Assembly: GCF_003259895.1 (NCBI RefSeq)
Contig: NZ_QLME01000007.1
Span: 1-64,000 of the forward strand
Source of the DNA: Halanaerobium saccharolyticum
GTDB lineage: Bacteria > Bacillota > Halanaerobiia > Halanaerobiales > Halanaerobiaceae
Direction of reading: 5' to 3'
Length of the DNA: 64,000 nt
The translations under genes and the position numbers were made by a program. Below, one piece after another: positions 1 to 64,000 of this stretch. Positions within the stretch are counted from its first letter, which is position 1. Every line of letters starts with the position of its first letter. The notes beneath the pieces are model-generated. The model was not told where the DNA came from. It saw nothing but the letters and a program-made list of their open reading frames with translations, and ran no database searches.

Positions 1-204
1 CATTTTCTCATTCAATTTTTAAATTCTTAAAATTGAATCCAATCTACTTATTTACAGTTTTTTACTATTTTCTTTGCCTATTTTGCAAACACCTATTTAA
101 ACTCTATTTTTAGAATTTTTAGCAAATGCTAATTGAGTATATAACATATTGAGCAATTTTTAAAACTTAATTTTTCATATTTAGGACTTAACTTTAAAGA
201 AGCA
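1..204. other. AT-rich stretch, no gene seen
   Basis: No open frame with a ribosome site is visible here. Bases 1-3 read CAT, which could be the ATG of a minus-strand gene running out of the window, but the bases before it carry no clear Shine-Dalgarno sequence, so no gene is called. The stretch lies beyond the terminator of the pirin gene. Confidence 0.5.
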
Positions 205-234
205 TAAAAAAAACAGCCCCTGAGAGAGGCTGTT
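205..234 (-). terminator. Intrinsic terminator of the pirin gene
   Basis: AACAGCC at 212-218 pairs with GGCTGTT at 228-234. Read on the minus strand the hairpin is followed by a run of T (205-211). It lies about 70 bp past the pirin stop codon. Confidence 0.8.
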
Positions 235-305
235 CTATATTTAAAATCAAACATTGATTACCTAGATCAAACAATAGATCATTATTTTTTAAGCTCTGTT
301 ATTTC

Positions 306-1034
306 TTATTCTACAAAAGAACCTTTAAGTTTAATCTCTTGATTATGGGCTTTAGCTCTTAAGAAAATTAGTCGACTGTCTTTTTTTAGAGACAGCGAAA
401 TTTCTTCTCCTGCTTCTACAAGCAGTCCCTCTCCTGATTCTAAATTATATTCTCCTTCTATCTTGCCTTTTATCAGATAAAGTACTGCAACCTCACCAGA
501 ATTCAGATTACGCTGAAAAGCTGTGTCTTTTTTTACTTTGAGATCCAAATATTTGATTTTGGTATTTAATTTTAAATCGGAATTATCTCCTGCAATTTCT
601 CTAATAATCAGATCATCAGTTTCTTCTTCCCGGATCTTATCTGCTTTAATAAACTGATAACTGGGATCTGACTTCTTGCTGTCTTCAGGAAGATTTATCC
701 AGAGCTGAATGCCTCTGCTCAATCCTTCCTCACCAGGTTTTTCAGAATGAGTAATTCCTTTACCGGCATTAAAAGCCTGAATCCCACCTGGACCAACTGT
801 TGCCTTATTATTCAGATTATCCTCATGCGTGAAATGACCTTCAAGCATATAGGTTATTGCTTCAAAACCGCGGTGTTCGTGAGGAGCGAATTCGTTTGGA
901 GGTTCGACAAAAAATTCATCAAGTAAAACAAAAGGATCATGAAACCCATTGTGATTTCTATTTGGAAAAAGTCTTTTTACCTCTGCCCCTGAGCCTTCCG
1001 CCTTTAAAACCGCTGAAACTTTTTTTGCTTTCAT
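306..1034 (-). CDS. Pirin family protein
   Basis: This 242-residue protein is a bicupin of the pirin family. The N-terminal cupin keeps the usual metal ligands as His52, His54, His96 and Glu98, in the motifs APHEHRGFEAI and GITHSEKP, so it should bind Fe or another divalent metal. Some pirins act as quercetin dioxygenases and others as redox-sensing regulatory partners; the sequence does not decide between them. Length is slightly below the usual 270-300 residues because the C-terminal cupin is short. The ATG has a good ribosome site (GGAGGG, minus strand). The gene is transcribed alone, away from the IS110 element, and its promoter area lies inside an exact 246-bp tandem duplication containing a 27-bp palindrome. 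The family call is secure; the physiological role is not known. Confidence 0.9.
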   Translation of the reverse strand: MKAKKVSAVLKAEGSGAEVKRLFPNRNHNGFHDPFVLLDEFFVEPPNEFAPHEHRGFEAITYMLEGHFTHEDNLNNKATVGPGGIQAFNAGKGITHSEKPGEEGLSRGIQLWINLPEDSKKSDPSYQFIKADKIREEETDDLIIREIAGDNSDLKLNTKIKYLDLKVKKDTAFQRNLNSGEVAVLYLIKGKIEGEYNLESGEGLLVEAGEEISLSLKKDSRLIFLRAKAHNQEIKLKGSFVE

Positions 1035-1058
1035 TTTTTCCCTCCTCGTATAATATAC

Positions 1059-1085
1059 TTAGTGATATTGAATATTTATCACTAA
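1059..1085. promoter_or_regulatory. Palindromic operator candidate, copy 1
   Basis: TTAGTGATA at 1059-1067 and TATCACTAA at 1077-1085 are perfect 9-bp inverted arms around a 9-bp AT-rich spacer. The site lies just upstream of the pirin gene, next to a minus-strand TATATT-like -10 element. The arm length and spacing would suit a dimeric helix-turn-helix regulator such as a Crp/Fnr-type protein; that assignment is inference. Confidence 0.55.
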
Positions 1086-1304
1086 TTTAATTAAAATTTA
1101 ATTGTTTTTATTAAATTTAGATTTAGTCCCTGATATAATGATATTAAAAGATATCCAGGGTAGATTTAGATCCTCCTTGTAGCATGTTTTTGCATGACTA
1201 CTGGCTAAGTTTGATCCCCTGAAGCTGATATGAACTCCTAACACGTATGTTGTGTCCCATCTGTTTTCTGCTGCTTTAGCAGGCAGCTGCCTCGTATAAT
1301 ATAC

Positions 1305-1331
1305 TTAGTGATATTGAATATTTATCACTAA
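1305..1331. promoter_or_regulatory. Palindromic operator candidate, copy 2
   Basis: Second copy of the 27-bp palindrome, 246 bp from the first, produced by the tandem duplication. Here it is separated from the pirin start by the whole first repeat unit and lies on the recombinase side. Confidence 0.5.
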
Positions 1332-1364
1332 TTTAATTAAAATTTAATTGTTTTTATTAAATTT

Positions 1365-1610
1365 AGATTTAGTCCCTGATATAATGATATTAAAAGATAT
1401 CCAGGGTAGATTTAGATCCTCCTTGTAGCATGTTTTTGCATGACTACTGGCTAAGTTTGATCCCCTGAAGCTGATATGAACTCCTAACACGTATGTTGTG
1501 TCCCATCTGTTTTCTGCTGCTTTAGCAGGCAGCTGCCTCTGTACTCAAAACTTACTGGTGAACACTAATGGCGAGGCTGTCGAGCTCTCAGTTTTTCAGG
1601 GACTAAATCT
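1365..1610 (+). ncRNA. Candidate IS110 bridge RNA region
   Basis: Bases 1365-1379 and 1596-1610 are perfect 15-bp inverted complements (AGATTTAGTCCCTGA and its reverse complement), closing a region of about 245 nt directly upstream of the recombinase gene. Inside are smaller hairpins, for example CTGC-TTTA-GCAG near 1518-1530. IS110-family elements are known to express a structured bridge RNA from this position with target- and donor-binding loops. I infer the RNA from position and folding only; the loops have not been matched to a target or to the element junction. Because of the tandem duplication the left arm is also present at 1119-1133. Confidence 0.35.
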
Positions 1611-1661
1611 GGTTATCTTTTTTAGACTCCCAAACCAAAGGAGGTGATTCATATTAATAAA

Positions 1662-2885
1662 ATGTTTGTCGGTATTGATGTTGCCAAAGATTCTCTTGTA
1701 GCCTGTGCAATGGATGATCAGGGTGAAGATGTTTTCCACTCCTATTCAGTTGAAAACAACAGACCAGGTTGTTTAAAACTGATTAATCTAATTGCTGATA
1801 ATGCCAACCTGCTCCAACCAGATATTATTAAAATTGGCATGGAAGCTACTAATGTCTTCTGGGAACACTGTTACCGACTCATTAAAAACCATGAACAGTT
1901 AAAATCCAATTTCAATCTTCAAATTTATACAGTCAACCCTAAAGTGATTAGTAATTTTAAAAAATCATATACTGATCTGCCTAAAAATGATAATGTTGAT
2001 GCCTGGGTAATTGCTGATAGAATACGCTTTGGTAGAGTTAAAAATTCATCTTCTCCCGAAGCTCTTTACAGACCTTTAAGACAGATTACACGCTACAAAT
2101 TCAACCTGGCTCAGCATGTTAAAGCTGAAAAGGCAAGGGCCTTAAATCTAGTCTTCCTTAAGTTTTCAGACTTCAGTCAAAAATCGCCCTTTGGTACATT
2201 TACAAAGGCTTCTATGGCTTTGCTAGAAAACTATACTCTTAAGGAAATTGTTAATACTGAGGTCCAGAAACTAGCTGAATTTCTTTATGAAAACAGCAAT
2301 AACAGGTTAGGTGGTTCTACCCCAATCGAAAAAATACTCACTGCACTCAAAAAAGCTGCTCGTAATTCATATCGTTTAAAACCCGACTTAGATCAGGCAA
2401 TCACTCAAACACTTTCCATGACATTTGATAATATTAGATTTTTTCAAAGACAGAATAAAAAACTTAACAAAGTCCTTACCAGACAGCTTAAAGCAATACC
2501 TCAAACCCTGACTACAGTAGATGGAATTGGACCAGTTTATGCAGCCGGGATAATCTCTGAAATCGGTGACATTAATCGTTTTGATAAAGAAACTAATCTC
2601 GCCTCATATGCCGGTCTTACATGGACCGAGCATCAATCTGGCTCTTTTACTGCTGAGGAAACTCATCTAACTAAAAAGGGTAATAAATATCTTAGATATT
2701 ACCTGGTAGAAGCTTCTAATTCATTGAGAGTACACAATGATAGGTACAAAAGCTACTACTACAAAAAGTATAATGAAGTTCCAAAGCACAAGCACAAAAG
2801 AGCCCTCGTGCTTACAGCACGTAAATTTGTACGTCTCGTTTTTGCTCTGCTAAGCAAAGGCGAAATATATCAACCACGGAGGTAG
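1662..2885 (+). CDS. IS110-family transposase (DEDD recombinase)
   Basis: The protein carries an N-terminal RuvC-like DEDD domain beginning MFVGIDVAKDS, with Asp6, Glu61 (GMEATN), Asp110 and Asp113 (NDNVD) as the expected acidic residues, then a coiled middle part and the C-terminal Transposase_20 domain (DGIGPVYAAG and AGLTWTEHQSGSF, with the serine used in strand exchange). It appears full length at about 407 residues. The start is uncertain: AAAGGAGGTG at 1637-1646 is a strong ribosome site, but the ATG at 1662 lies 15 bases beyond it, an ATT at 1653 is better spaced, and a GTG at 1644 overlaps the ribosome site. No neighbour belongs to the element. The protein should catalyse RNA-guided excision and insertion of its own element if the leader RNA is functional. 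Confidence 0.9.
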   Translation: MFVGIDVAKDSLVACAMDDQGEDVFHSYSVENNRPGCLKLINLIADNANLLQPDIIKIGMEATNVFWEHCYRLIKNHEQLKSNFNLQIYTVNPKVISNFKKSYTDLPKNDNVDAWVIADRIRFGRVKNSSSPEALYRPLRQITRYKFNLAQHVKAEKARALNLVFLKFSDFSQKSPFGTFTKASMALLENYTLKEIVNTEVQKLAEFLYENSNNRLGGSTPIEKILTALKKAARNSYRLKPDLDQAITQTLSMTFDNIRFFQRQNKKLNKVLTRQLKAIPQTLTTVDGIGPVYAAGIISEIGDINRFDKETNLASYAGLTWTEHQSGSFTAEETHLTKKGNKYLRYYLVEASNSLRVHNDRYKSYYYKKYNEVPKHKHKRALVLTARKFVRLVFALLSKGEIYQPRR

Positions 2886-3065
2886 ATAATTATTGCAAAT
2901 TAGTCTGTTTACTTTATTTTCTATCAAAACTATTATTTAGTCATGGGCTGAATTGGTAAAAATTACTATTCAGGCTAGGCGGATAGGTCTATGCTTAATT
3001 TAACTTTTTTGAGTCAAATAAATTAAATTATTTCTTATTTTACCCTTGACATCTTACCGTATTAC

Positions 3066-4004
3066 TTATAATCTGTTTTTCGCCATCTTTTTAAATAATC
3101 TATCTGTATCTTCTTTAGTACATAATTCAGTTCCTGGAGTCATTACTGCTGCAGAACCTGCTGCCAGCCCATAGTGGAAAGAATTTTTTAAACTATCACC
3201 TCTGGCAAGACTCAATACTAATCCTGCTACCATGCTGTCTCCAGCTCCTACCTTGCTTTTAATGGGCACAGTCGGCGGCCGCATAAATTCTGCTTTCTGA
3301 TCTGTAACCAGCAGAGCTCCACCGGCACCAATTGAAATCACAATCGCCTGGCATGACTTATTCTCAACCAGTTTTAGAGCTTCCTCTTTTATTTCCTCTT
3401 CATTTTTTAATTCTCTTCCAATAAAATCCTGAAACTCTCCCAGATTTGGTTTAATTAAAAAGACACCCTCTTTGATCACTGATTTTAGTGGTGGTCCTGA
3501 AACATCAACAATCACTTTCGAATTTTTCTTTTTAGCAAGCTGCGCCATTTCTGCATAAATATTATTACTTACCCCTTCTGGAATACTGCCGCTAATAACC
3601 AGATAGTCAGGAAAAGGTTCTAATTCAGCTAATACTTCAAATATTTTTTTATATTCCTGCTCATTAATCTCAGGACCGGGCATCCCAAATCTATACTGGA
3701 GACTGGATGTTTTTTCAGTAATTATTAGATTTTCTCTGGTTTCTGCTTCAATTTCTATCGCTTTTTTATTAAGTTCTTCTTCTCCCAGCAGTTTATCCAA
3801 TTTTTTGCCAGTAAAACCACCAGAAGTATAGAGCAATAAGGAACTTCCTCCGAGTTTTTTAATGGCTCTGGAAACATTAATTCCTCCTCCACCTGGTTCA
3901 AAAACAGGTTTATCACAGTACAGTTTATCTTCTGCTTTAACATGGTCAACACTCGAATTTTTATCAATAGTTGGATTCAAAGTAAAAGTAACTATGTTTT
4001 TCAT
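3066..4004 (-). CDS. pfkB: 6-phosphofructokinase, PfkB type (ribokinase family)
   Basis: This 312-residue protein closely resembles Escherichia coli Pfk-2. It starts MKNIVTFTLNPTIDKN, keeps the substrate motif FEPGGGGINVSRAI, and has the anion-hole and catalytic motif GAGDSM with Asp256 near the C-terminus, the same number as in Pfk-2. It should phosphorylate fructose 6-phosphate with ATP in glycolysis; the related 1-phosphofructokinase and tagatose-6-phosphate kinases are alternatives, but the FEPGGGG pattern favours PfkB. The start was placed at the ATG preceded by AAAGGAG (6-base spacing) rather than an in-frame codon 12 residues earlier, which lacks a ribosome site. It stands alone, with the IS110 element downstream and a small HTH operon upstream. 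Confidence 0.85.
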   Translation of the reverse strand: MKNIVTFTLNPTIDKNSSVDHVKAEDKLYCDKPVFEPGGGGINVSRAIKKLGGSSLLLYTSGGFTGKKLDKLLGEEELNKKAIEIEAETRENLIITEKTSSLQYRFGMPGPEINEQEYKKIFEVLAELEPFPDYLVISGSIPEGVSNNIYAEMAQLAKKKNSKVIVDVSGPPLKSVIKEGVFLIKPNLGEFQDFIGRELKNEEEIKEEALKLVENKSCQAIVISIGAGGALLVTDQKAEFMRPPTVPIKSKVGAGDSMVAGLVLSLARGDSLKNSFHYGLAAGSAAVMTPGTELCTKEDTDRLFKKMAKNRL

Positions 4005-4107
4005 ATTTTCTCCTTTCTCTAACAGTGATTTTAAGGGCATAGTAGTGTATATAAATATTATTCTTTAAATATTAAATTCTTCCTTTAATTATCTATTATA
4101 TTATTGC

Positions 4108-4136
4108 AAAAAAAAAGACCAATATTGCTATCGGCC
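4108..4136 (-). terminator. Terminator of the MerR-like operon
   Basis: On the minus strand GGCCGATA pairs with TATTGGTC (two G-U pairs) around the loop GCAA, followed by nine T. It lies 10 bp past the stop codon of the MerR-like gene and ends that short operon. Confidence 0.75.
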
Positions 4137-4145
4137 GTAAATTTG

Positions 4146-4652
4146 TTAAGATACATATTTCATTTCTTTTCTTTTTTTAACTTTTTCTAATTCTTTTTCT
4201 GCCTTTAAAAATTCTTTTAAATAATCTTCTACGACTTCTAAATGCTTTTTTTCTTTAAGCAGATCATCTATTAGTTTCTGTATAGTCTCTAAGCTATCTA
4301 TATGTTTTAATGAAAGTTTAGTTGCCAATTTTTTATCATTAAATAGTTTGCTGCAGTTTACGAACCTTATCAACTCATCCTTTGAGATCTGACCAGGATT
4401 ACCACCATCCAGTTCCAGACATTCTCTGGCTTCAACTATTTCGGAAAGACTGTACTTTTCTTTAAGTTTTAAGGCAGTTAAAATTTCTGTGGTGACAATA
4501 TCAGGGTATAAAGCCTTTCCATCGTTAATTTCCATCTGAGAAATAACGCCTTCTCTAACCCAATCATGCAGGGTTAAATTAGTGTAAATTAAGGGCATCT
4601 CTTCGCCTCTAACTTTTTCCACCAGATTTCTAGCATTGCTTAAGGATATCAT
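4146..4652 (-). CDS. MerR-like helix-turn-helix protein, function unknown
   Basis: A 168-residue protein with a winged-helix pattern near the N-terminus (TNLTLHDWVREGVISQ, then EILTALKLKEKYSLSEIVEA), as in MerR-type regulators, followed by a helical, strongly charged C-terminal part (residues about 110-165, rich in Lys and Glu) that should form a coiled coil. No effector domain is recognised. The start was set at an ATG preceded by AAAGGG with 10-base spacing; a TTG three codons earlier is too near that site. It follows the 54-residue excisionase-like gene by about 50 bp and shares its promoter and a terminator, so the two form one small operon. Possible roles are regulation of a mobile or plasmid-like module; nothing nearby proves it. 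Confidence 0.65.
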   Translation of the reverse strand: MISLSNARNLVEKVRGEEMPLIYTNLTLHDWVREGVISQMEINDGKALYPDIVTTEILTALKLKEKYSLSEIVEARECLELDGGNPGQISKDELIRFVNCSKLFNDKKLATKLSLKHIDSLETIQKLIDDLLKEKKHLEVVEDYLKEFLKAEKELEKVKKRKEMKYVS

Positions 4653-4704
4653 AATAATCAAACCCTTTCTGTGCTCTTAACACAAAGTCTAAAAACCTCT
4701 TTAA

Positions 4705-4869
4705 CTAACTTTTTTGGTCTCTAAAAAAATCCTGCAGATGTCCTTCGGTAACCCTCCATTTTCTGGCAACCTTTTTTGCTTTTAATTCTTTTTTGTTAAT
4801 CAAATTTAAAACAGTATTTCGGGAGATCTTTAGCATACTGGCTACCTCATCTGTTGTATAAACTTTCAT
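4705..4869 (-). CDS. Small excisionase-like DNA-binding protein (54 aa)
   Basis: This short gene reads MKVYTTDEVASMLKISRN at its start, continues with TVLNLINKKELKAKKVARKW and RVTEGHLQDFF, and ends DQKS. That is the classic pattern of the HTH_17/excisionase fold: a helix-turn-helix (TDEVASMLKISRNTVLNLI), then a wing with KxRKWRV. A clear ribosome site (AAAGGAGAG) stands six bases from the ATG, and a sigma-A promoter with extended -10 lies about 30 bp further up. Such proteins bind DNA as Xis factors or as small regulators. It is the first gene of an operon with the MerR-like protein, and no integrase is present in the window. The reading is firm; the function is inferred from the fold only. 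Confidence 0.8.
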   Translation of the reverse strand: MKVYTTDEVASMLKISRNTVLNLINKKELKAKKVARKWRVTEGHLQDFFRDQKS

Positions 4870-4896
4870 CTAAATCTCTCCTTTCATTACAATTAA

Positions 4897-4925
4897 AGTA
4901 TACCATAGAGGCTTGCTTAAATCAA
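4897..4925 (-). promoter_or_regulatory. Sigma-A promoter of the excisionase/MerR-like operon
   Basis: On the minus strand TTGATT (4920-4925) and TATACT (4897-4902) are 17 bp apart, with TGG directly before the -10 as an extended -10 element. The ATG lies about 28 bp downstream of the -10. Confidence 0.75.
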
Positions 4926-5327
4926 ATTTTGAGACCCTTTGAATATGCTTTGAGATATTATCTGATATATATTTAAAAGAAGTTCATTTAATATTCATCA
5001 TTTCTTATATAAAGTTTTAAACTCTTAAGATAATCAACATCATATCACAGCTTTGATCACAGGTAATATCCATATTTTTACACTCGTTTATTAACTTATA
5101 AATTATTATTAATTAATTCACTGCTCAATATGATTATTTTTTCTTCAAATAATATTATAACAAAATTTAATCAAAACTTTAATCAAAACTTTAATCAAAA
5201 AACCTATTCTATAATAAAAAATTTAAAAAATCATCACTTTTGTTGCTCATTATTATTTAAATACTATAATTTGAATTTCTTATCTCCAGGATTTATAATA
5301 ATAGTAATTGAAAGAGGTGATAAACTA
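4926..5327. other. Intergenic region before the MscS gene
   Basis: About 400 bp between divergent genes. An open frame runs through the right-hand part but has no ribosome site and reads as repetitive Asn/Gln/Phe codons, so it is not a gene. The only structure seen is the 12-bp triple repeat at 5166-5201. Confidence 0.5.
5166..5201. repeat. Three tandem 12-bp repeats
   Basis: The unit TTTAATCAAAAC occurs three times in a row, the last copy slightly degraded. It lies about 130 bp upstream of the MscS gene. It may be a slippage product or a set of direct binding sites. Confidence 0.7.
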
Positions 5328-6368
5328 ATGTATATTAACTTTTTAATTTCTCTGGCTGCATTTACCACCATTTATTTTGTTCTGCTCTATTCAACCAGGT
5401 TTATTTTAAAAGATTTAAGTCAAAAACGATATCAACAGATCAGAAGCAAACTTAAAATACCTTTATTTTATTTGTTTCTAAATATAGCACTTTTAATTCC
5501 TTTTTATTATCTTGAACAGAGAAATGAAATTTTAAATTTTTTAAATCATTTTTTCAGAATCACAATTATCTTTTTAAGCAGCTGGTTTCTGATGCGGCTA
5601 ATGCACCTGATCAGACTTTATCTTGACGACACTCATAAAATTGATGCCAGCAATAATTTACGCGCCAGAAAAATACATACTCAATACAGGATTCTGGAGC
5701 GGGTAATTAAAGTTTTAATTATTTTTATTGCAGTTTCAGCAGCCTTAATGACTTTTGATTCGATCAGGCAGGTTGGAATCAGTCTTTTTGCCTCTGCTGG
5801 AGTTGCCAGTATTATAATCGGTTTTTCCGCTCAAAAAATTATAGCTTCCATTATTGCCGGGATTCAGCTTGCAATTGCTCAGCCAATTAGAGTCCAGGAT
5901 GTTGTAATCGTTAATGGAGAATGGGGTTGGATCGAAGAAATAAATTTAACTTATGTAGTAGTTAAGGTCTGGGACCGCAGAAGATTAGTAGTGCCTACAA
6001 CTTATTTTATTGATAATATTTTTCAGAACTGGACCCGAAAGTCTTCCTTTATTCTGGGAACGGTCTTTTTATATACAGATTATACAATTTCAGTTGATGC
6101 AGTCAGAGAAGAACTGGATCGACTCTTAGAAGATAATAAACTCTGGGATGGCAAAGTAAAAGTAGTTCAAGTCACAGATGCCAGTGAAAAATCAATGGAA
6201 CTCAGAATTTTAGTCAGCGCAGATGATTCACCAACAGCCTGGGAATTAAGAGTTTATTTAAGAGAAAAGCTGATCAAATTTATCCAGGAAAATTATCCCC
6301 AGAGCCTGCCCAGAACCAGAGTTGAATTTCCAGAAAATCAGCAGCATAATCCAGAAAACAATAAATAA
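5328..6368 (+). CDS. Mechanosensitive ion channel, MscS family
   Basis: A 346-residue membrane protein with about four N-terminal hydrophobic segments and the MscS core: a Gly/Ala-rich pore helix region (FASAGVASIIIGFSAQKIIA), then the conserved beta-domain with IRVQDVVIVNGEWGWIEEI and VWDRRRLVVPTTYF. The C-terminal domain is soluble and ends in an acidic, Asn-rich tail. It should open under membrane tension and release solutes during hypo-osmotic shock, an expected need in a halophile. The start is the ATG after AGAGGTGATAAACTA; an upstream in-frame ATG at 5130 would add a low-complexity leader without a ribosome site. The gene stands alone, converging on the methyltransferase gene. Confidence 0.9.
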   Translation: MYINFLISLAAFTTIYFVLLYSTRFILKDLSQKRYQQIRSKLKIPLFYLFLNIALLIPFYYLEQRNEILNFLNHFFRITIIFLSSWFLMRLMHLIRLYLDDTHKIDASNNLRARKIHTQYRILERVIKVLIIFIAVSAALMTFDSIRQVGISLFASAGVASIIIGFSAQKIIASIIAGIQLAIAQPIRVQDVVIVNGEWGWIEEINLTYVVVKVWDRRRLVVPTTYFIDNIFQNWTRKSSFILGTVFLYTDYTISVDAVREELDRLLEDNKLWDGKVKVVQVTDASEKSMELRILVSADDSPTAWELRVYLREKLIKFIQENYPQSLPRTRVEFPENQQHNPENNK

Positions 6369-6375
6369 AAAAGAA

Positions 6376-6401
6376 ACCCATACAGGGTATTTTGTATGGG
6401 T
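6376..6401 (-). terminator. Terminator between the MscS and methyltransferase genes
   Basis: ACCCATAC (6376-6383) pairs with GTATGGGT (6394-6401). The T-rich tract lies on the minus-strand side, so it mainly ends the methyltransferase transcript; it may also stop the MscS transcript weakly. Confidence 0.7.
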
Positions 6402-6427
6402 ACACTTTATAATTTAACACTACGCTA

Positions 6428-7489
6428 TTATTTTTGAAAGAGATAGTGGCTGATAAACCACTCATTACCAGCATCAAAGCCAAAAAATTCTGCTGAAGAA
6501 ATAAAAAACACACGCCAGTAATTCCACCACTTCTCTGCTTGACCAACTCCATAATTAGATTCTAAAATTGGATAAATTTCTTCTTTTTTCTGATCCATAA
6601 TTTTCAGCCAGACCTCCAGGGTCTTCTGATAATGACTCCCGGAAATAGCCCACTGCTGCTGCAGATTTAAATTACCACTAAAATAATGGAGTAGATCTTG
6701 ACTGGGCATTGTACCCCCACTGAAAAAATACCGGGCCATCCAGTCTGTATCCTGATTATCCTGATATGTAAAAGGATAATACTGATGAGAAAAAATATGC
6801 ACAAATAATTTTCCTTCTGCACTTAAAAAACTGCTCAATTTCTGCATCAATTTCTGATAATTCCGCAGATGTTCAAACATTTCTACAGAAACTATCCTTT
6901 CAAATTTTGCCTCCGTTTTGAAATCACTGATATCTGCTTTAACCGCTCTCAGATTCTCAATCTTATTCTGAGCTGCCAGCTGATTAATATACTCAATCTG
7001 TAAGCTGGAATTAGAAATTGAAATTATTCTGGAATCCGGGAACTTTTTCGCCAGATAAAAAGAAAGTGATCCCCAGCCAGATCCAAGGTCTAAAATATTT
7101 TGCCCATTTTCTATTTCAGCTCTATGGGCAGTTAATTCCAGCATCTCAGCTTCTGCCTGATCCAACCTCTGCTGCAGATCGCCCTGCTTTTTTAACTTTT
7201 TATAATTAAAGTCATCTGACCAGAAGCAACAGCTATATTTTAAATTCCTCCCTAAAATTTTTTCGAAAAATTGAGGTGGCAGCTCATAATGCTGTTCATT
7301 TGCAGCTTCTGTTTCAACAGCAATTGGCTGTTTTTTCAGATTTTCAATAAATTTGCTGAGATATTCAAATCTTCCTTCAATTGATAAACGCTTCTGCTTT
7401 TTTATTCTTTTATTTATCTGCCGCCTGATCCCTTTTCTCAACAAAAAATCAGGGACCGTTCCCTGTGCCAGTAATTTATCTAAATTCAA
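6428..7489 (-). CDS. Cyclopropane-fatty-acyl-phospholipid synthase-like methyltransferase
   Basis: This 353-residue protein has the family pattern HYELPPQFFEKILG followed by YSCCFW (residues 67-90), the SAM-binding motif NILDLGSGWGSLSFYLAKKF (residues 131-150), and VSVEMFEHLRNYQ. It belongs to the shorter group of CFA-synthase-like enzymes that lack the N-terminal lipid-binding domain of E. coli Cfa; substrates in this group include fatty acids, sterols and amines, so lipid cyclopropanation is likely but not certain. The start is TTG, six bases after GAGGTGA. It follows recQ and the 53-residue membrane protein on the same strand with an 80-bp gap and has its own terminator. Confidence 0.8.
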   Translation of the reverse strand: MNLDKLLAQGTVPDFLLRKGIRRQINKRIKKQKRLSIEGRFEYLSKFIENLKKQPIAVETEAANEQHYELPPQFFEKILGRNLKYSCCFWSDDFNYKKLKKQGDLQQRLDQAEAEMLELTAHRAEIENGQNILDLGSGWGSLSFYLAKKFPDSRIISISNSSLQIEYINQLAAQNKIENLRAVKADISDFKTEAKFERIVSVEMFEHLRNYQKLMQKLSSFLSAEGKLFVHIFSHQYYPFTYQDNQDTDWMARYFFSGGTMPSQDLLHYFSGNLNLQQQWAISGSHYQKTLEVWLKIMDQKKEEIYPILESNYGVGQAEKWWNYWRVFFISSAEFFGFDAGNEWFISHYLFQK

Positions 7490-7569
7490 AATATCACCTC
7501 ATTTAAGATTGCAAATTTTTCAATCAAGCCTTAACTCAAATATTAGAATTTATATTAATTTAAACTCCA

Positions 7570-7731
7570 TTACTGCTGAGATTTTTTATTTAAAATATAT
7601 CCGGCAATACCGCTGACAATTAGAGCCAGGATCATTGCGGGAATAAAGTTTAGATCGAAATATCTGATTATAAACACAAGAACCAGACCTATACCAAAAT
7701 AAATAAAATTTTTCTTAGTTTTATCAGTCAT
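7570..7731 (-). CDS. Small membrane protein (53 aa), unknown function
   Basis: The product begins MTDKTKKNFIYFGIGLVLVF and ends GYILNKKSQQ. It has two hydrophobic stretches (residues about 9-22 and 28-46) with a short charged link (RYFDLN), so it should be a two-helix inner-membrane hairpin. The ribosome site AAAGGATGATAAT precedes the ATG. It lies 11 bp downstream of recQ on the same strand, likely in one transcript, and before the methyltransferase gene. The hydrophobic pattern with clean start and stop supports a real gene; I recognise no family. Confidence 0.7.
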   Translation of the reverse strand: MTDKTKKNFIYFGIGLVLVFIIRYFDLNFIPAMILALIVSGIAGYILNKKSQQ

Positions 7732-7742
7732 ATTATCATCCT

Positions 7743-9515
7743 TTATGAGTTAATATTTTCTAATATTTTATCTAAAAATTCCTGTCCATAGCGAGAAAAT
7801 TTTACTTCTCCAACTCCACTTACCTTTAGCATTTCTGCTCTACTCTGAGGCAGAATCCTGCACATATCTTTTAAAGTGCTGTCATGAAAAATAATATAGG
7901 GTGGAACACCTTCTTTTTGCGAAATTTCTTTTCTTAATTCTTTTAAAATAATAAAAAGTTTGCTGTCCTCACTAACTTTCTGCTGTTCTTTTTCCATCCT
8001 TTTTTCAACATTAAGTTCACCATTCATAATTTGATAGGACTTTTTATTCAATTTTAATAGTGGATATTTAGCACCTGATTGACTTAAATAGTCATCAGCA
8101 ATCAGCAAATTAATTAAATTCTTAATTTCTTTAATCGTATAATCAGACATAATGTTATAGGTAGAAAGCGAATCAAAATTGGATTCTAAAATCTTCTGAC
8201 TTTTAGATCCAGCCAGAACTTTTGCAGTAACAGTAATTCCCCAGCGCTGATCAAGCCTGTAAACACAGGATAATATTTTTTGGGCTTCTACTGTAATGTC
8301 CTTTAACTCCCGGTCATCATTACAATTACTGCAGTTATCACAGTTCTGCGAAACTTCACTGTCTCCAAAATAGTTTAAAATATATGAGCGCAGACATTTA
8401 CTGGTGTGACAGTAATCCACCAGCTGCTGTAATTTATTAAGATGTTCTTCTTTCCGCTCAGAAGAGGACTCTACCTGCTCAATTAAAAATTTCTGAATAT
8501 GTTTATCTCCAGGGGAATAAAGCAGAATACAATCTGCAGGCTCCCCATCTCTACCGGCACGTCCTGCTTCCTGATAATATGATTCCATATTTTTGGGCAT
8601 ATTATAATGAATAACAAAACGTACATTGGATTTATCAATCCCCATCCCAAAGGCATTGGTAGCCACTACAATCTTAATCTTATCATAAATAAAATCTTCC
8701 TGAGCAGCTGTCCGCTCTTTCTCTGAGAGACCTGCATGATAACGACCGGCCTCATAATTTAAATCCGAAAGCAGCTCATAAATTCTATTGACCTCTTTTC
8801 TGGTTGCAGCATAAATTATCCCCGGCTGTTCTGAATTAACTTTAAGATAATCTTTTAAAAACTGATCTTTATCTATCCCTTTCCTCAGTTTGAAGCTCAG
8901 ATTTGGCCTGTCAAAACCGGTAGAATAAATTTTAGGAGTTTTCATTTTAAGCTGAGTACTGATATCATTTTTCACTGCGGGAGTTGCTGTAGCAGTAAAA
9001 GCTGTCACAATAGGTCTGGGATTCAATTGCTCTACAATCCGGGAGATATTTAAATAACTGGGTCTAAAATCATGTCCCCACTGAGATACACAGTGGGCTT
9101 CATCAACTGCAATCATTGCAATCTTAAGCTGCTGTAAAAGATTAAGAAAACGAGAGGAGTTTAATCTTTCCGGAGCAATATAAAGCAGCTTATACTCACC
9201 GGAGGCTGTCCTGGCAAGTCTCTCCCGCAATTCCTGGTTACCGATAGAACTGTTGATATAGGTAGCTTTAATGCCCATTTCCTTTAGAGCATCTACCTGG
9301 TCCTTCATCAGTGAAATCAGAGGAGAAATAACTAATGTCACTCCCTCAAATATCAGAGCGGGTATCTGATAGCAGAGGGATTTTCCCGATCCAGTCGGCA
9401 TCACTGCAACCGTATCCTTACCCTGTAAAATACTTTCTATAAGTTCTTTTTGTCCTTTTCTAAAAGAACTAAAGCCATAATATTTTTCTAAAATATTTTC
9501 AATATCTGCAAGCAT
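7743..9515 (-). CDS. recQ: ATP-dependent DNA helicase RecQ
   Basis: A 590-residue RecQ helicase with all parts present. The helicase core has MPTGSGKSLCYQIPA (Walker A, residues about 39-53), VDEAHCVSQWGHDFRPSY (DEAH plus aromatic-rich loop), and ATNAFGMGIDKSNVRFVIHY. The zinc-binding RQC part has Cys374, Cys392, Cys395 and Cys398. An HRDC domain (residues about 510-590, ending near RYGQEFLDKI) completes it. It unwinds recombination and replication intermediates 3' to 5'. The start is the ATG after AGGAAGGA; an in-frame codon 12 residues upstream has no ribosome site. Gene order on the minus strand is GH13 enzyme, recQ, small membrane protein. Confidence 0.95.
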   Translation of the reverse strand: MLADIENILEKYYGFSSFRKGQKELIESILQGKDTVAVMPTGSGKSLCYQIPALIFEGVTLVISPLISLMKDQVDALKEMGIKATYINSSIGNQELRERLARTASGEYKLLYIAPERLNSSRFLNLLQQLKIAMIAVDEAHCVSQWGHDFRPSYLNISRIVEQLNPRPIVTAFTATATPAVKNDISTQLKMKTPKIYSTGFDRPNLSFKLRKGIDKDQFLKDYLKVNSEQPGIIYAATRKEVNRIYELLSDLNYEAGRYHAGLSEKERTAAQEDFIYDKIKIVVATNAFGMGIDKSNVRFVIHYNMPKNMESYYQEAGRAGRDGEPADCILLYSPGDKHIQKFLIEQVESSSERKEEHLNKLQQLVDYCHTSKCLRSYILNYFGDSEVSQNCDNCSNCNDDRELKDITVEAQKILSCVYRLDQRWGITVTAKVLAGSKSQKILESNFDSLSTYNIMSDYTIKEIKNLINLLIADDYLSQSGAKYPLLKLNKKSYQIMNGELNVEKRMEKEQQKVSEDSKLFIILKELRKEISQKEGVPPYIIFHDSTLKDMCRILPQSRAEMLKVSGVGEVKFSRYGQEFLDKILENINS

Positions 9516-9589
9516 AAAAAATCCTTCCTGCTTATCTAATTGATTGGTCAAATTTTTATTAATTCACAAAGATCTTAACTAGATAAATT

Positions 9590-10687
9590 TTAATCCTTTA
9601 TAAAAATCTCGTAATCTCGGCCTGATACAGTTAATCCCGAAAAATGATAATCATTAACAGCATTATTAATAATTAAATGGTAGCGGCCGCGTCTGGCATG
9701 ATAAATGTCATCGGTTAAATCAATAATTTCTAATGGCTGCTGGTTAGAATTTTTTCTTAAATTAATCAATTGATCAAGTTTTTCTTTTAGCCCATATTTA
9801 AAATAATCATTCCAGTAAATAACGGCCGGATTATCCTGAAAAAGAATATAGGCATAGCCCAGTTCTTTATTTGTGATAATTGCATCTCGATTAAAATCTC
9901 TTTCGTCTCTTTCCAGATCATGATTGGAAAGAAAATTAACCTTATTCTTACTGGAAACAGCTTCTAAACTGCGAATAGGAAACAGAGGGTCCATGCACAT
10001 TTCTTTAATACTGTAATAAAGAGGGAAATTGAATAAATTTAAATTACTGTAGCCGATAAATTCCTTTAAAATCCGATCATCACCTTCCCAATATTCTCCA
10101 ACCATAAAGGTGCTATCTCTAAATTCATCTGCAAATTTTTTAGTAAAATCCCAGCGCATATCTTTCAGATTGTCAAGGCGAAAGCTATCAAATCCAATTT
10201 CATTTTTGAGCCATTTAGCCCAGTTAATCAATTGATTTTTCATGTAGCCGTCCTCAGAATAATAACAGATAGTTTCGCCAAAACTGCTGCGGCAGCTGCA
10301 GTCCCCACATTCATGACAAAAATTCTTGTGATTTTTAGGAAATGTTTTTTCTTCAAATCTAGTGTAAGTTATTTCTTTAAAATGCGGATTCCATTCTTTA
10401 TCCCCACCCAGCATATGTCCCAGGACCAGGTCTGCCATCACTTCAATTTTATTTTCATGTAATTTATTGATTAACTCTTTTAAAGTATTCTTATTCCCAA
10501 ATTTAGAATCCAGATTATAGTGTTCTTTAAGATCATAGCCCATTGAGTTTTTACCATTCATCCCTCTGGAAGGAGGTGGCAGCCAGACTGTGTCAAAACC
10601 TTTAACTGCTATATCCTCAACAATAGATGCTATTTCTTCCCACCAGTCATCCAGACAATTCCAATAAAACGCCTGTAAAATCAGCAT
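9590..10687 (-). CDS. Small GH13 alpha-amylase-family enzyme with cysteine cluster
   Basis: This 365-residue protein starts MLILQAFYWNCLDDWW and has the GH13 barrel signatures: DLVLGHML, FDSFRLDNLKD with nucleophile Asp172, GEYWEGD with acid/base Glu198, and FLSNHDLERD with Asp257. There is no signal peptide, so it acts inside the cell, probably on malto-oligosaccharides or glycogen fragments. It is shorter than typical alpha-amylases (450-500 residues), and the C-terminal beta domain is brief. Unusually, the B-domain loop carries five Cys at 124, 127, 130, 132 and 141 in the pattern CHECGDCSC then C, which could bind zinc or another metal. AGGAGATAAAGAAA precedes the ATG. It is followed by recQ with a 74-bp gap. 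Confidence 0.85.
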   Translation of the reverse strand: MLILQAFYWNCLDDWWEEIASIVEDIAVKGFDTVWLPPPSRGMNGKNSMGYDLKEHYNLDSKFGNKNTLKELINKLHENKIEVMADLVLGHMLGGDKEWNPHFKEITYTRFEEKTFPKNHKNFCHECGDCSCRSSFGETICYYSEDGYMKNQLINWAKWLKNEIGFDSFRLDNLKDMRWDFTKKFADEFRDSTFMVGEYWEGDDRILKEFIGYSNLNLFNFPLYYSIKEMCMDPLFPIRSLEAVSSKNKVNFLSNHDLERDERDFNRDAIITNKELGYAYILFQDNPAVIYWNDYFKYGLKEKLDQLINLRKNSNQQPLEIIDLTDDIYHARRGRYHLIINNAVNDYHFSGLTVSGRDYEIFIKD

Positions 10688-10774
10688 TTTCTTTATCTCC
10701 TACTTTATTTGAGTTTGTTTTTATAATAATTCTCATTAGTGTTAAATAATTATAACATAGATTCCTAAATAAAA

Positions 10775-10813
10775 ACAGCAAAACCCCAATCGAGAATAGT
10801 CTCAATTAGGGTT
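10775..10813 (-). terminator. Terminator of the pflBA operon
   Basis: AACCCCAATCGAGA (10782-10795) pairs with TCTCAATTAGGGTT (10800-10813). On the minus strand the hairpin is followed by a T-rich tail. It lies about 45 bp past the pflA stop codon. Confidence 0.8.
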
Positions 10814-10858
10814 ATTATGACAGCTGATTAAATTTAAAAATCCTGTAATTAGAACAAG

Positions 10859-11587
10859 TCAAGCTATATTAATTTTGTAATTTTTAAAAACTGCATTAAG
10901 TTCTGCCATTTTTTTCTCAGAAGGCGGCTCAACAGCAGCCAGCTTATATTCAAGCCCTAAATTTTCCCATTTATGTTTTCCAAGTTCGTGGTAGGGCAGC
11001 AGTTCAATTTTTTCTAAATATTTTTTCCGCTGTAGATATTTTGCAAACTCCTTCATCTTTTCCAGATCATCAGTAATTCCCGGAACAATAACCTGTCTTA
11101 CCCAGTAAGGCTGTTTTTCTTTTTCCAGCAGCTCCACCAGATTTAGAGTTTTCTGGTTGCTGACTCCGGTTAAATCTCTGTGGACCAGATCATCCATTGT
11201 TTTAATATCCAGCAGCACCAGGTCCAGATATGGAAGCAGTTTTTTGAATTTAGCCGACTCTACAAATCCAGATGTATCAACTGCAGTGTGCAGTCCTTCT
11301 GCTTTTGCTTTTTTGAGTAAATCCAGAGTAAAATCAAGCTGCATTGTTGGTTCTCCCCCGGAAATTGTAATTCCTCCACCGGAACGTTCAATATATGGTT
11401 TTATTTTTTTTATTTTTTTCATTAATGATTCAGTTGTTACCTTTTTACCCTCTTTTAATTTCCAGGTGTCAGGGTTATGACAGTACTGACAGCGCAGAGG
11501 ACAGCCCTGAGTGAAAACAACAAAGCGAATCCCGGGGCCATCAACAGTGCCCATACTTTCGGTAGAATGAATATATCCTTCAGCCAT
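10859..11587 (-). CDS. pflA: Pyruvate formate-lyase-activating enzyme
   Basis: A 242-residue radical SAM protein. The 4Fe-4S ligands are Cys29, Cys33 and Cys36 in TQGCPLRCQYCHNPDTW, preceded by the conserved SMGTVDGPGIRFVVF, and SGGGITISGGEPTMQ follows. It installs the glycyl radical on pyruvate formate-lyase by abstracting a hydrogen with a 5'-deoxyadenosyl radical. AAGGAGGTCATT stands in front of the ATG. It is the second gene of the pflBA operon, 68 bp after pflB, the gap being filled by a GGTACC palindrome. Length and motifs are typical for the PflA family rather than other glycyl-radical activases, which carry extra ferredoxin-like clusters. Confidence 0.97.
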   Translation of the reverse strand: MAEGYIHSTESMGTVDGPGIRFVVFTQGCPLRCQYCHNPDTWKLKEGKKVTTESLMKKIKKIKPYIERSGGGITISGGEPTMQLDFTLDLLKKAKAEGLHTAVDTSGFVESAKFKKLLPYLDLVLLDIKTMDDLVHRDLTGVSNQKTLNLVELLEKEKQPYWVRQVIVPGITDDLEKMKEFAKYLQRKKYLEKIELLPYHELGKHKWENLGLEYKLAAVEPPSEKKMAELNAVFKNYKINIA

Positions 11588-11608
11588 AATGACCTCCTTA
11601 GATGAGAG

Positions 11609-11649
11609 GGTACCGAGTGCTTGGAAATAATTTACAAGTACCCGGTACC
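11609..11649. repeat. GGTACC-type palindrome between pflB and pflA
   Basis: GGTACCGAGTGCTT (11609-11622) pairs with AAGTACCCGGTACC (11636-11649), with two G-U pairs, around a 13-base AT-rich loop. A very similar palindrome lies between ribBA and ribH (42601-42637). No T-run follows, so it is not a terminator; it may be a REP-like element or an RNA-processing hairpin that sets the PflB:PflA ratio. Confidence 0.7.
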
Positions 11650-11655
11650 AACCAT

Positions 11656-13884
11656 TTAAATACTTTTATGGAAAGTTCTTGCTATTACTTCCTGCTGCTG
11701 TTCTGGTGTTAATTTAATAAAGTTAACAGCATAACCGGAAACTCTAATTGTCAGCTGAGGATATTCTTCGGGATGCTCAACTGCATCAAGCAGAGTTTCT
11801 CTTCGTAAGACATTGACATTTAAGTGATGTGCACCCTGATCAAAATAACCGTCCAGAATTGAGGTTAAATTGTTCTGCTGGGCAGTTTCTGTTTTACCCA
11901 GTGCTTCTGGCACAATAGAAAATGTATTAGAAATTCCATCCTGGCAGTATTCGTATGGTATCTTTGCAACCGAATTAAGTGATGCTAAAGCACCTGAGGT
12001 ATCTCTGCCGTGCATTGGATTAGCTCCAGGAGCAAAGGCTTCTCCAGCTTCGCGACCATCTGGAGTAGCTCCAGTTTTCTTACCATAGACTACATTTGAG
12101 GTAATAGTTAGCACCGACATAGAGTGAACTGCGTCTCTATAAAGCTGATGCTGTTTAAGTTTATTAATAAATAGTTTAACTACCTCTACAGCCAGCTGAT
12201 CAACACGATCATCATCATTACCGTATTTAGGATAATCACCATTGATTTCAAAATCAATAATCATCCCATCTTCATCTCTGATCGGCTTAACCTCTGCATA
12301 TTTAATAGCACTCAGGGAGTCGGCAATAATTGAAAGTCCTGCCACTCCAAAACCCATTATTCGCTGAACTTCTGTATCATGGAGTGCCATCTGTACTGCC
12401 TCATAGGCATATTTATCGTGCATATAATGAATAATATTTAGAGCATCTACATATTTTTCGCTCAACCAGTCAAGAAAGCGGTCAAAATTATCCATGACCT
12501 TATCGTATTCTAAAACATCACCTTCATAGGGTTTAAATTCAGGTCCAACCTGAGCACCTGTTTTCTCATCTTTACCACCATTTAAAGAATAAAGAAGTGT
12601 TTTAGGCAGATTACATCTGGCACCAAAATACTGGATATCCTTACCTGGTGTCATTGCTGATACACAGCAGGCAATTCCGTAATCGTCAGAAAAGTTAAGG
12701 CGCATCAAATCATCATTTTCATACTGCAGAGAGCTTGTATCTTTTGAAACTTTTGTGCAGTAATATTTAAATCTTTCCGGCAGTTTTTCAGACCAGAGTA
12801 TAGTCAGGTTTGGTTCTGGAGCCGGACCTAGATTATATAAAGTGTTTAAAATTCTGTAGCTGGTCTTAGTTACCAGGGGTCTGGTATCGATTCCAATTCC
12901 CCCAAGCACAATTGTTACCCAGAGTGGATCACCACTGAAGAGCTCATTATATTCTGGAGTTCTCAGCTGTCTGGCCAGCCTCAATTTAATTACAAAATCA
13001 TCGATGATTTCCTGTGCCTCTTTTTCTGTCAGTAATCCTGCTTCTATATCTCTTTCAAAATAAATATCAAAGAACTCTGCTACCCGACCAAAAGACATTG
13101 CTGCCCCGTTATTTTCCTGAATCGCAGCCAGATAAGCAAGATAGGTCCACTGAACAGCCTCTTCTGCATTATTAGCTGGACGAGAAAGATCACAGCCGTA
13201 AGTTTCTCCGAGTCCCTTTAACTTTTTGAGCGCTCTAATCTGTTCACTTACCTCTTCCCGCAGTCGAATTGTTTCCTCAGTCATCGGACTTTTCAAATTA
13301 GATTTATCTTCTTTTTTTGCTTTAATCAATCTATCTACACCGTAAAGTGCTACTCTTCTGTAATCACCAATAATTCTTCCCCTACCATAAGCATCAGGTA
13401 AACCGGTAATTACACCAGAGCGTCTAATCTCTCTAATTTCTGGAGTGTAGGCATCATAAACTCCATCATTATGTGTTTTTCTATATTTAGTAAATATCTC
13501 ATCTATTTCGGGATCGACTTTTTCGCCGTAAGCTTCTGCTGCCTGACGGGCCATCCTAATCCCACCATAGGTATTTAATGTTCTTTTTAAAGGTTGATCA
13601 GTCTGCAGACCAACTATTATTTCTTTATCCCGGTCTATATAACCGGCATCATAAGCGTTGATATCTGCAACAGTTTCGGTATCAATAGCAAGCACACCAT
13701 CATTTTCTCTTTCTTTTTTCAATAAATCGGAAGTCTGCCGCCAGAGGTCCTCTGTCCTTACAGTCGGACCTTCTAAAAAGTCAGCTCCACCTGTATAAGG
13801 TGTATAATTCTGCTGCACAAAATTTCTGACATCAATTTCTTCTTCCCATCTTTGACCCTTTAATTCTAAAGTATCAAATTCCAT
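11656..13884 (-). CDS. pflB: Formate C-acetyltransferase (pyruvate formate-lyase)
   Basis: A 742-residue glycyl radical enzyme that splits pyruvate with CoA to acetyl-CoA and formate in anaerobic fermentation. The catalytic pair Cys406-Cys407 is in [12 protein letters not shown], and the radical site Gly717 is in [11 protein letters not shown], 25 residues from the end. Full-length homology to PflB (including [14 protein letters not shown] and [11 protein letters not shown]) separates it from glycerol dehydratase-like relatives. The start is the ATG after GAGGAGGATTTTTG; the codon just before it is a weaker TTG. It leads the pflBA operon under a clear sigma-A promoter with a long untranslated leader. 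Oxygen would destroy the radical, consistent with strict anaerobic life. Confidence 0.97.
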
Positions 13885-14021
13885 CAAAAATCCTCCTCTT
13901 TTAGTCTTATAATCTTATTGGCTGCTTAAAAGATTTTTATAATTTTCCTCTTGAATATTTGATTATTGTAACAGTCTATAATGTAAATTATATTTAATCT
14001 TTTAAACGGAATTTCATATTT

Positions 14022-14050
14022 ATTTTAGCAGAAATTATTACCATCGTCAA
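14022..14050 (-). promoter_or_regulatory. Sigma-A promoter of pflBA
   Basis: TTGACG (14045-14050) and TAAAAT (14022-14027) on the minus strand are separated by 17 bp, with TGC before the -10. The predicted transcript has a leader of about 130 nt before pflB. No convincing Rex or Fnr site was found near it. The rest of the 13885-14356 gap holds only the terminator at 14143-14195. Confidence 0.75.
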
Positions 14051-14142
14051 ATCTTGAGTGTTTTACTATGTTTTGAAATTACCGCTTTATTGTAAATTAG
14101 ATTACATTTACTCCATTTAAGACTAAAATATGCAGCTAAACA

Positions 14143-14195
14143 AAAAAATCGCCCCCCAGATAAAGATTTAACTCTATATCCAGGCGGGCGATTTA
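14143..14195 (-). terminator. Terminator hairpin downstream of the cyclase gene
   Basis: AAATCGCCC (14147-14155) pairs with GGGCGATTT (14187-14195), extended inward by further CCTGGATA/TATCTGG pairing, followed on the minus strand by seven T. It lies about 160 bp past the cyclase stop and upstream of the pflB promoter, so it insulates pflBA from the preceding operon. Confidence 0.75.
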
Positions 14196-14356
14196 TTAAA
14201 GATTATATTCCCCTATGGTTAGCTCCATATTTATCCGCCAGTCATATAATCCATCTATTCAAATTTTTAAACTACATTTATAGTTTAGCAGATTCATTTT
14301 AAAGTGTCAAATCAATTTGCAGCTACCGTTTACCTGTCTTTTTTGTAAAAAATAAT

Positions 14357-14974
14357 TTAAATTTCGGCTGCCACCCGGCAGGGAGCTGCTTCTGCTCTGA
14401 CCTTAAGTGGAAATACAAAAAGTTTAAATGATTCTAAACCCAGCAGTTTTTCTAAATTACAGAGATTTTCTAAAATAAAAATATCATTTTCAAATAATTT
14501 TTGATGAATTTTAAAGGGGCTGTAATCTGGTGATGGCATATCAAATCCCAGGAGTTTAACTTCTTTAGCTATCAATAAATCTGCCAGTTCTTCCGAAATA
14601 ACAGGATGCTGTCTATAATACTTCTGATTTCCATACTCCTCTGCAAAACCTGTATAAATAATTACTATATCATTTTTCTCTATTAATTTCTGATAGTCAG
14701 GCTTAACTTTTATAATTTTTTGTCCGGCTGCATAGATCAATTTCGTCTGTCCGGAAAGGTTGTTAAGGGAAATGTCAGCGGCATTCCTTACATCTTCCAG
14801 CATATGGGCAGGTAAATCTAGATGAGTTCCTGTATGCATTCCCATTTTTAAATTGTGATTACAGTAACCATCCCGCATTATTTTTTTATTATTTATTAAT
14901 TCAACTTCCCGATCCCCGGGGTAAATCGGCATACCCTGATAAATCTCATAACTTAAATCAATTAGTTCTGACAC
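14357..14974 (-). CDS. Cyclase family protein (kynurenine formamidase-like)
   Basis: A 205-residue metal-dependent hydrolase. The signature HTGTHLDLPAH (residues 47-57, ligands His47, His51, Asp53, His57) identifies the cyclase/formamidase fold; the N-terminal LSYEIYQGMPIYPGD is equally typical. Members hydrolyse N-formylkynurenine, aryl or cyclic amides and related compounds; no other tryptophan-degradation gene is present, so the substrate is open. The start is GTG, six bases after AAAGGAGG. It is the last gene of the macrodomain-HAD-cyclase operon, 38 bp after the HAD gene. Confidence 0.85.
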   Translation of the reverse strand: MSELIDLSYEIYQGMPIYPGDREVELINNKKIMRDGYCNHNLKMGMHTGTHLDLPAHMLEDVRNAADISLNNLSGQTKLIYAAGQKIIKVKPDYQKLIEKNDIVIIYTGFAEEYGNQKYYRQHPVISEELADLLIAKEVKLLGFDMPSPDYSPFKIHQKLFENDIFILENLCNLEKLLGLESFKLFVFPLKVRAEAAPCRVAAEI

Positions 14975-15012
14975 AATGCACCTCCTTTAAATTTGCTTCA
15001 GAATAGCTAAAT

Positions 15013-15483
15013 TCACTTTCTTAATGTCGCCTTTAGTCGGTCAGGATTAGAGATAATTTCTATCACATCATTAATATCTCTACTGATTAATTCAGCCCCT
15101 AAAAGAGCCCTTTTTGCCGTACCTTCTGGACCAATCACTGCAATCCCGAGTTCTGCATTTTTCAGCATCTGCGCATCATTATTTCCATTTCCTACAGCAA
15201 TTACTTTTTTGCGGCCTAATTTTTCTACAAAATCAGCTTTAAACTTACTGCAGTCACAGTCATTAACAACTACCAGCTCTGCCTTTAATTCTTGCAGCAG
15301 CTGCTCTGCAGTCCCAAATGTATCAGCAGTTAAAATATATATTTCAAAATCCTCTGCCAGGCTGTTAATCCCCTCTTTTACCCCCTCAATCAATTCGCCG
15401 TCACAGGCAATAGTTCCATTGAGATCAAAAACTATTTTTTCTACATTAAAATTTTTACATCCTGGTATATTTATATTCAGCAT
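15013..15483 (-). CDS. HAD-superfamily hydrolase, soluble P-type-ATPase-like
   Basis: A 156-residue HAD protein. Motif I reads VFDLNGTIACDG: the nucleophile Asp is present, but the second position is Asn where most phosphatases have Asp. The C-terminal motif is GNGNNDAQMLKNAELGIAV. This combination matches the soluble P-type ATPase-like group, which resembles the P-domain of metal ATPases. The substrate is unknown. The start is the ATG with GGGGAGGGAGAT in front; an in-frame codon 16 residues earlier has no ribosome site and would overlap the purine-rich stretch. It lies between the macrodomain and cyclase genes on one strand. Confidence 0.8.
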   Translation of the reverse strand: MLNINIPGCKNFNVEKIVFDLNGTIACDGELIEGVKEGINSLAEDFEIYILTADTFGTAEQLLQELKAELVVVNDCDCSKFKADFVEKLGRKKVIAVGNGNNDAQMLKNAELGIAVIGPEGTAKRALLGAELISRDINDVIEIISNPDRLKATLRK

Positions 15484-15558
15484 ATCTCCCTCCCCTTTCT
15501 CATCAGTAAATCTAAATGCTGGCAGCTGCAATCAATCTTAGTTGGAATTTGTTTGTTT

Positions 15559-16095
15559 TTAATCAATGAAAATCTTTTGTGCTTGCTCTTTATATACTCT
15601 GAAATCACTGCTGCTGTATAAGACAAATCTTATAATTTTAATATTCTCTAATTCTTCCGCTGTAATTTTTATTGTTTCAAGACTAACTGCTGCAGCTTTC
15701 TCAATTGGATATCCAAAAGCTCCGGTGGAAATAGCAGGAAAAGCGATACTTTTAATTTGATATTCTTCAGCTAATTTTAATGAGTTTTGATAACATTTTT
15801 CCAGGAGTGCAGCTTCCGGTTTATCCCTTCCATAAACTGGACCTAAAGTGTGAATAACATATTGATTGGGCAGATTAAAAGCCTCAGTAATTACTGCCTC
15901 ACCAGGCTCAATTGGGGCCAGCGGTCTGCAGGCTTTTTCCAGCTCTGAGCCAGCTTTTCTATGGATAGCACCTGCAACTCCACCACCAATTTTTAACTCA
16001 GCGTTTGCGGCATTAACCACAGCCTCGATATCCTTTTGAGCTGCTATATCTCCCTGAGTCAATTCTAATTGCAGATCACTTATCTGTAATCTCAT
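15559..16095 (-). CDS. Macrodomain protein (O-acetyl-ADP-ribose deacetylase-like)
   Basis: A 178-residue single macrodomain. The ADP-ribose-binding signatures are QGDIAAQKDIEAVVNAANAE, GGGVAGAIHRKAG, VIHTLGPVYG and IAFPAISTGAFGYP, in the usual order of the YmdB/MacroD group. It probably removes ADP-ribose from proteins or hydrolyses O-acetyl-ADP-ribose in the cytoplasm. AGGGGGGCTTTTA precedes the ATG. It starts a three-gene minus-strand operon with the HAD hydrolase and cyclase genes. No ADP-ribosyltransferase gene is seen beside it, so a DarTG-type toxin pair is not supported. Confidence 0.92.
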   Translation of the reverse strand: MRLQISDLQLELTQGDIAAQKDIEAVVNAANAELKIGGGVAGAIHRKAGSELEKACRPLAPIEPGEAVITEAFNLPNQYVIHTLGPVYGRDKPEAALLEKCYQNSLKLAEEYQIKSIAFPAISTGAFGYPIEKAAAVSLETIKITAEELENIKIIRFVLYSSSDFRVYKEQAQKIFID

Positions 16096-16229
16096 TAAAA
16101 GCCCCCCTTTTTTTGCTTATCTTTCTTAGTTATTTTAGTTTTGTCCTCTCCTCTCCAAATTTGGATCCTGAAAAAATATCTATTTCTATTTGTTTAATTC
16201 TTTAACTCTTGCTATTTTCCTTTTTTTAA

Positions 16230-16254
16230 GCCTTAATTAAAAGAGAATTAAGGC
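16230..16254. promoter_or_regulatory. Palindrome in the macrodomain-nadE gap
   Basis: GCCTTAATT (16230-16238) and AATTAAGGC (16246-16254) are perfect inverted 9-bp arms with a 7-bp spacer. It lacks a T-run on either side, so it is not a terminator; an operator is possible. Apart from this and the nadE promoter, the 16096-16492 gap shows nothing. Confidence 0.4.
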
Positions 16255-16401
16255 AATTAAATTTTCAAAAAATTATTAAGATAAAAAATATATTTTTTGA
16301 TTCAATTAATGAGTTTAAGCAAGTTAAAAGAAGTACATTGGAGTATGAAGCTTTTAAATAGTTTTAAATACCTTTAAAGTCAATAATTGAATCTCTATAT
16401 C

Positions 16402-16430
16402 TTGACACTGCTTCTATTCTTTCCTATAAT
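16402..16430 (+). promoter_or_regulatory. Consensus sigma-A promoter of nadE
   Basis: TTGACA (16402-16407) and TATAAT (16425-16430), both perfect, with a 17-bp spacer. The nadE ATG lies about 60 bp downstream. Confidence 0.85.
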
Positions 16431-16492
16431 CCATGTTGGAATTGAGAAAGAAAGATTAAAATTAATTCTTTTTTAGGAGGTAATAATCTAGA

Positions 16493-17287
16493 ATGATTGA
16501 TGAGAATTTAACTAAGGAAATTCAGGATTGGATGCAGAAAGAAGTTGAAAAAAGAAATGCAGATGGTGCTGTTGTTGGATTAAGCGGAGGCATTGACTCC
16601 TCTGTCGTTGGAGCTCTGTCTAAAAAAGCTTTTGGTGACAATGTACTGGGAGTTATGCTGCCTGCAAATGGAACAGTAACTAAAGATGTAGAATATTCCG
16701 AAATGCTTGCGGATAAATTCGATATTGAAACTCTAAAAGTAAATATGAAAGAAATTAATGAACCTCTGGAAAAAAGACTGCAGAGTATAGATATTGAAGG
16801 AAATGAACAGGAACACTGGCCTCAAACTAAGATTCCTACCCCAAATCCGGCAGAACAAAATATTCAAACTAGACTTAGAATGATGACTCTCTACTACATT
16901 GCGGAGAAAAAGAATTATGTGGTAATGGGAACCAGCAACAAAAGTGAAATTTTGACCGGATATTATACCCTGCATGGTGATGGTGCAACAGATATGAGAC
17001 CAATTGGAGACTTAAATAAAACTCAGGTCTGGGAACTGGCAGAGGTTCTGGGGATTCCAGAAGAAATCATCAATCGACCTCCAACTGGCGGCTGCCGTGG
17101 AGATGAAAGTGATCGTGATGAAAAAGAATTTGGAATCAGCTATCAGGACTTCGATAAAATTTATGAATCAATTAATAATAATGATGACCTCTCTAAATTT
17201 GAAGAGGGAGATGTAAAACGTGTTAAAGAACTGATCGATGCTGCTCAAGAAAAAGATCATATTCCTACTTTTAAGATTGCGGAATAG
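16493..17287 (+). CDS. nadE: NAD+ synthase, ammonia-dependent type
   Basis: A 264-residue NAD synthetase made of the synthetase domain alone. The ATP-pyrophosphatase P-loop is GLSGGIDSSVVGAL (residues 29-42), and NMKEI, TRLRMMTLYYIAE, GTSNKSEILTGYYTLHGDGA and NRPPTGGCRGDESDRDE are the other conserved blocks. It amidates deamido-NAD+ using ATP and ammonia. Unlike the enzyme encoded at 52269-53909 it has no glutaminase domain, so it depends on free ammonia. AGGAGGTAATAATCTAGA precedes the ATG. The gene stands alone with a perfect promoter and a strong terminator, so it should be well expressed. Confidence 0.95.
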   Translation: MIDENLTKEIQDWMQKEVEKRNADGAVVGLSGGIDSSVVGALSKKAFGDNVLGVMLPANGTVTKDVEYSEMLADKFDIETLKVNMKEINEPLEKRLQSIDIEGNEQEHWPQTKIPTPNPAEQNIQTRLRMMTLYYIAEKKNYVVMGTSNKSEILTGYYTLHGDGATDMRPIGDLNKTQVWELAEVLGIPEEIINRPPTGGCRGDESDRDEKEFGISYQDFDKIYESINNNDDLSKFEEGDVKRVKELIDAAQEKDHIPTFKIAE

Positions 17288-17322
17288 CATATAATTAAAA
17301 TCAAATTATTATCTATAAAAAA

Positions 17323-17357
17323 AACTGACAGGTAAACAATACCTGTCAGTTTTTTTC
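17323..17357. terminator. Bidirectional terminator between nadE and msrAB
   Basis: AACTGACAGGTA (17323-17334) and TACCTGTCAGTT (17340-17351) pair perfectly, with A-run before and T-run after, so the hairpin can end transcripts from both converging genes. Confidence 0.9.
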
Positions 17358-17437
17358 GTCTTAAGGCATATTATATTGATTCTAATAGGGTTTAGACATA
17401 CTTCTACATCAACCAGACAATTCCCGGCAGCTGTAAT

Positions 17438-18634
17438 TTAGAATTGATCTTCAAATTCTTCGTAACCCTCTTCTGCCAGATCTTCAGCTGGAATAAACCT
17501 GAGTGCAGCTGAGTTAATACAGTAGCGTAATCCTGTTGGTTCAGGACCATCCTCAAATACATGGCCTAAATGAGAATCTGCTTCTTTACTTCTGACCTCT
17601 ATTCTGGTCATCCAGAGCGTTTTGTCTTCAACTTTTACAATATTTTCTTCGACAAGGGGCCTGGTAAAGCTTGGCCAACCTGAGCCAGACTCAAATTTAT
17701 CTTTTGAAGAAAAAAGTGGTTCTCCTGAAACAACATCCACATAAATGCCCGCTTCTTTGTTATCCCAGTACTTATTATTAAAAGCAGGTTCTGTAGCATC
17801 CAGCTGAGTCACCTTATACTGCAGATCAGTTAATTTCTCTCGTAATTCTGCATCAATAGTCTCTTCATTGATCTGAACATTGTCAGCATCCTCAGTCTTA
17901 CAGAAAGTTACACATTCTTCCGGATCAATATTATTTAACTTCAGTAATTTTTCCTGGAGTTCGGTTGTCAGTCCTAATTTCCCTATATTTTTTATAATAT
18001 TATCCCGTTCACCACTGCCTGCAAGATAACCATTTGCTTTGGTTACAGCCGGGGAATTAATAAATTCCTTCATCGACATTTGATCTAAATAATGATTCTT
18101 AAAATCTCGCTGCTGCTGAAGTCTATATTTCTGGTGATAGTCTTCAGCCAGATAGAAATGCTCCAGTTCTTTGATCACAGTCTGAATTTCTCTCCCACTT
18201 TCAACCTCCAGTTCCTGGCTGACTTCTAAAGCGGTTTCCTGCTGCTTCTTGTTTTGATAAAGAATCAAAGAAGCATACTGTTTGGAATAGGCTGGTGAAT
18301 AGGGATCATGGATCTCAAAAAAGATTTTTACCAGCTCTCTATAAGAAATTACTTCCGGATTATAATCGATCTCTATTGTTTCAGTGTGATCTCCTATCAT
18401 CTGATAGGTCGGTCTTTCGGTTGTTCCACCTGCATAACCAACACGGGTCCTGATAACCCCTTCCAGAGCGCCGAAAGATGCATCCGGCCCCCAAAAACAC
18501 CCGAGTGCAAATGTAGCCGTCTCACTATCTATTTTTTCTAATTCCTGATCCAGTAAGATATCTGCTGCCAGAGCACTGCTGCCAGAGCTGAAAATAGCAA
18601 ATATTACAATCAGGGCTATCAAAATATAATCCAT
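17438..18634 (-). CDS. msrAB: Exported bifunctional methionine sulfoxide reductase MsrA/MsrB
   Basis: A 398-residue fusion. Residues 1-23 form a signal peptide (hydrophobic [12 protein letters not shown], then ALA-AD), so the enzyme works outside the cytoplasm. MsrA follows, with catalytic Cys46 in LGCFWGPD, and MsrB is at the C-terminus with catalytic Cys372 in [13 protein letters not shown]. MsrB lacks the zinc-binding cysteines ([12 protein letters not shown]) and has Ser where some members have a resolving Cys (SGSGWPSF). A linker of about 90 residues contains another Cys pair (ECVTFC), which may serve as the reductant relay. It repairs oxidised methionine in envelope proteins. GGGAGGTAGATAAG precedes the ATG. 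The gene is divergent from nhaC. Confidence 0.93.
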
Positions 18635-18743
18635 CTTATCTACCTCCCACTTATTTTAAACACTTAATATTCAAAAGTCCTTACTAAATATATAATAATA
18701 TTAATTACTAATAAAAGATAGTAAATAGATTACCCAGATAAAT

Positions 18744-18772
18744 TTGATTTTAAGTCTCAAAATAGTTATCAT
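18744..18772 (+). promoter_or_regulatory. Sigma-A promoter of nhaC
   Basis: TTGATT (18744-18749) and TATCAT (18767-18772) with a 17-bp spacer, about 58 bp before the nhaC ATG. Confidence 0.6.
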
Positions 18773-18829
18773 ATAACTGGTGTGTAAAATTTATCGAACA
18801 TAAATATAAATATAAGGATTTGATAAAAA

Positions 18830-20206
18830 ATGACTAAAAAAGATATTCAAAAACCTGATTCAAGGATTGCTGTTATTACTCTAATAACAGTTATTGTAGT
18901 TATCTTATTTTCTATTCGAACTGCCTTAGTCCTCGAAACTGCTCTGGTCCTGGGAGCAATGACTGCTGCTTTATTTGCCCTCTATCTGGGATTAAGCTGG
19001 AAAGAAATTGAGAGCGGAATGATCAATGGAATTAAAAATGCTCTCGGAGCCTCTTTAATTCTAATTATTATTGGAATGGTGATTGGAAGCTGGATATTAT
19101 CAGGAACTATCCAGACTATGGTTTATTATGGTCTTGAACTTTTAAGTCCCAGTATATTTTTACCAGCTGCTTTTTTACTGGCTGCAGTTACTTCAATTTT
19201 AATTGGAAGTTCTTTTGGAACAATTGCCACCATGGGAATTGTTCTCCTGGGTGTGGCAGAAGGACTGGGTGTACCAAAGGCGATTACTGTTGGGGCAATA
19301 GTTTCGGGAGCGATGCTCGGCGATAAAATTTCGCCGATGTCAGATTCGACTAATTTAACTGCTGCAATGAGCAGTACCGATCTTTTTGAGCATATTAAAT
19401 CAATGCTCTACATATCTCTGCCGGCTGCTTTAATCAGCCTGCTTTTATATACAGTCATCGGCTCCTTTTATTTAGAAAGTGGTGTAGATCTGGCTAATGT
19501 TAATCAAATTTTGAGTAATTTAGAGCAGAACTTTAATATAACTTCCTGGACTCTGGTCCCACCGATTCTGATGCTGCTGCTCTCATTATTTAAGGTACCG
19601 GCAATTGCGTCTCTTTCGCTTAGCTTTATCACTGCGTCCATTTTTGCAGTCTTAACTCAGGGAGCCTCTTTTGCTGAAATCTTAAATGCAGCAGCTAATG
19701 GTTATCAGGCTGATACCGGACTGGAACTCTTAGATAGCCTTTTAACTCAGGGCGGAATCAATAATATGATGAGTACAGTTGCCATTATTATGGCTGGTAC
19801 TGCAATGGGAGGAATTTTAGAAAAAGCAAGAATTTTAGAAGTTATTTTAGATTCGATGCTTGCTTTTATAAAAAAGCCCAGAGATTTAATCTTAATTTCT
19901 TTAAGCTCAGCCTATATTATGCTTTTAGCAACCGGAGAAATGTTTGTCTCAATTGTTATTCCTGGCCGGACCCTGGCTCCTGCTTATCAGAAAATGAAAA
20001 TTAAAACCAGTGTACTTTCTAGATCATTAGAAACCGCTTCTACCCTCGGCTGTTCAATTCTACCCTGGGGTGTTGTTTCGGTTTATATTCAAAATGTAAT
20101 GGATATTGGTTTTGGTTATATCCCCTATACATTTTTATCATTTCTGGCTCCAATTATTGCAGTTATTTATGCATTCAGCGGCAGCTTCATTTTTAAAAGT
20201 GAATAA
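18830..20206 (+). CDS. nhaC: Na+/H+ antiporter, NhaC family
   Basis: A 458-residue polytopic protein with about 11-12 membrane segments. Family blocks include GSSFGTIATMGIVLLGVAEG, GAMLGDKISPMSDSTNLTAA (residues about 162-181, with the charged Asp/Lys/Asp of the transport path), and LATGEMFVSIVIPGR. It exports Na+ in exchange for H+, which fits the sodium load of a halophilic anaerobe. Family members can also exchange malate and lactate (MleN), and the sequence alone does not exclude an organic-acid role. AAGGATTTGATAAAAA precedes the ATG. A strong terminator follows, so it is monocistronic. Confidence 0.9.
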   Translation: MTKKDIQKPDSRIAVITLITVIVVILFSIRTALVLETALVLGAMTAALFALYLGLSWKEIESGMINGIKNALGASLILIIIGMVIGSWILSGTIQTMVYYGLELLSPSIFLPAAFLLAAVTSILIGSSFGTIATMGIVLLGVAEGLGVPKAITVGAIVSGAMLGDKISPMSDSTNLTAAMSSTDLFEHIKSMLYISLPAALISLLLYTVIGSFYLESGVDLANVNQILSNLEQNFNITSWTLVPPILMLLLSLFKVPAIASLSLSFITASIFAVLTQGASFAEILNAAANGYQADTGLELLDSLLTQGGINNMMSTVAIIMAGTAMGGILEKARILEVILDSMLAFIKKPRDLILISLSSAYIMLLATGEMFVSIVIPGRTLAPAYQKMKIKTSVLSRSLETASTLGCSILPWGVVSVYIQNVMDIGFGYIPYTFLSFLAPIIAVIYAFSGSFIFKSE

Positions 20207-20260
20207 ATCGAAATAGTTTATAACAGGAGATAAGATAATAATTTGATCTAATAAGAAATT

Positions 20261-20294
20261 AAGCGCTGTTCCTGAAGCTGGAGCAGCGCTTTTA
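20261..20294 (+). terminator. Terminator of nhaC
   Basis: AAGCGCTGTTCC (20261-20272) pairs with GGAGCAGCGCTT (20280-20291), one G-U pair, followed by TTT. Confidence 0.75.
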
Positions 20295-20380
20295 GTTAAA
20301 CTCTTATTTGATTTCAATTTATTTTAAATTTTTAGATTTATTATTATTTATCTTTTCCTTTTTAACCACCTTCAATCACC

Positions 20381-21031
20381 TTAAAATAAGAGTGAGGCAA
20401 TTGGATTCTGATCACTTGTACTGTAAACTTCTTTAGTTTTTAAATTGACTGCGCTTAAAATTCCACCTTTACCGGCTCCAGTATCTACCAGAATTTTATT
20501 GTTTCCAAATCTTACTTCAGCAACTGGAGTATGACCGGCAACTACAGTTCTATTTTCTTTAAAGTCCTCACTTTTCGCTCCCAAAAATGGCTGTCTGATC
20601 CAGACGAGATCGTGTTTTGTCTGTTCTTCCAGACTTTTTGAGGGATTAATTCCAGCATGAACAAAAATATAGTCTTCAGTGGCGTGATAATATGGTAGTG
20701 AATCAAAATATTGAGCAGCTTTTTTTAGTTCAGAACGATCTGGAAAACCAGACTCTGTTTTTTGACCTCCATTATGATACCAGAGGTCAATGTTATTGTT
20801 ATTTAAAACAGCATCAATCATCATTTCCTCGTGATTACCTCTTAAAAAAATATTTTTCCCGTTATCCAGTTTTTTGATATATTTATAAACCTGATAGGAA
20901 TCAGCACCTCGGTCTACATAATCCCCTACGAAAATCAATTTATCCTGGGCAGAATCATAATTAATTTTTTCCATAATTTTCTCCAGTTCATCTATTTCTC
21001 CATGAATATCACCAATTACATATTCAGCCAT
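20381..21031 (-). CDS. PPP-family metallophosphatase
   Basis: A 216-residue serine/threonine-phosphatase-like enzyme with the three metal motifs GDIHG (near residue 7), FVGDYVDRG and LRGNHEE, then HAGINP and AGHTPV. Bacterial relatives include PrpA/PrpB-type protein phosphatases and diadenosine tetraphosphatases; the short length fits either. The start was set at the ATG seven or eight bases after GGAGG; an in-frame GTG three codons earlier overlaps the ribosome site. It has its own upstream gap of 66 bp from the Mut7-C gene and may be cotranscribed with it. Confidence 0.88.
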   Translation of the reverse strand: MAEYVIGDIHGEIDELEKIMEKINYDSAQDKLIFVGDYVDRGADSYQVYKYIKKLDNGKNIFLRGNHEEMMIDAVLNNNNIDLWYHNGGQKTESGFPDRSELKKAAQYFDSLPYYHATEDYIFVHAGINPSKSLEEQTKHDLVWIRQPFLGAKSEDFKENRTVVAGHTPVAEVRFGNNKILVDTGAGKGGILSAVNLKTKEVYSTSDQNPIASLLF

Positions 21032-21096
21032 TTTAGCCACCTCCTATTCAATACTTTTAAATTTATTATATCATAAATCTACTAATACCTTTAATT

Positions 21097-21885
21097 TTAC
21101 TGAGTATTCGATTTCTGCTGTTTTAATTTAGTTAGCATTTTTTCGGTCTTCTCATAGTGAGAACCACACCAGTATATTTTGTCACACCGGGGACAGTATT
21201 TAAAATCATCAAAATATTTTTTTGTTTTAGGCTCCAGTCTCTCTATAATTTTTTCTTTATCAATATCCACTAATTTAGTGTTGCAGTTAACACAGCGGCT
21301 TTCTTGGCCCTGATAATATTGAGCAAGCTGAAAGCGGTCAAAAACTTCTTTTAACTGTTTTTTTGGGTCATCACTCCAGATGAATTTAGCCCACTTTACT
21401 CGTTTCCGCATCAATAGCCCTCGATCTCTGCTTAAAATAATTCTTTTTTCGCTGACTGCCTGATCAACAATTTCCCGATCTTGATAATCATTTCTGTAGG
21501 CTGTGTCAAAACCAAAACGACGAAGATAGCGAGCCAGCCGCCCCAGGTGAACATCTAAAATAAATTTTGGTTTTTCTGAATATTCATTTAATAATTTTAC
21601 TTCTTCTGGCAGTTTAAAAGTATAAAGATGAGGATAGATTGAAAAAAAATCACCGGACTGAACCAGATATGAAAAGTCAACTGCTCTAGAATTATTCAAA
21701 ATCAGAGCCACTTCCGGATGGGGGACACCGATACTTTCAATTCTATCTTTAATTGTCTGCCTGCCCCGATAATGGTGTATATAATAGCGTTCATCTATTA
21801 ATTTTAGATTTTTTTGTGACTCAATTTTAATAAAATCATTTAAGTAAGAATAAATTCTAAATTTAATTTTTTTGATTATAATCAC
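21097..21885 (-). CDS. Mut7-C RNase domain protein with ubiquitin-like N-terminus
   Basis: The N-terminal 90 residues match the Mut7-C ubiquitin-like domain (ESIGVPHPEVALILNNSRAV and VQSGDFFSIYPH). The C-terminal part is a PIN-like Mut7-C domain (KFILDVHLGRLARYLRRFGF, SEKRIILSRDRGLLMRK) ending in a CxxC...CxxC zinc ribbon (CVNC and CPRC). The family is predicted to be an RNase; substrates are unknown. The start is uncertain: GGAGG is followed too closely by a TTG upstream and by a GTG at 21885, and an ATT a few bases on is better spaced. The reading frame begins within a few bases of the end of the diguanylate cyclase gene, so translation is probably coupled. Confidence 0.85.
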   Translation of the reverse strand: MIIIKKIKFRIYSYLNDFIKIESQKNLKLIDERYYIHHYRGRQTIKDRIESIGVPHPEVALILNNSRAVDFSYLVQSGDFFSIYPHLYTFKLPEEVKLLNEYSEKPKFILDVHLGRLARYLRRFGFDTAYRNDYQDREIVDQAVSEKRIILSRDRGLLMRKRVKWAKFIWSDDPKKQLKEVFDRFQLAQYYQGQESRCVNCNTKLVDIDKEKIIERLEPKTKKYFDDFKYCPRCDKIYWCGSHYEKTEKMLTKLKQQKSNTQ

Positions 21886-21897
21886 ATCCTCCAACAG

Positions 21898-22758
21898 CTA
21901 ATTATTCCAGCTGTTTTTCCGTTTGAAATTAAAATTTAAATTTTGTTTAATTTTTTTCTTATTATGATACATTTTTCGATCGGCTGCATTAATCATGGCT
22001 TCTAGAGTTTTATAATTCTGGCTGTTATAGATATAACCAAAGGCAATGCTAAAATATTTTTCCGGATGTTTTTTTGCCTTTCTCTTTATTCTTTTAATAA
22101 TCTGAGAACATTCTTTTTTATTGGTGTCTGGTAAAATTATTGCAAATTCATCTCCACCAATCCTGGAAATTATATCTTTTTCGCGGGTGACTGACTTCAG
22201 CAAATCTGCAGTTTCTTTTATATATTGATCCCCTTTTTTATGGCCGTAATTATCATTAATTATTTTCAAATTATTAATATCAGCAATAATCACAGAAAGA
22301 TTATAACGGCTGGGGTTATTTAATTCTTCCAGTTTATTTTCAAAATATCTTCTGTTATATAAACCCGTCATCTCATCATGAAAACTTAAAAATTTAACTT
22401 TTTCATTCTGCTTTTTGAAGTTCATAATCTGCTGAGCACTGGAAAATGCTCCAGCAAGAACCTGATAAAGTATAAAAATTTTGACAATAATGTGGTATTC
22501 TAAAAACAAAAATATCGTATAGAAGAATGTCTGACCCATCCAGATAAAAAGAGGTTTTTTATCAAATGTAATTTTAAGCATCATTTCCATAATAAAAAAT
22601 AAAATAACTAAATAAAATAAACCAAAAATATAGTCATCCAGGCTTTCAACTTCTCCAAATATAAATTTTGCAATTAGAATTAAAAGCAGGATTAAATAGT
22701 AAAGATGAATTGTAAGCATTAATTTTTTATTGGGTTGTTCTTCAATTTTTAAATCCAT
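21898..22758 (-). CDS. Membrane diguanylate cyclase (GGDEF)
   Basis: A 286-residue protein with about four to five N-terminal membrane segments (residues about 14-105) and one GGDEF domain. The active motif RIGGDEF is at residues 199-205, with YNRRYFE and DNYGHKKGD upstream, so all catalytic features are present for making cyclic-di-GMP from GTP. No separate sensory domain is seen; the membrane part itself may sense. The start is the ATG after GAAGGATGA; an earlier ATG seven codons upstream has no ribosome site. It is followed immediately by the Mut7-C gene. Confidence 0.92.
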   Translation of the reverse strand: MDLKIEEQPNKKLMLTIHLYYLILLLILIAKFIFGEVESLDDYIFGLFYLVILFFIMEMMLKITFDKKPLFIWMGQTFFYTIFLFLEYHIIVKIFILYQVLAGAFSSAQQIMNFKKQNEKVKFLSFHDEMTGLYNRRYFENKLEELNNPSRYNLSVIIADINNLKIINDNYGHKKGDQYIKETADLLKSVTREKDIISRIGGDEFAIILPDTNKKECSQIIKRIKRKAKKHPEKYFSIAFGYIYNSQNYKTLEAMINAADRKMYHNKKKIKQNLNFNFKRKNSWNN

Positions 22759-22932
22759 AAGATCATCCTTCAAAATCATTATAGTGATATACCTTTATTA
22801 ATATAATCATTCAAGATTAAACTGCAAAATCCTCTAAAAATTCTCTAATTTTTGCCAGAATAGCAATAATTATATATAATAATCTTATAGTTGAAGATTA
22901 GAAATTAAAATTATTAATAAGGAGCAATAAAA

Positions 22933-23604
22933 ATGGGTGTAAGTAAAAAAGAAATTCTAGAAGAATTACAGTCAATATTTTTAAATAAAACCTTTGATGC
23001 TCTGCTGCCACCTCTAATCTATGCTGTCAGCAATTCTCTTTTTGAACTTGTTCCGGCAGTTATTCTGGCTGTGACAGCAGCCATATTTAACTTTGGCAGA
23101 CGGGTGATCAAAAAAGAAAATTGGAAATATGCTCTCGGAGGCCTGGCTGGGGTAATTTTTGCTTCCTCACTTGCTTATTTAAGCGAAAATGCCAGTAATT
23201 ATTTTATTCCGGCCCTGAGCTCTTCTGCTTTTTTGCTGCTGGCTGCAGTCATTTCTCTGCTGATCGGTAAACCTCTGGCAGCCTGGGCCAGTCATTTAAG
23301 CCACGGCTGGCCCTTAAAATGGTTCTGGCGGGATGATATTAAACCTGCTTACCGGGAGGTTACAATTTTCTGGGCTTTTTACTTTGCTCTGCGGCTTATT
23401 ATTCAGCTCAACTTATTTTACAATCAGGCTGTTTTAAATTTAGCCTTGGTAAATATTATTCTGAGCTGGCCTGTTATCATAGTAGTATTGGTGATCAGTT
23501 ATATTTATGGAATCTGGCGTTTAAATAAGCTGGGAGGGCCAGGAGTTGAAGAATTTAAAAATGACAAAAAACCGCCCTGGAATGGTCAAAAGAGGGGCTT
23601 TTGA
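22933..23604 (+). CDS. Integral membrane protein, DUF3159-like
   Basis: A 223-residue membrane protein with about six hydrophobic segments. The C-terminal sequence KLGGPGVEEFKN followed by PPWNGQKRGF resembles the end of DUF3159 proteins, best known from Actinobacteria, and the WFWRDD loop also fits. Function is unknown; some relatives sit beside ion-transport genes. AAGGAGCAATAAAA precedes the ATG. It stands alone between the diguanylate cyclase gene (divergent) and lipM. Confidence 0.7.
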   Translation: MGVSKKEILEELQSIFLNKTFDALLPPLIYAVSNSLFELVPAVILAVTAAIFNFGRRVIKKENWKYALGGLAGVIFASSLAYLSENASNYFIPALSSSAFLLLAAVISLLIGKPLAAWASHLSHGWPLKWFWRDDIKPAYREVTIFWAFYFALRLIIQLNLFYNQAVLNLALVNIILSWPVIIVVLVISYIYGIWRLNKLGGPGVEEFKNDKKPPWNGQKRGF

Positions 23605-23757
23605 TTTAATTATTTGCTGTATTTTTGCTTAATAAAATTAAACAAATTTAAATATAGACCGACAGATCCCGGTAGATGTAGATTAAAAATAAAGGACCTG
23701 TATAATTTAAATAGAATATTATTTATAGTGATATTTTTATAGGAGGAGGTAATTAGT

Positions 23758-24579
23758 TTGGAGACATGGCGTTTGCTTACAAATAGGAGCAGTAATGCTT
23801 TTTATAATATGGCAGTTGATGAAGCTATAATGATTTTACACAGTAAAAATAAGGTTCCACCTACTCTGCGCTTTTACAGCTGGAAACCAGCAGCTCTTTC
23901 TCTCGGCTATTTTCAAAAGGCTAAAGAAGAAATAAATTATCCAAAGTGTCAGGAAGAAGAAATTGATCTTGTCCGGCGTTTAACTGGGGGAAGAGCCATT
24001 CTCCATGATCAGGAATTAACCTACAGTTTAATTATTAGAGAAGATTTTAATCTGCTGGCTGATTCTATAGAAAAAAGTTATCAGCAGATCAGCAGTGGTC
24101 TGGTCAGAGGACTGCAGCAGCTGCTGGGTATCCCGGCTGAACTAAAAGCTGTGGAGCGAGGTAAAAAAGCACCTGTTGGCCATTCAGCTGCTTGTTTTGA
24201 TGCACCTTCCTGGTATGAAGTGATTTTAAATAACAAAAAACTTATCGGCAGTGCTCAGCGGAGAAAAGATGGTACAATCCTGCAGCACGGGTCTCTGCCG
24301 CTTGCAATCAATGCAGAAAAAATTTTTAAACTTCTAAATTACAGTTCTGAACAGCAGCGAAAAAAAGCGAGCAGAATTTTTACTTTAAAATCAACATCTC
24401 TTAGAAAAGCAGGTTATAATTTTTCGCATTCTGAATTAGAAAATGCTATAGCTGCCGGCCTGTCTCAGTCTCTGGGAATAGAATTAACAGAAGGCAAATT
24501 AACAGCGGCAGAGATAAAACTTGCTCAAAAACTGGTTTTAGAAAAATATCAAACTCAAGACTGGAATTTTAAACGATAA
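23758..24579 (+). CDS. lipM: Octanoyltransferase LipM (biotin/lipoate transferase family)
   Basis: A 273-residue protein starting METWRLLTNRSSNAFYNMAV, as in Bacillus LipM. The catalytic Cys is Cys146 in HSAACFDAPSWYE, and GSAQRRKDGTILQHGSLPL and RRLTGGRAILHDQELTYS are conserved. It moves octanoyl groups from acyl-carrier protein to a lipoyl domain such as GcvH. The Cys and overall pattern favour LipM over LplA lipoate ligase. The start is TTG, preceded by AGGAGGAGGTAATTAG. lipA follows with a 50-bp gap, so the pair supplies de novo lipoate; no lipoyl-dependent complex lies in the window. Confidence 0.9.
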   Translation: METWRLLTNRSSNAFYNMAVDEAIMILHSKNKVPPTLRFYSWKPAALSLGYFQKAKEEINYPKCQEEEIDLVRRLTGGRAILHDQELTYSLIIREDFNLLADSIEKSYQQISSGLVRGLQQLLGIPAELKAVERGKKAPVGHSAACFDAPSWYEVILNNKKLIGSAQRRKDGTILQHGSLPLAINAEKIFKLLNYSSEQQRKKASRIFTLKSTSLRKAGYNFSHSELENAIAAGLSQSLGIELTEGKLTAAEIKLAQKLVLEKYQTQDWNFKR

Positions 24580-24629
24580 ATATTAAAAATATATTTTTAT
24601 ACATAATTATAGAAAAAAGGAGTTTTAGA

Positions 24630-25511
24630 ATGACTAATAAAAATAATAATTCTCGCAAAAGACTGCCAGCCTGGCTGCGCCAGAAGGATCCACTGCAGAA
24701 AGGTATGCTGGCTACCAGAAATATGCTTAAAGATTTAGAAGTAAATACTGTCTGTAAAAACGCCCGCTGTCCCAATATCGGGGAATGCTACAGCAAAAAA
24801 ACTGCCACCTTTATGATTCTGGGGCAATACTGTACCCGCAGCTGCCGGTTCTGTTCGGTATCCCATCAGCATAAACCAGAAAAGATAGATCCAGCTGAAG
24901 CCGAAAGAGTTGCAGAAGCAGTGGAAAAACTGAAATTAAAACATGCAGTTATTACATCTGTGACCCGGGATGATCTAAAAGATGGAGGAGCGGAACAGTT
25001 TGTAAGCGTGATCAAAGCCATCAGAAAAAGAACACCTGAAGTTTCAATCGAAGTTTTAACTCCTGACTTTAATGAATACCAGCCGGCAGTCGATAAGATT
25101 ATTAAGGCCAAACCGGAAATATTTAATCATAACATTGAGACTGTAGCTTCTCTTTATGATCAGGTTCGACCTCAGGCTGATTATCAGCAGTCACTGAGAG
25201 TTTTAAAGAAGGTTGCAGAGGCAGACAAAAATATTTTAGTTAAATCAGGAGTAATGCTCGGTTTGGGAGAAAGTGAAACAGAACTAATTCAACTCTGGGA
25301 TGATTTATTGACAGCCGGAGTAGAAATTTTAACTATGGGTCAGTACCTCCAGCCATCAAATGAAAATATTGAAGTGGCAGAATATATCAAACCGGAGAAG
25401 TTTGCCGAGCTAAAAGAAAAAGCTCTGGCCCGCGGTTTTAAAGCGGTCTCCTCCGGTCCTCATGTTAGAAGTTCTTATTTAGCTGAAGAAGTCTATCAAC
25501 AGTTAAATTAA
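24630..25511 (+). CDS. lipA: Lipoyl synthase
   Basis: A 293-residue radical SAM enzyme with both iron-sulfur sites: the auxiliary cluster ligands Cys42, Cys47 and Cys53 (CKNARCPNIGEC) and the radical SAM ligands Cys68, Cys72 and Cys75 (YCTRSCRFC). It inserts two sulfurs into octanoyl-lipoyl domains. Further family motifs are SVTRDDLKDGGAEQF, NHNIETV and SGPHVRSSY. AAAAGGAGTTTTAGA precedes the ATG. It forms an operon with lipM. The stop codon overlaps the stop of the convergent fbp gene by four bases. Confidence 0.97.
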   Translation: MTNKNNNSRKRLPAWLRQKDPLQKGMLATRNMLKDLEVNTVCKNARCPNIGECYSKKTATFMILGQYCTRSCRFCSVSHQHKPEKIDPAEAERVAEAVEKLKLKHAVITSVTRDDLKDGGAEQFVSVIKAIRKRTPEVSIEVLTPDFNEYQPAVDKIIKAKPEIFNHNIETVASLYDQVRPQADYQQSLRVLKKVAEADKNILVKSGVMLGLGESETELIQLWDDLLTAGVEILTMGQYLQPSNENIEVAEYIKPEKFAELKEKALARGFKAVSSGPHVRSSYLAEEVYQQLN

Positions 25512-27460
25512 TTATACTTTTCTCTAATAATACCATCTTTATACGCCTCAAGCAGCTGCATTAAATATTCCACATCTTCACTTAATTTTTTACCAATATC
25601 AGTATCAGCTATTTTTTGGGGCTGCTTAAATTTCAATACTTCGGTAGCCGAAATTGTGTCCCTGCTGTCTTTATGCAGGGCATTTTTTTTGCTGATAAAC
25701 GGTTCATGTGAGATTAATCGCATCTTTGTATTGCTGTAAGTCAGAGTATAGCCTGCTATTCCCGTTTTTTCATGATAGGCGGCAGAAATACCCCCATCAA
25801 TAACCAGCAGTCTACCATTACCTTTAACTGGACTCTCTCCCTTTTTTTCAGCTACAGGTGTATGACCATTAATAATATGACCTGTTTCTGGATCAAGTCC
25901 GAATTCAACCAGAATTTTTTTGCAGATATACTCATTTTCTCTGGCTTGATAATAGGGATTCATATTTTCTTGGTAGAGTTTATCCTCTTCCTCATCAGTA
26001 AAATATCGCAAAAAGGTAGTCATTCTATCCTTTCCAAAAAGTGGTGATAATTCTCCCCGCCAGAGATACCAGAGCCAGTCTTTAAACTCAGCCTCCGCTT
26101 CCTGATTAGAATAACTGCGGCGAATAATATCATCAAAAAAGTCCATCAGTTTTTTGCCGCTGTATTTTTCTCCATCAACTTCAACCTCAGAAAAATCTCC
26201 ATTTTCAGCCATTGGTACACAGCCGTGAAATAAAAGATTACCATTATACTTTTTATACATGCTGCCGTTGTTGTATAAAAATCTAACATCTTCCTGTAAT
26301 TTATCATTATTTTTAAAAGAATAACTCAGCTGTTTAATTACCTCTTCTTCCCATTCACTCAAGCTATAAGGGTCTTCGGGAGAAATTGTAGGTAAATTTT
26401 TATCTGTCAGCTGATACTTTTTTTCTCCTAAATTTAAAACTCCCTTTTCATAGTCAATTTTTTCTAAATAAAGGGCCTCATTCATTTCAAATTCAGGCCT
26501 CTTTTTAATCAACTGCCCCTCCAATTTAAATTGAATGACCGCAATAGCTTTATGCATCTGGGACATAATCTTAATTTCATTTTCATCTAATTCTCTGTTG
26601 ATCAAGCGAGGCTGATATATTTCTTCCTCCAAATTTTGATAATGATTCATTGCAAATCTGGCCAGAGGCCGCATATTAATTCCATAACCTTCTTCTAAAA
26701 ATTCTAGATTCCCATAGCGAAGAGCAACTCTTAAAGCAGTGGCAATCAACGCCTGCTGTCCTAAAGATGCTCCCATCCACAAAATATCGTGATTGCCCCA
26801 CTGGACATCAACATTATGATGCTCCTTTAAAAAATCCATAATTACATCCGGAGTCGGACCACGATCAAAGATGTCCCCTATAATATGTAGTTTATCAACA
26901 GCAAAAGTCTGAATCAGCTCTGACAGCGCAATAATAAACTCTCTTGCCTGACCGACCTCAATAATTGTTGTTAAAATTTTTGCTTTGTAGTCCTTTTTAT
27001 TGGGATCACCTTCTTTAATATGCAGCAGTTCTTCGATAATATAAGCAAATTTTTCCGGAAGTGCTTTTCTCACTTTGGATCTGGTGTAAATTGAAGATAC
27101 TTCCTGAGAAATCTGCACCATATAATCAAGTGCTTCTTTGTACCATTCCGGAGGGATTCCTCCTCTTTCTTCCAATTCTTTCATTTTTGTTTTTGGATAA
27201 AAAATTAAAGTTGCCAGTTCTCTTTTTTCAGTGTCAGTTAACTTATCTTCAAATATTTGATCAATCTTATACTCAATCACTCCTGAAGCAGTTTTAAGCA
27301 TATATTTAAATGCTTCGGCTTCTCCATGTAAATCAGTTAAAAAGTGTTCTGTACTCTTCGGTAAGTTCAAAATAGCTTTCAAGTTTATAATTTCTGTACT
27401 TACAGCAGGAATATTTGGAAACTGTTCTGATAGTAGTTTTAAATATTTCAGATCTTTCAT
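25508..27460 (-). CDS. fbp: Fructose-1,6-bisphosphatase, class 3
   Basis: A 650-residue class 3 fructose bisphosphatase of the Firmicutes type, a metallophosphoesterase much longer than the E. coli class 1 enzyme. It has FLTDLHGEAEAF, HIIGDIFDRGPTPDVIMDFL and VQWGNHDILWMGA (metal ligands), then INGHTPV near the C-terminus. It catalyses the gluconeogenic step opposite to PfkB, which is also encoded in this window. AAAGGAGTAATAG precedes the ATG. It lies 14 bp downstream of a GNAT gene, so the two are cotranscribed. Confidence 0.96.
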   Translation of the reverse strand: MKDLKYLKLLSEQFPNIPAVSTEIINLKAILNLPKSTEHFLTDLHGEAEAFKYMLKTASGVIEYKIDQIFEDKLTDTEKRELATLIFYPKTKMKELEERGGIPPEWYKEALDYMVQISQEVSSIYTRSKVRKALPEKFAYIIEELLHIKEGDPNKKDYKAKILTTIIEVGQAREFIIALSELIQTFAVDKLHIIGDIFDRGPTPDVIMDFLKEHHNVDVQWGNHDILWMGASLGQQALIATALRVALRYGNLEFLEEGYGINMRPLARFAMNHYQNLEEEIYQPRLINRELDENEIKIMSQMHKAIAVIQFKLEGQLIKKRPEFEMNEALYLEKIDYEKGVLNLGEKKYQLTDKNLPTISPEDPYSLSEWEEEVIKQLSYSFKNNDKLQEDVRFLYNNGSMYKKYNGNLLFHGCVPMAENGDFSEVEVDGEKYSGKKLMDFFDDIIRRSYSNQEAEAEFKDWLWYLWRGELSPLFGKDRMTTFLRYFTDEEEDKLYQENMNPYYQARENEYICKKILVEFGLDPETGHIINGHTPVAEKKGESPVKGNGRLLVIDGGISAAYHEKTGIAGYTLTYSNTKMRLISHEPFISKKNALHKDSRDTISATEVLKFKQPQKIADTDIGKKLSEDVEYLMQLLEAYKDGIIREKYN

Positions 27461-27474
27461 CTATTACTCCTTTC

Positions 27475-27987
27475 TTAAGTGTTAGAAATTACTTTTTCAT
27501 AGGCCAGCCGCTTACTGCCATCACTGGTGTAAATAATTCCGCAGTATTTAAAACTCTCTTTTTCTATGGCCCGGTGCATGGCAAAATTATCAGGATGAGT
27601 GTCAATGCGAATACTCTCTGCATTTTCTCTCCTGGCCAGTTTATATGTTTTTTTAAAGATCTCAGCCATGATAGCCTGACCCTTATATTCTGCTGCAACT
27701 GCGGCCCGGTGAATAACTCCATACTTTCCCTCAGTAATCCAATCTCCATTCTCAATATAATCATAGGTTGGATCTTTAGCAAAAATAATCGCGGCTGTGG
27801 CAACAATTTTATTTCCCTGCTGGATTAAATATGAATTGCCCTGCTTAATATCTTCTTTTATCGTTTCTTGATTGGGATAATTATTCTGCCACTGATCAAT
27901 TCCCTGTTTACTTAAATAGTTCTGGGCAGCAGTAATAATTTTTATAATTTCTGGAATATCCCTAGTTTCAGCTTTTCTAAAATTCAT
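27475..27987 (-). CDS. GNAT family N-acetyltransferase
   Basis: A 170-residue GNAT protein. The fold is recognised from MNFRKAETRDIPEIIKIITA at the start, then the core strand GVIHRAAVAAEYKGQAIMAE, where the usual acetyl-CoA pyrophosphate loop (Q/RxxGxG/A) appears as EYKGQAI, and AESIRIDTHPDNFAMHRAIE. The substrate cannot be read from the sequence. AAAGGGGTATTTCGCTAA precedes the ATG. It is the first gene of a pair with fbp. Confidence 0.82.
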   Translation of the reverse strand: MNFRKAETRDIPEIIKIITAAQNYLSKQGIDQWQNNYPNQETIKEDIKQGNSYLIQQGNKIVATAAIIFAKDPTYDYIENGDWITEGKYGVIHRAAVAAEYKGQAIMAEIFKKTYKLARRENAESIRIDTHPDNFAMHRAIEKESFKYCGIIYTSDGSKRLAYEKVISNT

Positions 27988-28071
27988 TTAGCGAAATACC
28001 CCTTTCAATATTTTTTGAAACTTTAATTATAATAATCTACACTATTATTTATCTTATATAATAGATTACTC

Positions 28072-29733
28072 TTAGTTAAAATTATACTTTTCTTCTTCAG
28101 CCAGCCACTTAATAATATTTTCTTTAGTATCCGGTCTGGCAAAATAGTAGCCCTGAGCATAATCGCAATTAAGTCCAGTTAAGAAATCAAGCTGTTCTTT
28201 AGTCTCAACTCCCTCTGCAACTACCTTTAAGTCAAGCGCATGAGCCATATTTATAATTGAGTTGATAATATTTTCTGTTGCTTTTTCCTCCCCAATATTT
28301 TTAATAAAGTAACGATCAATTTTGAGATAATCTACAGGCAGCTCTTTTAAATATTTTAAGGATGAATAGCCTTTACCAAAGTCATCAAGATATATTTTAA
28401 TTCCTTTTTGTTTTAGCCGCTGCAATTTTTTTATGTTTTCCTTAATTTCCAAAATAAGATCAGTCTCTGTAATCTCAAGGCTCAAACGTTCCGGATTTAT
28501 CTTAAATAACTCTAAATTTTTGATTAAGCTCTCAGCAAAATTCGGATGCTGCAGATTACGAGCAGAAATGTTGATTGCAATCGAATAATTTTCCTTTTCC
28601 TTATTTTGATTAAATTGGTCAATATCACTTAAAACCTGCTTAATCACCCATTCTGTCAGCGGTTCTATCAAACTGCTCTGTTCTACAATTGGAATGAATT
28701 TTCCCGGTGACATAAAACCTTTTTGTGGATGATTCCACCTGATTAGAGCCTCTAAGGTTTCCACATTGTTGTTAAGCAGATTAATTTTAGGCTGATAATA
28801 TATTTCAAAATCATTATTAATAATTGATTGATTTATATCGGCCAGGATCTGGATATTATTATCTTTAAAATTGCTATCTTCCTGCTGATACTGCCAGAAC
28901 TGAAGTTTTTTACTATTTGCTTTTTTTAAGGCAACAAATGCTTGATCCAGCAGTTCATCTGCTATCTGGCTCTGTTCTGGATAATTACTAATCCCGAGGC
29001 TAATATCATTAAATATAGAAAGATGATTAAATTTAACCGCATGGTCCATGTACTCAACAAATTTATTGAGATAAATTAACAGTTCTTCGTTTTCTTCTTT
29101 TTTTAAAATTATCCCGTATTTATTTTCATTAATATAATAGATTTTATTTTTGAGATTCTTAAAATTTTTAATATACTGCAGCAGTTCTTTAATATAATTG
29201 CTAAAATTCATGAAACCGATAACTTTATAAATATCAATAAAATTATTAATGCTTAAGATAATTAAATAAAAATCATTTTCTGCAGCAATTTCTGTTTCCA
29301 TAGCCTGCTTTAATTTTATTTTATTTGGAAGTCCGGTTTCTGGATCATAATAGGCAATCTGATTAACCTTTTCCAGCTGACTTTCCAGCAGAGAAAATAA
29401 ATAACCAGAAAAAGCACCGATAATAATCAACATACTCATACGGAAGCTCCAATTTTCCAGACCCTGACTGACCATAGTATCTGTATTTAAAGGCATAAAT
29501 GGACCCAGGAACAGCCCGCCTGTAACAGCAGTAATTACTCCTCCCTTTATTTTATAAAAATAAGCAGCTAAAATAATAGGGACATAAATTAGATGGGCAT
29601 AACTAAATCTGGTTCCACCAGTATAATAAACAATCAAGGCAATTAGTAAGACCAGCAGCAAAATAACACAAATTAAAAGTAAAGTTTTGTCCTCATATAA
29701 TTTTAATTTTTGGTATATTTTCTGTCTTTTAAT
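28072..29733 (-). CDS. Membrane cyclic-di-GMP phosphodiesterase (EAL) with degenerate GGDEF
   Basis: The protein has an N-terminal membrane region of about four segments, then a degenerate GGDEF domain in which ENKYG replaces GGDEF, then an apparently active EAL domain: LEALIRW, NISARNL, LEITETDL, IYLDDFGKGYSS, LKIDRYF and VVAEGVET. It should break down cyclic-di-GMP; the dead GGDEF may bind GTP. The start is unusual. The nearest standard start, TTG at 29661, falls inside the first membrane helix and has no ribosome site. An ATT at 29733 lies eight bases after AAGGGAG and adds a basic N-terminus (IKRQKIYQKLKLYEDK) fitting a positive-inside anchor, so I place the start there. Confidence 0.85.
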   Translation of the reverse strand: MKRQKIYQKLKLYEDKTLLLICVILLLVLLIALIVYYTGGTRFSYAHLIYVPIILAAYFYKIKGGVITAVTGGLFLGPFMPLNTDTMVSQGLENWSFRMSMLIIIGAFSGYLFSLLESQLEKVNQIAYYDPETGLPNKIKLKQAMETEIAAENDFYLIILSINNFIDIYKVIGFMNFSNYIKELLQYIKNFKNLKNKIYYINENKYGIILKKEENEELLIYLNKFVEYMDHAVKFNHLSIFNDISLGISNYPEQSQIADELLDQAFVALKKANSKKLQFWQYQQEDSNFKDNNIQILADINQSIINNDFEIYYQPKINLLNNNVETLEALIRWNHPQKGFMSPGKFIPIVEQSSLIEPLTEWVIKQVLSDIDQFNQNKEKENYSIAINISARNLQHPNFAESLIKNLELFKINPERLSLEITETDLILEIKENIKKLQRLKQKGIKIYLDDFGKGYSSLKYLKELPVDYLKIDRYFIKNIGEEKATENIINSIINMAHALDLKVVAEGVETKEQLDFLTGLNCDYAQGYYFARPDTKENIIKWLAEEEKYNFN

Positions 29734-29872
29734 TGGCCCGGCTCCCTTCTGTAAACATGATTAAATTCCTTTTGTTTGACTCTACTTAAATAATTCTCTG
29801 TCTTAACTTTTTAACCTGCAAAATTTTGCTGTTTTTTTATATTAATTACACTATAATGATAATTTATTATTA

Positions 29873-31267
29873 TCAAGTATCACTTCTCTGATCTCTTCTC
29901 TCAGAAATCATCAAATCAGCCTCTGCAATCCAGTCATCACTTAAATATTTACGTCCAACCCAGATTGCTCTCCCAAAAAAGTCAGCCGGTAGAGCTATTA
30001 AAATACCAAGTAATCCCAGGTCAAAGAAAACCCCCAGTAAATAACTTAAACCAAGCTTTAATAAAGTTTGAGAAAGCAAATTGCCGTATAATGCTGATTT
30101 AGTATTTCCGGCCCCATTTAAGTGACCAGCCAGCACCCCATAAATTGTAATTAAAGGCCCTCCAATACTTAATGCTTTCAAAAAGCGGACTGCAATCTGC
30201 AGTGTTTCCGGATTATCTCCAAATAGTCTAACTAAATAAGGAGATGTAAGAAAGATTAAAAGCGAAAAACTACCAATAGAAACCAGGGTCAAAATAAGCA
30301 TTGCCTCTACTGTTTTTTTGCTTGCTTCAACTTTAGCAGCTCCAATCTTTTGACCGCTCAAAATTGCAGTCACTGTATAATATGAGCGATGCATCGGAGC
30401 AATTAACTGCTGAAAAATCCGTCTTGCAATATGATAGGCGGCAGCTACTTCTGTTCCAAAAAGAAGTAAAATGGAGTTAAAAGGGAAGGTAATTAAGCTC
30501 TGATAAAGCCCTTCGGTAATTTTGGGAGCACTTACTTTAAATAATTGTTTGATCAGGATAAAATCCCAGTATTTAATTGGATTTTTTAGGTTAAATTCGC
30601 TTTTTGAACTTAAAAATATCAGGATAAAGATGACCGCTGAGAGAGTTTTAGCAGTAAAGGTTCCAATACCAACTCCAGGGACACCGATTTCTGGTAAAAA
30701 ACCAATCCCTAAAGCCAGCCCCACAGAAACCAAAATATTAATTATATTGGAAATAACTTCTACAACCATCGGAGTCCTGGTATCTCCACTTCCCTGCAGA
30801 GCCCGGGCCGCAATTATAGAAATAATTCTAAAAGGAGCAGCTGCAAAAATTATCATCAGATACTGTGCTCCTAATTCTATAACTTCCGGAGCAGCTCCAA
30901 GCAGAGCAATCATCTGCTCAGCAAAGAAAAGAGCTATAAAAATAAAGGGTATTCCAATAATCAGAGAAACAAAAATAACCTGTGATAAAATTAAATCTTT
31001 ATTAGCCTTTGCTGCAGCTGTGTTAGTACCGCTTTCCTGGGAAATCAGAGAAATACTCCCACTTCCCAACCCGAGACCAATTCTTAAAATTATACTTTCC
31101 CAGACATCTCCCAGTCCAACAGCTGTAACTGCTGCCGGACCAAAATAGCCCATTAAGATCATATCTGTAGTTCTCATTGCTGTCACAAATATATGGTTAA
31201 GCATTACCGGCCAGGCAAGGATAAAAGCTTCCTTCCACAGCGGTAAATAAGAAATAAAAATTGCCAT
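29873..31267 (-). CDS. MATE family efflux transporter
   Basis: A multidrug and toxin extrusion transporter of about 464 residues with 12 predicted membrane helices in two related halves. The first half has LAWPVMLNHIFVTAMRTTDM and ARALQGSGDTRTPMVVE, the second GVLAGHLNGAGNTKSALYG, all typical MATE blocks. It exports cationic compounds by Na+ or H+ antiport. The start is placed at the second of two adjacent ATGs, seven bases from AGGAG. It is the last gene of the thrC-acyltransferase-MATE operon, 25 bp after the acyltransferase. Confidence 0.92.
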   Translation of the reverse strand: MAIFISYLPLWKEAFILAWPVMLNHIFVTAMRTTDMILMGYFGPAAVTAVGLGDVWESIILRIGLGLGSGSISLISQESGTNTAAAKANKDLILSQVIFVSLIIGIPFIFIALFFAEQMIALLGAAPEVIELGAQYLMIIFAAAPFRIISIIAARALQGSGDTRTPMVVEVISNIINILVSVGLALGIGFLPEIGVPGVGIGTFTAKTLSAVIFILIFLSSKSEFNLKNPIKYWDFILIKQLFKVSAPKITEGLYQSLITFPFNSILLLFGTEVAAAYHIARRIFQQLIAPMHRSYYTVTAILSGQKIGAAKVEASKKTVEAMLILTLVSIGSFSLLIFLTSPYLVRLFGDNPETLQIAVRFLKALSIGGPLITIYGVLAGHLNGAGNTKSALYGNLLSQTLLKLGLSYLLGVFFDLGLLGILIALPADFFGRAIWVGRKYLSDDWIAEADLMISERRDQRSDT

Positions 31268-31292
31268 CATTACACTCCTAAAATTGATCAAT

Positions 31293-32282
31293 TTAAAATT
31301 CTAATATGTATTTAAATATATTCCTAATTTTTTGGGATGATAAAAACCAGCTAAAAAACAGGGCCAAAAACAGGTTAACAAAAAGACTAAAACCAGGATT
31401 TAAGAAATAAAATAAATCAAATTTATCCAGGATAATTATTATAAAACCATGTAATAAAAAGGGATAAATACTTCTTGCTCCTCTGCTAGAAATTAATGTT
31501 CTTTGAGCAGGGATAATTTTAAAAAACAAAAATAGATTAATTAGAGCAGCATTTAAAAACAAAAATCTGTTTAATAATGCCTGGCTTAGACCCGACCCAA
31601 GTCTAAAATAACTAACAGCTCCATATAAGATTTCCAGATTAAGATTATTCAAAAATAAATAAATAAAGATAAGTTCTGCTGTATAAATAAAAAACATAAG
31701 TTTGCGGCTAATATAGTTATCTAAATTTTTATATCTAACAGCTATAGAATATTTTTTGAAATAATAACCCAGAATAAAAAAAGGGAAAAATACAACTGTT
31801 CTTGATCCCGAAAAAATGCGGCCAAATTCAGCTGTAAAGCCGATTAATAAAGCTGCAGCGACGGCTGCTAAAAAAGTGAAAACTGCAGGAATTTTAAACT
31901 TTTCTATAATAAAAATCAGAACTCTCCAGAAAAATAAGGAAAGCAAAAACCATAAAATCCAGAACGGTCTTTTAAAATTCAAAATTAAACTATAGTTATT
32001 TAATAGTGAATTAAAAGCCAAATAAAGAAATTGAAAAATAAAATAAGGAATTAACAGCCTTTTGATATTTTTAATTAAGTAGTATTTAAATTCAACATTT
32101 ACATTACTAAAATAGCCGGCAATGAAGATAAATGCCGGCATGTGAAAACTGTAAATAAAGATATATAAAACCTCTGCCAGAGTATTTTCCTGCAGTAATG
32201 GTTCAAAAAAATGGCCTATTAAAACTAGAGTAATTAATATAAATTTTGCATTATCAAAAAAATAGAGTCTTTTTTCAGCCAT
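31293..32282 (-). CDS. Membrane acyltransferase (acyltransferase 3 family)
   Basis: A 329-residue integral membrane protein with about ten hydrophobic segments. The N-terminal block RLYFFDNAKFILITLVLIGH, with the conserved His after the first helix, and SFHMPAFIFIAGYFS are characteristic of acyltransferase 3 proteins (fucose O-acetylase-like). It should transfer acetyl or other acyl groups to a sugar or small molecule at the membrane. AGGTGAATTTG precedes the ATG. It lies 16 bp after thrC and 25 bp before the MATE gene on the same strand, an arrangement that suggests modification followed by export; the substrate is unknown. Confidence 0.85.
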   Translation of the reverse strand: MAEKRLYFFDNAKFILITLVLIGHFFEPLLQENTLAEVLYIFIYSFHMPAFIFIAGYFSNVNVEFKYYLIKNIKRLLIPYFIFQFLYLAFNSLLNNYSLILNFKRPFWILWFLLSLFFWRVLIFIIEKFKIPAVFTFLAAVAAALLIGFTAEFGRIFSGSRTVVFFPFFILGYYFKKYSIAVRYKNLDNYISRKLMFFIYTAELIFIYLFLNNLNLEILYGAVSYFRLGSGLSQALLNRFLFLNAALINLFLFFKIIPAQRTLISSRGARSIYPFLLHGFIIIILDKFDLFYFLNPGFSLFVNLFLALFFSWFLSSQKIRNIFKYILEF

Positions 32283-32298
32283 CAAATTCACCTAATTT

Positions 32299-33792
32299 TT
32301 AAAGTTTTAGAATTTCAGCAACTTTTTCTTTAACAGTATTTTTATCACAGCTGTGCTGATGTCTGCTTTCCATATCTTCTAAGCCCCTTAAACCTCTGTG
32401 AACTTCAGCTGCGGTTAGATTATTTAATTCTTCTATAATTCGATATTCATCCTCTTCAATTTTTTCTTCTTTTAATGATTCAAGTACTGCCCGGCTAAAC
32501 TTATAGGGATTGGCAGTAGAAGCAATAACTGCTATTTTTTGGTCCTTACTTTGCTGACGGTACTTATTTAAAGAGTCAACCCCTACTGCTGTATGAGGAT
32601 CAAGTAAGTAATTAAAATTATTAAAGGTTGATTTAATTACCTCTCTTGCTTCTTTCTCAGTGCTAAAATGACCACTAAAAAGATTTTGAATTTTTGTTTT
32701 GGTCTGCTGATCAACTTCAAATTTATTTTTAGTTTTAAGTTTTTGATACCATTCATTAATTTTGCTGCTGTTATGATCAGTAATTTCAAACAAAAAACGT
32801 TCCAGATTTGAAGAAATTAGAATATCCATTGAAGGACTGATTGTTTTCTTAAATTCGCGTTCAATATCATAAATTCCAGTTTCTAAAAAGTCAGCCAGAA
32901 CTTTATTATCATTGGAAGCACAGATAAATTTGTTGACCGGAAGCCCTATTTGATAGGCATAATACGCCGCCAGAATATTACCGAAATTACCAGTTGGTAC
33001 AGCAATATTAATTTTATCTCCTGTCTTAATTCCGCCATCCTTAATAATCTCAAAATATGCTTTAAAATAGTAAACTATCTGAGGCAGAAGTCTACCCCAG
33101 TTTATAGAATTGGCAGAAGAAAATTGAAAATTATTTGCTTCCAATTTTGCTCTAAATTCTTTATCAGCAAATATGTTTTTAACTGCAGTCTGGCAGTCAT
33201 CAAAATTGCCTTCTAACGATACAACTTCTGTATTGCTGCCACCGGTGGTTTTCATCTGATCTTCCTGGACTCTGCTGACTCCGTCTTCAGGATAAAATAC
33301 TATAATTTTTATTCCTTCTACATCTTTAAATCCTTCCAGAGCTGCTTTACCAGTATCTCCAGAAGTTGCAACTAAAATCACAATCTCCTTCTCTACTTCC
33401 AGCTTCTTAACTGCCCTCACTAGAAGCTGGGGCAGTATCTGTAGTGCCATATCTTTAAAGGCAGCAGTTGGACCGTGCCATAATTCCAGAATATAGGTAT
33501 TTTGATCCAGTTTAACCAGCGGCGTTTTTTCTGCCAGGGGAAAACTTTCTTTCTGATAGGCAGCTTTTACAGATTCTTCAATCTCTACTTCAGTAAAATC
33601 ACTTAAAAACTTATTAAAGATCCAGACTGCCAGTTCCTGATAACTTTGATCCTTCATCTCCATAATTTCTGTTAATTCTAGTTTCGGTATCTCTTCAGGT
33701 ACAAATAATCCACCTTCGGGCACCATTCCCAGACTTATTGCTTCAGCCGAACTTACATTTTTATAATTTCCTCTAGTACTAATATACTCCAT
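32299..33792 (-). CDS. thrC: Threonine synthase
   Basis: A 497-residue PLP enzyme of the long threonine synthase type. It begins MEYISTRGNYKNVSSAEAI and has WHGPTAAFKDMALQ with the PLP lysine, ATSGDTGKAALEG as the phosphate loop and INWGRLLPQIVYYF. It converts O-phosphohomoserine to threonine. GGAGGTAGAGAGT precedes the ATG; a codon five residues earlier overlaps the ribosome site. It heads a three-gene operon with the acyltransferase and MATE genes rather than with thrB or hom, which is unusual for this pathway. Confidence 0.95.
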   Translation of the reverse strand: MEYISTRGNYKNVSSAEAISLGMVPEGGLFVPEEIPKLELTEIMEMKDQSYQELAVWIFNKFLSDFTEVEIEESVKAAYQKESFPLAEKTPLVKLDQNTYILELWHGPTAAFKDMALQILPQLLVRAVKKLEVEKEIVILVATSGDTGKAALEGFKDVEGIKIIVFYPEDGVSRVQEDQMKTTGGSNTEVVSLEGNFDDCQTAVKNIFADKEFRAKLEANNFQFSSANSINWGRLLPQIVYYFKAYFEIIKDGGIKTGDKINIAVPTGNFGNILAAYYAYQIGLPVNKFICASNDNKVLADFLETGIYDIEREFKKTISPSMDILISSNLERFLFEITDHNSSKINEWYQKLKTKNKFEVDQQTKTKIQNLFSGHFSTEKEAREVIKSTFNNFNYLLDPHTAVGVDSLNKYRQQSKDQKIAVIASTANPYKFSRAVLESLKEEKIEEDEYRIIEELNNLTAAEVHRGLRGLEDMESRHQHSCDKNTVKEKVAEILKL

Positions 33793-33891
33793 ACTCTCTA
33801 CCTCCACTAAATTATATTCTTAAATTTGATTTACTAATTAATAACTATCTGATGACAAATAACTCTTATTCTTAATTAATAACTATAAATC

Positions 33892-33920
33892 ATTATATCG
33901 AAAGTAGTTGTTGATGTCTA
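33892..33920 (-). promoter_or_regulatory. Sigma-A promoter of the thrC operon
   Basis: On the minus strand TAGACA (33915-33920) and TATAAT (33892-33897) with a 17-bp spacer. The leader to thrC is about 95 nt; no T-box or riboswitch pattern was recognised in it. Confidence 0.65.
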
Positions 33921-34046
33921 TTAAATAGCTTATTTCTTTTTAAGTTTATTCAATTTAAATAAAGTTAACTAAATTCCGGATAGAATTATCACTATACAAA
34001 TAATGTTTTTTTGTGTATAATATAAATGTGTAAAGGAGGAAATAAA

Positions 34047-34754
34047 TTGCTGCAGTTTTTATTTTTATTTCTAATTTTCGTAATTTTCTTTATAATCCTA
34101 TTATTAGTTTTCCCATACCATTATGCTTTTAATTTCGAATACAAAAAACATTTAAAATTAAGTTTTAGCTGTTCTTTACTTTTTGTGCAGCTTATCTTTT
34201 CTGCTGATTCAGAGAGGCGTTCGCTTTTTTTAAAAGTTTTAAATTTTAAAAAAGAACTTAATTTAGAGGATAATAATCTGGCAAAATTTATAGAAAATAA
34301 ATCCAAAAAAGTAATTAAAGAAAAAATTACTAATAAAATTGCTAAAAACAAAAAAAGAAAGCAGGAAGAATCCAGAACTCAATCTAAATCTAATTTTAAC
34401 TTTGATTTTAGATTGATTAATAAAAAAAATTTAAAGCATATTTTTAAATTCATTGTAAAACTTCTAAAAATTTTAAAAATGGATTATTTAAAATTGGATA
34501 TTATCTTCTCCTTTGCTGATCCTTATTATAATGGAATTTTTCTGGCTTATTATTATACTTTAAAAGAATTATTTGATTATCCAGATTTTAAAGTAAGAAT
34601 AAACTGGCAGGAGGTGATGTTTGAAGCAGAGGGTTCTACAGGTGGTAAAATAATACCGCTACAAATTATTGTTCATTTTTTGAAATTTATTTTTTCAATA
34701 AGAAGTCTAAAAATTTTCTGGCAGGTCTATAAATCAAATTCTAAGAAAGGATGA
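34047..34754 (+). CDS. DUF2953 (YtfI-like) membrane-anchored protein
   Basis: A 235-residue protein with one N-terminal membrane helix (LLQFLFLFLIFVIFFIILLL), a long basic middle section (KEKITNKIAKNKKRKQEE), and a C-terminal region with DIIFSFADPYYNGIFLAYYY and PLQIIVHFLKFIF, typical of DUF2953. The start is TTG, seven bases after AAAGGAGG; an ATG seven codons upstream lies inside or before the ribosome site. It is followed within 6 bp by ytfJ, the same order as ytfI-ytfJ in spore-forming Firmicutes. The function is unknown. Confidence 0.8.
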   Translation: MLQFLFLFLIFVIFFIILLLVFPYHYAFNFEYKKHLKLSFSCSLLFVQLIFSADSERRSLFLKVLNFKKELNLEDNNLAKFIENKSKKVIKEKITNKIAKNKKRKQEESRTQSKSNFNFDFRLINKKNLKHIFKFIVKLLKILKMDYLKLDIIFSFADPYYNGIFLAYYYTLKELFDYPDFKVRINWQEVMFEAEGSTGGKIIPLQIIVHFLKFIFSIRSLKIFWQVYKSNSKKG

Positions 34755-34759
34755 TTCAA

Positions 34760-35149
34760 ATGCAAAGTACTGAAAATGTTCTGGAAACCATGTATGAAAA
34801 ACTTGATCATTTCTTAAAAACCGAAACAGTTGTTGGAGATCCTATTGAAGCTGGAGAAGTTACATTAATTCCAATTATTACTGCTTCTTTTGGTCTTGGC
34901 GGTGGCATTGGAGAAGAAGAAAAAGCTGGAGGTGGCGGTGGTGGTGTCGGCTGCAAAATTTCGCCTGATGCGATTTTAGTGATTAGAGGTTCGGAAGTTA
35001 CAATGATGCCTGTAAAAAACAAAGGCTCACTGGACAAATTAATAGACAAAGTGCCTGAGCTAATTGACAAAATTGAGTCAGTTAAAAAGAAAAAAGAAAA
35101 AGCTGCCTCCGGGGAAGAAAAAACAGAGTCTCAAACTGAAGAAGAATAA
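34760..35149 (+). CDS. ytfJ: GerW/YtfJ family protein
   Basis: A 129-residue protein of the GerW family. The signature is the block TVVGDPIEAGEVTLIPIITA followed by SFGLGGGIGEEEKAGGGGGG and VGCKISPDAILVI, then VTMMPV. The C-terminal 25 residues are a Lys/Glu-rich tail. In Bacillus YtfJ (GerW) helps spore germination, but homologues occur in non-spore-formers. The ATG used lies eight bases after AAAGGA; an upstream ATG overlaps the previous stop codon and is too near the ribosome site. It is paired with the DUF2953 gene. Confidence 0.88.
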   Translation: MQSTENVLETMYEKLDHFLKTETVVGDPIEAGEVTLIPIITASFGLGGGIGEEEKAGGGGGGVGCKISPDAILVIRGSEVTMMPVKNKGSLDKLIDKVPELIDKIESVKKKKEKAASGEEKTESQTEEE

Positions 35150-35174
35150 TTTCTGAGACTAAATTAGGGCATTT

Positions 35175-35204
35175 AAAAACCTGGGTTCATGAACCCAGGT
35201 TTTT
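35175..35204. terminator. Bidirectional terminator after ytfJ
   Basis: AAAAACCTGGGTTC (35175-35188) and GAACCCAGGTTTTT (35191-35204) form a nearly perfect hairpin with a two-base loop, flanked by A and T runs. It ends ytfJ and, from the other side, the diguanylate cyclase gene whose stop codon it touches. Confidence 0.9.
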
Positions 35205-36745
35205 TAATCAACTTCCACTCTATTTCTACCATTCTGCTTAGCTCTATACAGTGCATCATCTGCCCTTTTTATCAAGTTATCAATATTTTCATCTGCAGAT
35301 ATTTCTGCCACTCCGAAACTGGCAGTTACATTTCTTTCATTAATAAAATTATATTTATCTATCTCTCTTCTTAATTTTTCAGCCAATTTTTCAGCAGACT
35401 TCAGATTATTTTCAGGAGCAATGACTACAAATTCTTCTCCACCCCAGCGGCCAAAATAATCACTTTTACGAATATTAGTATTTACTAAATTACTTAATTC
35501 CTTTAAAATTCTATCTCCTGTATTATGACCGTAATTATCATTGATAATCTTAAAATGATCAATATCAAAAATTATAAAGGAAAAAGTATTATTATACCTC
35601 TGATTGCGTTCATATTCTTTTTCCAGTATATTGGTTAAATCACGCCGGTTGCTTACCCCAGTCAGTTGATCATTGTGGGCCAGAAATCTCAATTTGTTAT
35701 TGTTAGCAAAAATAATGGTCAGTAAAATAATAGTTAGAACTAAAAAGATAAATGATATTTTAAATGTAGTAAAAAACTTTTGGTTTATAAAGTTAAGAGA
35801 TTCATCCTGCTGATAGCTAATTAGATAAGCTTTAGTGTTCCCATTAATACCCCTGATATTGATAAAGCTGCCTGTATAATAATTCCCATCAATTCTACTG
35901 GAAACTATAAAAGAATTTTCGGCTTCGGTTTGAGTAAGTAGTTCCCTTTTGTTTTCACGATTTATTTTTTTAATGATATTCAGGGGGATCTCATTATCCG
36001 GTTCCAGTAAACTATTATAAATTTCCTGGTCATAACTGTAGTTTTCAAAAACAGAAGAAGCTTTATAATTATTCTGTTCTTCAGAATAAGTTATCTCCTC
36101 TATCAGTTCATTTTTAATCATAAAGATTTTTGAACCACCAAAATTGCTCTTTAATAATTCAGTTACTGCCTGAAAAGACAAACTTAATTCCACCGAACCA
36201 ATATGCTGATTATTATAACTTAGAGGATAAATATAACGGTAACCGTCAATAATCCGACCTTCTTCAAAACCTACAAATTTCTTTTGTTCTGTATTTACAT
36301 ATTCCACACTTTCTCGAATTTCAAAAAGCTGATCACCATAGACTTCTGGGTTCTGCATTCTTAAAAAACTTGTACCATCCTTAAAATGAAAATGCAGCTG
36401 CCTAATATAGTATTTTTTCAAATCCTGATATAATGAGTCAATCTCAGATTTTAAATACAGGCGGTAGTTATCACGACGATCCTCAAATACCCAGCCATAA
36501 TAAAATATTCTTTTTAGTTTTGGACTGTTCAAAACATTATTATATACAGCATCTGCAGCAATATTATAAGTATTTAAAATTACATCAACCTCAGAGTTAA
36601 GTCTATTTAAACTTCTATTTAGAAAAAAATTTTCTTCATCAATTTTCTCGTAATAATTGTAGGAAACAAAGACAAAAAATATTATAATGACCAAAAATAG
36701 AGTCAACAAGTAGTATCTATTAGATAAAAAAACAAATTTTTTCAT
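35204..36745 (-). CDS. Sensor diguanylate cyclase with extracytoplasmic domain
   Basis: A 513-residue protein: an N-terminal membrane helix (residues about 8-30), a large extracytoplasmic region (about 35-315) of Cache-like character with HFHFKDGTSFLRMQNP and GYRYIYPLSYNNQHIGSVEL, a second membrane helix, and a C-terminal GGDEF domain with active motif GRWGGEEFVVIAP and DNYGHNTGD. It should make cyclic-di-GMP in response to an external ligand; HFHFKDG..SFLRM patterns occur in sensors related to the methyl-accepting type. The start is the ATG after AAGGATGGTAATA. The gene stands alone. Confidence 0.9.
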   Translation of the reverse strand: MKKFVFLSNRYYLLTLFLVIIIFFVFVSYNYYEKIDEENFFLNRSLNRLNSEVDVILNTYNIAADAVYNNVLNSPKLKRIFYYGWVFEDRRDNYRLYLKSEIDSLYQDLKKYYIRQLHFHFKDGTSFLRMQNPEVYGDQLFEIRESVEYVNTEQKKFVGFEEGRIIDGYRYIYPLSYNNQHIGSVELSLSFQAVTELLKSNFGGSKIFMIKNELIEEITYSEEQNNYKASSVFENYSYDQEIYNSLLEPDNEIPLNIIKKINRENKRELLTQTEAENSFIVSSRIDGNYYTGSFINIRGINGNTKAYLISYQQDESLNFINQKFFTTFKISFIFLVLTIILLTIIFANNNKLRFLAHNDQLTGVSNRRDLTNILEKEYERNQRYNNTFSFIIFDIDHFKIINDNYGHNTGDRILKELSNLVNTNIRKSDYFGRWGGEEFVVIAPENNLKSAEKLAEKLRREIDKYNFINERNVTASFGVAEISADENIDNLIKRADDALYRAKQNGRNRVEVD

Positions 36746-36822
36746 TATTACCATCCTTAATAAATTGCTTAAATTTAATTTGTAAGCATACATTAATTAT
36801 ATACTAAAAAGACGGTTAACTC

Positions 36823-36846
36823 AAAAAAAACAGCCCGTAAGGACTG
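36823..36846 (-). terminator. Terminator of the aldo/keto reductase gene
   Basis: CAGTCC and GGGCTG pair on the minus strand (one G-U pair), loop TTAC, followed by eight T (36823-36830). Confidence 0.7.
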
Positions 36847-36917
36847 CTTTTAAAAGAAAATCATTTATATAGTATTGAAATACAATACAGAACAAATATT
36901 ATTTTTAAACAAGATAA

Positions 36918-37874
36918 TTATATTTTTAGATTTTTAATAACTTTATCTGATTCTTGAGTTAAAGCAAGCATCTCTGCTTCAGTAAGTTCAAAATCTGCTG
37001 CTGCAGCATTTTCTCGGGCTTGTTTTTCATTTTTAGCCCCAACCAGCGCCGTTGTTATTCCAGGACGGTTTATTGACCAGTTAATCGCTGTCTGAGCAGG
37101 TGATTGATTATGCTTTTTAGCAATTTCTTCCAGCAGTCTGATCAGGCTCTGGGTCTGAGGCCAGTTTTCTTTTTTAAAAAATGGATAAAACCCTGATCGT
37201 TTATCTTTTTCATCATCAAACTGAGGTCTTTCTTTATATTTAGCACTTAAAATACCACCACCAAGGGTTCCATAACTCAATGCTCCCAGGTTATTATCTA
37301 TTAAATAAGTTGAAATTTCAGTTTCAATATCTCTCTTAAGTAAAGAATACTGAGGCTGTAAAGAAATTATATCTGTCATCCTGGAAATTTTGTCCAACAT
37401 ATCTATTTCAAAGTTACAGACTCCAAGATATTTGAATTTACCTTCTTTTTTTAATTTTAGCAGCGCTTCTACACTTTTTTCTAAAGGAGTGTCTGGATCC
37501 GGCCAGTGAATCTGATAAAGATTAACCTGCTCAACATTTAATCTCTGCAGAGAGGCTTCCAACTCTTTACGGATTCTTTTAGGACTTAAGTCTCTAATAT
37601 ATTTTGGCCCATCCCTGTGGGTTCCACACTTTGTAGCAAGAATAACTTTATCTCGTATTCCTTCTATTGCCTGTCCCACAACTTCTTCTGCATGGCCGGC
37701 ACCATAGGCAGGAGCAGTATCAATTAAATTTATTCCTGAATCAACAGCTGCTCTAATCGCTCTAATTGACTGCTGATCATCAACCTGACCGAAAGTATCA
37801 TTTCCATAAGCCCAGGTTCCAAGTCCAACAGCAGAAACTCTCAAATTAGAATTTCCAAGGTATCTGTATTTCAT
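36918..37874 (-). CDS. Aldo/keto reductase
   Basis: A 318-residue NAD(P)H-dependent oxidoreductase of the AKR fold. The catalytic tetrad is Asp52, Tyr57 (NLIDTAPAYGAG), Lys82 (LATKCG) and His123 (YQIHWPD). The C-terminal cofactor motif is TALVGAKNEKQARENAAAAD. Members reduce sugars, aldehydes or ketones; the particular substrate is not clear. AGGAGGCTAATA precedes the ATG. It follows the phosphohexomutase gene by 14 bp, so the two share a transcript. Confidence 0.92.
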   Translation of the reverse strand: MKYRYLGNSNLRVSAVGLGTWAYGNDTFGQVDDQQSIRAIRAAVDSGINLIDTAPAYGAGHAEEVVGQAIEGIRDKVILATKCGTHRDGPKYIRDLSPKRIRKELEASLQRLNVEQVNLYQIHWPDPDTPLEKSVEALLKLKKEGKFKYLGVCNFEIDMLDKISRMTDIISLQPQYSLLKRDIETEISTYLIDNNLGALSYGTLGGGILSAKYKERPQFDDEKDKRSGFYPFFKKENWPQTQSLIRLLEEIAKKHNQSPAQTAINWSINRPGITTALVGAKNEKQARENAAAADFELTEAEMLALTQESDKVIKNLKI

Positions 37875-37888
37875 TATTAGCCTCCTAA

Positions 37889-39415
37889 TTAATTTAAAGC
37901 CTCAAGTTTCAGTTTATTATAATTGCTTAAAAAATCTTTAATGTTTTCTAAAATTAAAGCTAAACTTTCTTTTTTATCACATTCCACATTTAAAACAACA
38001 ACCGGATCATGGAGTGACATTCTTAATAAAAACCAGTCATTACCACCACAGTTTACCCGTACTCCCTGATAATTTTTAGGGGCAATCTCCCATTCATCAA
38101 TTTCTTGAATAAATTTCTTTAAGTCAGCTAAAATCTGCTGACCGTATTCCTTAAATTCATTCAACTGGATTGTCATCCTATATTCCTCTTTGATATTTGC
38201 TTCTTCTAAATCTGCAATTAGTTCCCCAATTTTTCGGTTTTCTGCTGCCTTTAAATTGGCCATCTTAATCAGAACTTTGGCCACCAGATAAGCTCCATCA
38301 TCTAGAAAATAATTTTCTTTAAAAGCAGCATGACCTGAAGTTTCAATAGCCAGAGGTGCAGTAACTCCTTCTGTTTCCAGTCTTTTAGCCTCATTTATTA
38401 CATTTTTATAACCTCTTTTAAAGCGGTGATGAACTCCACCTAATTTATCTTCAATAAACTGCTTGAGCCCAACCGAAGTTACAGAATCAGTAACAATAGT
38501 TGCACCGGGATTATTTTCTAAAACAATTGTTGCAGCCAGAGCAATTAATTTATTGCGATTTATTTCCTGACCACTGCTGTCGACCACTGCTGCCCGATCA
38601 ACATCAGTATCAAAAATAATTCCTAAATCAGCTTCATTTTCTAAAACTGCTTTCTGAATCGAATGCATCGCTTCTTTATCTTCAGGATTAGGAGCGTGAT
38701 TGGGGAAATTACCATCAGGTCTTAAAAATTGACTTCCTTTAGTATCTGCACCCAGAGCCTCCAGAATTTTTTCGACAAAAAACCCACCCGAACCATTACC
38801 AGCATCAACTATAATTTTAAAATCAGCCAGTGGCTGTTTCTGATCAACATCTGAACTTAAATTTTCTCGGATTACTTCTTTTATATGTTCTGCATAATCA
38901 GAAATTAAATCTATTTTATTTAAAGAGTCAATTGTTGGCAGTTCTTTTTCAAAAAATTGATCTTCTTTCTCAGCTGCAATATTCAAGATTTCTATTACAT
39001 TTTCTTTTTCCAGTCCACCACTGCGGATAAAAAATTTAAAACCATTTTTATCATATGGGAGGTGACTGGCGGTAATCATAATTGCTCCATCATACTGATG
39101 CCCATCCAGGACTGTCGACATAAACATTGCTGGAGTTGAAGCCAGACCAGCACTGTAAACATCGGCACCGGCAAGTTTCATTCCTCTGGCAAGTGCAGCT
39201 TCAAGTCTATCAGCACTTAACCTGGAATCATGACCAACTGCCAGTTCAATTTCCTGACTTTCTTTATTTAAACTATCTTCAAGCCACTTAACAAAAGAAA
39301 ATCCAATTCCTACTGCAGCCTCATCTGTCAAATTAGCTTCTTTTCCTTCAGTCGCTATTGCCTTACCTCTAACATCGGTCCCACTAAGAAGTTTTTCCCA
39401 TTTTATTTTTGACAT
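37889..39415 (-). CDS. Phosphomannomutase/phosphoglucomutase
   Basis: A 508-residue alpha-D-phosphohexomutase. The active-site phosphoserine loop is ITASHLPYDKNGFKFF, the metal loop is FDTDVDRAAVVD, the sugar-specificity loop is AIETSGHAAFKEN, and the phosphate-binding part is near the C-terminus (RVNCGGNDWFLLRMSLHDPV). It interconverts hexose 1- and 6-phosphates for envelope sugars or glycogen. The N-terminal form (LLSGTDVRGKAIAT) is like the PMM/PGM branch also found in plants rather than GlmM. The start is the ATG after GGAGTGATTATA. It is followed by the aldo/keto reductase gene. Confidence 0.92.
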   Translation of the reverse strand: MSKIKWEKLLSGTDVRGKAIATEGKEANLTDEAAVGIGFSFVKWLEDSLNKESQEIELAVGHDSRLSADRLEAALARGMKLAGADVYSAGLASTPAMFMSTVLDGHQYDGAIMITASHLPYDKNGFKFFIRSGGLEKENVIEILNIAAEKEDQFFEKELPTIDSLNKIDLISDYAEHIKEVIRENLSSDVDQKQPLADFKIIVDAGNGSGGFFVEKILEALGADTKGSQFLRPDGNFPNHAPNPEDKEAMHSIQKAVLENEADLGIIFDTDVDRAAVVDSSGQEINRNKLIALAATIVLENNPGATIVTDSVTSVGLKQFIEDKLGGVHHRFKRGYKNVINEAKRLETEGVTAPLAIETSGHAAFKENYFLDDGAYLVAKVLIKMANLKAAENRKIGELIADLEEANIKEEYRMTIQLNEFKEYGQQILADLKKFIQEIDEWEIAPKNYQGVRVNCGGNDWFLLRMSLHDPVVVLNVECDKKESLALILENIKDFLSNYNKLKLEALN

Positions 39416-39510
39416 TATAATCACTCCATTTTATTTTTTCATTTTTAACCTGCTGCATTGTTAAATCTTTTTCATACAACAAATTCTGAAAAGTTTATTT
39501 TTCCCTGCAG

Positions 39511-41238
39511 TTAAAAAACTCTTGTTATTTGAAATTCACTCAAAGGTTTATTTAAAAGAAAGCCCTGCAGATAATCACAGTTATGATCTTCTAAATAATG
39601 AAGCTGTTCTACAGTTTCGACCCCTTCAGCAACTACCTTAATCCCCCACTGATGTGCCATTTCGATTATTGGCGGAACCATCATTTTTTCATGATCAGCT
39701 TTGTATGAAATTAGATCAATAAAGGCTTTATCAATTTTTAGAACATCAAGTGGGATGTGCTGTAAATAACTTAAGGAAGCATAACCAGTTCCAAAATCAT
39801 CCATGGCGATACTGATTCCCAGCTCCTTCAGCTTATATAAAACATCAATTACATATTCCTGGTCAGAAATAAAGAGAGATTCCGTAATTTCAAATTCAAG
39901 TTTAAACCCATCTATTCTTTCTTTTGTGATTATATCTTTAACTTGATCAACAAAATCAGGATCTGTCAGCTGCACAACAGAAATATTTATCGATAAAACC
40001 GGCTCATCTTTAAAGTCAGTTTTCATATTTTTAAATTTATAAATAGCTGTTTTTATAACCCAGTTCCCAATTTTTTTAATCAAACCTGTCTGCTCAGCGA
40101 CAGGTATAAAACGAACAGGACTAATTGTACCCAGTTCTGGTGAATGCCATCTAATTAATGCCTCAAAACCTCGTAATTTTTTTCCATCAGTTTTATACTG
40201 TGGCTGAAATAAAAGATGGAATTCTTCGTTTTGAATTGCCTTTTTCAAAGAATCTTCCATCTGAACACCAGCAACTACATCCTTTTCCATATTTTTTGCA
40301 AAATATTCTATTTCATTTTCCATACTATTTTTAGCTTTATACATTGCTATATCTGCACTTCTAATAATTTCCTTGCTGTTTTTACCATCTTCAGGAAAAG
40401 ATGAAATCCCAAAATTGCTGCTCAAAATTATTTCTCTATTTTCATATTTATATGGTTTTTCCAGCTCTCTTTTAATTTTTCTAATATATCTTTTTAATTC
40501 TTTTTGAGATAACTCTCGCTGTACTACTACAGCAAATTCATCACCACCAAGCCGCCCCGTCAGATCATTTTCATTAATATTCTTATGTAATCTGGCAGCT
40601 ATTTCCTGTAATATAAAATCTCCAATCTCATAACCCCAGGACTCATTAATTTTTTTGAAATTTTTAAAATCAATAAATATTAGTTTGTAGTTAATTGATT
40701 CCGATTCTGACATTGAAGAAAGATAATCGAGCCTCTCAATTATCATCTCTCTATTAGCAATCTCAGTTAAGTTATCATAATAAGCCATATATTTTAATTT
40801 TTTCTTTTCTTTAGTTAGTTCTTCAACCTTTAAATTTATTTCCTGCTGATAATTATAAATAAAATACATAATAATTAAAACAGTAGTATAAGCTATCACA
40901 CCAGGCAGATATAAGATTGTTTTTTCAATAATCATATTTGCTGCTATTGAAGAAAAAGAAAAAATATTCAAAATCAGAGCAGCAGTGAATCCTTTTACAC
41001 CAAAATTCAAAGTCAAATAAAAAAGTATAATTATCTGAAACTGAGCCAGAATTCCCCTCACACTATCAGCCGAAGGGCCAAGAGTAAATAATTTTAAAGA
41101 GTTACTGAGTATCAAAGAAATTGCAAAAAGAAGATAAATGCTAATTAAAAAACTAAATAATTTGTTATTTTTACAATCTCTGATTTTTATATTTTTTATT
41201 TCATTTTTCAAAAAAGCACTCATCGATTTTTTAGTCAT
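39511..41238 (-). CDS. Membrane GGDEF-EAL protein
   Basis: A 575-residue protein with about four to five N-terminal membrane helices (to residue about 120), a coiled linker, a GGDEF domain with intact RLGGDEFAVVV, and an EAL domain with FEALIRW, SINISVVQL, EFEITESLF, AMDDFGTGYASLSYL, LKIDKAF and VVAEGVET. Both activities could be real, so it may be bifunctional or switch between making and breaking cyclic-di-GMP. The start is the ATG after GGCAGGTTATAAG, a weak ribosome site; an earlier codon ten residues upstream is possible. It precedes the phosphohexomutase gene by 95 bp. Confidence 0.92.
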   Translation of the reverse strand: MTKKSMSAFLKNEIKNIKIRDCKNNKLFSFLISIYLLFAISLILSNSLKLFTLGPSADSVRGILAQFQIIILFYLTLNFGVKGFTAALILNIFSFSSIAANMIIEKTILYLPGVIAYTTVLIIMYFIYNYQQEINLKVEELTKEKKKLKYMAYYDNLTEIANREMIIERLDYLSSMSESESINYKLIFIDFKNFKKINESWGYEIGDFILQEIAARLHKNINENDLTGRLGGDEFAVVVQRELSQKELKRYIRKIKRELEKPYKYENREIILSSNFGISSFPEDGKNSKEIIRSADIAMYKAKNSMENEIEYFAKNMEKDVVAGVQMEDSLKKAIQNEEFHLLFQPQYKTDGKKLRGFEALIRWHSPELGTISPVRFIPVAEQTGLIKKIGNWVIKTAIYKFKNMKTDFKDEPVLSINISVVQLTDPDFVDQVKDIITKERIDGFKLEFEITESLFISDQEYVIDVLYKLKELGISIAMDDFGTGYASLSYLQHIPLDVLKIDKAFIDLISYKADHEKMMVPPIIEMAHQWGIKVVAEGVETVEQLHYLEDHNCDYLQGFLLNKPLSEFQITRVF

Positions 41239-41334
41239 CTTATAACCTGCCTTTAAAAGTAATATCATTCACTTTATAGTATATCTAATCCTGAAGCTTA
41301 AATCAATATCATTTAGGGTAAATGTACTTTTTAA

Positions 41335-41363
41335 AATAAAAAAATCCCCTCAGAAAGGGATTT
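41335..41363 (-). terminator. Terminator of the rubrerythrin-like gene
   Basis: AAATCCC (41342-41348) and GGGATTT (41357-41363) pair; the minus-strand side continues in a T-run. It is about 65 bp past the stop codon. Confidence 0.75.
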
Positions 41364-41429
41364 ACTTAAAACCTATTTTCTAAAGGGATTTAAAAAATCT
41401 AAATATCTAATTGTTTAATATTGAATATT

Positions 41430-41855
41430 TTAGGCAAAGTATCTATCTAAAATACCCTGAAGCATTTGAGCATGACGGGCTTCATCTCGAGACGACTCAT
41501 TAAAATATGAGGCAGCTGCTTCAAGTCCCAACTCTTCTGCTTTATCTGCAGCACCTTTTTTACCTTTATTGGCACCCTGTTCGCCTTTAAGCATTTCTTC
41601 GATATTTTCTTTAGTACTCTCAGAAATCATTCCATTTAATTCAGCAAAGTGAGAGGCATGCTCTGCTTCTTCCCAGGCAATTCTTTTCAGCACTTCTGCA
41701 ACTTCTGCATAACCTTCTCTCTGTGCCTGACGAGCCATAGCCAGATAAAGTCCTGCTTCCTCTGTTTCACCCTCAAAATTCATCTTGACTGAATCTTCAA
41801 CCTCTGTACCTTCAGTAAGTCCTAATTCAACTTCATGATCAAATTTTAAATCCAT
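41430..41855 (-). CDS. Rubrerythrin-like ferritin-fold protein
   Basis: A 141-residue four-helix ferritin-like protein with two carboxylate-His iron motifs: [20 protein letters not shown] with EEAEHASHF, and [13 protein letters not shown] near the end. It lacks the rubredoxin domain of classical rubrerythrin, so another protein must pass electrons to it. Such proteins remove hydrogen peroxide in anaerobes. The sequence has an unusual acidic N-terminal stretch ([14 protein letters not shown]) before the first helix. GAGGAGGAATACATA precedes the ATG, and a strong sigma-A promoter with an overlapping inverted repeat lies upstream, as expected for a stress-controlled gene. Confidence 0.9.
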
Positions 41856-41907
41856 TATGTATTCCTCCTCTTAATTTTTGATACTATAAAAAATCTAATT
41901 GATAATT

Positions 41908-41948
41908 ATTACTATTAATATTATAAGTAATTATTCTTGATAAGTCAA
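41908..41948 (-). promoter_or_regulatory. Promoter and inverted repeat of the rubrerythrin-like gene
   Basis: On the minus strand TTGACT (41943-41948) and TATAAT (41920-41925) with a 17-bp spacer. ATTACT (41908-41913) and AGTAAT (41926-41931) form an inverted repeat overlapping the -10, a place where a repressor such as PerR could act. The match to the PerR box is imperfect. Confidence 0.6.
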
Positions 41949-42097
41949 GAGGATTTTATAATTTTTTTGGATAATTTAAAAAAGGATATTACCCCAGCAG
42001 AGTAATATCCTTAACTTGCTTCTATAAAAACTACCGCTTAGTTAATTATATCAGATTTATTACTTCAATTAATAATCTACATAACTAAATAATTATT

Positions 42098-42562
42098 TTA
42101 GCCAATTTCTTTGAAAAGACTTACCATTTCAATCAGCGAAACTGCAGCATCATAACCTTTATTTCCTGATTTCGTTCCGGCTCTGGAAATTGCCTGCTCA
42201 ATTGTATCAGTTGTCAACACTCCAAAAATTACAGGCTTTTCAGTATCCAGACCCGCTTTAGCAACTCCTTTTGAAACCTCTGCTGAAACATAATCAAAGT
42301 GTGGAGTTTCACCTCTAATTACTGCTCCCAGCGCTATAATACCATCATATTCTTCTTTATCTGCCAGCTTTTTTGCAGTTAGCGGAATCTCAAATGCTCC
42401 CGGCACCCAGACTACATCAATATTAGCTTCATCCATTCCATGCCTTTTTAGGGCATCTACTGCTCCTTCAAGCAGTTTCCCGGAAATAAATTCATTAAAA
42501 CGTCCAACAATTATTGCAGTCTTTATTCCCTGTGCATTTAGTTTTCCTTCAATAGTTTTCAT
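42098..42562 (-). CDS. ribH: 6,7-dimethyl-8-ribityllumazine synthase
   Basis: A 154-residue lumazine synthase, normal length. It has [56 protein letters not shown] and [12 protein letters not shown], with the catalytic His in the TPHFDYV loop. It joins the RibBA and RibD products, and assembles into shells of many subunits. AAAAAGGAGAATGATAAAAA precedes the ATG. It ends the rib operon, 89 bp after ribBA; the gap contains a perfect 12-bp GGTACC palindrome. Confidence 0.97.
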
Positions 42563-42600
42563 TTTTTATCATTCTCCTTTTTATGTGATTAATTTCTTTT

Positions 42601-42637
42601 GTACCAGGTACCAGAAATCGTTTTCGGTACCTGGTAC
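42601..42637. repeat. GGTACC-type palindrome between ribBA and ribH
   Basis: GTACCAGGTACC (42601-42612) and GGTACCTGGTAC (42626-42637) are perfect inverted arms around a 13-base loop. It resembles the pflB-pflA palindrome at 11609-11649. There is no T-run, so it is not a terminator. Confidence 0.8.
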
Positions 42638-42651
42638 TTATAAATCGGTAG

Positions 42652-43842
42652 CTATAAATCTAGAAGGTGGCCCATTTTATCTTTTTTTACTTTAAGATAA
42701 AATTCATTCTCTTTGTTAGGATCAATTTCTAAGGGCACTCTCTCACTTACTTTGAGTCCATAACCTTCAAGGCCAACAATTTTAGTTGGGTTATTCGTCA
42801 GCAGGCGGATAGTTGAAAGACCAAGATCCGAAAGTATCTGAGCTCCAATTCCATAATTTCTTAAATCAGGGTCAAACCCTAAAGCGACATTTGCTTCTAC
42901 AGTATCCATTCCCTGATCCTGCAGTTGATAGGCTTTAATTTTATTGACAAGTCCAATACCCCGGCCTTCCTGCCGCATGTAGAGAACAACTCCTTTACCT
43001 GCATCTTCAATTAGCTGGAGAGCTGCTGCCAGCTGTTCTCCACAGTCACAGCGTTTAGAGCCAAATATATCACCAGTTATACACTGGGAATGTACCCGAA
43101 CCAGCACATCATCTTTATTTTTTATATCACCTTTTATAATAGCAATATGTTCTTTATCATCGACTTTAGTTGTATAAACCTTAATTTTAAAATCACCAAA
43201 TTCAGTTGGTAATTGGGCCTCAGCAGCCAGATTGATCAGTTTATCCTTTTCTTTTCTGTATTTAATTAAGTCTTCAATTGAAATTAGTTTTAAATCATGT
43301 TTGCTGGCAAATTCTTCAAGATAAGGTAAGCGCCCCATTTCTCCATCTTCTTTAATAATCTCGCAGATTACCCCTGCTGGTTTTAGTCCTGCCAGTCTGG
43401 CTAAATCAACTGCTGCCTCAGTATGACCAGCTCTTCTTAAAACCCCTCCTTTTTTTGCAACTAGAGGAAAAACATGACCGGGACGCATAAAATCTTCCGC
43501 CTTCGAGTCTAAATCAACTAATTTCTGGATAGTAAGGGCTCTCTCCTGAGCTGAAATACCAGTTGTTACATTCTGATGATCAACTGAGACAGTAAAGGCA
43601 GTCCCATGAGTTTCAGTGTTTTTATCTACCATCATTGGTAAATTAAGATTTTTAATAACTTCTTCTTCCAGGGGAGTACAGACCAGACCTCTTGCTTCTT
43701 TAATCATAAAGTTTATAGATTCCTGATCCACTTTTTCGGCAGCCATTAACAGGTCACCCTCATTTTCCCGATCCTCATCATCAACTACCACTACCATTTT
43801 TCCCGCTTTAATATCTTCTATTGCAGCTTCTATTTTATCCAT
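42652..43842 (-). CDS. ribBA: Bifunctional 3,4-DHBP synthase/GTP cyclohydrolase II
   Basis: A 396-residue fusion. Residues 1-200 are dihydroxybutanone-phosphate synthase ([38 protein letters not shown]). The rest is GTP cyclohydrolase II, with the zinc cysteines in [18 protein letters not shown], the catalytic stretch [18 protein letters not shown], and [18 protein letters not shown]. It supplies both starting branches of riboflavin synthesis. AAAGGAGAATTGAG precedes the ATG. Third gene of the operon behind the FMN riboswitch. Confidence 0.97.
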
Positions 43843-43908
43843 CTCAATTCTCCTTTCGGATAAAAAATAATATTTTAATTTTTTTGCTTTCTGTATTTGA
43901 ATTAATTT

Positions 43909-44562
43909 TTAAATAAATCCGTTTTCTGCTAAAAAGTTTTTTGACATCTCAGATTTTGACTGCTTTGTCCCCTTAATATTTGCCAGCATTTTATAAACAT
44001 ATTTACCAAGCATATCAGTTTCGATATTAACTCTGTCACCTGCAGCCAGCATTGATAAATTTGTTTCGGACCAACTTTCTGGAATCAGTGATACTTTTAA
44101 AATATTATTATCAATCCCCATTACAGTCAAGCTGACTCCATTTAAAGCAATAGAACCCTTATACACAATAAATTTTTCTGTTTCCTGATCTACTTCCAGC
44201 TCAATAAGCCGGGCATTATCTTCACTTTTAATTGTCTTTACTACAGCTGTGTCGTCAACATGTCCGGTAACAAAATGACCACCTATAAAATCATCAGGTC
44301 TTAATGACTGCTCTAAATTTACAACTGAACCCTGATGCAGTCCACCTAAATTGGTTGCCTTAAGTGTCTCCGGCATCACATCTGCTCTAAAATAATCACT
44401 GCCAAAATCAACTACAGTCAAACAGATCCCATTAACTGCAATGCTGTCTCCTTTTTTTAGACTGGATAAAACTTTTTCTGCCCGAATTTCCAGCTGATAT
44501 TTGCTGCTGCCTTTATATTTTCTTAAAAATTTCCCTTTTTCCTGAATTATACCGGTAAACAA
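43909..44562 (-). CDS. ribE: Riboflavin synthase, alpha subunit
   Basis: A 217-residue protein with the two repeated lumazine-binding halves: the first has VNGICLTVVDFGSDYF and GGHFVTGHVD, the second ALNGVSLTVMGIDNN. Riboflavin synthases almost always begin MFTGII; here the TTG at 44562 followed by TTTACCGG gives exactly that start, five bases after GGGGGTGG. An in-frame GTG three codons earlier lies in the ribosome site. It dismutates two lumazines to riboflavin. Second gene of the rib operon. Confidence 0.95.
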   Translation of the reverse strand: MFTGIIQEKGKFLRKYKGSSKYQLEIRAEKVLSSLKKGDSIAVNGICLTVVDFGSDYFRADVMPETLKATNLGGLHQGSVVNLEQSLRPDDFIGGHFVTGHVDDTAVVKTIKSEDNARLIELEVDQETEKFIVYKGSIALNGVSLTVMGIDNNILKVSLIPESWSETNLSMLAAGDRVNIETDMLGKYVYKMLANIKGTKQSKSEMSKNFLAENGFI

Positions 44563-44614
44563 ATTTTCCACCCCCAGGTTAAAATAACAAATCTAAAAAA
44601 GTATTATGACCTTA

Positions 44615-45757
44615 TTAATTTCGTTCAGGCTCCGCAATTAATAATATATTATCGCCAAGATTTTTCTGTTCAATTATTCTTAAGTCAACTGAATCTGACA
44701 TTAATTCCGGTCCACTACCACAAAAAGAGGCTATTCCATCACTACCTCCATAAATTTTAGGCGCAATAAAATAATAAAATTTGTCAATTAAATCTTCTTT
44801 TAAAAAAGTATGACTTAATTTTGCTCCTCCTTCTATTAATATACTGCTTATATTCTTATTGTGTAGTTTTTTTAGTATTTTATTTATCTCAAAATAATTA
44901 TCACTGCCGCTGTCACAACTCATAATTTCTACCTTTTCTTTTTTTAATAACTTTTCTTTTTTCTTCAAAGAAGCTGCTGCAGCTGCAGGAGGAAAATCAA
45001 TGGAAGTAATAATCAGAGTATTGGCTTTAGAATCCTGATTTATTATTTTTGCATCCAGCGGAATTTCCAGTAAAGGATCCAGAATAATACGCAGAGGATC
45101 AATCCCCTCTTTTTCTTCCAGTCTGGCTGTTAAAGATGGATCGTCAGCCAGAACAGTTCCAATTCCAACCATGATTGCATCAACCCGGTGACGAAGTTTA
45201 TGACCTTCCAGTCTGGCTGCAGTATTGGTAATCCATTTAGAATCACCACTTTTGCTGGCAATATAACCATCAAGAGTTTGAGCTTTCTTTAAATAAATAA
45301 AAGGATAATCGCTCTCAATATATTTCAGAAATATCTCATTTAAAGCCTGTGCTTCTTCTTTAAAAAGTCCTATTTCAACCTTTATCCCAGCTTCTCTAAG
45401 CATTTCAATTCCTCTTCCAGCTACTTCAGGATTAGGATCAACCATTGCCACTACAGCTCGTTTAATTCCGGAATCAATTAATTTTTGAGCACAGGGAGGT
45501 GTTTTACCATAATGACTGCAGGGTTCTAAAGTTATATAGATATCTGCACCAGGGCCCTCTTTTCCTGCTTCCTCCAGCGCAAATACTTCTGCATGTGGTC
45601 CCCCATATTGCTGATGATATCCCTCGCCAATAATTTCTCCATCTTTGACAACAACTGCTCCAACCATTGGATTGGGAGAAGTTCTACCCTCACCCTGCTG
45701 AGCTAGATACAAAGCTCTTGCCATAAATTTTTGATCAGCCATAGTAAAATTCTCCAT
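44615..45757 (-). CDS. ribD: Riboflavin biosynthesis deaminase/reductase RibD
   Basis: A 380-residue bifunctional enzyme. The N-terminal deaminase domain carries HAEVFALEEAG and the zinc motif EPCSHYGKTPPC; the C-terminal reductase has KKAQTLDGYIASKSGDSKWI, RHRVDAIMVGIGTVLADDP and ILIEGGAKLSHTFL. It turns the GTP-cyclohydrolase II product into the ribityl pyrimidine. The ATG has GGGGAGGCAAAAG in front. It is the first gene of the operon and lies 95 bp after the attenuator hairpin, so it is the direct target of the FMN riboswitch. Confidence 0.97.
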   Translation of the reverse strand: MENFTMADQKFMARALYLAQQGEGRTSPNPMVGAVVVKDGEIIGEGYHQQYGGPHAEVFALEEAGKEGPGADIYITLEPCSHYGKTPPCAQKLIDSGIKRAVVAMVDPNPEVAGRGIEMLREAGIKVEIGLFKEEAQALNEIFLKYIESDYPFIYLKKAQTLDGYIASKSGDSKWITNTAARLEGHKLRHRVDAIMVGIGTVLADDPSLTARLEEKEGIDPLRIILDPLLEIPLDAKIINQDSKANTLIITSIDFPPAAAAASLKKKEKLLKKEKVEIMSCDSGSDNYFEINKILKKLHNKNISSILIEGGAKLSHTFLKEDLIDKFYYFIAPKIYGGSDGIASFCGSGPELMSDSVDLRIIEQKNLGDNILLIAEPERN

Positions 45758-45842
45758 CTTTTGCCTCCCCAGTGTTTTAATTTTATTAATTAAGAATATT
45801 ATTAGTAGTAATCTTTGCTTTTAAATTTATTTAAAAATATAT

Positions 45843-45880
45843 GGAAAAAGAAAAAGTCCCTCCAAAATTGGAAGGACTTT
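45843..45880 (-). terminator. Attenuator hairpin of the rib operon
   Basis: AAAGTCCCTCCAA (45853-45865) and TTGGAAGGACTTT (45868-45880) pair almost fully, followed on the minus strand by a T-rich tail. It sits between the FMN riboswitch and ribD, where the expression platform is expected. Confidence 0.85.
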
Positions 45881-45971
45881 AATAATTAAAGATTATAATA
45901 TATCTCACTAATCAAATTATTTTGTAGTTAAAAAATAACAACAAAACAAATTAGATTAATAAATATATAAC

Positions 45972-46079
45972 CTAACTCCCTTCCAGACTTTACTGTCGGT
46001 TCTGCATTTCATCAGATCAATCCAAAATGGACTTGTGGACTATTACCACCGGTAGGGAATTGCACCCATCCTCGTTAGT
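45972..46079 (-). ncRNA. FMN riboswitch (RFN element)
   Basis: Read on the minus strand, the aptamer has GAGGATGGGTGCAATTCCC, TACCGGTGGTAATAGTCCAC, GAAATGCAGAACCGACAGT and AAAGTCTGGAAGGGAG, the conserved blocks of the RFN element in order, closed by CTAAC/GTTAG. FMN binding should favour the attenuator downstream and switch off ribD-ribE-ribBA-ribH. Confidence 0.95.
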
Positions 46080-46100
46080 TTTATTAAATTTTCTATTTAT

Positions 46101-46129
46101 ATTTTAGCATCTTAAATCAAACTTGTAAA
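46101..46129 (-). promoter_or_regulatory. Sigma-A promoter of the rib operon
   Basis: TTTACA (46124-46129) and TAAAAT (46101-46106) on the minus strand, 17-bp spacer, TGC before the -10. The transcript would begin just ahead of the riboswitch. The 45758-46192 gap is thus fully explained by promoter, aptamer and attenuator. Confidence 0.75.
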
Positions 46130-46192
46130 GTTATTTTTATCAAAATTAATCTTTAAGCTTTAAGCTTCCTCTATTTTCAAATAAAATCTGAT

Positions 46193-47479
46193 TTATTCAA
46201 AATTCAAATCATCAATGTCTCCCCAGAATTCAAGTTCGTAATATCCCTGCTCATCCTGTCTTAATCTTTGATTTAAAACAAGCTGCAAAAATGAATTAAA
46301 TTGTTCTGCAGTAGCGGTCTGGGGCTGATATCTTAAAGTACCAGTACTGATATATGGTATTTCCTCACTATAATTATATTCTGCTTCAAGTTCAGCTCTA
46401 ACTAAAGAAGAATCAAGACTTGACTGACTGTTACCACTGGGATAACTGTAATCCTGCTGATAACTAAAATTATCAATTGATAGCTCAAAGTTACTATCTG
46501 CCGCCAGAATACCAAAAGTATTTTGATTTAACTGCTGGCTTAAAGTTTCTGCCAGTAAAAGCTCAAAACTGCTGAGATTTAAATTAAAATCAAGCTGGTT
46601 GGCCTGAAAAGCCTCCTCTTTTCTTACTAAATCAAGACTACCCTTGAAGTCAAACTGATTAAAGTTGAGTTTTTGAAAATAAGAATTAGCTTCAAACTCA
46701 AGCTCCTCAGCAGCCAAAAGAAAATCATAATCTCCCTGCAGCTGGGTAAATGATATTTTTTCATTTTGCTGATTATAATTTAAACCTGATTCTAAATTAA
46801 AAATAACCTTTAAAAGATCACCACTTAAATTAAATTCTTCAATATTTAATTGTTGGTTTTTCTGATTATAATTTGCTCTCATAATAAAATTATTGAAAGT
46901 AGATAATCGATTCCAATTTTTATTATTCAAACCATAACTTCGATAATAAGGAAAATCATATTTTACTTCAGCAGCCTTTAAAACTAAATTATGATTATCT
47001 TCCAGTAAAAGATGTAAGTCATCAACTGAGTTTATCTCTGAAAGAACTTCTCCAGGAAGATTTCCCTGATAATTAATTTCGGTATCAGTTAAATTCAGCT
47101 GATAATTGTCCTGTAAATTAGAATAATTTATCTGTTCTACTGTACTGACAAAGTTCTTATCCAGCTGAAAGTTCTGCTGACGAATATAATTTAAAATTTG
47201 CTGCCAGCTAAGATTTATTTCTGCCAGATTAACTATTAGGTTAAAACTATCAGCTCTGACTAAATTTAAATTTTGCAGACTCATTTCCTGTAATAAAGGA
47301 TTTGTTTCAACCTCAACAAAACGAAGCTGATAATTATTATTTTCTGCCATTTCAGCAATTTCAGCCTCAATATCCTCAGATATTCTCTGCCCATAATAAT
47401 AATTCAGACTAAAAATTATTGCTGCAGCTAAAACCATTATTAAAATGTAGATTGAGGCTTTTTTCAAAAATTTTTTCAT
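46193..47479 (-). CDS. Membrane-anchored protein of unknown function, DUF945/AsmA-like
   Basis: A 428-residue protein with an N-terminal signal anchor (residues about 8-28, after a basic KKFLKK start) and a large region outside the cytoplasm. This region is rich in Asn and Gln and shows alternating hydrophobic strands (for example LRFVEVETNPLLQEMSLQNL and FQKLNFNQFDFKGSLDLV), as in the long beta-rich DUF945 (YdgA) or AsmA-like envelope proteins. That likeness is from sequence character only and is not a firm family assignment. GGGAGGCCACAGG precedes the ATG. It is 19 bp downstream of the LtaS-like gene, so a shared job in envelope building is likely. Confidence 0.7.
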   Translation of the reverse strand: MKKFLKKASIYILIMVLAAAIIFSLNYYYGQRISEDIEAEIAEMAENNNYQLRFVEVETNPLLQEMSLQNLNLVRADSFNLIVNLAEINLSWQQILNYIRQQNFQLDKNFVSTVEQINYSNLQDNYQLNLTDTEINYQGNLPGEVLSEINSVDDLHLLLEDNHNLVLKAAEVKYDFPYYRSYGLNNKNWNRLSTFNNFIMRANYNQKNQQLNIEEFNLSGDLLKVIFNLESGLNYNQQNEKISFTQLQGDYDFLLAAEELEFEANSYFQKLNFNQFDFKGSLDLVRKEEAFQANQLDFNLNLSSFELLLAETLSQQLNQNTFGILAADSNFELSIDNFSYQQDYSYPSGNSQSSLDSSLVRAELEAEYNYSEEIPYISTGTLRYQPQTATAEQFNSFLQLVLNQRLRQDEQGYYELEFWGDIDDLNFE

Positions 47480-47498
47480 CCTGTGGCCTCCCTTTTCA

Positions 47499-49388
47499 TT
47501 AATTTTCTTCTTCAGAAATATTCTTTTTCATAATCTCCTGCATATAGTTAATTACATTAAGCATTCTTTCTTTTTCTGTCTCTGGTAAAGAAACTTCTTC
47601 CGTATTTTCATTTTTTAAAGCAACCCGCCTAAATTCACTTTCTTTTTCTGGCCCTTTAGGCATTCGCAAAAACAAATTATTATGATAAAGAATTTGAGGT
47701 ATCTCATGCAAAAAGAGAACCGGATTTTCTGTTTCTTTTAAGAGTGATACTCCTAAAAAACCTTCCGGTTTTTCCCTGTCTCCCATTATATCCAGGATTG
47801 TTGTTGCAATATCAGCATGAGTTCCAGTTTTGTGAATAGTCTCTGCTTCAAGTTCCGGATGAAAAAGCATCATAGTAATATTTTCAGGCTCTTTTGTATT
47901 TGTATTGCCTTTCATATAAAAGTTATTACCAGAGTTATAACTTTCTTTTTTTATATCAGAACTATGATCTGCATAAAATACAAAGAGGGTATCCTCATAT
48001 AATCCTCTTTCTTTTAGACCAGCAAAAAAGTTTTTTAGAGACTGATCTGTAAAGTAAACAGAATTTAAATAATCTTTTACAATTGTCGGATTTAAATCAG
48101 AAAATTCTTCCTGTCCATATTCTTCTGGATAAAAATCAAAAGGAGTATGGCTGGTCACTGTAATATAAAAAGCAAAAAATGGTTCTTCACTCTGCTCCAA
48201 ATATTGAAATGACTGATCAAAAAAATCATAATCATTGATACCCAGATAGCTTTCTTTACCAATCTCAGCATTTTCTATACTAAAATCTTCTCTGGAATAA
48301 AAGTGATCAAATCCCATTTCTGAATACCCTTTATTTCTATAAAAGAAGTCGCCATCATTTCCGTGAAAAGCCAGAATTTGATAATCTCTCTTCTTTAATA
48401 CTTTTACTAAAGAATTAAACTCTGTCATGTCATTTGTTTTAAATACATAATTTTTATTTATAGGATATAAAGAAGTTAAAAATGAAAATTCAGCATCAAA
48501 ACTACCGTTAACATGCTGGGCATATATATTATCAAAATAAAGCGAATGTTGTTTTATTTTGTTTAAGAATGGAGTAACCGGCTGACCATTATGCTGAAAA
48601 TCGATTATTTTTTCATCAAATGATTCCAGCTGAATCACAATAATATTTTTTATATTTTCTATCTCATATTCCTGACTCAACTCTTCTTCTCCAACAATTT
48701 CTTCTTCACTGGCCTGTTTAATGTTTTCTGGTTCTTTGGTCTGCATACTAATAAATTCGGCTATATAAAGTGGTATTATCCCATAAACACTTACAAAAGC
48801 AGGAGTGCTGTGCTCGTATAATTTAAGAAAACCATTAACTGCATAAAGATTACTTATATGATAAATATGTGCTCCCAACAGTACAATTATCAAAAGCAGT
48901 ATAATTAAAACTTTTTTTCTGTAATTCCGATTATTAGAAATAGACTTTGTTTCTTTACTAAAATCACCGTTAAAAAATATCAAATAAACTAAAACTGGCA
49001 ATTCAAAAATAAAAAGCAGATCAATCCAGCCAATAAGCTGTCTAAATAAAACTTTAAATGGTCGTATCCCCTGGCCCATTGTCATATCTGCAATACTTAA
49101 ATAATTACCAAAATACCTATTATACCAGTAATTAGCAAAAAAGAATGTTGTAAATATTAAGTAGAAGAAAAAAACTTGATATAATTTTTTTTTGCTTTTC
49201 AATAACAAGTTTAAACTGAGCAGAAAAATTAAAATAACCACTATATTTTTAATTAATAATGTATATATTGAAATAGTTTGAAATATATACCAGTAAAAGT
49301 AATTGTATTTTAACAAAAATCCTAAAAGCAGCAAGAAAAATATTGATTTTTCCTTTTTGCTTAAATCACTAAAATATTTCAACTTCAT
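47499..49388 (-). CDS. LtaS-like phosphoglycerol transferase (sulfatase family)
   Basis: A 629-residue membrane enzyme: five N-terminal helices (to residue about 195), a linker, and an extracytoplasmic alkaline-phosphatase/sulfatase domain. Family blocks are NIIVIQLESFDEKII, HVNGSFDAEFSFLTSLYP, AFHGNDGDFFYRNKGY, SHTPFDF and FVFYADHSSD. In the catalytic block the nucleophile is Ser, where S. aureus LtaS has Thr. It should move glycerol-phosphate from phosphatidylglycerol to an acceptor, as in lipoteichoic acid or membrane-derived glycan synthesis. The start is uncertain among two ATGs and a TTG close to GGAGG. The unknown anchored protein follows in the same transcript. Confidence 0.85.
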   Translation of the reverse strand: MKLKYFSDLSKKEKSIFFLLLLGFLLKYNYFYWYIFQTISIYTLLIKNIVVILIFLLSLNLLLKSKKKLYQVFFFYLIFTTFFFANYWYNRYFGNYLSIADMTMGQGIRPFKVLFRQLIGWIDLLFIFELPVLVYLIFFNGDFSKETKSISNNRNYRKKVLIILLLIIVLLGAHIYHISNLYAVNGFLKLYEHSTPAFVSVYGIIPLYIAEFISMQTKEPENIKQASEEEIVGEEELSQEYEIENIKNIIVIQLESFDEKIIDFQHNGQPVTPFLNKIKQHSLYFDNIYAQHVNGSFDAEFSFLTSLYPINKNYVFKTNDMTEFNSLVKVLKKRDYQILAFHGNDGDFFYRNKGYSEMGFDHFYSREDFSIENAEIGKESYLGINDYDFFDQSFQYLEQSEEPFFAFYITVTSHTPFDFYPEEYGQEEFSDLNPTIVKDYLNSVYFTDQSLKNFFAGLKERGLYEDTLFVFYADHSSDIKKESYNSGNNFYMKGNTNTKEPENITMMLFHPELEAETIHKTGTHADIATTILDIMGDREKPEGFLGVSLLKETENPVLFLHEIPQILYHNNLFLRMPKGPEKESEFRRVALKNENTEEVSLPETEKERMLNVINYMQEIMKKNISEEEN

Positions 49389-49519
49389 CATCCTCCAGCA
49401 AAATCATCTTTTATTCTCTACTTTAATATTATGCTTTTTTTAGCAGTGATGCAATATTATAAGAGAATTATTTTTTGAAGTTTTTGTGATAAAGGATTTA
49501 GAAGTTTAAAACAGCTGGT

Positions 49520-49990
49520 TTAGGTTAACATATCCTGATAGATACTATCTTCACTATCTTCAATCACCTGAGCCTTACAAACTTTTTTATAATACTCGAC
49601 AGGGCCAGCTCCACCAATAAAAGCATAGGCATAACCACTTTCTCTTAGAGCTGCCAATGATCTGAGTAATAAAACCGTACCAAGACCATTACCCCTGGCT
49701 TCTTTACAGACTCCAGTTGGACCAAAAAAACCTTTAGCAGTTGTATCATAACAGGCAAAACCTAAAATTTTATCTTCCTGATAAGCAATAAAGATAGTTA
49801 AAGGAGATTTTGCAAAAGCAACATCTGCCTCAGAACTCCAGGCTCTTTCAAAATGCTTTTCAATCCAGTCTAAAACTCTTGCTTTTTCTGGAGGAATCGC
49901 TCGTTTAATTTTAATTCCTTTTTCCTCTAATTCACTTTCTTTTTGCTGCCAATCAGGTAAATCATATAATTTAACCAGCATATCCGGCAT
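49520..49990 (-). CDS. GNAT family N-acetyltransferase
   Basis: A 156-residue GNAT protein. The core acetyl-CoA strand and loop read GPTGVCKEARGNGLGTVLLL (RxxGxG in RGNGLG), followed by YAFIGGAGPVEYYKKVCKA. The N-terminal part with EKHFERAWSSEADVAF is less conserved and probably selects the substrate, which is not known. GGGAGGTAAAATTAA precedes the ATG. It sits 18 bp after ilvB, in the place where ilvN, the regulatory subunit gene, is usual, and so should share the T-box-controlled transcript. Confidence 0.85.
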   Translation of the reverse strand: MPDMLVKLYDLPDWQQKESELEEKGIKIKRAIPPEKARVLDWIEKHFERAWSSEADVAFAKSPLTIFIAYQEDKILGFACYDTTAKGFFGPTGVCKEARGNGLGTVLLLRSLAALRESGYAYAFIGGAGPVEYYKKVCKAQVIEDSEDSIYQDMLT

Positions 49991-50008
49991 TTAATTTTAC
50001 CTCCCAGT

Positions 50009-51763
50009 TTATTTTTTATTATCTTTTCTCAAAATCATTTCTTCCAGACTGCCACCTGCCGAAACCATAGGAAATACATTTTCTTCTTCCTCAATCATAA
50101 AATTGAGCAGATAACTTCCCTCTGCCTGAATTGCATTCTTGAGAGCAGTTTTAATCTCGCTGCGCTCTGTTACTGTCTCTCCCTTAATCCCATAACCTTT
50201 TGCAACCTGAATAAAATCAGGAATCATCTCCGGACAATCATCATTTGGAGCTGAACAATGGGGAGGGCAGTCACTCTGACGGCGGAGGCAGGTAGCAGAA
50301 TATCGCTTATCATAAAATAATTCCTGCCACTGGCGCACCATTCCCAGATATTGATTATTAAAAAGTATTATTTTAACTGAAATATGATTTTTTGCTGCAG
50401 TTGCAAGTTCCTGAATATTCATCTGAAAACTACCATCACCAACCAGGGCAAAGACATCTCGATCAGGATTTGCCAGTTTAGCACCAATCGCAGCAGGAAA
50501 TCCATAACCCATCGTCCCCAGACCACCGGAGCTAATAAATGTTCTCGGTTTTGAATACTTATAATATTGAGCTGCCCACATCTGATGCTGTCCTACTCCA
50601 GCTGTAATTATCGCTTTTCCTGCAGTTAGTTCATATAGATTTTCAATAATCTCGGACGGCAGTAATTTATCTGCCTTTTCGGGATCAGCCGATTGATCAA
50701 TATTTTTCCATTCTTTGATCTTTTTAATCCAGGCCGGACGTTTAACTTCTTTTATTTTTGGCAGCAGTTCTTTTAAAGCTAGTTTAACATCGGCGGTAAT
50801 TGGGACTTTAGTCTCTACAATTTTTCCAATCTCTGCCGGATCTATATCAATATGAATTACCTCAGCTTCAACTGCAAATTCCTCAATTTTTCCGGTCACT
50901 CTGTCATCAAAACGGGCTCCCAGAGCAATTATCAAATCAGAATTTGTGATTGCCAGATTGGCCTCTGTAGTCCCGTGCATCCCCAGCATCCCCAGGGAAA
51001 GATAGTTATTTTCATCAAAAATACCAATTCCATTTAAGGTGGTAGTTACAGGAATCTCTGCTTTCTGAGCCAGCTCATAAATTTCCTGATCTGCACCCGA
51101 AATTATGGTGCCTCCCCCTGCATAAATTACCGGTTTATTAGCCTGATTAATTAATTCAGCTGCCCTTTTTAGCTGCAGTTTATTAGCCTGATAGGTAGGA
51201 CTATAGCCAGGTAGATCTACCTGCTCCGGATAGTAAAATTCAGCTTTATCCTTTAGAATATTTGAAGGAATATCAACAAGTACCGGTCCTGGTCGCCCAG
51301 TAGAAGCAATATGAAACGCTTCTTTAATTATCCGGGAGAGATCTTCAATATCATTAACAATATAATTGTTTTTAGTTATAGGCATTGTAATTCCTTTTAT
51401 ATCAGCCTCCTGAAAACCATCTGTTCCAATCATAGTATTTGGAACCTGACCGGTAAAAGCAACAAGGGGAACTGAATCCATACTTGCCGTGGCCAGAGCA
51501 GTTACCATATTTGCTGCTCCCGGTCCTGAAGTTGCAATACAAACCCCGGTCTTTCCACTGGAACGAGCATAACCATCAGCAGCATGAACTCCACCCTGCT
51601 CATGATGGGGCATAATATGTCTAATTTTCGAATCATAAAGTTCATCATAAATATCAATAACTTTAGCTCCTATATATCCAAATACTGTATCAACACCTTC
51701 TGCTTCCAGTGATTTAACAAAAATTTTAGCTCCTGTTATTTCATTATTTTGATTCCTACTCAT
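50009..51763 (-). CDS. ilvB: Acetolactate synthase, large subunit
   Basis: A 584-residue thiamine-diphosphate enzyme. It has the catalytic Glu region (MPHHEQGGVHAADGYARSSG), TSGPGAANMVTALATASMDS, FDDRVTGKIEEFA and the thiamine motif VGDGSFQMNIQELATA with NNQYLGMVRQWQELF. These place it with the biosynthetic enzyme, not the catabolic AlsS. It condenses pyruvate to acetolactate for valine, leucine and isoleucine. Near the C-terminus (residues about 492-512) is a Cys-rich insert, CLRRQSDCPPHCSAPNDDC. The start is the ATG eight bases after AAAGGAG. No ilvN gene follows; a T-box leader lies upstream. Confidence 0.95.
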   Translation of the reverse strand: MSRNQNNEITGAKIFVKSLEAEGVDTVFGYIGAKVIDIYDELYDSKIRHIMPHHEQGGVHAADGYARSSGKTGVCIATSGPGAANMVTALATASMDSVPLVAFTGQVPNTMIGTDGFQEADIKGITMPITKNNYIVNDIEDLSRIIKEAFHIASTGRPGPVLVDIPSNILKDKAEFYYPEQVDLPGYSPTYQANKLQLKRAAELINQANKPVIYAGGGTIISGADQEIYELAQKAEIPVTTTLNGIGIFDENNYLSLGMLGMHGTTEANLAITNSDLIIALGARFDDRVTGKIEEFAVEAEVIHIDIDPAEIGKIVETKVPITADVKLALKELLPKIKEVKRPAWIKKIKEWKNIDQSADPEKADKLLPSEIIENLYELTAGKAIITAGVGQHQMWAAQYYKYSKPRTFISSGGLGTMGYGFPAAIGAKLANPDRDVFALVGDGSFQMNIQELATAAKNHISVKIILFNNQYLGMVRQWQELFYDKRYSATCLRRQSDCPPHCSAPNDDCPEMIPDFIQVAKGYGIKGETVTERSEIKTALKNAIQAEGSYLLNFMIEEEENVFPMVSAGGSLEEMILRKDNKK

Positions 51764-51838
51764 CCTACTCACTCCTTTTAAATGAAATAAATGTAGACAC
51801 TTACTTAAAAATCATCAATAAAGTTTAGCCTTTAAAAA

Positions 51839-52125
51839 GAAAAAAACTCTCATCTTAACTAATAGCTAAACTATTAATCAGGACGAGAGTTCTCTCACGC
51901 GGTACCACCCAACTTGCTGTTTAAACAGCCTCTTAAAGTACTGATTTCTTTAAAAAATCAATACCATTGCACTTGATAACGGATGCATTTTAAATTATTA
52001 TGCCGGCAGTACCTATTTTAATTCAGAACCGCAGTTTAAGGGCTACAAAAATATTTTTTAGATCTCGGTTCTCAGCTGATCCGATTCTCTGTAATCGATT
52101 AAAAATATCTTACTCCCTCTCATAA
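51839..52125 (-). ncRNA. T-box leader of ilvB
   Basis: On the minus strand the leader begins with Stem I (GAGAGGGAGTAAGATA, at 52121 downward), has AGAGA and GAACCGAGA motifs in its upper part, and contains the T-box core GGGTGGTACCGCG at 51898-51910. The UGGU of the core pairs with an ACCA tRNA end, so the discriminator base is A. The intrinsic terminator is AACTCTC...GAGAGTT (51845-51891), followed by T. The specifier may be GUA (valine; bases 52044-52046), from the position in the lower Stem I loop; that reading is tentative. Confidence 0.92.
51840..51891 (-). terminator. T-box terminator of ilvB
   Basis: AACTCTCATCTTAACTAATAG (51845-51865) pairs with the segment 51871-51891, followed on the minus strand by six or seven T. 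It competes with the antiterminator formed with the T-box core when uncharged tRNA binds. Confidence 0.88.
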
Positions 52126-52148
52126 CTTTTATTTTATTTATTTTTTAT

Positions 52149-52177
52149 ATTATATATTATTTTTTGAAAATTGTCAA
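52149..52177 (-). promoter_or_regulatory. Consensus sigma-A promoter of ilvB
   Basis: TTGACA (52172-52177) and TATAAT (52149-52154) on the minus strand, both perfect, 17-bp spacer, just ahead of the T-box Stem I. Together with the T-box this accounts for the 51764-52268 gap. Confidence 0.85.
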
Positions 52178-52268
52178 GAATCTAGCAATATAACACAATC
52201 CAGCTGATCATTTTAAGCCAAACTCTTAAAAGACTAAATTACCAGCAGTAAAATTAGCTTTTATGAAT

Positions 52269-53909
52269 TCAGTCAGAGTTGAATTTTGCAGCAATTGGCA
52301 TTCTTCTCCCCATCCCAAATGCTTTAGAAGTAACTTTAAGACCGGGGGCTGCCTGACGTCTTTTATACTCATTTCCATCCACCAGTCGAATAACTTCTTT
52401 TACTGTTTGCGAATCAAAACCTGATTCTATTATTTCGGAAGCAGAGTAACCTTCTTCAATATAATAATAAAGTATTTGATCTAAAATTTCGTATGGAGGC
52501 AGACTATCTTCATCTTTTTGTTCAGGCCGCAGTTCTGCTGAAGGAGCTTTATTGATAATACTGGCAGGTATTATTTCTCCTCTGCTGTTGATATATTCTG
52601 CCAGCTGATAAACCATTGTTTTAGGAACATCAGAAATAATGCTTAAACCACCACTCATATCTCCATATAAAGTACAGTAACCAACTGCCAGCTCACTTTT
52701 GTTTCCAGGACTGAGAACAAGATGTCCAAATTTGTTAGAAAAAGCCATCAGGATATCGCCTCTAATCCTGGCCTGAATATTTTCTTCTGCGACTCCAGCT
52801 TCTGTACCCTGAAAGTCATCTTTTAACACACTCAGATATGAATTATTAATCTTGGAAATAGATATTTCTTTTAATTCAATCCCCAGATTCTTAGCTAATT
52901 CTTTTGAATCTTCAACACTGCCAGCAGAAGAATATGGACCGGGCATAGTAACAGCCAGTACATTCTCTTTCCCCAGAGCTTCTTTTGCCAGACAGCAGCT
53001 AACTGAAGAGTCAATTCCTCCAGAAAGACCAATTACTGCCTTTTTAAATCCGCATTTATCAAGGTAATCTCTAATTCCAAGCACCAGAGCCTGATAAAGT
53101 CCCTTAATTTCTGGCAGGAACTTATATTCTTTACTGCTTTCTTTTTTTAAGTCCACAGTCTTAATATCTTCAGAAAAAGAAGCTAACTCCGCAATTATTT
53201 CTCCAGCCTTGTCAACTACCAGACTGCTGCCGTCAAAAATTAACTCATCATTACTACCAACCTGATTGACCATTATAAAAGGTAAATTATAATTTTGAAC
53301 ATGATTTTTTATTATCTTGTATCTTGTTTTATCTTTGCCAATACTAAATGGGGAGGCAGAAATATTGATTAAAACCTCAGCTTCCATTGCTGCCAGTTCC
53401 TCAATTGGATTACGAGCATATCTGTTCTGCTGCCAGCGTTCTTCTACATTCCACATATCCTCACAAATTGAAATACCCAGGGTTTTCCCTTTAAAATTAA
53501 CAATCCCAATTTTTTCGGCAGAGTCAAAATAACGCGCTTCATCAAAAACATCATAGGTCGGTAAAAGTGATTTGTTTTGACAATAAATGATCTCCCCCTG
53601 ATAAATTAAAACTGCAGAATTATATAAACCTCTACCATATTTTTTAGTAGTAGGCATTGGTGTCCCCAGCAAAATTCCAGCCTCTACTTTCCGGGACATC
53701 TTTTTAATCTCTGCCAGCGCTGATTTAATTTTTTTAATAAACCAGGGTTTCACCAGCAAATCACGAGGAGGATATCCTGTTAAAAACAGTTCAGAAAAAA
53801 TTACTAAATCTGTCCCATTTTCCAACTTAGAAACAGTCTGCTGCAGCTTATTTAAGTTCCCTTCAATATCACCAATTATTGGATTTAATTGAGCTATTTT
53901 TATTTTCAT
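52269..53909 (-). CDS. nadE: NAD+ synthase, glutamine-hydrolysing
   Basis: A 546-residue two-domain enzyme. The N-terminal nitrilase-like glutaminase (residues 1-260) has FSELFLTGYPPRDLL (Glu), KSLLPTYDVFDEARYF (Lys) and GISICEDMW with the catalytic Cys. The C-terminal NAD synthetase has the P-loop GLSGGIDSSVSCCLAKEALG, LSPGNKSELAVGYCTLYGDM, INKAPSAELRPEQKDEDSLP and NEYKRRQAAPGLKVT. It makes NAD+ using glutamine as amide donor. This is the second NAD synthetase in the window, besides the ammonia-dependent enzyme at 16493-17287. TTAGGAGTGATAAATT precedes the ATG. The gene is divergent from glnA. Confidence 0.95.
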   Translation of the reverse strand: MKIKIAQLNPIIGDIEGNLNKLQQTVSKLENGTDLVIFSELFLTGYPPRDLLVKPWFIKKIKSALAEIKKMSRKVEAGILLGTPMPTTKKYGRGLYNSAVLIYQGEIIYCQNKSLLPTYDVFDEARYFDSAEKIGIVNFKGKTLGISICEDMWNVEERWQQNRYARNPIEELAAMEAEVLINISASPFSIGKDKTRYKIIKNHVQNYNLPFIMVNQVGSNDELIFDGSSLVVDKAGEIIAELASFSEDIKTVDLKKESSKEYKFLPEIKGLYQALVLGIRDYLDKCGFKKAVIGLSGGIDSSVSCCLAKEALGKENVLAVTMPGPYSSAGSVEDSKELAKNLGIELKEISISKINNSYLSVLKDDFQGTEAGVAEENIQARIRGDILMAFSNKFGHLVLSPGNKSELAVGYCTLYGDMSGGLSIISDVPKTMVYQLAEYINSRGEIIPASIINKAPSAELRPEQKDEDSLPPYEILDQILYYYIEEGYSASEIIESGFDSQTVKEVIRLVDGNEYKRRQAAPGLKVTSKAFGMGRRMPIAAKFNSD

Positions 53910-54166
53910 AATTTATCACTCCTAAAAAATTATTGACTGAGTTCAATTTAAGGCAATTATATGCCATCTATCTCCAGAGTGTCAAATAGAAGCTCTATTT
54001 TTTAAAATTTATCACCCTATTATTAATTATTATATTACAAAAAAACAGATTAATAGTCTATTATATCTGTATACAGGTATTTAAAATACACTATTTTTAT
54101 TTAATTATATAACTAATCATTGAAATAACAGGGCCCATAGGCTTTATTTTGTAATATAAAGCTCTA

Positions 54167-54195
54167 TTGACGAAACTCAGAAAAGACACTATACT
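54167..54195 (+). promoter_or_regulatory. Sigma-A promoter of glnA
   Basis: TTGACG (54167-54172) and TATACT (54190-54195), 17-bp spacer, about 44 bp before the glnA ATG. No GlnR-type site (TGTTA-N7-TAACA) and no glutamine riboswitch pattern were found in the 53910-54238 gap. Confidence 0.75.
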
Positions 54196-54238
54196 GAAAT
54201 CAGAACTTGAAAATGAAAAATTATTAGGAGAGTGATTT

Positions 54239-55576
54239 ATGATGTCAAAGTACAGCAAAGCAGATATTTTGAAGATGGCCGAAGAAAAGAATGTTAAGTT
54301 TATCAGAATGCAGTTCACTGATATTCTGGGAATAGTTAAAAATGTTGCAATTACAGCCAAACAGCTGGAAGATGCCCTGGATAACAAGATTATGTTTGAT
54401 GGATCTTCAATTGATGGTTTTACCAGGATTCAGGAATCAGATATGTATTTAAGACCCGATTATGATACATTTACTATTTTTCCCTGGCGTCCAGAAGAAG
54501 GTGGAGCAGTTGCCCGCTTGATCTGTGATGTTTATATGCCTGATGGAACTCCTTTCTCTGGTGGGCCCCGTAATGTATTAAAAGAAGCTTTAAAAGAGGC
54601 TGAAGAAATGGGTTATGATATGAATGTTGGTCCTGAACCCGAATTTTTCCTTTTTCAGTTAGATGAAAATGGTGATGCTACAACTAAAACTCATGATGAA
54701 GGTGGCTATTTTGATTTAGGTCCAATTGATAAAGGAATTAACGCTCGCCGGAGTATTGTTCTGGCCTTAGAAGAAATGGATTTTGAAGTAGAAGCTTCCC
54801 ACCACGAGGTAGCTCCAGGACAACATGAAATTGACTTTAAATATGCCCCAGCTTTAAAAACAGCTGATAATATAGCTACTTTTAAATTTGTGACCAAATC
54901 AATTGCTCACGAACATGGGCTGCATGCAACATTTATGCCTAAACCAATTTTTGGTGAAAACGGTTCTGGAATGCATGTCCACCAGTCACTATATAAAGAT
55001 GGAGAAAATGCATTTTATGATGAAAATGATCGCCTTGGTTTAAGTAAAACTGCTTATCACTATATCGGCGGCTTACTAAAACATGCACAGGCAATTACAG
55101 CAATTACTAACCCTTCTGTTAATTCCTATAAACGACTGGTACCCGGTTATGAAGCTCCTGTTTATTTAGCCTGGTCAAGTGCCAACAGAAGTGCCTTAAT
55201 TAGAATTCCAGCTGCCCGTGGTGCCGGTACAAGATTGGAATTAAGAAATCCTGATCCAACCGCTAACCCGTATCTGGCAATTGCAGTAATGCTCAAGGCA
55301 GGTCTGGATGGAATTAAAAATGAAATCGAACCACCTGCAGAAGTATTAGAAAATATTTATGAAATGTCAGCTGATAGAAAAGCAGAACTTGATATTGAAA
55401 GTCTACCTGCTAATATCAATGACGCCGTTAAATTGCTTTTAGAGGACGAAGTCATCACAGATGTTTTAGGTGAACATGTTTTAGAACACTTTGTTGCAGC
55501 TAAAAAAGTAGAATGGGATGATTACAGGACTCAGGTTAGTCAATGGGAATTAGATAAATATCTAACAACCTTTTAA
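54239..55576 (+). CDS. glnA: Glutamine synthetase, type I-alpha
   Basis: A 445-residue enzyme that makes glutamine from glutamate, ammonia and ATP. Conserved parts are [20 protein letters not shown] (beta-grasp), [56 protein letters not shown] and [20 protein letters not shown]. The length is about 25 residues shorter than enterobacterial enzymes, and the Tyr adenylylation segment is absent, so it belongs to the alpha class controlled by feedback and protein contacts. AGGAGAGTGATTT precedes the first ATG. It is followed by amtB and glnK, the nitrogen block. Confidence 0.97.
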
Positions 55577-55691
55577 TAGCATTTACTCTAATTTAATAAT
55601 TTAAATTAGATATTAAAAAGTTAGTATTTTTAAAAATAAAATATTAATTAATCATTGGAGAAAAAACTTCTTCTAAGAATTGAGAAGCTAG

Positions 55692-55755
55692 AAGCATTAA
55701 CTCCCCTATAATTTGAAGCCTCCCAGTTTAATCCTGGGAGGCTAATGCTTTTAAT
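55692..55755 (+). terminator. Compound hairpin between glnA and amtB
   Basis: The outer arms AAGCATTA (55692-55699) and TAATGCTT (55743-55750) enclose a strong inner hairpin AGCCTCCCAG/CTGGGAGGCT (55717-55742), followed by TTTTAAT. Most likely it is the glnA terminator. The asymmetric 17-base internal loop is unusual for a plain terminator. Confidence 0.7.
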
Positions 55756-55810
55756 ATACTTTTTACTTCCTATTGAATTACTGTATACGGTTATATAAAC
55801 TGTTAAAGCC

Positions 55811-55839
55811 TTGCTTTTTATGTAAGCTCTATATATAAT
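55811..55839 (+). promoter_or_regulatory. Sigma-A promoter of amtB-glnK
   Basis: TTGCTT (55811-55816) and TATAAT (55834-55839), 17-bp spacer, about 43 bp before the amtB ATG. The rest of the 55577-55882 gap holds the compound hairpin and AT-rich sequence. Confidence 0.75.
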
Positions 55840-55882
55840 TTACTCATAGTTAACACTTACCTAACACAAGGAGGAAATTATT

Positions 55883-57223
55883 ATGAGTAGTAGAGTAACG
55901 AGAAGCAAGTTTATGCAAACAATTTTAATGACATTAACGCTGGTGGGGTTATTTAGCGGTCTGGCTCTGGCCCAGGATGGACAGGCAGCAGCCAATGCAG
56001 TCGCTATTGACACCATCTGGACTTTAATTGCAGCTTTTCTGGTCTTTTTTATGCAGGCTGGTTTTGCTATGGTTGAGGCCGGTTTTACCAGAGCCAAAAA
56101 TGCGGGTAATATCATCATGAAAAACATGATGGATTTTGCCTCCGGTTCTTTAGTCTTCTGGGCTGTTGGATTTGCCTTTATGTTTGGCAGTGGCAACAGC
56201 TTTATTGGTTCAACCGGTTATTTTCTGCAGGATTCATTTGCCAATTTAGGACTTGATATTCCGATAGCAGCCTTTTTTATCTTCCAGACAGTTTTTGCAG
56301 CAACAGCAGCAACAATTGTTTCTGGAGCCATGGCCGAAAGAACTAATTTTTCCGGTTACTTAGCCTACAGTGTCGTAATTACTGCATTTATATATCCTGT
56401 TGTTGGACACTGGATCTGGGGTGGTGGCTGGTTAGCCGAAATGGGTATTGTCGATTTCGCCGGTTCTACTGTTGTTCACTCTGTTGGCGGCTGGGCTGCT
56501 CTAGCCGGTGCCATTGTTTTAGGACCCCGAATTGGTAAATATAATGAAGATGGAAGTGCCAATGCACTGCCCGGACACAACCTTTTAATGGCAGCACTTG
56601 GTGTTTTTATTCTCTGGTTTGGCTGGTTTGGATTTAACCCCGGTTCTACAGTAGCTGGTACTGATTTATCCATAGCTTCAATTGCTGTAACAACCAACCT
56701 GGCGGCAGCTGCAGGTGCAGTAATGGCTATGATAGTCAGCTGGATTAAATATGGTAAGGCAGATGTAAGTATGACTTTAAACGGTGCTTTAGCCGGTCTG
56801 GTAGGTATTACTGCTGGTACAGCAGCAGTTGGAAACTTATCAGCTGTTATAATTGGAGGTATTGCAGGGATTATAGTTATCTATGCGGTTGAATTTTTTG
56901 ATAAACTGCAGATTGACGATCCTGTGGGTGCTGTTTCTGTGCACGGTGTTTGTGGAGCCTTTGGTACCATTGCAGTTGGATTTTTTGCAACAGAAGGCGG
57001 CCTTCTTTTTGGAGGCGGAGTTAGTTTATTAATTACTCAGATTATTGGTGTAGTAACTGTTTTCATCTGGGCCTTTGGACTTGGATTTGCCCTGTTTAAG
57101 GTAATCGATGCAGTTATCGGCCTCAGAGTCTCCGAAGAAGATGAGATTGAAGGTCTTGATTACTCAGAACATGGTGCTGATTCCTATCCAGATTTCATGA
57201 TAAATGTGAAGGCTGAAAAGTAA
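55883..57223 (+). CDS. amtB: Ammonium transporter
   Basis: A 446-residue Amt protein with a cleavable signal peptide (LMTLTLVGLFSGLALAQ, cleavage near ALA-Q) and 11 membrane helices. It has the twin pore histidines in NALPGHNLLMAALG and SVHGVCGAFGT, plus FGWFGFNPGS and VVGHWIWGGGWL. It takes up ammonium when it is scarce. AAGGAGGAAATTATT precedes the ATG. It is followed 39 bp later by glnK, and the two are a conserved pair in which GlnK blocks the channel from the inside when nitrogen is ample. Confidence 0.96.
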   Translation: MSSRVTRSKFMQTILMTLTLVGLFSGLALAQDGQAAANAVAIDTIWTLIAAFLVFFMQAGFAMVEAGFTRAKNAGNIIMKNMMDFASGSLVFWAVGFAFMFGSGNSFIGSTGYFLQDSFANLGLDIPIAAFFIFQTVFAATAATIVSGAMAERTNFSGYLAYSVVITAFIYPVVGHWIWGGGWLAEMGIVDFAGSTVVHSVGGWAALAGAIVLGPRIGKYNEDGSANALPGHNLLMAALGVFILWFGWFGFNPGSTVAGTDLSIASIAVTTNLAAAAGAVMAMIVSWIKYGKADVSMTLNGALAGLVGITAGTAAVGNLSAVIIGGIAGIIVIYAVEFFDKLQIDDPVGAVSVHGVCGAFGTIAVGFFATEGGLLFGGGVSLLITQIIGVVTVFIWAFGLGFALFKVIDAVIGLRVSEEDEIEGLDYSEHGADSYPDFMINVKAEK

Positions 57224-57262
57224 ATTTAATTCCAAAATCCAAAACAGAGGTGTTGAGATAAA

Positions 57263-57601
57263 ATGAAAAAAATAGAAGCTATTATCAGACCGAATAAAGC
57301 TGATAATTTAATAGATAAACTCGAATCAATTGGAATTAGTGGTTTAAATATTACCGAAATTAAAGGTTATGGTTCTCAAAAAGGTCATTCCGAAACCTAT
57401 AGAGGTGTAACTTATAGAATTAGACTTCGCAAAAAAATCAAGGTAGAAATAATTGTCGAATATACTGAGGTTGATAAGATTGTTGAAGCAATTAAAGAAG
57501 CAGTTCAAACTGGTGAGGTCGGAGATGGAAAAATATTTATTTCTGATGTAGAAAATGCAGTTAGAATTAGAACCGGTGAAGAAGGAACTGCAGCTCTTTA
57601 A
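57263..57601 (+). CDS. glnK: P-II nitrogen regulatory protein, GlnK-like
   Basis: A 112-residue PII protein. It starts MKKIEAIIRPNKADNLIDKL, and the T-loop reads GYGSQKGHSETYRGVTY with the Tyr that is uridylylated in enteric proteins. The B-loop and C-loop are EVGDGKIFISDVENAVRIRTGE. It senses ATP/ADP and 2-oxoglutarate and should bind AmtB. AGAGGTGTTGAGATAAA precedes the ATG. It is the second gene after amtB. Confidence 0.95.
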   Translation: MKKIEAIIRPNKADNLIDKLESIGISGLNITEIKGYGSQKGHSETYRGVTYRIRLRKKIKVEIIVEYTEVDKIVEAIKEAVQTGEVGDGKIFISDVENAVRIRTGEEGTAAL

Positions 57602-57652
57602 TTAAATCTGATAATATTATTAAACTATCACATAATAATATTATAATATAAG

Positions 57653-57696
57653 AAAACCCTGCCTGGTTGATTTTCCTTCTCTCGGCAGGGTTTTTT
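57653..57696. terminator. Terminator of amtB-glnK
   Basis: AAAACCCTGCC (57653-57663) pairs with GGCAGGGTTTT (57684-57694), followed by TT and more T. The minus side also has A/T runs, so it may serve the convergent HD-GYP gene as well. Confidence 0.85.
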
Positions 57697-57803
57697 CTTT
57701 TTCTAATTTATTCTCAGTTCTTTATTTAGTTTGATTAATTGATATGATCTAAAATTAAATTAATTTTTTAAAGTTAGTACCTGCTAAATATTCAGCTAGA
57801 TAA

Positions 57804-59702
57804 TTAATCTGACATTAAATCTACAAATATATCTGCCAGTTCTGGATCAAACTGACTTCCTGCATTTTTTTTAATTTCTTTTAAGGCTTCTTTGCTGGAT
57901 ATTGCTTCCTTGTATATTTGATCTGTTGTCATTACATCATAGGCGTCAACTATTGCAATTATTCTTGAGAGCAGAGGTATCTCCTCTTCTTTTAATCCTC
58001 TCGGATAACCACCGCCATCCCATCTTTCATGATGGGATAAAACGTCTTCAGAAATATGAGAAAACTCCTCGGTAGCATTTAAAATTCTGTGACCAACCGC
58101 CGGATGAGTCTTAATTTCTTTCCATTCTGTCTCTGTTAAGCTTCCTTTTTTATTTAAGACCTTTTCGGGAATTACAGTTTTACCAATATCATGCAGCTTG
58201 GCAATCAATGTTAATTGATTAATTTCATTCTGACTTAGCCCAATCTTCTCTGCCAGCTTCACGGCCAGATCTGCCATTCGATTTGAATGACTTGAAGTTT
58301 CCTGACTTTTTTCACTGAGAGTTTTCAAAAGTGTGTTTAAGATATTACTTTTAATACTTCTACTTTCAGTTAGCTTATTTTTATACATCTGAGATTCTGC
58401 TTCATCCAGGATATCAAAAAAATCTTCAAAATAGTGGTTTTTGACCCCATATCCCAGGGCTGCAGAGAGCGGCAATTTACCACCATCTTCAAATTCTAAA
58501 AATGTATTGGAAATCTTTTTATTAATTCTTTTAACTACCTTTTTTACAGCTCCACTATCTGTTTCCGGCAATAAAATAACAAACTCATCACCACCCCAGC
58601 GTGCAATCAAATCATTATCCCGACAGCTCTCTTTTAAAATTCCGGCCATTTTCTGTAAAAGCTTATCTCCTTCATTATGGCCATAGGTATCATTTACCAG
58701 TTTGAGTCCATTTAGATCTGCCATGATCAATGCAACCGGGCGTTTAAGTTCCTGATTTAAGTTTTGAATTTTCTTTTCTAAATAAGAGCGATTATAAAGA
58801 TCAGTTAAACTATCATGATAACTGGCATACTTAATTTTCTCTTCACTTTTAATTTTATCAGTTACATCACTCTGAATTGAAACAATTCCGGCTTCATTAT
58901 TGGGAAGAGTTATTTTTCTTTCCTGAAGCCGGATAAATCTTTCCTCGCCACTGCTGTTTGAAGATGGCAGCTCATGAATCATCACTTCACCATTTAAAAT
59001 TCTTTTAATATTCTCCCTTGCAGTTTCCTGATAATCTTCGGGAACTACTGTCTCAAAGACTGTATTTTTTAAAAGTTTTTCTCTGGAATAACCTGTGATT
59101 TCTTCCATAGCTTTATTGACTTTTAAAATCTTTCCCTGCCTGTCTTCTATCATTACTCCTACAGGTAAAATATCAATTAATTTCGAATAATACTTTCTTA
59201 AATTATTATTTAAATGATTCTGATAAAAAATTTCAAGATTATCTTCTATAATATCTTTAGTAAACTGCATCTGTTTTTTTACCGCTGATCCAAATTCTCG
59301 CTTTTGATTATCGTGAATACAGATTGACCCGAAAATTTCGCCAGTAGGCCAGAAAACTGGATAACCCAAATATGACTTAAGTCCCAATTTTAGTTCTGCA
59401 GCATCTTTCCATATTTGATTTTCAGCAGCATTATTTATTTCTAATTTTTTTTGATCTTCAACAACAGCCTGACAGTAGTGACCTGATAATATTAGCTTAT
59501 CACACTCAGAAAAAGTCTTTTTTCCATTTTCACTAACTTTAATTATTTTCAAAAAAGGCTTATCATATTCTGTCACCAGGGCATCTTTGGCGCCCGCTTT
59601 TTCTACCAACAGTTCCAGAAGTTTCTGCCACTGTTTAGTAGTTTTTTCAGGAATTTTAATCTCTTTTGACTTCATTTCTAATCTTTCAATAATATCATCC
59701 AT
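57804..59702 (-). CDS. GAF-PAS-GGDEF-HD-GYP cyclic-di-GMP protein
   Basis: A 632-residue cytoplasmic protein with four parts in order: a GAF domain (residues about 20-155; LKSYLGYPVFWPTGEIFGSI), a PAS domain (about 170-285; GVMIEDRQGKILKVNKAMEE), a GGDEF domain with active RWGGDEFVILLP and DTYGHNEGD, and an HD-GYP domain with LIAKLHDIGKTVIPEKVL and HHERWDGGGYPRGL. It has both a synthase and a hydrolase part and may turn cyclic-di-GMP over under control of the sensory domains. No membrane segment is present. GAGGTAAAAACC precedes the ATG. The gene stands alone. Confidence 0.93.
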   Translation of the reverse strand: MDDIIERLEMKSKEIKIPEKTTKQWQKLLELLVEKAGAKDALVTEYDKPFLKIIKVSENGKKTFSECDKLILSGHYCQAVVEDQKKLEINNAAENQIWKDAAELKLGLKSYLGYPVFWPTGEIFGSICIHDNQKREFGSAVKKQMQFTKDIIEDNLEIFYQNHLNNNLRKYYSKLIDILPVGVMIEDRQGKILKVNKAMEEITGYSREKLLKNTVFETVVPEDYQETARENIKRILNGEVMIHELPSSNSSGEERFIRLQERKITLPNNEAGIVSIQSDVTDKIKSEEKIKYASYHDSLTDLYNRSYLEKKIQNLNQELKRPVALIMADLNGLKLVNDTYGHNEGDKLLQKMAGILKESCRDNDLIARWGGDEFVILLPETDSGAVKKVVKRINKKISNTFLEFEDGGKLPLSAALGYGVKNHYFEDFFDILDEAESQMYKNKLTESRSIKSNILNTLLKTLSEKSQETSSHSNRMADLAVKLAEKIGLSQNEINQLTLIAKLHDIGKTVIPEKVLNKKGSLTETEWKEIKTHPAVGHRILNATEEFSHISEDVLSHHERWDGGGYPRGLKEEEIPLLSRIIAIVDAYDVMTTDQIYKEAISSKEALKEIKKNAGSQFDPELADIFVDLMSD

Positions 59703-59752
59703 GGTTTTTACCTCACATATTTAAAGTCCGGGCCAATTCCTACACAATACTC

Positions 59753-61690
59753 TTAAACTATTTCTTCCCATTCCTGATATAAATCTTCCAATCTATTATT
59801 TTTAGATTCATATTCAGCCTTTAATTCCTGTAGAAGTTCAAACTTATCTATATTCTTTTCGGAAGTCATTGCTGCTTCTAAATCTGATAATTCACTTTCT
59901 AATTTTTCTATTTCAGCCTCAATTTCTTCCAGCCTTTTCTGTCTTCTCATTTCCCGACTCCGGGCCTCTTTTTGAGCCTCATAATCGAGTTTACCTTCAC
60001 TTTTTTCTTCCTGCTTTTCTTTTTCTAACTGAGCTGAGATTTCTTTTTTCTTTTTTTCCTTATAATAACTGTAATCACCATAATATTTCTGCAGTTTTTG
60101 ATCTTCTAATTCATAGATAATGTCCACAACTTTATCCAGAAAATAACGATCATGAGATACAATTAAGACTGTGCCCTGATATTCCTGCAGTGCTTCCTCC
60201 AGAACCTCACGTGATGGCAGATCCAGATGGTTTGTGGGTTCATCAAGAATTAAAAGATTATAATTACCACTCATCAGCTGCAGCAGCCTTAACCTGCTTT
60301 TTTCTCCCCCACTTAACTGTTTTACTTTTTTAAATACATCTTCTCCGGTAAATAAAAATGAGGCCAGCATATCTCTTGCCTTCGAATTAGTAACAGCAGT
60401 TTCTCGCTGGAGAGCAGTTATCAGATCATCTCCGGGATTAAAACCTTCAAATTCCTGACGGTAATATGCAGGATAAATATTAGTGCCAATTTTAACTCTA
60501 CCCTGATCAGAACTTATTTCCCCCATAATAATTCTTAAAATTGTAGATTTACCAGTCCCGTTATCACCAATAATGGCCGCTTTGTCGCTCCGGTGCAGTT
60601 CAAAATTAACATCTTCAAAAAGCTTTAAGTCTTCAAAACTTTTACTTAAGCTCTCTACAAACAGAACATCATTTCCACCCCTGATATCAGTATCAAGTTC
60701 TAACTTCATCTTTCTGCCTTTAAGCTGAGGTTTTTCAATGCGGTCAATTCTTTCTAATCTTTTCTCCATTGCTTTTGCTCTTTTAAACATTTTTTCACTA
60801 TCCCGGGAACGGCCCCAGATATACAGCTGTTCTATTGCATCTTCCAGTTCTTTAATTTTTTTCTGTTGATTTTTATATTCACGCAGCCGCTGCTGGTAAC
60901 GCCTTTTACGTTCCTTCTGATAGTAGTTGTAATTACCGCTGTAATCTTCATTTTTTCCATTTTTGATTTCTACAATTCTTTCAATTGTATTATCCAGAAA
61001 ATATCTATCATGGGAGATAATTAAAAGACTTCCCTGATATGAATTAAGATAATTTTCCAACCATTCTACAGATTTTAAATCAAGATGATTTGTAGGTTCA
61101 TCTAAAAGAAGTAAATCCGGCTCCATTAAAAGCAGTTTAGAAAGACCAACTCTTGTTTTTTCGCCACCACTTAACTGGTCTAAAGTTTTTTCGTTTATTT
61201 CTGTCTCGTCAAAACCCATGCCGGCAGCTACCTGGCGAATCTTACTCTGATATTCATAACCTACCCCTTTTTCAAATTTTTGCTGGAGAGCACTATATTC
61301 GCGCATAGTCTTCTGCAGATCATCCGAATGAGCTTTAGAATCCTCAGCTCGTTCTCCATGATGGGCAATTTTTTGTTCCAGACGCTGCATCTCTTTAATC
61401 TGCTTTTTAACATTTTCAAATACTTTTTCTAATTCCTGGTAGATTGTTAGCTCAGATTTGAAATCAGGTAACTGATCTAAATACCCTACCTCAATATCGT
61501 TTCTAACTGAAACTGTACCTTCAGAGAAATGTTCCTGACCGGTGATAATCCTGAAGATTGTTGTTTTACCTGAGCCATTCGGTCCGATTAAAGCAACTGC
61601 TTCTCCCTGATTTACATTTAAAGAAAAATCTTTGAGAATGGTCTCAATTCCATATTCTTTTTTGAGATTATTAATATTTAAAATAGCCAT
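59753..61690 (-). CDS. ABC-F family ATPase (Uup/YfmR-like)
   Basis: About 645 residues with two ABC domains joined by a charged helical linker. The first has GPNGSGKTTIFRI, LSGGEKTRVGLSKLL and LLLLDEPTNHLDL; the second has GDNGTGKSTILRI, LSGGEKSRLRLLQLM and LLILDEPTNHLDL. There are no membrane helices. A C-terminal coiled coil (residues about 560-640) is rich in Lys and Glu, as in Uup/YfmR. Proteins of this type act on ribosomes or relieve stalling. The start is unclear: neither ATG has a good ribosome site, and the second (MAILNINNLKKEYG) is the usual family start. It follows degV by 72 bp. Confidence 0.92.
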   Translation of the reverse strand: MAILNINNLKKEYGIETILKDFSLNVNQGEAVALIGPNGSGKTTIFRIITGQEHFSEGTVSVRNDIEVGYLDQLPDFKSELTIYQELEKVFENVKKQIKEMQRLEQKIAHHGERAEDSKAHSDDLQKTMREYSALQQKFEKGVGYEYQSKIRQVAAGMGFDETEINEKTLDQLSGGEKTRVGLSKLLLMEPDLLLLDEPTNHLDLKSVEWLENYLNSYQGSLLIISHDRYFLDNTIERIVEIKNGKNEDYSGNYNYYQKERKRRYQQRLREYKNQQKKIKELEDAIEQLYIWGRSRDSEKMFKRAKAMEKRLERIDRIEKPQLKGRKMKLELDTDIRGGNDVLFVESLSKSFEDLKLFEDVNFELHRSDKAAIIGDNGTGKSTILRIIMGEISSDQGRVKIGTNIYPAYYRQEFEGFNPGDDLITALQRETAVTNSKARDMLASFLFTGEDVFKKVKQLSGGEKSRLRLLQLMSGNYNLLILDEPTNHLDLPSREVLEEALQEYQGTVLIVSHDRYFLDKVVDIIYELEDQKLQKYYGDYSYYKEKKKKEISAQLEKEKQEEKSEGKLDYEAQKEARSREMRRQKRLEEIEAEIEKLESELSDLEAAMTSEKNIDKFELLQELKAEYESKNNRLEDLYQEWEEIV

Positions 61691-61762
61691 TTTTAAATCA
61701 CACATTTCTTTATCTTTATAATTTAATAATTTAAGCTAATCTGATTAAACTAAAGAATTAGA

Positions 61763-62635
61763 TTAATATAATTCCGGTTTAGCAATTTTTTTGCTATTTT
61801 TAAAAACTACAGCCAGAGTTCCTGGCCCTGCATGAGAACCAACTGCAGCTCCAATTTCACTGATAAAAACTTCCTGAGGCCTAAACTTCGATTCAATTTC
61901 AGCTTTCAATTTCAGGGCGAATTTTTCGTTCTGAGAATGAGTTAGAGCTATTATCTGTTTTTTTGGCTGATCTGCCTTTTTTTCTATCTCATTTAAGAGA
62001 TAGGAAATCATTCTTTTTTTACCCCTTACTCTATCATGGGGCAGAATTTCTCCATCCTGAATATGAAGAATAGGTTTGATGTTTAAGACATTAGCCATCA
62101 CTGCTTTAGTTTTAGAAATACGGCCTCCACGTTTTAGCATCTCTAGATCACCAACTGCAAAAATATGTTCCAGTCTGGAAGCATCCTCCATCACCTTTAC
62201 CACAACATCCTCAATTGGATTTCCAGCCTGCAGCATCTTTGCCGCCTGATAGACCAATAATCCCTGACCAACAGATGCAGCTTTGGAATCAATTATTTTT
62301 ATTTGATCACTATCCAGTTCTCTTTTTGCAATTACTGCTGAATCCAGGATTCCGCTCAATTTTGAAGAAAAGGCAATTACCAGAATCTGATCATATTCTG
62401 CCAGAGATTTTTGATATACTTCTTTAAATTTCGATGGAGTAATTCTTGATGTTCTCGGAACTTCCTGCTCCTGACTAATTAGATGATAAAAGTCTGCAGG
62501 CTGCAGATCAGCTCGATCATAATAAACTCTACCATTGATATTTACTTCAATATTTAAAAATTCAATATCATAATTGTCCACAATCTCGGCCGGTAAATCA
62601 GAACAGCTATCTGTTATTATTTTTACTTTTGACAT
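61763..62635 (-). CDS. DegV family fatty-acid-binding protein
   Basis: A 290-residue DegV protein. It starts KVKIITDSCSDLPAEIVDNY and has PRTSRITPSKFKEVYQ, IAFSSKLSGILDSA and VGSHAGPGTLAV. DegV proteins bind fatty acids (FakB role) for phosphorylation by a FakA kinase; FakA is not in the window. GGGAGGAATTTTT precedes the ATG. It comes after yhbY on the same strand with a 44-bp gap. Confidence 0.93.
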   Translation of the reverse strand: MSKVKIITDSCSDLPAEIVDNYDIEFLNIEVNINGRVYYDRADLQPADFYHLISQEQEVPRTSRITPSKFKEVYQKSLAEYDQILVIAFSSKLSGILDSAVIAKRELDSDQIKIIDSKAASVGQGLLVYQAAKMLQAGNPIEDVVVKVMEDASRLEHIFAVGDLEMLKRGGRISKTKAVMANVLNIKPILHIQDGEILPHDRVRGKKRMISYLLNEIEKKADQPKKQIIALTHSQNEKFALKLKAEIESKFRPQEVFISEIGAAVGSHAGPGTLAVVFKNSKKIAKPELY

Positions 62636-62679
62636 AAAAATTCCTCCCTGTGAAACTCTCCCCCGGGTTTAATTGTTAT

Positions 62680-62967
62680 TTAAAGTTTAAAATCTGAATC
62701 CTCATCCCGCTGACGAAACAAAACTGCAATTCCACCGATAACCTGGACAACATCTGCACCAGTTGCTGTAGCAAGTTCCTCAGCTGCTGAACGAGTTTCT
62801 CTACCTGTACTTTCTAAAATTCTCACTTTTAAAAGCTCGTGATCTTCCAGAGCTGCATCTAACTGCTCAATTACAGATTCAGTGATTCCATCTTTTCCAA
62901 CGTGAACAACCGGATTCAGAGAATTTGCTTCTCCTCTGAGATAGCTTCTATTTTTTCCTGTTAACAT
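62680..62967 (-). CDS. yhbY: YhbY family RNA-binding protein (ribosome assembly)
   Basis: A 95-residue CRM-domain protein starting MLTGKNRSYLRGEANSLNPV, with VHVGKDGITESVIEQLDAAL and the end motif VIGGIAVLFRQ. It binds the precursor of the 50S ribosomal subunit. AAGGTGATATA precedes the ATG; an in-frame codon seven residues earlier has no ribosome site of its own. It lies between obg and degV, and the obg-yhbY pairing is common in Firmicutes and fits joint ribosome-assembly work. Confidence 0.94.
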   Translation of the reverse strand: MLTGKNRSYLRGEANSLNPVVHVGKDGITESVIEQLDAALEDHELLKVRILESTGRETRSAAEELATATGADVVQVIGGIAVLFRQRDEDSDFKL

Positions 62968-63038
62968 TATATCACCTTCTTTCCTCAAAAAAATAATTTA
63001 TTATAAATTTCAATATATTATTCTCTCTAAATTATAAT

Positions 63039-64000
63039 TTATTCAACATAATCAAATTCTAAAGGACCAATAACTACCGTGTCACCTTCTTTAACTCCTT
63101 CTTTTTCCATCATTTTATTTAAGCCGTAGTGTTTTAAAACCCGCATCAATCTCTGGACAGCTGCATCATTATTAAAGTCAGTTTTCTCCAGATAAGAATC
63201 CAGCAGAGTACCCTTTATTTCGTATTTGTTTTTATTCAGCTTATCGATATATAATTCATCTACAAAATCAGGTGTGATTACTACCTCTTCTTCTTTTTCT
63301 ATTTCTCTATCCGGCAGTTCTTCCAGCCGTTCTCCTAGATGATAAATCAATGGCTTACAGCCCTCACCAGTTACTGCTGAAATCGGAAACACACTGTAAC
63401 CTCGATCATTTAATTCAGACTTCACTGTTTCTATATTCTGTCTTCCTTCTTCCAGATCAATTTTATTTAAAGCAACAACCTGTTCTAAAGAAGCCAGATA
63501 ATCATTATATTTATTTAATTCATTATTGATAGTTTCGAAATCTTCTAGCGGGTCTCTACCCTCAATTCCCGAAACATCAATTACATGAACTAACAGTCTT
63601 GTTCGCTCCAGATGTTTTAAAAATTCATCACCCAGGCCTGTACCCTGGTGTGCCCCTTCTATTATACCAGGAATATCAGCCATAACAAAGGATTGATATT
63701 CTCCAAATTGTACTACACCTAAATTAGGATGCAAAGTCGTAAAATGATAAGAATCAATTTTAGGTTTGGCATGTGAAACCTGAGAAATCAGGGTTGATTT
63801 CCCTACATTTGGATAACCAACCAGGCCGACATCTGCCAGAACTTTTAATTCCAGTCTAACTTTTCTCAGCTCACCTTTAGCTCCATTTTCCGAAAAACGT
63901 GGAGCCTTACGAGTTGATTTTTTAAATCTAGCATTTCCTTTCCCACCTTTACCACCTTCGGCAATTACATACTCATCTCCTGCCTCTTTTAAATCGGCAA
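63039..64000 (-). CDS. obgE: GTPase Obg, N-terminal part cut by window edge
   Basis: The C-terminal 320 residues or so of Obg. The first residues visible belong to the glycine-rich Obg fold (VIAEGGKGGKGNARF). The G domain follows with GYPNVGKSTLIS (P-loop), DIPGIIEGAHQGTGLGDEFL and ALNKIDL, and then the C-terminal OCT domain (DELYIDKLNKNKYEIKGTLL, ending VVIGPLEFDYVE). The reading frame runs without a stop to the window edge; a start codon placed at 63734 would be inside the G domain and is not real. It aids 50S assembly and stress control. It heads the obg-yhbY-degV series. Confidence 0.97.
   Translation of the reverse strand, partial: ADLKEAGDEYVIAEGGKGGKGNARFKKSTRKAPRFSENGAKGELRKVRLELKVLADVGLVGYPNVGKSTLISQVSHAKPKIDSYHFTTLHPNLGVVQFGEYQSFVMADIPGIIEGAHQGTGLGDEFLKHLERTRLLVHVIDVSGIEGRDPLEDFETINNELNKYNDYLASLEQVVALNKIDLEEGRQNIETVKSELNDRGYSVFPISAVTGEGCKPLIYHLGERLEELPDREIEKEEEVVITPDFVDELYIDKLNKNKYEIKGTLLDSYLEKTDFNNDAAVQRLMRVLKHYGLNKMMEKEGVKEGDTVVIGPLEFDYVE

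What the first reader, a model, noticed from the sequence alone, without database searches (positions are those of the whole stretch)
1290..1661. IS110 element with a probable bridge-RNA leader
An intact DEDD/Transposase_20 recombinase gene is preceded by about 370 bp of non-coding sequence closed by a perfect 15-bp inverted pair (1365-1379 and 1596-1610) with further hairpins inside. IS110-family elements are known to encode a bridge RNA in this position that guides both donor and target choice. This element would give a bridge RNA from an AT-rich halophilic lineage.
Basis: partly seen in the sequence, partly recalled or inferred. Interest (0 to 1): 0.6.

Follow-up and report, generated by a model that had tools for sequence, protein, structure and literature searches.

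The report
Bridge-RNA transposon that targets Shine-Dalgarno sites
This is an IS110-type jumping gene whose guide RNA copies the ribosome's own "find the start of a gene" signal (the anti-Shine-Dalgarno sequence), so that it and its relatives across the Bacillota land, in a fixed orientation, inside the ribosome-binding sites of genes, a target class I could not find described for this family.

Summary
In detail: an intact IS110 recombinase (1644-2885) is preceded by non-coding sequence with a perfect inverted pair at 1365-1379/1596-1610. Copy comparison fixes the ends: core CT at 1045-1046 (duplicated at 1291-1292) and at 3065-3066; the inverted pair lies inside the left end. A relative (L150) has the empty site: pfkB stop, then AGGAGG, then the pirin ATG. 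The element sits inside the pirin Shine-Dalgarno (SD). The interpretation (bridge RNA) is well supported: the RE-LE junction creates TTGACA-17-TATAAT, the RNA folds (z -6) with compensatory changes in relatives, and its target loop holds LTG AUCCUCCU and RTG UAAG, matching target CCCTCCT/CTTA. Across relatives (38-90% identity) guides track targets (0 of 20,000 permutations). The bigger finding is that this clade inserts into SD sequences: 54 of 70 insertions and 15 of 15 truncated relics lie just upstream of a start codon (null 11.5%), with the left end facing the gene, so AGGAGG is kept. The guide mimics the 16S rRNA anti-SD. I found no report of SD targeting in the searchable literature. 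Expression and transposition are untested.

The parts
1035..1046 (+). Left target (LT) TTTTTCCCTC plus core CT (1045-1046): the Shine-Dalgarno of the pirin gene read on the other strand (AGGAGGGAAAAA-ATG)
   Evidence: empty site in a relative
1045..1289 (+). Extra, partial copy of the left end (first 245-246 bp), first unit of the tandem duplication; includes the target loop but not the donor loop or the closing 3' arm
1291..1652 (+). Complete left end (LE), starting at core CT 1291-1292, holding the bridge RNA
   Evidence: copy comparison
1295..1300 (+). -10 box TATAAT of the promoter that forms when RE and LE are joined in the circle (TTGACA-17-TATAAT)
1305..1330 (+). 5' stem-loop of the bridge RNA (UUAGUGAUA...UAUCACUAA)
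   Evidence: z -4.4
1364..1611 (+).
   Evidence: (11 pairs with compensatory change)
1416..1423 (+). Left target guide (LTG) ATCCTCCT incl. core CT (position accurate to about 1 nt); mimics the 16S rRNA anti-Shine-Dalgarno
1425..1447 (+). Apical hairpin of the target-binding loop (GTAGCATG...CATGACTAC; ends accurate to about 2 nt)
1452..1455 (+). Right target guide (RTG) TAAG (position accurate to about 1 nt), pairs core-RT CTTA
1557..1580 (+). Probable donor-binding loop GGTGAACACTAATGGCGAGGCTG: LDG ending ACT, RDG CGAG pairing CTCG of LE
   Evidence: LDG -1 position 17/20, p 0.0016; other positions not resolved
1644..2885 (+). IS110 recombinase (DEDD + Transposase_20); translation probably starts at ATT1653 or ATG1662 rather than GTG1644, which overlaps the SD
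2886..3064 (+). Right end (RE), ending TTGACATCTTACCGTATTA; TTGACA at 3046-3051 is the -35 of the junction promoter
3065..3075 (+). Core CT (3065-3066) and right target TATAATCTG, at the end of the pfkB-family gene

Best explanation
The finding is the left end of a complete IS110-group insertion sequence in Halanaerobium. It leaves as a circle; joining RE to LE builds a consensus sigma-A promoter (TTGACA-17-TATAAT) that transcribes a ~300-nt bridge RNA from LE and then the recombinase gene. The target-binding loop carries an anti-Shine-Dalgarno-like LTG (AUCCUCCU, pairing with the SD strand AGGAGG) and a 4-nt RTG (UAAG, pairing CTTA), so the recombinase inserts the circle at the CT core inside the SD of a gene, left end towards the start codon. 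Because LE begins CT-CG, the junction rebuilds CG-AGGAGG in front of the gene: the SD survives while the gene is cut off from what lay upstream. The same programme is shared by a clade of IS110 elements across the Bacillota, whose guides drift together with the exact SD variant they occupy; decayed copies remain as 40-90 bp left tips at the SD. Shown by sequence: ends, empty site, promoter, fold, guide-target concordance, SD location. Inferred: RNA expression, RNA-guided recombination, preserved translation of the downstream gene.
For: Family and domains. Ends fixed without a motif by aligning near-identical copies in ten other genomes (eleven groups of copies) and in H. salsuginis: the left breaks fall at or within a few bases of CT|CG (one pair, L134/L135, aligns only from further inside), and nearly all right breaks fall at or just after TTGACA-N13-CT. 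Empty site in G001...AGGTTGTAAGAAGGAGGAAAATTAATG, against the window's rejoined flanks ATTATA|AGGAGGGAAAAAATG. Junction promoter spacing 17 in 28 of 33 elements. Fold z -6.06; consensus of 9 relatives with 11 compensated pairs, LTG and RTG on opposite sides of one internal loop. LTG-LT identity 5.32 of 8 against 4.05 permuted, 0/20,000; first RTG base 94% against 50%, 0/5,000; LDG -1 position 17/20, p 0.0016. SD location: 54/70 insertions and 15/15 relics with a start codon 6-19 nt from the core (nearly all 12-15) against 11.5% for CT positions in general; annotated CDS starts agree in plasmids L146, L147 and L148, where LTG and LT match over 6, 7 and 7 of 8 positions.
Against: In the window copy itself the LTG matches only core plus four bases exactly (a U-G wobble extends it by one). 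Several relatives match poorly (L021, L075, L105, L091 at 1-3 of 8). The donor loop is only partly resolved: one LDG position covaries, others do not. Guides were located by rule (CT before a hairpin, AG after it), a few by hand, and elements whose guides the rule could not place were left out of the permutation test. In 16 of 70 sites no ORF of 40 codons starts at the right place by my rule (some are short ORFs or unusual starts; a few, such as L136 and L082, look genuinely off-SD). No RNA or transposition data.
Confidence: 0.9

Rival explanations
1. The 80-bp AT-rich tip (1290-1370) is a host repeat or mobile promoter that the IS uses as its target, and the element proper starts near 1380.
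For: The tip also occurs alone upstream of galE, a dppC-like gene and a ThuA-like gene in the same genome, and in other Halanaerobium genomes; TATAAT at 1380 would also give a 17-bp junction promoter.
Against: Every IS copy in H. salsuginis carries the tip and breaks at CT|CG; near-identical copies in ten other genomes break at the same point; the empty site in G001 has no such repeat; the solo copies are variably truncated on the inner side only, as relics would be.
Confidence: 0.04
2. Insertion is RNA-guided, but the SD preference is only a by-product of selection: elements insert widely and survive in intergenic, SD-adjacent places.
For: IS insertions inside genes are generally lost (general knowledge); relics at SDs are the kind that would persist.
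Against: Base-level precision at AG|GAGG, constant orientation, a guide encoding CCTCC or CCCCC in most members, and guide-target covariation beyond the shared motif.
Confidence: 0.04
3. The non-coding leader is only a regulatory 5' UTR for the recombinase (compare the small RNAs described for ISPpu9), not a guide.
For: The LTG (CCUCCU) is also complementary to the recombinase gene's own SD (AAAGGAGG, about 1637-1644), so it could act as an anti-SD in cis or trans (sequence).
Against: Guides covary with the genomic targets; the two-strand architecture (LTG and RTG on both sides of one loop) matches characterised bridge RNAs.
Confidence: 0.02

Closest known systems
IS621 and its bridge RNA (Durrant et al. 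2024, PMC11208160)
   Same: DEDD/Transposase_20 recombinase, CT core, LE longer than RE, junction promoter, LTG/RTG in one loop including the core, 4-nt RTG
   Different: IS621 targets REP elements; this clade targets Shine-Dalgarno sequences. The RNA here is longer (about 300 nt; IS621's is 177 nt by the oligo design given in that paper), with the main domain closed by a ~15-bp long-range stem and, in some relatives, an extra ~200-nt domain; by my reading the donor guides lie close together on one strand.
seekRNA of ISEc21 / ISEc11 (Siddiquee et al. 2024, PMC11187229)
   Same: NCR-derived RNA with short matches to both target strands; natural re-programming between relatives
   Different: Target differs (ISEc21: a conserved site in IS3-family transposase genes). 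The survey of >300 ISfinder IS110-family targets, in the section I read, does not mention SD sites.
ISPpu9 and other REP-targeting IS110 elements
   Same: Use a short, very common extragenic motif as target
   Different: REP palindromes rather than translation-initiation sites; ISPpu9 small RNAs were described as regulators of the transposase (PMC8450116, abstract).

Membership tests
IS110 family, IS110 group | Recombinase with N-terminal DEDD (PF01548) and C-terminal Transposase_20 (PF02371) | tested here: met
   solved relatives include IS621 8wt6 and ISCro4 9t56; GID, MEA, PKNDNVDAW motifs at aa 10, 66, 113
IS110 family, IS110 group | Core dinucleotide, scarless insertion without target duplication beyond the core | tested here: met
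   core CT at 1045-1046 and 3065-3066; empty site in L150; copy comparison
IS110 family, IS110 group | LE longer than RE, bridge RNA in LE, no terminal inverted repeats | tested here: met
   LE about 360 bp, RE about 180 bp; termini CTCGTATAAT and CCGTATTA are not an inverted pair
Bridge RNA | Promoter created across the RE-LE junction | tested here: met
   TTGACA-17-TATAAT, (sequence only)
Bridge RNA | Target-binding loop with LTG equal to LT and RTG complementary to core-RT | tested here: met
Bridge RNA | Donor-binding loop with LDG and RDG matching RE and LE | tested here: inconclusive
   RDG CGAG complements the near-invariant CTCG; LDG -1 covaries (17/20, p 0.0016) but -2 and -3 do not
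Bridge RNA | RNA is transcribed, binds the recombinase and directs recombination | not testable with these tools
   needs RNA-seq and a recombination assay
IS1111 group | Long sub-terminal inverted repeats, NCR downstream of the transposase | tested here: not met
   NCR with guides is upstream; no long inverted repeat at the two ends

The most novel reading that the evidence does not exclude
A Bacillota-wide lineage of IS110 elements has evolved a bridge RNA that imitates the 16S rRNA anti-Shine-Dalgarno, turning the most common short signal in front of bacterial genes into its landing site, keeping the SD intact on insertion, and seeding genomes with left-end tips that become the 5' leaders of host genes. 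The same guide can pair with the recombinase gene's own SD, so it may also damp recombinase translation.
Probability: 0.7. Interest if true: 0.78.

Novelty: new variant of a known kind. Interest (0 to 1): 0.7.

Why it matters
Bridge RNAs are known to be programmable, but the natural IS110 targets described in the papers read here are mostly other repeats. A natural clade aimed at ribosome-binding sites explains how such an element finds a safe, abundant, conserved target in any genome, predicts that it should cross species easily, and gives a large natural data set of guide-target pairs (dozens here) for learning pairing rules across diverged recombinases. It also suggests a route by which host genes acquire new 5' leaders.

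Tried and rejected
First assumed the right end at 2943, from ATTTAGTC shared with the left side; copy comparison moved it to 3064. Considered the AT-rich tip a host mobile promoter; rejected from copy ends and the empty site. Rfam searches gave no bridge-RNA family. IMG/VR scan found no relative. Loci from minus-strand hits of the genome search are not reoriented; I first misread them as a flipped subgroup and corrected this by tblastn orientation. TTACT upstream of GGTGAACACT was first taken as LDG; dropped because it does not covary in L008/L009/L014. A promoter scan of the integrated left end found no more hits than shuffles, so I do not claim an outward promoter for pirin. For the 246-bp duplication, the internal site GCAGCTGC-CT-CTGT matches the guides poorly, so guided self-insertion is not favoured over slippage at the shared CCTC, although the breakpoint falls exactly on the element tip.

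Full report
Observation. The window holds an intact IS110 recombinase gene at 1644-2885, between a pirin gene (306-1034, minus strand) and a pfkB-family gene (3066-4040, minus strand). The inverted pair 1365-1379/1596-1610 is exact. Folding of 1303-1620 gives -93.8 kcal/mol against a shuffle mean of -66.4 (z -6.06, none of 100 shuffles as good).

Ends. The genome has one copy of the element and three solo pieces of its left tip; one distant IS110 (28% identity) is elsewhere. Relatives were found in H. salsuginis (about nine left and eight right ends), H. saccharolyticum WC1, Halanaerobium sp. 5-U2 and other Halanaerobiales. All left ends listed diverge at CT|CGTATAAT. Pairs of near-identical copies in ten other Bacillota genomes (eleven groups of copies) break at or within a few bases of the same place on the left, except one pair that aligns only from further inside; on the right nearly all break at or just after TTGACA-N13-CT. 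The window element therefore runs from CT1045 (or, canonical, CT1291) to 3064, 2,020 bp with the duplication and 1,774 bp without, with core CT again at 3065-3066.

Empty site. In G001, which has the same two genes (pirin 87%, pfkB 95% identical), the sequence reads ...AAAAATAGGTTGTAAGAAGGAGGAAAATTAATG: pfkB stop, SD, pirin start, no IS. Rejoining the window flanks gives ...AACAGATTATA|AGGAGGGAAAAAATG. The insertion lies inside the pirin Shine-Dalgarno, and LE rebuilds CG-AGGAGG in front of pirin.

Junction promoter. RE joined to LE gives TTGACA-TCTTACCGTATTACTCG-TATAAT, consensus in both boxes with a 17-bp spacer; 28 of 33 distinct elements of the clade show a 17-bp spacer. In IS110 elements such a junction promoter is known to drive the bridge RNA (PMC11208160).

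RNA. The target arm has an internal loop with LTG on its 5' side and RTG on its 3' side, as in IS621. No Rfam family matches.

Guides against targets. In IS621 the LTG reads like the left target and the RTG pairs with core-RT. Here: window AUCCUCCU / CCCTCCT and UAAG / CTTA; L008 GGUUCCCCCU / TTTTTCCCCCT and AAAG / CTTT; L012 ACAG / CTGT; L014 AGAG / CTCT; H. salsuginis variant 1 AAAG with all five right flanks inspected CTTT. Over 26 distinct LTGs the mean identity is 5.32 of 8 positions, against 4.05 when targets are permuted (0 of 20,000 as high); the first RTG base after the core matches in 94% against 50% (0 of 5,000). Plasmid relatives in named Bacilli match over 6-7 of 8 positions: Priestia CGCCCCT, Alicyclobacillus CATCTCCT, B. 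arachidis CCTCTCCCT. The LDG base next to the core covaries with RE (17 of 20, p 0.0016), other LDG positions do not; RDG CGAG complements the near-invariant CTCG tip.

Target class. In gene sense nearly every site reads AGGAGG, AGGGGG or a near variant, with the core AG at its first two bases and a start codon 6-19 (nearly all 12-15) nt from the core: 54 of 70 insertions and 15 of 15 truncated tips, against 1,569 of 13,586 CT positions (11.5%). The orientation is constant: LE faces the gene. Relatives occur in 50 of 398 Bacillota genomes sampled (E <= 1e-60), and relatives under 60% identity in 418 plasmid records, 387 from Enterococcus; the one Enterococcus plasmid copy read (L144) has a weaker target match. 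Most of the full copies examined carry the CTCGTAT-type tip at an SD, so this is a property of a clade, not of one element.

Literature. No paper in the library holds IS110 together with 'bridge RNA' and 'Shine-Dalgarno'. The seven with IS110 and Shine-Dalgarno are, by title and abstract, on other subjects. The ISfinder-wide target survey (PMC11187229, section 13) and the IS621 paper passages read do not mention SD targets. The library lacks most subscription papers and preprints, so novelty is provisional.

The duplication. Its junction reads GGCAGCTGC-CT-CGTATAAT, that is, an internal LE position joined to the element tip. The breakpoint falls exactly on the terminal core, which hints at the recombinase, but the internal site matches the guides poorly; slippage at CCTC remains possible, and the assembly was not checked with reads. 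The downstream LE copy is complete.

Limits. All evidence is from sequence. RNA expression, RNA-guided recombination and retained translation of downstream genes are inferred. Guide positions were set by rule and a few by hand (L012, L013, and second candidates for L009, L021, L087, L089, L094); elements whose guides the rule could not place were left out. Related elements are not fully independent, so permutation results should not be read as exact probabilities. Genus assignment rests on the relatives found ('same genus' genomes include the H. saccharolyticum WC1 contig).

Noticed in passing
window 1044-1535: 246-bp perfect tandem duplication of the left end; the first copy carries promoter -10, 5' stem-loop and target loop but no donor loop. 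Breakpoint exactly at the element's terminal core.
   Followed up: partly
L003 (galE), L004 (dppC-like), L005 (ThuA-like), L057-L074: Truncated left tips (about 40-90 bp) of the same IS sit at the SD of host genes in this and other Halanaerobium genomes, in some cases filling the whole gap between the upstream stop codon and the SD.
   Followed up: partly
L021, L022, L024, L025, L027, L041: Relatives carry an extra ~200-nt conserved domain (ATGTGGTAAACTTG...TTTTCCAAGC...TTATCCACAT) between the 5' stem-loop and the target domain; function unknown.
   Followed up: no
window 1637-1664: The recombinase gene's SD (AAAGGAGG) is itself complementary to the LTG, and the best-placed start codon is ATT1653 (TTG in L024); possible autoregulation or self-targeting.
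   Followed up: no
L021 (PUKU01000048.1): A contig binned as Candidatus Aenigmatarchaeota carries a near-identical copy of a Halanaerobiaceae IS (L022): probable binning error.
   Followed up: no
L010/L017 (G009:C24): The H. saccharolyticum WC1 copy has its recombinase frame broken (two overlapping frames, a stop near codon 283), while its left end and guides are intact.
   Followed up: no
window 14171-14255, 45967-46083, 51876-52132 (minus strand): ZMP/ZTP riboswitch, FMN riboswitch and T-box leader, all above Rfam gathering scores.
   Followed up: no
L024 6076-6248: Group II intron domain (RF02001) a short way downstream of the IS relative.
   Followed up: no
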